12,728 nucleotides of DNA from Chloroflexota bacterium. Its GTDB lineage: Bacteria; Chloroflexota; Anaerolineae; Anaerolineales; Villigracilaceae. Shown piece after piece: positions 1 to 12,728 of the stretch. Each line of letters begins with the position of its first letter. Within the stretch, counting starts at the first letter, position 1. The notes beneath the pieces are model-generated. The model worked only from the letters and a program-made list of their open reading frames with translations, made no database searches and had not been told where the DNA came from. Location: the NCBI GenBank assembly GCA_021796155.1, contig JAJYOO010000034.1, forward strand, positions 1 through 12,728. The letters run 5' to 3'. A program made the translations under genes and the position numbers.

Positions 1-1778
1 CGAACCACCATAAAACCGCCCACTCAGCGTCGGACGATTTCCTCCAGCCACTTAACACTGGCAAAGCCTATTACAGCCTTGCCGCGGGCAATACCACCAC
101 AGAAGAACCATATCTCATCATTGCCGTGCCGCTGTTTGCGCCTGGCAGCGAAAACACAACGCAATTAAATAACATATTGATTGGCAAGATCAGACTCTCT
201 CAGATAGCGGCTCTGCTGACTCAGATACGACCAGTCGCAGGTGAAACGCTATACGTAACCGATGCGTCTGGAAAAGTGATTGCCCACCAGAATCCTTCAT
301 TCGATTTTAAAAATAAAAGCATCGTTGTGCCGACCGTTGCCGATATCCAGCCCGGTTTGACCAGCACAAGTGCAGTCGTCGCAGTCAACAAGATTCAGCT
401 TGGCAATCAAACATTCAATGTCGTAGCAGAGCAGCCTGCTGATATCGCCTTGGAATTAATGAGCAACATCGTCAGGACGTTGGTCATCGCGATATTGATC
501 GCATTGTTCGTTTCCATCGTGGTCGGTTTTATGGTGGTTCGCTCCATCGTTCTGCCAGTCGAAAAGCTGGCAGTGACAGCCCGGCAGGTTGCCGCAGGCG
601 ACCTCTCCCAGACCACATCCATCCGAAGCGACGATGAAATTGGGACACTGGCAAATACTTTCAACAACATGACTTCGCAGTTGCGTGGTCTGGTGGGATC
701 ATTGGAAAAACGCGTGGCCGAACGTACGGAGGAATTGGAACGCCAGGCATTGCGTATGCGCGCCTCCGCCGAAGTTGCACGCGACGCCGCGTCCGCGCCG
801 GACCTGGACGAACTGTTGGATCGTTCAAGCCGCCTCATCCGTGATCGTTTCAACCTTTATCACACCGGCATCTTCCTTTTGGACGATAAAAAAGAATACG
901 CGATCCTGCGCGCATCGCCTACCGAAGCAGGCGCGCAGATGCTGGAAAGCGGCCATCGCTTGCGCGCGGGAGAACAAGGCATCGTTGGACAAGTAGCTGC
1001 AACAGGCGAACCTCGCATCGCTCTGGACGTTGGAGCGGATGCCGTTTACTTTAGCAATCCCCTGCTCCCGAACACTCACTCCGAAATGGCGCTGCCGCTC
1101 AAAACTGCTGAGGGCATCATCGGCATCTTGGACATTCAAAGCGATCAACCTTCGGCATTCCGTCAGGACGATATCACGATCATGCAAGTGATGGCCGACC
1201 AGCTCGCCACAGCCATCGAGAGAATCCGCCTGTTGCAACAAGTGCAGGCGCAATTACGAGAAATCGAAGGGGCATACGGACGCTTTACACAGGAATCATG
1301 GAAAGGATTGTCGCGGAGCGGGAACCGGGTCAGCGGCTACAAATTCGACAGCGTTCGCTTGCAGCCGGTTATTGATCCGTCAGCAAACGATGGAGTGTCA
1401 GCGGTCATTCCGATCCGCTTGCGCGGGCAAACCATCGGCGCAATCAACGTCCGCTTCCAACATGGACAGCCGCAGGAGAAAACCATCGCGTTGATCGAGC
1501 AAATATCCGACCGTCTTGCTACCGCACTTGAGAATGCCCGCCTGCTCGAGGAAACTCGTCAGCGTGCCGAGCGCGACGCGCTCATCAGCGAAATGACCGG
1601 ACGCTTCCGCTCGACGCTCGACCTTGAATCAGTATTGCGAACCGCGGCTCAAGAACTACAACGTGCCTTCCAATTGCAGGAAGCAGAAGTCCGGCTTAAT
1701 TTACCTGCAACAAAACAGCCGGAACCGGAAAAAGTAATGCAGGAAAAAACTCGTAAGAATGGCAAGCGACGCGAGTGA
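1..1778 (+). CDS. Cache-HAMP-GAF membrane receptor, 5' partial, no output domain
   Basis: The frame is open from base 3 at the left edge to TGA at 1776-1778 (591 visible residues), so the true start lies upstream. A GTG at 126 could serve as a start but would cut the sensor domain. Visible order (numbered from base 3): the distal part of an extracytoplasmic Cache-like sensor (about 1-150, with the typical strand turn 'VTDASGKVIAH'); a membrane helix (about 155-180); HAMP (about 181-235, 'DDEIGTLANTFNNMT'); a coiled coil with 'RVAERTEELE'; a GAF domain (about 263-420) with 'YHTGIFLLD' and 'NPLLPNTHSEM'; a degenerate second GAF-like module (about 425-520, 'IPIRLRGQTIGAI'); and a tail resembling the first helices of another GAF (about 523-560). 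No kinase, MCP, GGDEF/EAL or DNA-binding domain follows. Family knowledge supports membrane sensing; the ligand is unknown. It is the first visible gene of the operon and a paralogue of the next two. Confidence 0.9.
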   Translation, partial: NHHKTAHSASDDFLQPLNTGKAYYSLAAGNTTTEEPYLIIAVPLFAPGSENTTQLNNILIGKIRLSQIAALLTQIRPVAGETLYVTDASGKVIAHQNPSFDFKNKSIVVPTVADIQPGLTSTSAVVAVNKIQLGNQTFNVVAEQPADIALELMSNIVRTLVIAILIALFVSIVVGFMVVRSIVLPVEKLAVTARQVAAGDLSQTTSIRSDDEIGTLANTFNNMTSQLRGLVGSLEKRVAERTEELERQALRMRASAEVARDAASAPDLDELLDRSSRLIRDRFNLYHTGIFLLDDKKEYAILRASPTEAGAQMLESGHRLRAGEQGIVGQVAATGEPRIALDVGADAVYFSNPLLPNTHSEMALPLKTAEGIIGILDIQSDQPSAFRQDDITIMQVMADQLATAIERIRLLQQVQAQLREIEGAYGRFTQESWKGLSRSGNRVSGYKFDSVRLQPVIDPSANDGVSAVIPIRLRGQTIGAINVRFQHGQPQEKTIALIEQISDRLATALENARLLEETRQRAERDALISEMTGRFRSTLDLESVLRTAAQELQRAFQLQEAEVRLNLPATKQPEPEKVMQEKTRKNGKRRE

Positions 1779-1780
1779 GG
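1777..1780 (+). promoter_or_regulatory. Ribosome binding site GAGG deciding the start of the second receptor
   Basis: GAGG overlaps the stop codon of the preceding gene and sits 8 bases before ATG 1789. An in-frame ATG at 1759 lies inside the preceding gene and has no comparable purine run at normal spacing, so 1789 is preferred. Termination on the upstream gene would place ribosomes directly at this site. Confidence 0.55.
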
Positions 1781-1788
1781 TCCCAAAA

Positions 1789-3471
1789 ATGTCTGAGGTA
1801 ACTTTTAGTCAAGCCAGCATGAACCCACGCGAAAGACTCGCAACCACGCGAATGATTCGCTCAATTCTTATCCTGGAAATCATTGGTGTTGCGGGACTGG
1901 CAATATCAGATGAACTCACCTACCATATTTTACGAACAGCATATGCAGCGGCGCCACTGGTCGTTATCTTATTAGTATGTTTATTGCTTATTCAGCGGGG
2001 AATATTATTGCCCGCTCAAATTCTGGTTCCAGTTGGCCCTCTGCTGGTTAGAGACTATCTGGCGTTTGAAGGCGTTGGCATCCACGATGTTTCTCTGATC
2101 GTATTCCCCATTGTCATCGTATTGGCATTTCTGACCCTTGATAGAATCAGCGCGCTTGTAGTCAGTGGTTTGGTCATTCTTTCGACAAGCATTATTACGA
2201 TCATGGGGGGAGCTACACCAACCGCAAATCTTGATGATGCCGTTACCATAGCAATTCTTCTGGCGGCCACTGTGATAATCATCTACATCATTGTGGGCCG
2301 GCTGAATGAGAATATCCAACGCGCATACCTTAACGAGCAGGCACAGATCAAAACCAACATAGCGCTGGAGGAAGAACGCGCAAATCTTGAAACCAGAGTT
2401 AAGGAGCGAACTCAAGCTCTGGAACACCGCGCTGTTCAACTGCGAACCGCTGCCGAGGTTGGAAACGTTGCGGCGTCCATCCGCGATCTGGATTCGCTGC
2501 TCCATCAGACGGTTCGCTTGTTGAGCAATCGTTTTGGTTTTTATCACGCAGGAATTTTCTTATTGGATGAGACTGAAGAATTTGCCGTTCTACGCGCTGC
2601 CAATAGTGAAGGCGGACAGCGAATGCTGCACCGTAACCATAAACTGGAAGTTGGCCGCGTTGGCATCGTCGGTTATGTGGCAAAGACCAGTGAAGCACGC
2701 ATCGCCCTGGACGTTGGGCAGGACGCGGTTTTCTTCAACAATCCTGATTTGCCCGATACGCGCTCCGAAATGTCGCTTCCATTGAATGTGGCTGGCCGCG
2801 TGCTCGGCGTGTTGGACATTCAATCCACACAGTCGCAGGCGTTCACCAAAGAAGATATTGAAATTATGCGAGTGGTGGCTGATCAACTGGCGATTGCAAT
2901 TGAAAACTCGCGCTTGCTCGCTGAAAGTCAGGCTGCCATCGAAGCCACGCGGCGTGCGTATGGCGAGATCGCTGTCGAGGCATGGAAACAGCTTCTTGAA
3001 ACGGAACCCAATCTCGGCTTCGTAAGTACCGGACGCGAGACTCGTCCGCTTGTGCTGGCGAGGGATGACGTAAGTCCCGAAGCATCAGAAGCAGTCTTTC
3101 AGAGTCATCCCGTGACAAGCGCGGACCAGGTCAAATTATTCGCGCCGATTTCCGTCCGCGGGCAATCCATCGGCACATTGCGGCTGGTCAAACCAAATCA
3201 AGAACGCTGGACCGAGAACGAAATCCAAATCGTTCAATCGCTTTCGGATCAATTGAGTGGCGCACTGGAAGGCGCGCGGCTTTTCGATGAAGCACAGCGC
3301 CAGGCAGCTAAAGAACAGATCATCGGCGAGATTACATCCAAGATCAGCGCGTCCATCAACATGCGTAACGTGCTACGGACTGCGGCAGAAGAACTGGGCC
3401 GCGCAATTCCCGGCTCGGAAGTCGTTATTCAATTCCAAAGCGGCAATGAAATCGAGAAACAAGAAAAGTAA
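1789..3471 (+). CDS. Polytopic membrane GAF receptor (about six TM helices), no output domain
   Basis: 560 residues from ATG 1789, chosen for the GAGG at 1777-1780; ATG 1759 would add 10 residues and overlap the upstream gene by 20 bases. Residues about 23-174 form roughly six hydrophobic segments with very short loops (for example 'PLVVILLVCLLLIQ' and 'VTIAILLAATVIIIYIIV'), so sensing probably occurs within the membrane or from short loops. A coiled coil with 'RVKERTQALE' (about 195-214) leads into a GAF domain (about 218-379; 'YHAGIFLLDE', 'FFNNPDLPDTRSEM'). A degenerate GAF-like module follows (about 383-500; 'APISVRGQSIGTL'), then a half-GAF tail ('EITSKISASINMRNVL'). The soluble part is clearly paralogous to both flanking receptors, but the Cache/HAMP front is replaced. 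No catalytic or DNA-binding output is visible. Similar multi-TM fronts occur on histidine kinases of Chloroflexota (recollection, not searched). The ligand cannot be predicted. Confidence 0.88.
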   Translation: MSEVTFSQASMNPRERLATTRMIRSILILEIIGVAGLAISDELTYHILRTAYAAAPLVVILLVCLLLIQRGILLPAQILVPVGPLLVRDYLAFEGVGIHDVSLIVFPIVIVLAFLTLDRISALVVSGLVILSTSIITIMGGATPTANLDDAVTIAILLAATVIIIYIIVGRLNENIQRAYLNEQAQIKTNIALEEERANLETRVKERTQALEHRAVQLRTAAEVGNVAASIRDLDSLLHQTVRLLSNRFGFYHAGIFLLDETEEFAVLRAANSEGGQRMLHRNHKLEVGRVGIVGYVAKTSEARIALDVGQDAVFFNNPDLPDTRSEMSLPLNVAGRVLGVLDIQSTQSQAFTKEDIEIMRVVADQLAIAIENSRLLAESQAAIEATRRAYGEIAVEAWKQLLETEPNLGFVSTGRETRPLVLARDDVSPEASEAVFQSHPVTSADQVKLFAPISVRGQSIGTLRLVKPNQERWTENEIQIVQSLSDQLSGALEGARLFDEAQRQAAKEQIIGEITSKISASINMRNVLRTAAEELGRAIPGSEVVIQFQSGNEIEKQEK

Positions 3472-3476
3472 TCCTT

Positions 3477-5996
3477 ATGAAAAACTTTTCGTCAAAGACT
3501 CCTCCTGCGAAAAATCCGCTCAGTCTCCGTACCCGGTTGATACTTGGCAATGTGATCATCACGTTCCTGGCAGTCACAGGCTTGGGATATTACGTTTACT
3601 ATCGCGCACAGGAGGCAAACACATATCTGGCAACGCAGTTGGCGGCCAGCGTCCGCCAACAAGCTGAGACCCAAATGAACGCAATCAGCACGGAACAAGC
3701 TGCGGCTCTCGACAACTTCTTTGCAACAGCGGCTATGAACATTACCATGATTGGCACAACAACGGGCAATTTGGTCTCACAAGAGTCCAGCCTGAACAAT
3801 GGAGCCTATTGGGATGCAACTAATTCCCTGTATCGTCTATCAAACGGCAGTTGGGATAATTCAAAAACTGATACAGCCTCGGTCTTCATCCCTGCAAAAA
3901 ATGACCTTACGCCTGACCTGATATCCGAGTTGAATACTGTCAGGCAGTTGGATTTTACTGTTCCGACGGTTCTTAAGTCTAACCCAGATGTGGTTGCCGT
4001 CTACTTCGGAGGCATAAACGGGGAGACCATCTACTACCCTAACATTGACCTAGCGTCTGTTGTGCCGCCGGATTTCGATGTGACCCAAAGACCATGGTTC
4101 GTGAACGCGTCACCGTCCCAAGACCCATCTCATCAGGCCGTGTGGTCTGCCCCATATCTGGACGCCGCCAGCCACGGATTGATCGTGACAAGCAGCGCGC
4201 CTGTTTACGATTCGAGCGGGACGTTTCGCGGCGTGGTCGCAATGGACTTCCAACTTAATAAAATTACCGACCTAGTCTCAAGCATCCATGTTGGAACCAC
4301 CGGTTACTCTTTCATGATTGACAAGAATCAAAGATTAATCGCCTTGCCTGAGAGTGGGTACAAAGAATTTGGAATATCCGCCAGCGCGGTTCCTTTAGGA
4401 CAATTGTTGGATCCAACCAAGGTCATAGCGCCCCTGCCCCCTGAATTTTGGCAAATCCTGGGCAAAATGGGGTCAGGACAAAGCGGCTTTGAAACGATCC
4501 AGTTGAATGGCACAGAACATTTCGTTGCGTATCGCGCCGTGCCCAGCATTGGGTACAGTCTTGCGGTCATTGTTCCATCTCAAGAGCTGCTCGCTGGAGC
4601 CGCGGCCGCGCAGGCGCAAATTGCCGAGTCCGCGAGAAATACCATCATCGTGAGCCTGTTCATTGTGATCGCAATCCTGGTCGTCTCTTTGTTGGCTGCG
4701 GTTGGAATCAGCACCCGCCTGATGCAACCATTAAGAATCCTAACGCAAACTGCCGAGGAGATCACAGCCGGCAATCTCGAAGCAACAGCAAAAGTAAATT
4801 CGCGGGATGAAATCGGAACGCTTGCAACAACCTTGAACGCGATGACAACAGGTCTGAAAGAATCGATCCAGTCCCTTGAACAGCGGGTCAAGGAGAGAAC
4901 CGCCGCGCTCGAGGATGCCTCCCAGAATGCGGATCGGCGCGCCCGGCAATTCGAAGCGGTGTCCCAGGCGACGCGCGCAATAAGTTCGATTCGTAATGTC
5001 AACGAGCTATTACCGCTGGTGGCATCGGTGATCAGCGAATATTTCGGCTATTATCACGTCGGCATCTTTCTCAACGATGAGAACAACGAATTTACATATC
5101 TCACAGCAGCCAACAGTGAAGGCGGCAAGCGGATGCTGGAACGCAATCACAACCTGAAGATCGGCTCGCAAGGCATCGTTGGCTATGTTGCCGCGACCAA
5201 TGAAGTCCGCATCGCGCATAAGGTGGGACAAGACGATGTGTTCTTCAATAATCCCGATCTGCCCGAAACAAAATCCGAAGCAGCACTTCCCCTCCGCAGG
5301 GGCAATCAAGTTGTCGGCGTTCTGGATTTGCAAAGCAAAAAAGAATACGCGTTCTCACAGGAAGATATCGAAGTCCTTGCGATTCTGGCCGACCAGGTCA
5401 GTCTCGCCATTGAGAACGTCCGCTCATTTGAGACAACCCAACGTGCTCTCACCGAGGCAGAAGCGCTTTATCGTCAATATCTGCGCCAAGCCTGGAGCCG
5501 ACTACCGCGCGAGCAGCAACTCGCCGGCTTCAAACACACTCCGCGCGGGGCCATGCCATTGGAAAAGCCGCTTGAACTTAATGCGAATGGCGACAATATC
5601 ATCGTTCCAATCAAACTGCGCGGCGAGACGATTGGCGATCTTAGTATTCAAGTTCCACACGGCGCGATGCTGAGTCACGACCAAATGGATTTGATCGAAG
5701 CGGTGGCTGAACGCCTCGCTCTTTCAGCAGAAAACGCCCGATTGTTCGATGAGACCAGCCGACGCGCGGAACGCGAGCGCATGGTGACCGAGATCACGTC
5801 AAAGATTCGGAGCACGAACGATCCCGAAGCAATGATCAAAATCGCGCTAAACGAATTACGCACTGCACTTGGTGCAACACAAGTTCAATTGATCCCGCAG
5901 GCCATCAGCGTTTCGCAAGACCCGGAAAGAAAAATTTTCTCGTCCACGCCAGAGGAGCCGACGGAAAAACTGCGCGGAAATGGAGCGAATAAATGA
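3477..5996 (+). CDS. dCACHE-HAMP-GAF membrane receptor, no output domain
   Basis: 839 residues, complete. ATG 3477 lies 5 bases after the previous stop with only a weak purine run, suggesting translational coupling. Order: TM1 (about 21-41); a large extracytoplasmic double Cache domain (about 42-386); TM2 (about 388-412); HAMP (about 413-470, 'DEIGTLATTLNAMT'); coiled coil 'RVKERTAALE'; GAF (about 515-660; 'YYHVGIFLNDE', 'FFNNPDLPETKSE'); degenerate GAF-like module (about 665-765; 'VPIKLRGETIGDL'); and a half-GAF tail (about 765-806). In the distal Cache pocket, F200, R205, W207, F208, Y227 and D257 fall at spacings close to the amino-acid-binding motif of dCACHE_1 receptors, with two Tyr-to-Phe changes and about four extra residues. 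This makes an amino acid or related small ligand plausible but unproven. No MCP, kinase or cyclase domain follows, so it must act through a partner, plausibly the hybrid kinase at 6747. It overlaps the ParA-like gene by four bases. Confidence 0.93.
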   Translation: MKNFSSKTPPAKNPLSLRTRLILGNVIITFLAVTGLGYYVYYRAQEANTYLATQLAASVRQQAETQMNAISTEQAAALDNFFATAAMNITMIGTTTGNLVSQESSLNNGAYWDATNSLYRLSNGSWDNSKTDTASVFIPAKNDLTPDLISELNTVRQLDFTVPTVLKSNPDVVAVYFGGINGETIYYPNIDLASVVPPDFDVTQRPWFVNASPSQDPSHQAVWSAPYLDAASHGLIVTSSAPVYDSSGTFRGVVAMDFQLNKITDLVSSIHVGTTGYSFMIDKNQRLIALPESGYKEFGISASAVPLGQLLDPTKVIAPLPPEFWQILGKMGSGQSGFETIQLNGTEHFVAYRAVPSIGYSLAVIVPSQELLAGAAAAQAQIAESARNTIIVSLFIVIAILVVSLLAAVGISTRLMQPLRILTQTAEEITAGNLEATAKVNSRDEIGTLATTLNAMTTGLKESIQSLEQRVKERTAALEDASQNADRRARQFEAVSQATRAISSIRNVNELLPLVASVISEYFGYYHVGIFLNDENNEFTYLTAANSEGGKRMLERNHNLKIGSQGIVGYVAATNEVRIAHKVGQDDVFFNNPDLPETKSEAALPLRRGNQVVGVLDLQSKKEYAFSQEDIEVLAILADQVSLAIENVRSFETTQRALTEAEALYRQYLRQAWSRLPREQQLAGFKHTPRGAMPLEKPLELNANGDNIIVPIKLRGETIGDLSIQVPHGAMLSHDQMDLIEAVAERLALSAENARLFDETSRRAERERMVTEITSKIRSTNDPEAMIKIALNELRTALGATQVQLIPQAISVSQDPERKIFSSTPEEPTEKLRGNGANK
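5982..5985 (+). promoter_or_regulatory. Ribosome binding site GGAG for the ParA-like gene
   Basis: GGAG lies 7 bases before ATG 5993, inside the last codons of the upstream receptor. Together with the ATGA stop/start overlap it supports this start and coupled translation of receptor and ATPase. Confidence 0.65.
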
Positions 5997-6778
5997 GCTA
6001 CGTTGTCGCGATCTCAAATGAAAAAGGCGGCGTTGCCAAAACCACGACCACACTTTCATTGGGCGCCGCATTGACCGAGGCCGGGCAAAGAGTCCTGGTT
6101 GTGGATTTGGACCCACAGGCAAATTTGACTCTCGCGCTCGGCATCGAACCCGGCTCCGCGGCTGTGACTTCAAGTCACATCTTGATCGAATCCGCTCCGC
6201 TGATGAGTGCGCGGCTTTCCACTGAGATCGAGCATCTTGACCTCATCCCATCGCACTCGAGCATCGAAAGCGCGGAACAATTCCTTCCGGTGCGAACCCA
6301 TTACACATCCGGATTGAAGCGGGCGATTGACAACGCCTCGCCGCTGCCGTACGACTACATCGTGCTCGACTGCCCGCCATTCCTGGGTGCGATCACAACC
6401 AACGCGCTGAGCGCGGCAGATTTGTTGATCATTCCGACACAGGCAGAATATTTTTCCGCGTACGCGTTACGCAACATGATGGGCGTGATCCGGCGCGTAC
6501 GGCAGGAAAGCAACCCGAATCTTGGTTATCGCATTTTGATCACGCTGCTCGACAAGCGCAACCGCACGCATCGCAACATTCAGGAACAACTTCAAAACAC
6601 ATTCGGCGAAGGACTTTTCAAAACGGTGATCGAAGTAGACACGAAACTTCGCGAGAGTCCGATTGCGGGACTGCCCATTACACGTTACAAACCCGGCGCC
6701 CGTGGTTCCGTCCAATATCGCGAGTTGGCGCAGGAGCTTATGGAATATGTCAAAGAAAAAGACCAACAAACGGCTTGA
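5993..6778 (+). CDS. ParA/Soj-family deviant-Walker ATPase
   Basis: 261 residues, about the length of chromosomal Soj-type proteins without an N-terminal HTH. The deviant Walker A motif 'KGGVAKTTT' gives the signature lysine K11 and P-loop lysine K16. The switch I region is 'VVDLDPQANLT' (D38, D40) and Walker B is 'YIVLDCPP' with D126. The C-terminal part keeps the family pattern 'RESPIAGLPITRYKPGARGS'. Family knowledge: such ATPases dimerise on ATP, usually bind nucleoid DNA nonspecifically, and position plasmids, chromosomes, carboxysomes or receptor clusters with a partner that stimulates hydrolysis. No ParB-like gene or recognisable parS site is in the window. The gene overlaps the receptor upstream by 4 bases (ATGA) and the giant kinase downstream by 32, so all three are probably co-translated. 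The inferred role is spatial organisation of the sensory complex. A housekeeping or plasmid partition role cannot be excluded but fits the setting poorly. Confidence 0.93.
   Translation: MSYVVAISNEKGGVAKTTTTLSLGAALTEAGQRVLVVDLDPQANLTLALGIEPGSAAVTSSHILIESAPLMSARLSTEIEHLDLIPSHSSIESAEQFLPVRTHYTSGLKRAIDNASPLPYDYIVLDCPPFLGAITTNALSAADLLIIPTQAEYFSAYALRNMMGVIRRVRQESNPNLGYRILITLLDKRNRTHRNIQEQLQNTFGEGLFKTVIEVDTKLRESPIAGLPITRYKPGARGSVQYRELAQELMEYVKEKDQQTA
6732..6736 (+). promoter_or_regulatory. Ribosome binding site AGGAG for the giant kinase
   Basis: AGGAG lies 10 bases before ATG 6747, inside the ParA-like coding region. It supports 6747 over the in-frame GTG at 6702 and TTG at 6663 as start, and implies coupling with the ATPase gene. 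Confidence 0.55.
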
Positions 6779-9700
6779 ACAGCTCTTCGATAATGTAGAC
6801 AAGGAAGCTGTCAAACCGTCCAAGCGCGTTGGCAAGACAACTGAGACTGCCAAAGCAGCAATCCTTCCGCCTCCCGCCCGGACCAAAGCCGGTCAGGCCA
6901 AACCGGTGTCTCAAACGCTGGAAGAGACTCCCGTTATCACGTCTGCCATCTCGAACACTTCCGGCGCGATGTCGCTCGCATTCCGGCAGGACGAAAAGAG
7001 CTGGGCAACGTTGCGCGTCGTGGACGAGGAAGCTCCGCGCAGTTGGGCGATGGAAGAACAAATGCTGGTCAAGCAAGTTGCCGACCAGTTATCACTTGCA
7101 TTGGAAAACGCGCGGCTCTTTCAGGAAACACAAAAAGCCCTTTCAGACACAGAATCACTTTATCGAGCCAGCGCCGAGCTTAACGCCGCGCAAAACTTCG
7201 ACGACATATTCAGCATCCTCCGCAAATACACCGTCTTGGATCGTGCCGCGCTTGGCCGCGTGATGCAATTCGACCGCGCCTGGAACGATAAACAAATACC
7301 GGAAATGATGCACCTTATCGCAGATTGGCCGATGGATGCGTCCAATCCGAGTCATCGAGCCGCGCATTTATCGGTGAAAGAATATCCGGCTGTCAAATTT
7401 CTCAGCCCAAATGAACCCACTGTTGTGGAAAACACGGCCACAGACGAGCGGCTGGATAAAAACACGCGCGACCTCCTAGCTGTCCAGTTTGGGGCCAAGA
7501 GCGCGCTGTTTGCCCCGCTGACAGTCAGCAAGGATTGGATCGGTTATCTTGTCGCCTATTACACCGAAGCGACAACATTTACCAAGGACGAGATTCAACA
7601 CCTGATGGCTTTGATCGGACAAGCCTCCATCGCAATCGAAAAGAACCGCTTGTTCGAGGAAGAGCAGAAACGTTCAGCAGAACTTCAGGCTGTTTCCGAA
7701 ATCGCGGCCAGAGTCTCAACGATTCTGGATTTCGACAAACTGCTGGAAGAATTCGTCCACCAAACCCGCAAACGCCTGAATCTTTATCACGCACACATTT
7801 TCATGCTGGATGAAGGCGCGAACACGCTGTCAGTCAGAGCTTGCGGTTGGAAGGAAGAAGGCCGGCGCGGAACTCACGGCGAGCGCACCATCGCGATGGA
7901 TCAACCAGTTTCGCTGGTCGCCGAGGCCGCGCGGACTCTGAAGCCAGTGATCGCCAATAACGTTCGAAGCGATCCGCAGTGGCTTGCCAATCCATTTCTG
8001 CCGGACGTCCAGTCAGAAATGGCGGTGCCCGTTGTTTCAAAGGACAAGCTGCTGGGCGTTTTGAATGTCCATGCGGACCGCATCAACGCATTTAGCGAAG
8101 TAGACGCGGCTATCATCACCACACTTGCCTCGCAGATCGGCACCATTATGGAAAATGCGCGGCTGTTCCAGGAGACCCGGCTTCGCGAGCAGGAAGCGCT
8201 CCTTATGAATCGCATCGTGACGGCTGCTTCCCGATCTCTGGACATTAGGGAGAGTCTGCAATTCGTTGCGAATGAAATTGCCAATCTTGTATCTGCGCTC
8301 CACGTAGGCATTGCACTGGTAAACGAGGCAAAAACCGCGCTTGTCCTGCAAGCCGATGCGCCGTTAAGCCCGGATGGTAAAAGCGATATCGGCGTGGTGA
8401 TCCCCATCGAAGGCAATCCGACCGCCGAGCCGATCATCAAAAGCGGAAAACCTTTATTCATCAGCGACACACTGAATAATCCGCTTACCGCTGCCATCCG
8501 TGACGTGATGAAATTACGCGGAACCCAAAGTCTGTTCATCTGGCCCATCTTCGCCGGAAAAGAGGCAATCGGTTCTTTGGGAATTGATTTTACCCAGCCG
8601 GACCGCAAACTCTCCGAGCATGAAGAGAATCTGGTCGCTACCATTCTGCTGCAGATCAATACATTCCTGCAAAACTCGCGGCTCTTCGAGGAAACACAAC
8701 GCAACGCTCGTCAAATGTCGGTGCTTGCGGAAGTGGGCCAGGACATTTCGGCTTCACTTGATCTTCAAATTGTGCTGGAAAAAATCGCCCAGCATGCAAA
8801 AGAATCTTTGAATGCGTTTAGCAGCGCCGTTTATATCCCGGATGCAAGCGGACAAGTCCTCCATGCTTTTGTGGCACTTGGCGATGAAGCGGAAGAGATC
8901 AGGAATGATTCGATCAAGTTCGGCGAGGGGGTTCTGGGTTCGATTGCTGTAACCAAAACTGGCGAGATCGTAAACGACGCCATGAATGATCCACGCGCTC
9001 TCGTTATCGCGGGTACGCCTCAATTAACAAATGAACATTTGATGGCCGCACCATTGTTATCGGGCGATACATTGACAGGCATCATGGCCGTCTGGCGGAC
9101 GGGTGCCGGGCTTGATTTCCAACCATCAGAATTTGGATTCCTGATTGGTCTCGCTCGTGAAGCAGCCATCGCAACAGAGAATGCCCGTCTGTTCGAGCGG
9201 GAACAGTATCGCCGCCGAATTGCAAACACACTGACAGAGATGGCGCGCATCGCCAGCTCGTCATTGAATCTGAGCGAAGTGGTGCATCAACTGCTCGAAC
9301 AGTTGCCGCGCCTCGTTCCGTTCCGCACCGCATCCATCCAACTCATCGAGCCAGATGGACACCGGCAACAAGTTGGGGGCGTCAGCAGGGATCAAGACCG
9401 CTTGACCGCGCTCGAAAGCCCGCCAAGTTACTTCCTGCGGCCGGTGGAGGAAGATAAATTGATCCTGAAGGTTGTAAAGGATCGGGAAGTTATCATTCTG
9501 AATGACGCCCTCGAAGATCCGCGCTGGGAAATTCGTCCCGAAACCGCAACTGTCCGCTCCTGGCTGGGCGCTCCCCTCCTCGTCGGCCCAGATGTGATCG
9601 GTATCCTGATGCTGGACGAGAACACTCCCAACGCCTACACTCAGGAAAGCGCCGAATTGGTGCGAGCCTTCACACCGCAGGCAGCCATCGCGATTCAGAA

Positions 9701-12700
9701 CGCCCGCCTGTTTGAAGAGACACGTCAAAGCCAGCAAGCCGTTGAACGATCCGAACATGAACTGCGCGCGCTATTTGCGTCAATGAACGACGTCATTATC
9801 GTTCTGGGCAAAGACGGACGCTACCTTCGCATCGCGCCGACAAATCCGTCGCGCCTTTATCGTCCTCCGGACGACATGCTTGGCAAGACCACAAAAGAAG
9901 TCCTGCCGCCAGAGTCAGCCGAACCGATTATGGCAGCGATTGACCGCGCATTGAAAACCAATGAACAGGTCAAACTGGAATACGCCCTCAACATTAATCA
10001 CAAGGATTACTGGTTTGACGCTACGATATCCAAGTTGACCGAGGAACAAGTCTTCCTCGTTGCACGCGATATTACTGACCGCAAACACAATGAATTAGTC
10101 CAGACCTCCATCACACAGATATCCGAAGCGGCGCTGACAGCGCCAGATATGTCGAGCCTGCTCAAAGTCATACACGAGAGCATTGCGAGTCTGATGTATG
10201 CCCGCAATTTCTATGTCTGCCTTTACGATGAACATACAGACATGATGACGTTCCCCTATTATGCCGATGAACATGACTCAGCATGGCCGTCTCAAAAGCC
10301 CGGAAGCGGATTGACGAGTTATATTTTGCGAACCGGCAAGCCATTGTTGGTCACGCCAGAATTGCTGGATGAATTGGAACGCACTGGAGAGATCAAAGCA
10401 GGCGGAACGCGCGGGACGGATTGGATGGGCGCGCCATTAAGAAGCGGTGCCCAACGCATGGGCGTAATCGCCGTTCAATCCTACGATCCGGAAATCCGTT
10501 TTACCGAAGGAGAGCTTGAGACACTCACCCTGATCGCAAATCAGGCATCGGTCGCAATCGAGCGCAAACGGTCGCAGGAAGAACTGGCAAAGTTCAAGCT
10601 TGGCATTGACAATTCCGACGACGCGATCTTTATCACCGACCCGGATGGAACAATCATCTATGTAAATCCTGGGTTTGAAAAAATCTATGGCTTTCAACAG
10701 CAGGAAGTCATCGGAAAGAATCCACGCATCATACAATCGGGACTGCTCACCAAGGAAGATTACAAACTCTTCTGGGAAACATTACTCTCAAAGAACACAG
10801 CCAGCGGCGAAGTGATGAACAAGCGAAAGGATGGACAGCTCATTCCAATTGCAGGTGTGAACAGTCCAATCCTTGATGAGAGCAATAACATCATCGGCTT
10901 CCTGGCCGTCCATCACGATATGACCGAGACCAAGCACGCGGAAGAAACACTTAAACGCCGGAATGAATATCTCTCCGCTGCCGCCGAAATCGGAAGGCTT
11001 GTTACATCAACACTTGATCTCAACACCATCTTTGTTCGGACAGTCAATCTGGTCAGCGAACGGTTTGGCTATTACCACGCGGCGATCTTCGTTGTGGAAG
11101 AAACGGGATTCAATGCGGTCCTGCGCGAGGCAACTGGTGTGGCCGGCACGGAGATGAAACGCAAAGGCCACAGCCTGCCCATCAACGAGCATTCCATCGT
11201 CGGCAAAGTGACATATACAGGCGAGCCGGTTATCGTCAACAACACGGCCCTCGACGCGACACACAAGCCGAATCCTTTGCTGCCCGAAACGCGGGCGGAA
11301 GCTGCCATCCCGCTTCGAGTTGGCAGCCGCATCATTGGCGCGTTGGACATCCAGTCCACGAACGTTGGCGCGTTTACGACAGATGATTTGGCCGTGCTGC
11401 AAATTCTGGCAGACCAGGTCGCCATCGCAATTGACAATGCCCGTTCGTATGAACTATCGCAGCAAGCAGTGATGGAAATGCGCGAAGTGGATCGGCTCAA
11501 GAGTCAATTCCTCGCCAACATGAGCCATGAATTACGCACACCGCTCAACTCGATCATCGGCTTCTCGCGCGTCATTCTAAAAGGAATTGACGGCCCGATC
11601 TCTGACTTGCAGCAACAGGACTTGTCCGCGATTTATAACTCCGGCCAACATCTGCTTGGATTGATCAACGATGTGCTTGATCTCGCCAAGATCGAAGCCG
11701 GGAAAATGGAACTGGCCTTCGACCAGGTCAATCTGCCCGATTTGATTACCAGCGTCATGTCCACTGCCAGCGGCCTGGTGAAAGACAAAAACGTCAAGCT
11801 GGTAAAGAATATTCATGGCGAATTGCCCCCCGTCCGCGCTGATGCGATCCGCATCCGTCAGGTTCTGCTTAATCTGATGTCGAACGCCGCCAAATTTACC
11901 GATGATGGCACGATTACCGTTGACGCGTCCGTTGAAAATGGCACATCTGGCCGTCCTGAAATCCTTGTTAGCGTTACAGATACCGGCCCCGGCATCGCGC
12001 AGGAAGACCAAGCCAAACTCTTCCAGCCGTTCTCGCAAGTGGATGATTCACCGACGCGCAAGACCGGCGGTACAGGCCTAGGACTTTCCATCAGCCACCA
12101 ATTGATCCAGATGCACGGCGGGCGCATTGGCGTCCACAGCACCATCGGCAAAGGCAGCACGTTCTATTTCACGCTGCCTGTTTATCGCGGCAAGGAAGAG
12201 ATAACAGAACCAACAGATAAAAAGATCGTGCTGGCAATTGACGACGATCCGCAAGTCATCTCGCTTTACGAACGCTATCTCCAGCCGCAGGGTTATCAAG
12301 TTGTTGCGCTCACCGATCCGACGCGAGCCAAAGAGCGGGCGCGCCAACTCAAACCGTTTGCGATCACCCTCGATATTATGATGCCCGGCTATGATGGTTG
12401 GTCTGTGTTAGCCGATCTCAAATCCAACAGCGAGACGCGCGACATCCCTGTCGTGATCTGTTCCATTATCGAAGAACAGGAACGCGGCTTCAGCCTTGGC
12501 GCAGCCGATTATCTGCTCAAGCCGATCCTCGAAGAAGATTTGCTCGGCGCATTGGATCGTCTGAATGCCGATGGCAGCATCAGCGAAGTTTTAGTCATTG
12601 ATGATGATCAAAATTCCCTGCGCTTGATCGGCAAGATTTTTGAAAGTCATCAACGCTATAAGCTGACCATGTGTGATGGCGGTCCACAAGGCTGGGAGGC

Positions 12701-12728
12701 TTTGTGCAATCATCCGCCACAGGCTGTG
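6747..12728 (+). CDS. Giant soluble multi-GAF/PAS hybrid histidine kinase, 3' partial
   Basis: I translated the frame from ATG 6747 to the right edge and found no stop (1994 codons); the 3' end lies outside. Approximate order: a Lys/Thr/Pro-rich leader 1-74; a C-terminal half-GAF 75-128; GAFs at 135-305, 306-475, 480-648, 650-817 and 820-990; PAS 1004-1115; GAF 1117-1278; PAS 1281-1400; GAF 1406-1572 ('YYHAAIFVVEE'). HisKA (1580-1660) has 'SHELRTPLN' with phospho-acceptor H1594. HATPase_c (1685-1815) has N box 'NLMSNAAKFT' (N1713), G1 'DTGPGI' (D1745) and 'GGTGLGLSI'. The first receiver (1826-1940) has D1832/D1833, phospho-acceptor D1876 in 'LDIMMPGYDG', S1906 and K1925, so it looks active. 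A second receiver begins at about 1945 ('LVIDDDQNS'). No membrane segment is visible, so it is probably cytosolic and takes signals from soluble ligands or from the three upstream receptors. All catalytic motifs look intact. The downstream phosphotransfer target is not in the window. Confidence 0.95.
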   Translation, partial: MSKKKTNKRLEQLFDNVDKEAVKPSKRVGKTTETAKAAILPPPARTKAGQAKPVSQTLEETPVITSAISNTSGAMSLAFRQDEKSWATLRVVDEEAPRSWAMEEQMLVKQVADQLSLALENARLFQETQKALSDTESLYRASAELNAAQNFDDIFSILRKYTVLDRAALGRVMQFDRAWNDKQIPEMMHLIADWPMDASNPSHRAAHLSVKEYPAVKFLSPNEPTVVENTATDERLDKNTRDLLAVQFGAKSALFAPLTVSKDWIGYLVAYYTEATTFTKDEIQHLMALIGQASIAIEKNRLFEEEQKRSAELQAVSEIAARVSTILDFDKLLEEFVHQTRKRLNLYHAHIFMLDEGANTLSVRACGWKEEGRRGTHGERTIAMDQPVSLVAEAARTLKPVIANNVRSDPQWLANPFLPDVQSEMAVPVVSKDKLLGVLNVHADRINAFSEVDAAIITTLASQIGTIMENARLFQETRLREQEALLMNRIVTAASRSLDIRESLQFVANEIANLVSALHVGIALVNEAKTALVLQADAPLSPDGKSDIGVVIPIEGNPTAEPIIKSGKPLFISDTLNNPLTAAIRDVMKLRGTQSLFIWPIFAGKEAIGSLGIDFTQPDRKLSEHEENLVATILLQINTFLQNSRLFEETQRNARQMSVLAEVGQDISASLDLQIVLEKIAQHAKESLNAFSSAVYIPDASGQVLHAFVALGDEAEEIRNDSIKFGEGVLGSIAVTKTGEIVNDAMNDPRALVIAGTPQLTNEHLMAAPLLSGDTLTGIMAVWRTGAGLDFQPSEFGFLIGLAREAAIATENARLFEREQYRRRIANTLTEMARIASSSLNLSEVVHQLLEQLPRLVPFRTASIQLIEPDGHRQQVGGVSRDQDRLTALESPPSYFLRPVEEDKLILKVVKDREVIILNDALEDPRWEIRPETATVRSWLGAPLLVGPDVIGILMLDENTPNAYTQESAELVRAFTPQAAIAIQNARLFEETRQSQQAVERSEHELRALFASMNDVIIVLGKDGRYLRIAPTNPSRLYRPPDDMLGKTTKEVLPPESAEPIMAAIDRALKTNEQVKLEYALNINHKDYWFDATISKLTEEQVFLVARDITDRKHNELVQTSITQISEAALTAPDMSSLLKVIHESIASLMYARNFYVCLYDEHTDMMTFPYYADEHDSAWPSQKPGSGLTSYILRTGKPLLVTPELLDELERTGEIKAGGTRGTDWMGAPLRSGAQRMGVIAVQSYDPEIRFTEGELETLTLIANQASVAIERKRSQEELAKFKLGIDNSDDAIFITDPDGTIIYVNPGFEKIYGFQQQEVIGKNPRIIQSGLLTKEDYKLFWETLLSKNTASGEVMNKRKDGQLIPIAGVNSPILDESNNIIGFLAVHHDMTETKHAEETLKRRNEYLSAAAEIGRLVTSTLDLNTIFVRTVNLVSERFGYYHAAIFVVEETGFNAVLREATGVAGTEMKRKGHSLPINEHSIVGKVTYTGEPVIVNNTALDATHKPNPLLPETRAEAAIPLRVGSRIIGALDIQSTNVGAFTTDDLAVLQILADQVAIAIDNARSYELSQQAVMEMREVDRLKSQFLANMSHELRTPLNSIIGFSRVILKGIDGPISDLQQQDLSAIYNSGQHLLGLINDVLDLAKIEAGKMELAFDQVNLPDLITSVMSTASGLVKDKNVKLVKNIHGELPPVRADAIRIRQVLLNLMSNAAKFTDDGTITVDASVENGTSGRPEILVSVTDTGPGIAQEDQAKLFQPFSQVDDSPTRKTGGTGLGLSISHQLIQMHGGRIGVHSTIGKGSTFYFTLPVYRGKEEITEPTDKKIVLAIDDDPQVISLYERYLQPQGYQVVALTDPTRAKERARQLKPFAITLDIMMPGYDGWSVLADLKSNSETRDIPVVICSIIEEQERGFSLGAADYLLKPILEEDLLGALDRLNADGSISEVLVIDDDQNSLRLIGKIFESHQRYKLTMCDGGPQGWEALCNHPPQAV
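7150..9725 (+). repeat. Five tandem GAF modules within the hybrid kinase
   Basis: Protein-level repeat, not a DNA repeat. Each module ends in a helix of the type 'ENARLFEET'. The aligned helix positions are residues 122, 300, 471, 644, 813 and 986 of the kinase, giving spacings of 178, 171, 173, 169 and 173. The modules have diverged strongly in sequence, so this is old duplication or domain accretion rather than recent expansion. The last GAF before the kinase core ends in a variant helix ('DNARSYELS') at about residue 1565. Confidence 0.85.

Follow-up and report, generated by a model that had tools for sequence, protein, structure and literature searches.

A ParA-family ATPase probably positions a two-component pathway with a metabolic-enzyme output in Chloroflexota

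The window analyzed here, a 12,728-nucleotide stretch of Chloroflexota DNA, likely represents most of a conserved operon of the order receptors, ParA, kinase, PALP-REC and EamA, the last two genes being seen in relatives. The best reading of this operon is that ParA probably positions a two-component pathway, of a non-chemotaxis kind, that acts on a metabolic enzyme. The window contains five ORFs, all on the + strand, whose neighbors overlap by 4–32 nt or lie 5 nt apart, in agreement with the tight one-strand arrangement of the original prediction. Its features, with the evidence for each, are as follows.

3–1778, +: receptor 1 (R1), 5′ end cut by the window (ORF call, Pfam)
1563–1700, +: R1 C-terminal RC segment, resembling the opening helix-helix-strand of a GAF domain (ORF reading, RC family)
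1759–3471, +: receptor 2 (R2), overlapping R1 by 20 nt (ORF call, Pfam)
3298–3438, +: R2 RC segment (ORF reading, alignment)
3477–5996, +: receptor 3 (R3), 5 nt after R2 (ORF call, Pfam)
5760–5891, +: R3 RC segment (ORF reading, RC family)
5993–6778, +: ParA/MinD-family ATPase, 261 aa, overlapping R3 by 4 nt (Pfam, structure search, tree)
6747–6778, +: 32 nt shared by the parA 3′ end and the kinase start (locus comparison)
6747–12728, +: giant hybrid histidine kinase, at least 1994 aa, 3′ end past the window (ORF call, Pfam)
6768–6788, +: core of the kinase N-terminal tag, K-R-L-E-Q-L-F, residues 8–14 (kinase N-terminus alignment)
6813–6962, +: variable Pro/Ala-rich linker following the tag (kinase N-terminus alignment)
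6963–7130, +: KN segment at the kinase head, last part of a GAF domain, hairpin plus helix (hhalign)
11499–11702, +: HisKA with H-box MSHELRTP (Pfam)
11841–12182, +: HATPase_c (Pfam)
12228–12554, +: receiver 1, acceptor Asp in TLDIMMP (Pfam, receiver survey)
12588–12728, +: beginning of receiver 2, truncated where the window stops, complete in L001 (receiver survey)

ORFs were called greedily, longest first; the kinase start in the window was set to the ATG at 6747, and the ORFs of L003, L037, L046, L051 and L064 were re-extracted. Among 80 named Chloroflexota loci, which come from related MAGs and include some near-identical ones (L039, L040, L047), the ORF after ParA overlaps parA by 32–44 nt and starts like the window kinase in 77, so the adjacency of ParA is not the one-genome accident that the original prediction had allowed for. 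PALP-REC follows the kinase in all 70 loci where the kinase ORF is closed and there is space downstream, and is its direct neighbor in 66; in L028, L031 and L077 it follows what is left of the kinase ORF, broken or masked there, and in L046 it was found by six-frame reading. EamA lies immediately 3′ of PALP-REC in 62 of 65 loci and further downstream in the other three. The order is kept in relatives with 55–56% ParA identity (L118, L133, L135). These two output genes, which lie beyond the window, had not figured in the original prediction.

R1 and R3 combine a dCache domain (partial and below its cut-off in R1, dCache_1 in R3) with a transmembrane segment, HAMP, a GAF domain, a degenerate second GAF and an RC segment, and R2 has a multi-TM N-terminus followed by two GAF stretches, the second degenerate, and an RC tail. 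Across operons the sensor parts vary (dCache, MASE11, other multi-TM), sometimes with an NMT1-type binding protein alongside. The Pfam scan found no kinase or other output domain in R1, R2 or R3, as had been predicted; the receptors do not end right after their GAF modules, since their tail is a conserved segment resembling the start of a GAF domain. Such an RC segment ends 278 of 324 upstream proteins, and the kinase core was found in none of 326 upstream genes. Gene order, the missing upstream kinase core and complementary GAF fragments together suggest that the receptors may feed the kinase.

How output-less receptors would switch the kinase may be explained by an addition to this reading, not a replacement for it, in which the receptor RC tails and the kinase KN head form one GAF-like domain in trans, a possible arrangement that we consider doubtful. 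The two fragments match complementary GAF columns, KN at 110–171 with an hhalign probability of 97.8 and RC at 5–48 with a weak probability of 8. Natural RC–linker–hairpin–helix fusions occur in L053 and L055, and also in L027, where the RC score is weak. The AF2 model of the L055 fusion consists of helix-helix-strand, a disordered linker and strand-strand-helix, and its Foldseek search returns tandem GAF structures, but with query TM-scores of 0.22–0.39 among the matches listed and a model pTM of 0.39. Such GAF fragments, lying where domains meet, may also be mere coiled-coil linkers.

The kinase lacks an N-terminal membrane segment and comprises seven GAF stretches, PAS, HisKA, HATPase_c and a complete receiver (Pfam); a second receiver follows, of which the window contains the opening 47 residues. 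It thus has the H-box His, HATPase and receiver Asp of a hybrid kinase; the prediction of a soluble hybrid kinase with intact H-box and receiver stands, with the amendment that the gene is incomplete in the window and a second receiver begins there. The H-box pattern is present in 73 of 78 kinase ORFs, a set that includes cut or broken ones, and among the closed kinases examined the Asp motif is found in 65/65 first and 62/65 second receivers. No HPt domain was found in the kinase copies scanned.

The operon ATPase belongs to the ParA family (AAA_31, 1.5e-47), and 8ray, 1wcv and 6iub, of Soj/ParA type, are among its closest solved structures, which bears out its earlier assignment as Soj-type. 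Its Walker A motif, KGGVAKTT, is of the deviant kind with a signature lysine, and K11 and K16 are invariant in 79/79 operon ParAs. Basic residues R170, R180, R189, R194, K218, R220 and R237, conserved in 77–79 of the 79, make it a putative DNA binder. The window contains no ParB next to it, and all 21 genomes tested (the subset of those behind the 80 loci used for the ParB and CheW searches) carry ParB at a separate locus, contrary to the ParA–ParB pairing in homologous loci that would have spoken against the original prediction. A housekeeping ParABS role was rejected, given this separate location, the different ParA that neighbors ParB in 20 of 21 loci examined, and the separate groups that operon and chromosomal ParAs form in the tree. 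Chemotaxis-type positioning was likewise rejected: the absence of CheA, CheW and MCP proteins from the window was confirmed by Pfam, and a genome-wide search, which among these covered CheW, found it in 2 of 21 genomes.

The kinases have a short, basic peptide of the form K-R-L-D-x-L-F at their N-terminus (K-R-L-E-Q-L-F in the window), followed by a Pro-rich linker. Among 77 aligned kinases the F is conserved in 77, the R in 74 and the first L in 75, and the linker varies. Lys and Arg account for 29% of the first 22 residues (78 kinases), measured with the charge definition of PMC7993993; ParA/MinD partners, according to that source and PMC10241942, share a short positively charged N-terminus. 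The predicted non-chemotaxis complex organized by ParA is partly supported, this partner-like peptide making the idea concrete. The tag and the ParB N-termini of the same genomes are in register, with no significant likeness: by tag PSSM, 20 of 21 ParBs were equaled by at least 100 of 670 background N-termini and the best ParB by 13, and by BLOSUM score each ParB was equaled by 12–263 of the 670. A ParB-derived tag was rejected on these comparisons and on shuffles, and our claim is therefore limited to a tag that may work like a ParB peptide.

Tag presence and position follow ParA. A simple form of the motif is found in 68 of 78 kinases vs. 6 of 889 other N-termini, among them that of the tagged L134 receptor. 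The kinases of L134 and L119 (the latter with a ParA identity of only 46%) are untagged, with N-termini predicted to be membrane-bound, and in both loci the tag with a Pro-rich stretch instead heads a GAF receptor whose gene overlaps the parA end. The greedy ORF caller had missed this receptor in L119, recovered later, as well as the enzyme of L149. In L144 the ParA-adjacent kinase has only a loose version, KYKSLEALL. We also compared 20 kinases from operons without their own ParA, counting matches of at least 43% identity as operon-type ParA and those of 36–41% as chromosomal. The tag is present in 7/10 kinases whose genome has an operon-type ParA elsewhere vs. 0/10 whose genome has none. Six of the latter ten (L151, L153–L157) are close relatives, and the kinase start of L152 is uncertain. 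Excluded were L131, in which the kinase and enzyme ORFs are broken, L137 and L138, where no kinase adjoins PALP-REC, L130, whose kinase begins outside the contig, and the own-ParA loci L133, L134, L135, L144 and L158–L160.

The tag could alternatively bind receptors or PALP-REC. If so, ParA might be a mere translationally coupled neighbor with some other target, which we judge unlikely. This would fit L073 and L080, where ParA is kept with no kinase adjoining it and PALP-REC was not found in the possibly incomplete genomes, so that ParA may do something different there or be vestigial. It would also fit second PALP-REC operons, which often have no ParA of their own and whose kinases still have a tag-like start; the preferred reading assumes that such kinases use ParA in trans. 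Against it stand the 77/80 adjacency, the presence of the tag on the receptor directly after ParA, and not on the kinase, in L134 and L119, and its absence from kinases of genomes without operon-type ParA.

In PALP-REC, a PLP enzyme resembling threonine synthase is joined to an intact receiver. The PALP part matches the threonine synthase structure 2zsj (E 8.7e-42), with an N-terminal Cys4 motif and with SGGMGP in place of the 2zsj GNAGN loop. The PLP Lys109, receiver Asp487 and Lys539 are invariant in 49/49 copies and in 35 rows of a further alignment; the acceptor Asp, acidic pair, Thr/Ser and Lys of a receiver are all found in 49/49. AF2 modeled PALP-REC with no more than fair confidence (mean pLDDT 64). 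The L001 protein scores below the threonine synthase cut-offs (TIGR00260, 154.7 vs. 167.1 bits; NF006050, 256.4 vs. 303 bits), as does that of L072 with NCBIfam, and other PALP matches at 31–37% identity occur in 8/8 genomes searched; a housekeeping threonine synthase is thus not supported.

It is unlikely that this is an ordinary hybrid kinase operon whose PALP-REC works as a constitutive metabolic enzyme, its receiver being a relic. The other PALP matches in those eight genomes, the threonine synthase label that source annotation gives some PALP-REC proteins, and L137 and L138, where PALP-REC has no adjacent kinase, would be compatible with it, but the acceptor Asp, switch Thr/Ser and Lys are kept in all 49 aligned copies, PALP-REC follows the kinase even in operons without ParA, and both copies scanned fall below the family cut-offs.

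Under the preferred reading, a pathway positioned by ParA, several membrane receptors with differing sensor parts, no output domain and GAF-fragment ends would provide the signal input. The kinase, without a membrane anchor of its own, would gather this signal via its many GAF/PAS domains, its head fragment perhaps joining the receptor tails. Its first ~22 residues and Pro-rich linker would serve as a docking and ATPase-activating peptide for the adjacent ParA, which, probably nucleoid-bound, would space, cluster or release kinase complexes. The kinase, whose His is intact and which has two receivers and, in the copies scanned, no HPt, may phosphorylate the PALP-REC receiver and so switch the PLP enzyme, and EamA may transport a related small molecule. 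Gene order, domains, the intact catalytic and acceptor residues, and the tag with its tracking of ParA are observed; docking, localization, phosphotransfer and substrate are what we infer here. Where a genome has two such pathways, a single ParA may act for the two kinases.

Known cargoes of ParA-type positioning are DNA, carboxysomes, division complexes, flagella and chemotaxis arrays. We see a slightly better than even chance that the operon represents a new cargo class, a whole membrane-receptor/cytosolic-kinase pathway with its own ParA, a PLP-enzyme output and a portable tag moved by evolution between kinase and receptor. A non-chemotaxis two-component kinase as cargo would, if true, extend positioning to ordinary metabolic signaling and show the portability of partner tags. 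An amino-acid-type PLP enzyme with a fused receiver would be an unusual means of linking a membrane signal directly to metabolism. The system recurs in many Anaerolineae genomes and offers exact residues to mutate, which makes the question directly testable. Our literature search, mostly outside subscription journals, recognized no published account of it.

Among known systems, PALP-REC resembles threonine synthase (fold-type II PLP) in its 2zsj match and retained PLP lysine, and differs in its fused receiver, Cys4 motif, SGGMGP loop and sub-cut-off family scores. The operon ParA is structurally close to Soj/ParA, and unlike Soj/ParA with Spo0J/ParB it forms a group separate from the chromosomal ParAs found in the genomes that carry it and has no ParB alongside. 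PomX/PomZ of Myxococcus and McdB/McdA of carboxysomes share a short basic N-terminal peptide and a non-DNA cargo, the PomX N-terminal domain being Ala/Pro-rich (PMC7993993); here the cargo would be a two-component kinase, and the partners are likened by peptide features, not sequence relation. ParC, likewise a ParA/MinD ATPase within a sensory operon, serves chemotaxis arrays in Vibrio and Halothiobacillus, where partners dock through a charged N-terminal peptide (PMC10241942). In PpfA/TlpT of Rhodobacter sphaeroides, as described in PMC3964821 and PMC9178275, an orphan ParA lies beside a signaling protein whose N-terminus contacts ParA, with ParB-like ATPase activation proposed. The Chloroflexota operon similarly places an orphan ParA gene next to a signaling-protein gene, with an N-terminal contact predicted from sequence. 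Unlike PpfA/TlpT, it has a hybrid kinase instead of MCP/CheA/CheW (CheW was not found in 19 of 21 genomes), together with membrane receptors and a metabolic-enzyme output.

Reading of the window's ORFs, together with a domain search, gave five genes, all on the + strand and separated by an overlap or 5 nt:

R1, R2 and R3 (+): receptors whose sensor parts are Cache or multi-TM; two have HAMP and all three have GAF, R2 in two stretches
Fourth ORF (+): ParA-family ATPase, 261 aa
Fifth ORF (+): kinase, 1994 aa or longer; seven GAF stretches plus PAS domains, HisKA and HATPase_c

The kinase also has a complete first receiver and a second one that is truncated where the window stops. The domain search found no output domain in any of the three receptors, and the original prediction of three output-less GAF receptors, a ParA-like ATPase and a giant hybrid kinase was right.

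A single scan of genome contigs with the ParA as query returned 272 relatives, and the analysis went on with the 80 best (best-segment identity 64–96%; record titles that name Chloroflexota or groups assigned to it); these and loci added in wider searches carry L numbers. In 77 of the 80, the following ORF overlaps the parA end by 32–44 nt and starts like the window kinase. The ParA–kinase neighbourhood, which the original prediction proposed to seek in other genomes, thus extends beyond this one. Of the exceptions, L016 stops at this point, and neither L073 nor L080 has a kinase-like ORF after ParA. The H-box pattern is present in 73 of 78 kinase ORFs (window included), some of the 77 being broken or contig-cut; in the MAGs L028 and L031 the kinase ORF is split in two, which may reflect assembly error or decay. 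In 74 of 78 loci, the flank retrieved has between one and eight co-directional genes upstream of ParA. No kinase core was found in 326 upstream genes (cut-off E 1e-10), and the same C-terminal segment, RC, ends 278 of 324 upstream proteins. Among the 46 lacking it, 25 are 300–349 aa long; two proteins of this size were identified as NMT1-type binding proteins. NMT1/THI5-like periplasmic binding proteins lie amid receptor genes at L010:1697-2665 and L055:5741-6712. The window genes are part of a conserved operon.

Structure-database comparison identifies the ParA as a Soj-like ATPase. It is excluded as a chemotaxis ParA, as CheW was detected in only 2 of 21 genomes. It is likewise excluded as half of a chromosome partition pair, since operon ParAs form their own tree group (support 96/95), distinct from that of 20 chromosomal ParAs in the same genomes (100/100), and ParB is encoded elsewhere in 21/21 genomes tested; the ParB pairing that the original prediction had set against its own reading was not found there. 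In L087, KGGVAKTT occurs in one chromosomal ParA too, which makes the Ala form of Walker A unsafe as an operon-ParA marker.

The kinases of the 77 loci and of the window, 78 in all, have a lysine-rich N-terminal peptide built around K-R-L-D-x-L-F; the Pro/Ala-rich linker behind it changes fast. A simple motif, drawn up after seeing the sequences, matches 68 of 78, the other ten being off by one or two letters; the L043 tag, NRLDRLF, fell outside the first search pattern. Two papers describe a short positively charged N-terminus as common to activating partners of ParA/MinD ATPases, demonstrated for PomX residues 1–22 and noted likewise for TlpT and McdB (PMC7993993, PMC10241942). The ParB start in the same genomes, GLGKGLDALI, lines up in register with the tag. 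Judged by sequence and analogy, the tag may work like a ParA-partner N-terminus; descent from ParB is not claimed, because its likeness to the same genomes' ParB N-termini was not significant in statistical tests.

Natural swaps bear on the tag. The L134 kinase is untagged, with a predicted N-terminal membrane part; there a MASE11-GAF receptor ORF overlaps the ParA end and starts MSNNDNSYQKRLESLF, then a Pro-rich stretch. L119 is similar: an untagged kinase with a hydrophobic N-terminus precedes ParA (only 46% identical to the window's), and ParA is followed by a membrane receptor of 762 aa that has no kinase core, forms a 14-nt overlap with the ParA end and starts MSKDDLKRSLEELFSDFKPPSPEGKPEPPPPPP. 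In L144, the kinase after ParA (44% identical to the window's) begins MSQPNRKYKSLEALL, which resembles the tag more loosely.

Downstream of the kinase, relatives encode a ~555-aa protein joining a threonine-synthase-like PLP domain to a C-terminal receiver (PALP-REC) and then an EamA-type transporter. Seventy loci have a closed kinase ORF with 600 nt or more beyond it, and PALP-REC follows immediately in 66 of these. In L028, L031 and L077 it lies beyond what is left of a kinase ORF that is broken or masked (the L028 enzyme ORF is likewise broken), and in L046 it was recovered by six-frame reading. EamA adjoins PALP-REC in 62 of 65 loci and follows less directly in the other three. The L001 ParA is 95–96% identical to the window's and the full kinase, PALP-REC, EamA order is present there; PALP-REC and EamA are therefore very likely the window's own continuation. 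The next gene after EamA is on the − strand in 38 of 46 scored loci; an opposite-strand OmpR-type regulator lies just past EamA at L010:16932-19372, with its histidine kinase gene behind it, and at the same spot in many loci. PALP-REC was not found in genomes L073 and L080, where an operon-group ParA is retained alone, between a putative prenyltransferase-like gene, which is unrelated, and a putative TrmFO-like gene; the kinase system was apparently lost secondarily.

Conservation is complete (49/49 PALP-RECs) at four N-terminal cysteines, the PLP lysine K109, the acceptor Asp 487, Thr/Ser 517 and Lys 539. Threonine synthases are the nearest PDB matches (2zsj, E 8.7e-42), and the two PALP-REC copies scanned score under the NCBIfam cut-offs for threonine synthase; all 8 genomes checked hold other PALP matches (31–37% identity). 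Of 350 Chloroflexota genomes sampled, 37 gave a PALP-REC match (E 1e-90), some with and some without ParA. Among PALP-REC operons without their own ParA, the kinase carries the tag motif in 7/10 cases when the genome has an operon-type ParA elsewhere and in 0/10 when it has none (Fisher p 0.003 without correction for relatedness; close relatives make up six of the ten negatives). The three untagged kinases of the former class are in L132 (degenerate DKINNIF), L140 and L149. Many of L132, L140–L145 and L147–L150 have a second PALP-REC operon (enzyme ~49–52% identical to that of L001), with its own ParA only in L144 and mostly with a small receiver protein behind; a ~400-aa PALP-like ORF lies near it in L141, L142 and L149. 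L151 and L153–L157, without operon-type ParA, have a kinase of 1877 aa whose N-terminal part contains seven hydrophobic segments, with PALP-REC immediately 3′. The L119 PALP-REC is on a separate contig.

The receptor tail RC aligns weakly to GAF columns 5–48 and the kinase head, KN, strongly to columns 110–171, the GAF middle being missing from both. RC is followed by a KN-like hairpin-helix within a single chain in L053, L055 and, weakly, L027. An AF2 model of this part of L055 gave helix-helix-strand, linker and strand-strand-helix (mean pLDDT 69, pTM 0.39), and Foldseek matched it to GAF tandems with low TM-scores. These alignments and the model are only suggestive of a route by which receptors may signal to the kinase, through complementary GAF fragments.

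Most likely, the receptors would determine which state the multi-GAF kinase adopts, and phosphate would pass from the kinase's His to the PALP-REC receiver, the kinase's own receivers serving as sinks or gates; no HPt was found in the kinases scanned. ParA would dock on the tag and spread, cluster or release the kinase. The PALP-REC receiver scores higher against the kinase's last receiver (mean 192, 62 pairs) than against its first (127, 62 pairs) or neighbouring OmpR-type regulators (115, 42 pairs), though mean identities are similar, at 33–34%.

In the literature searched, no description of receptors, ParA, kinase and PALP-REC assembled together was found. The parts are ordinary; their assembly is unusual and well conserved. 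A ParA with a partner tag is of a known kind, and the proposed cargo and metabolic output are new.
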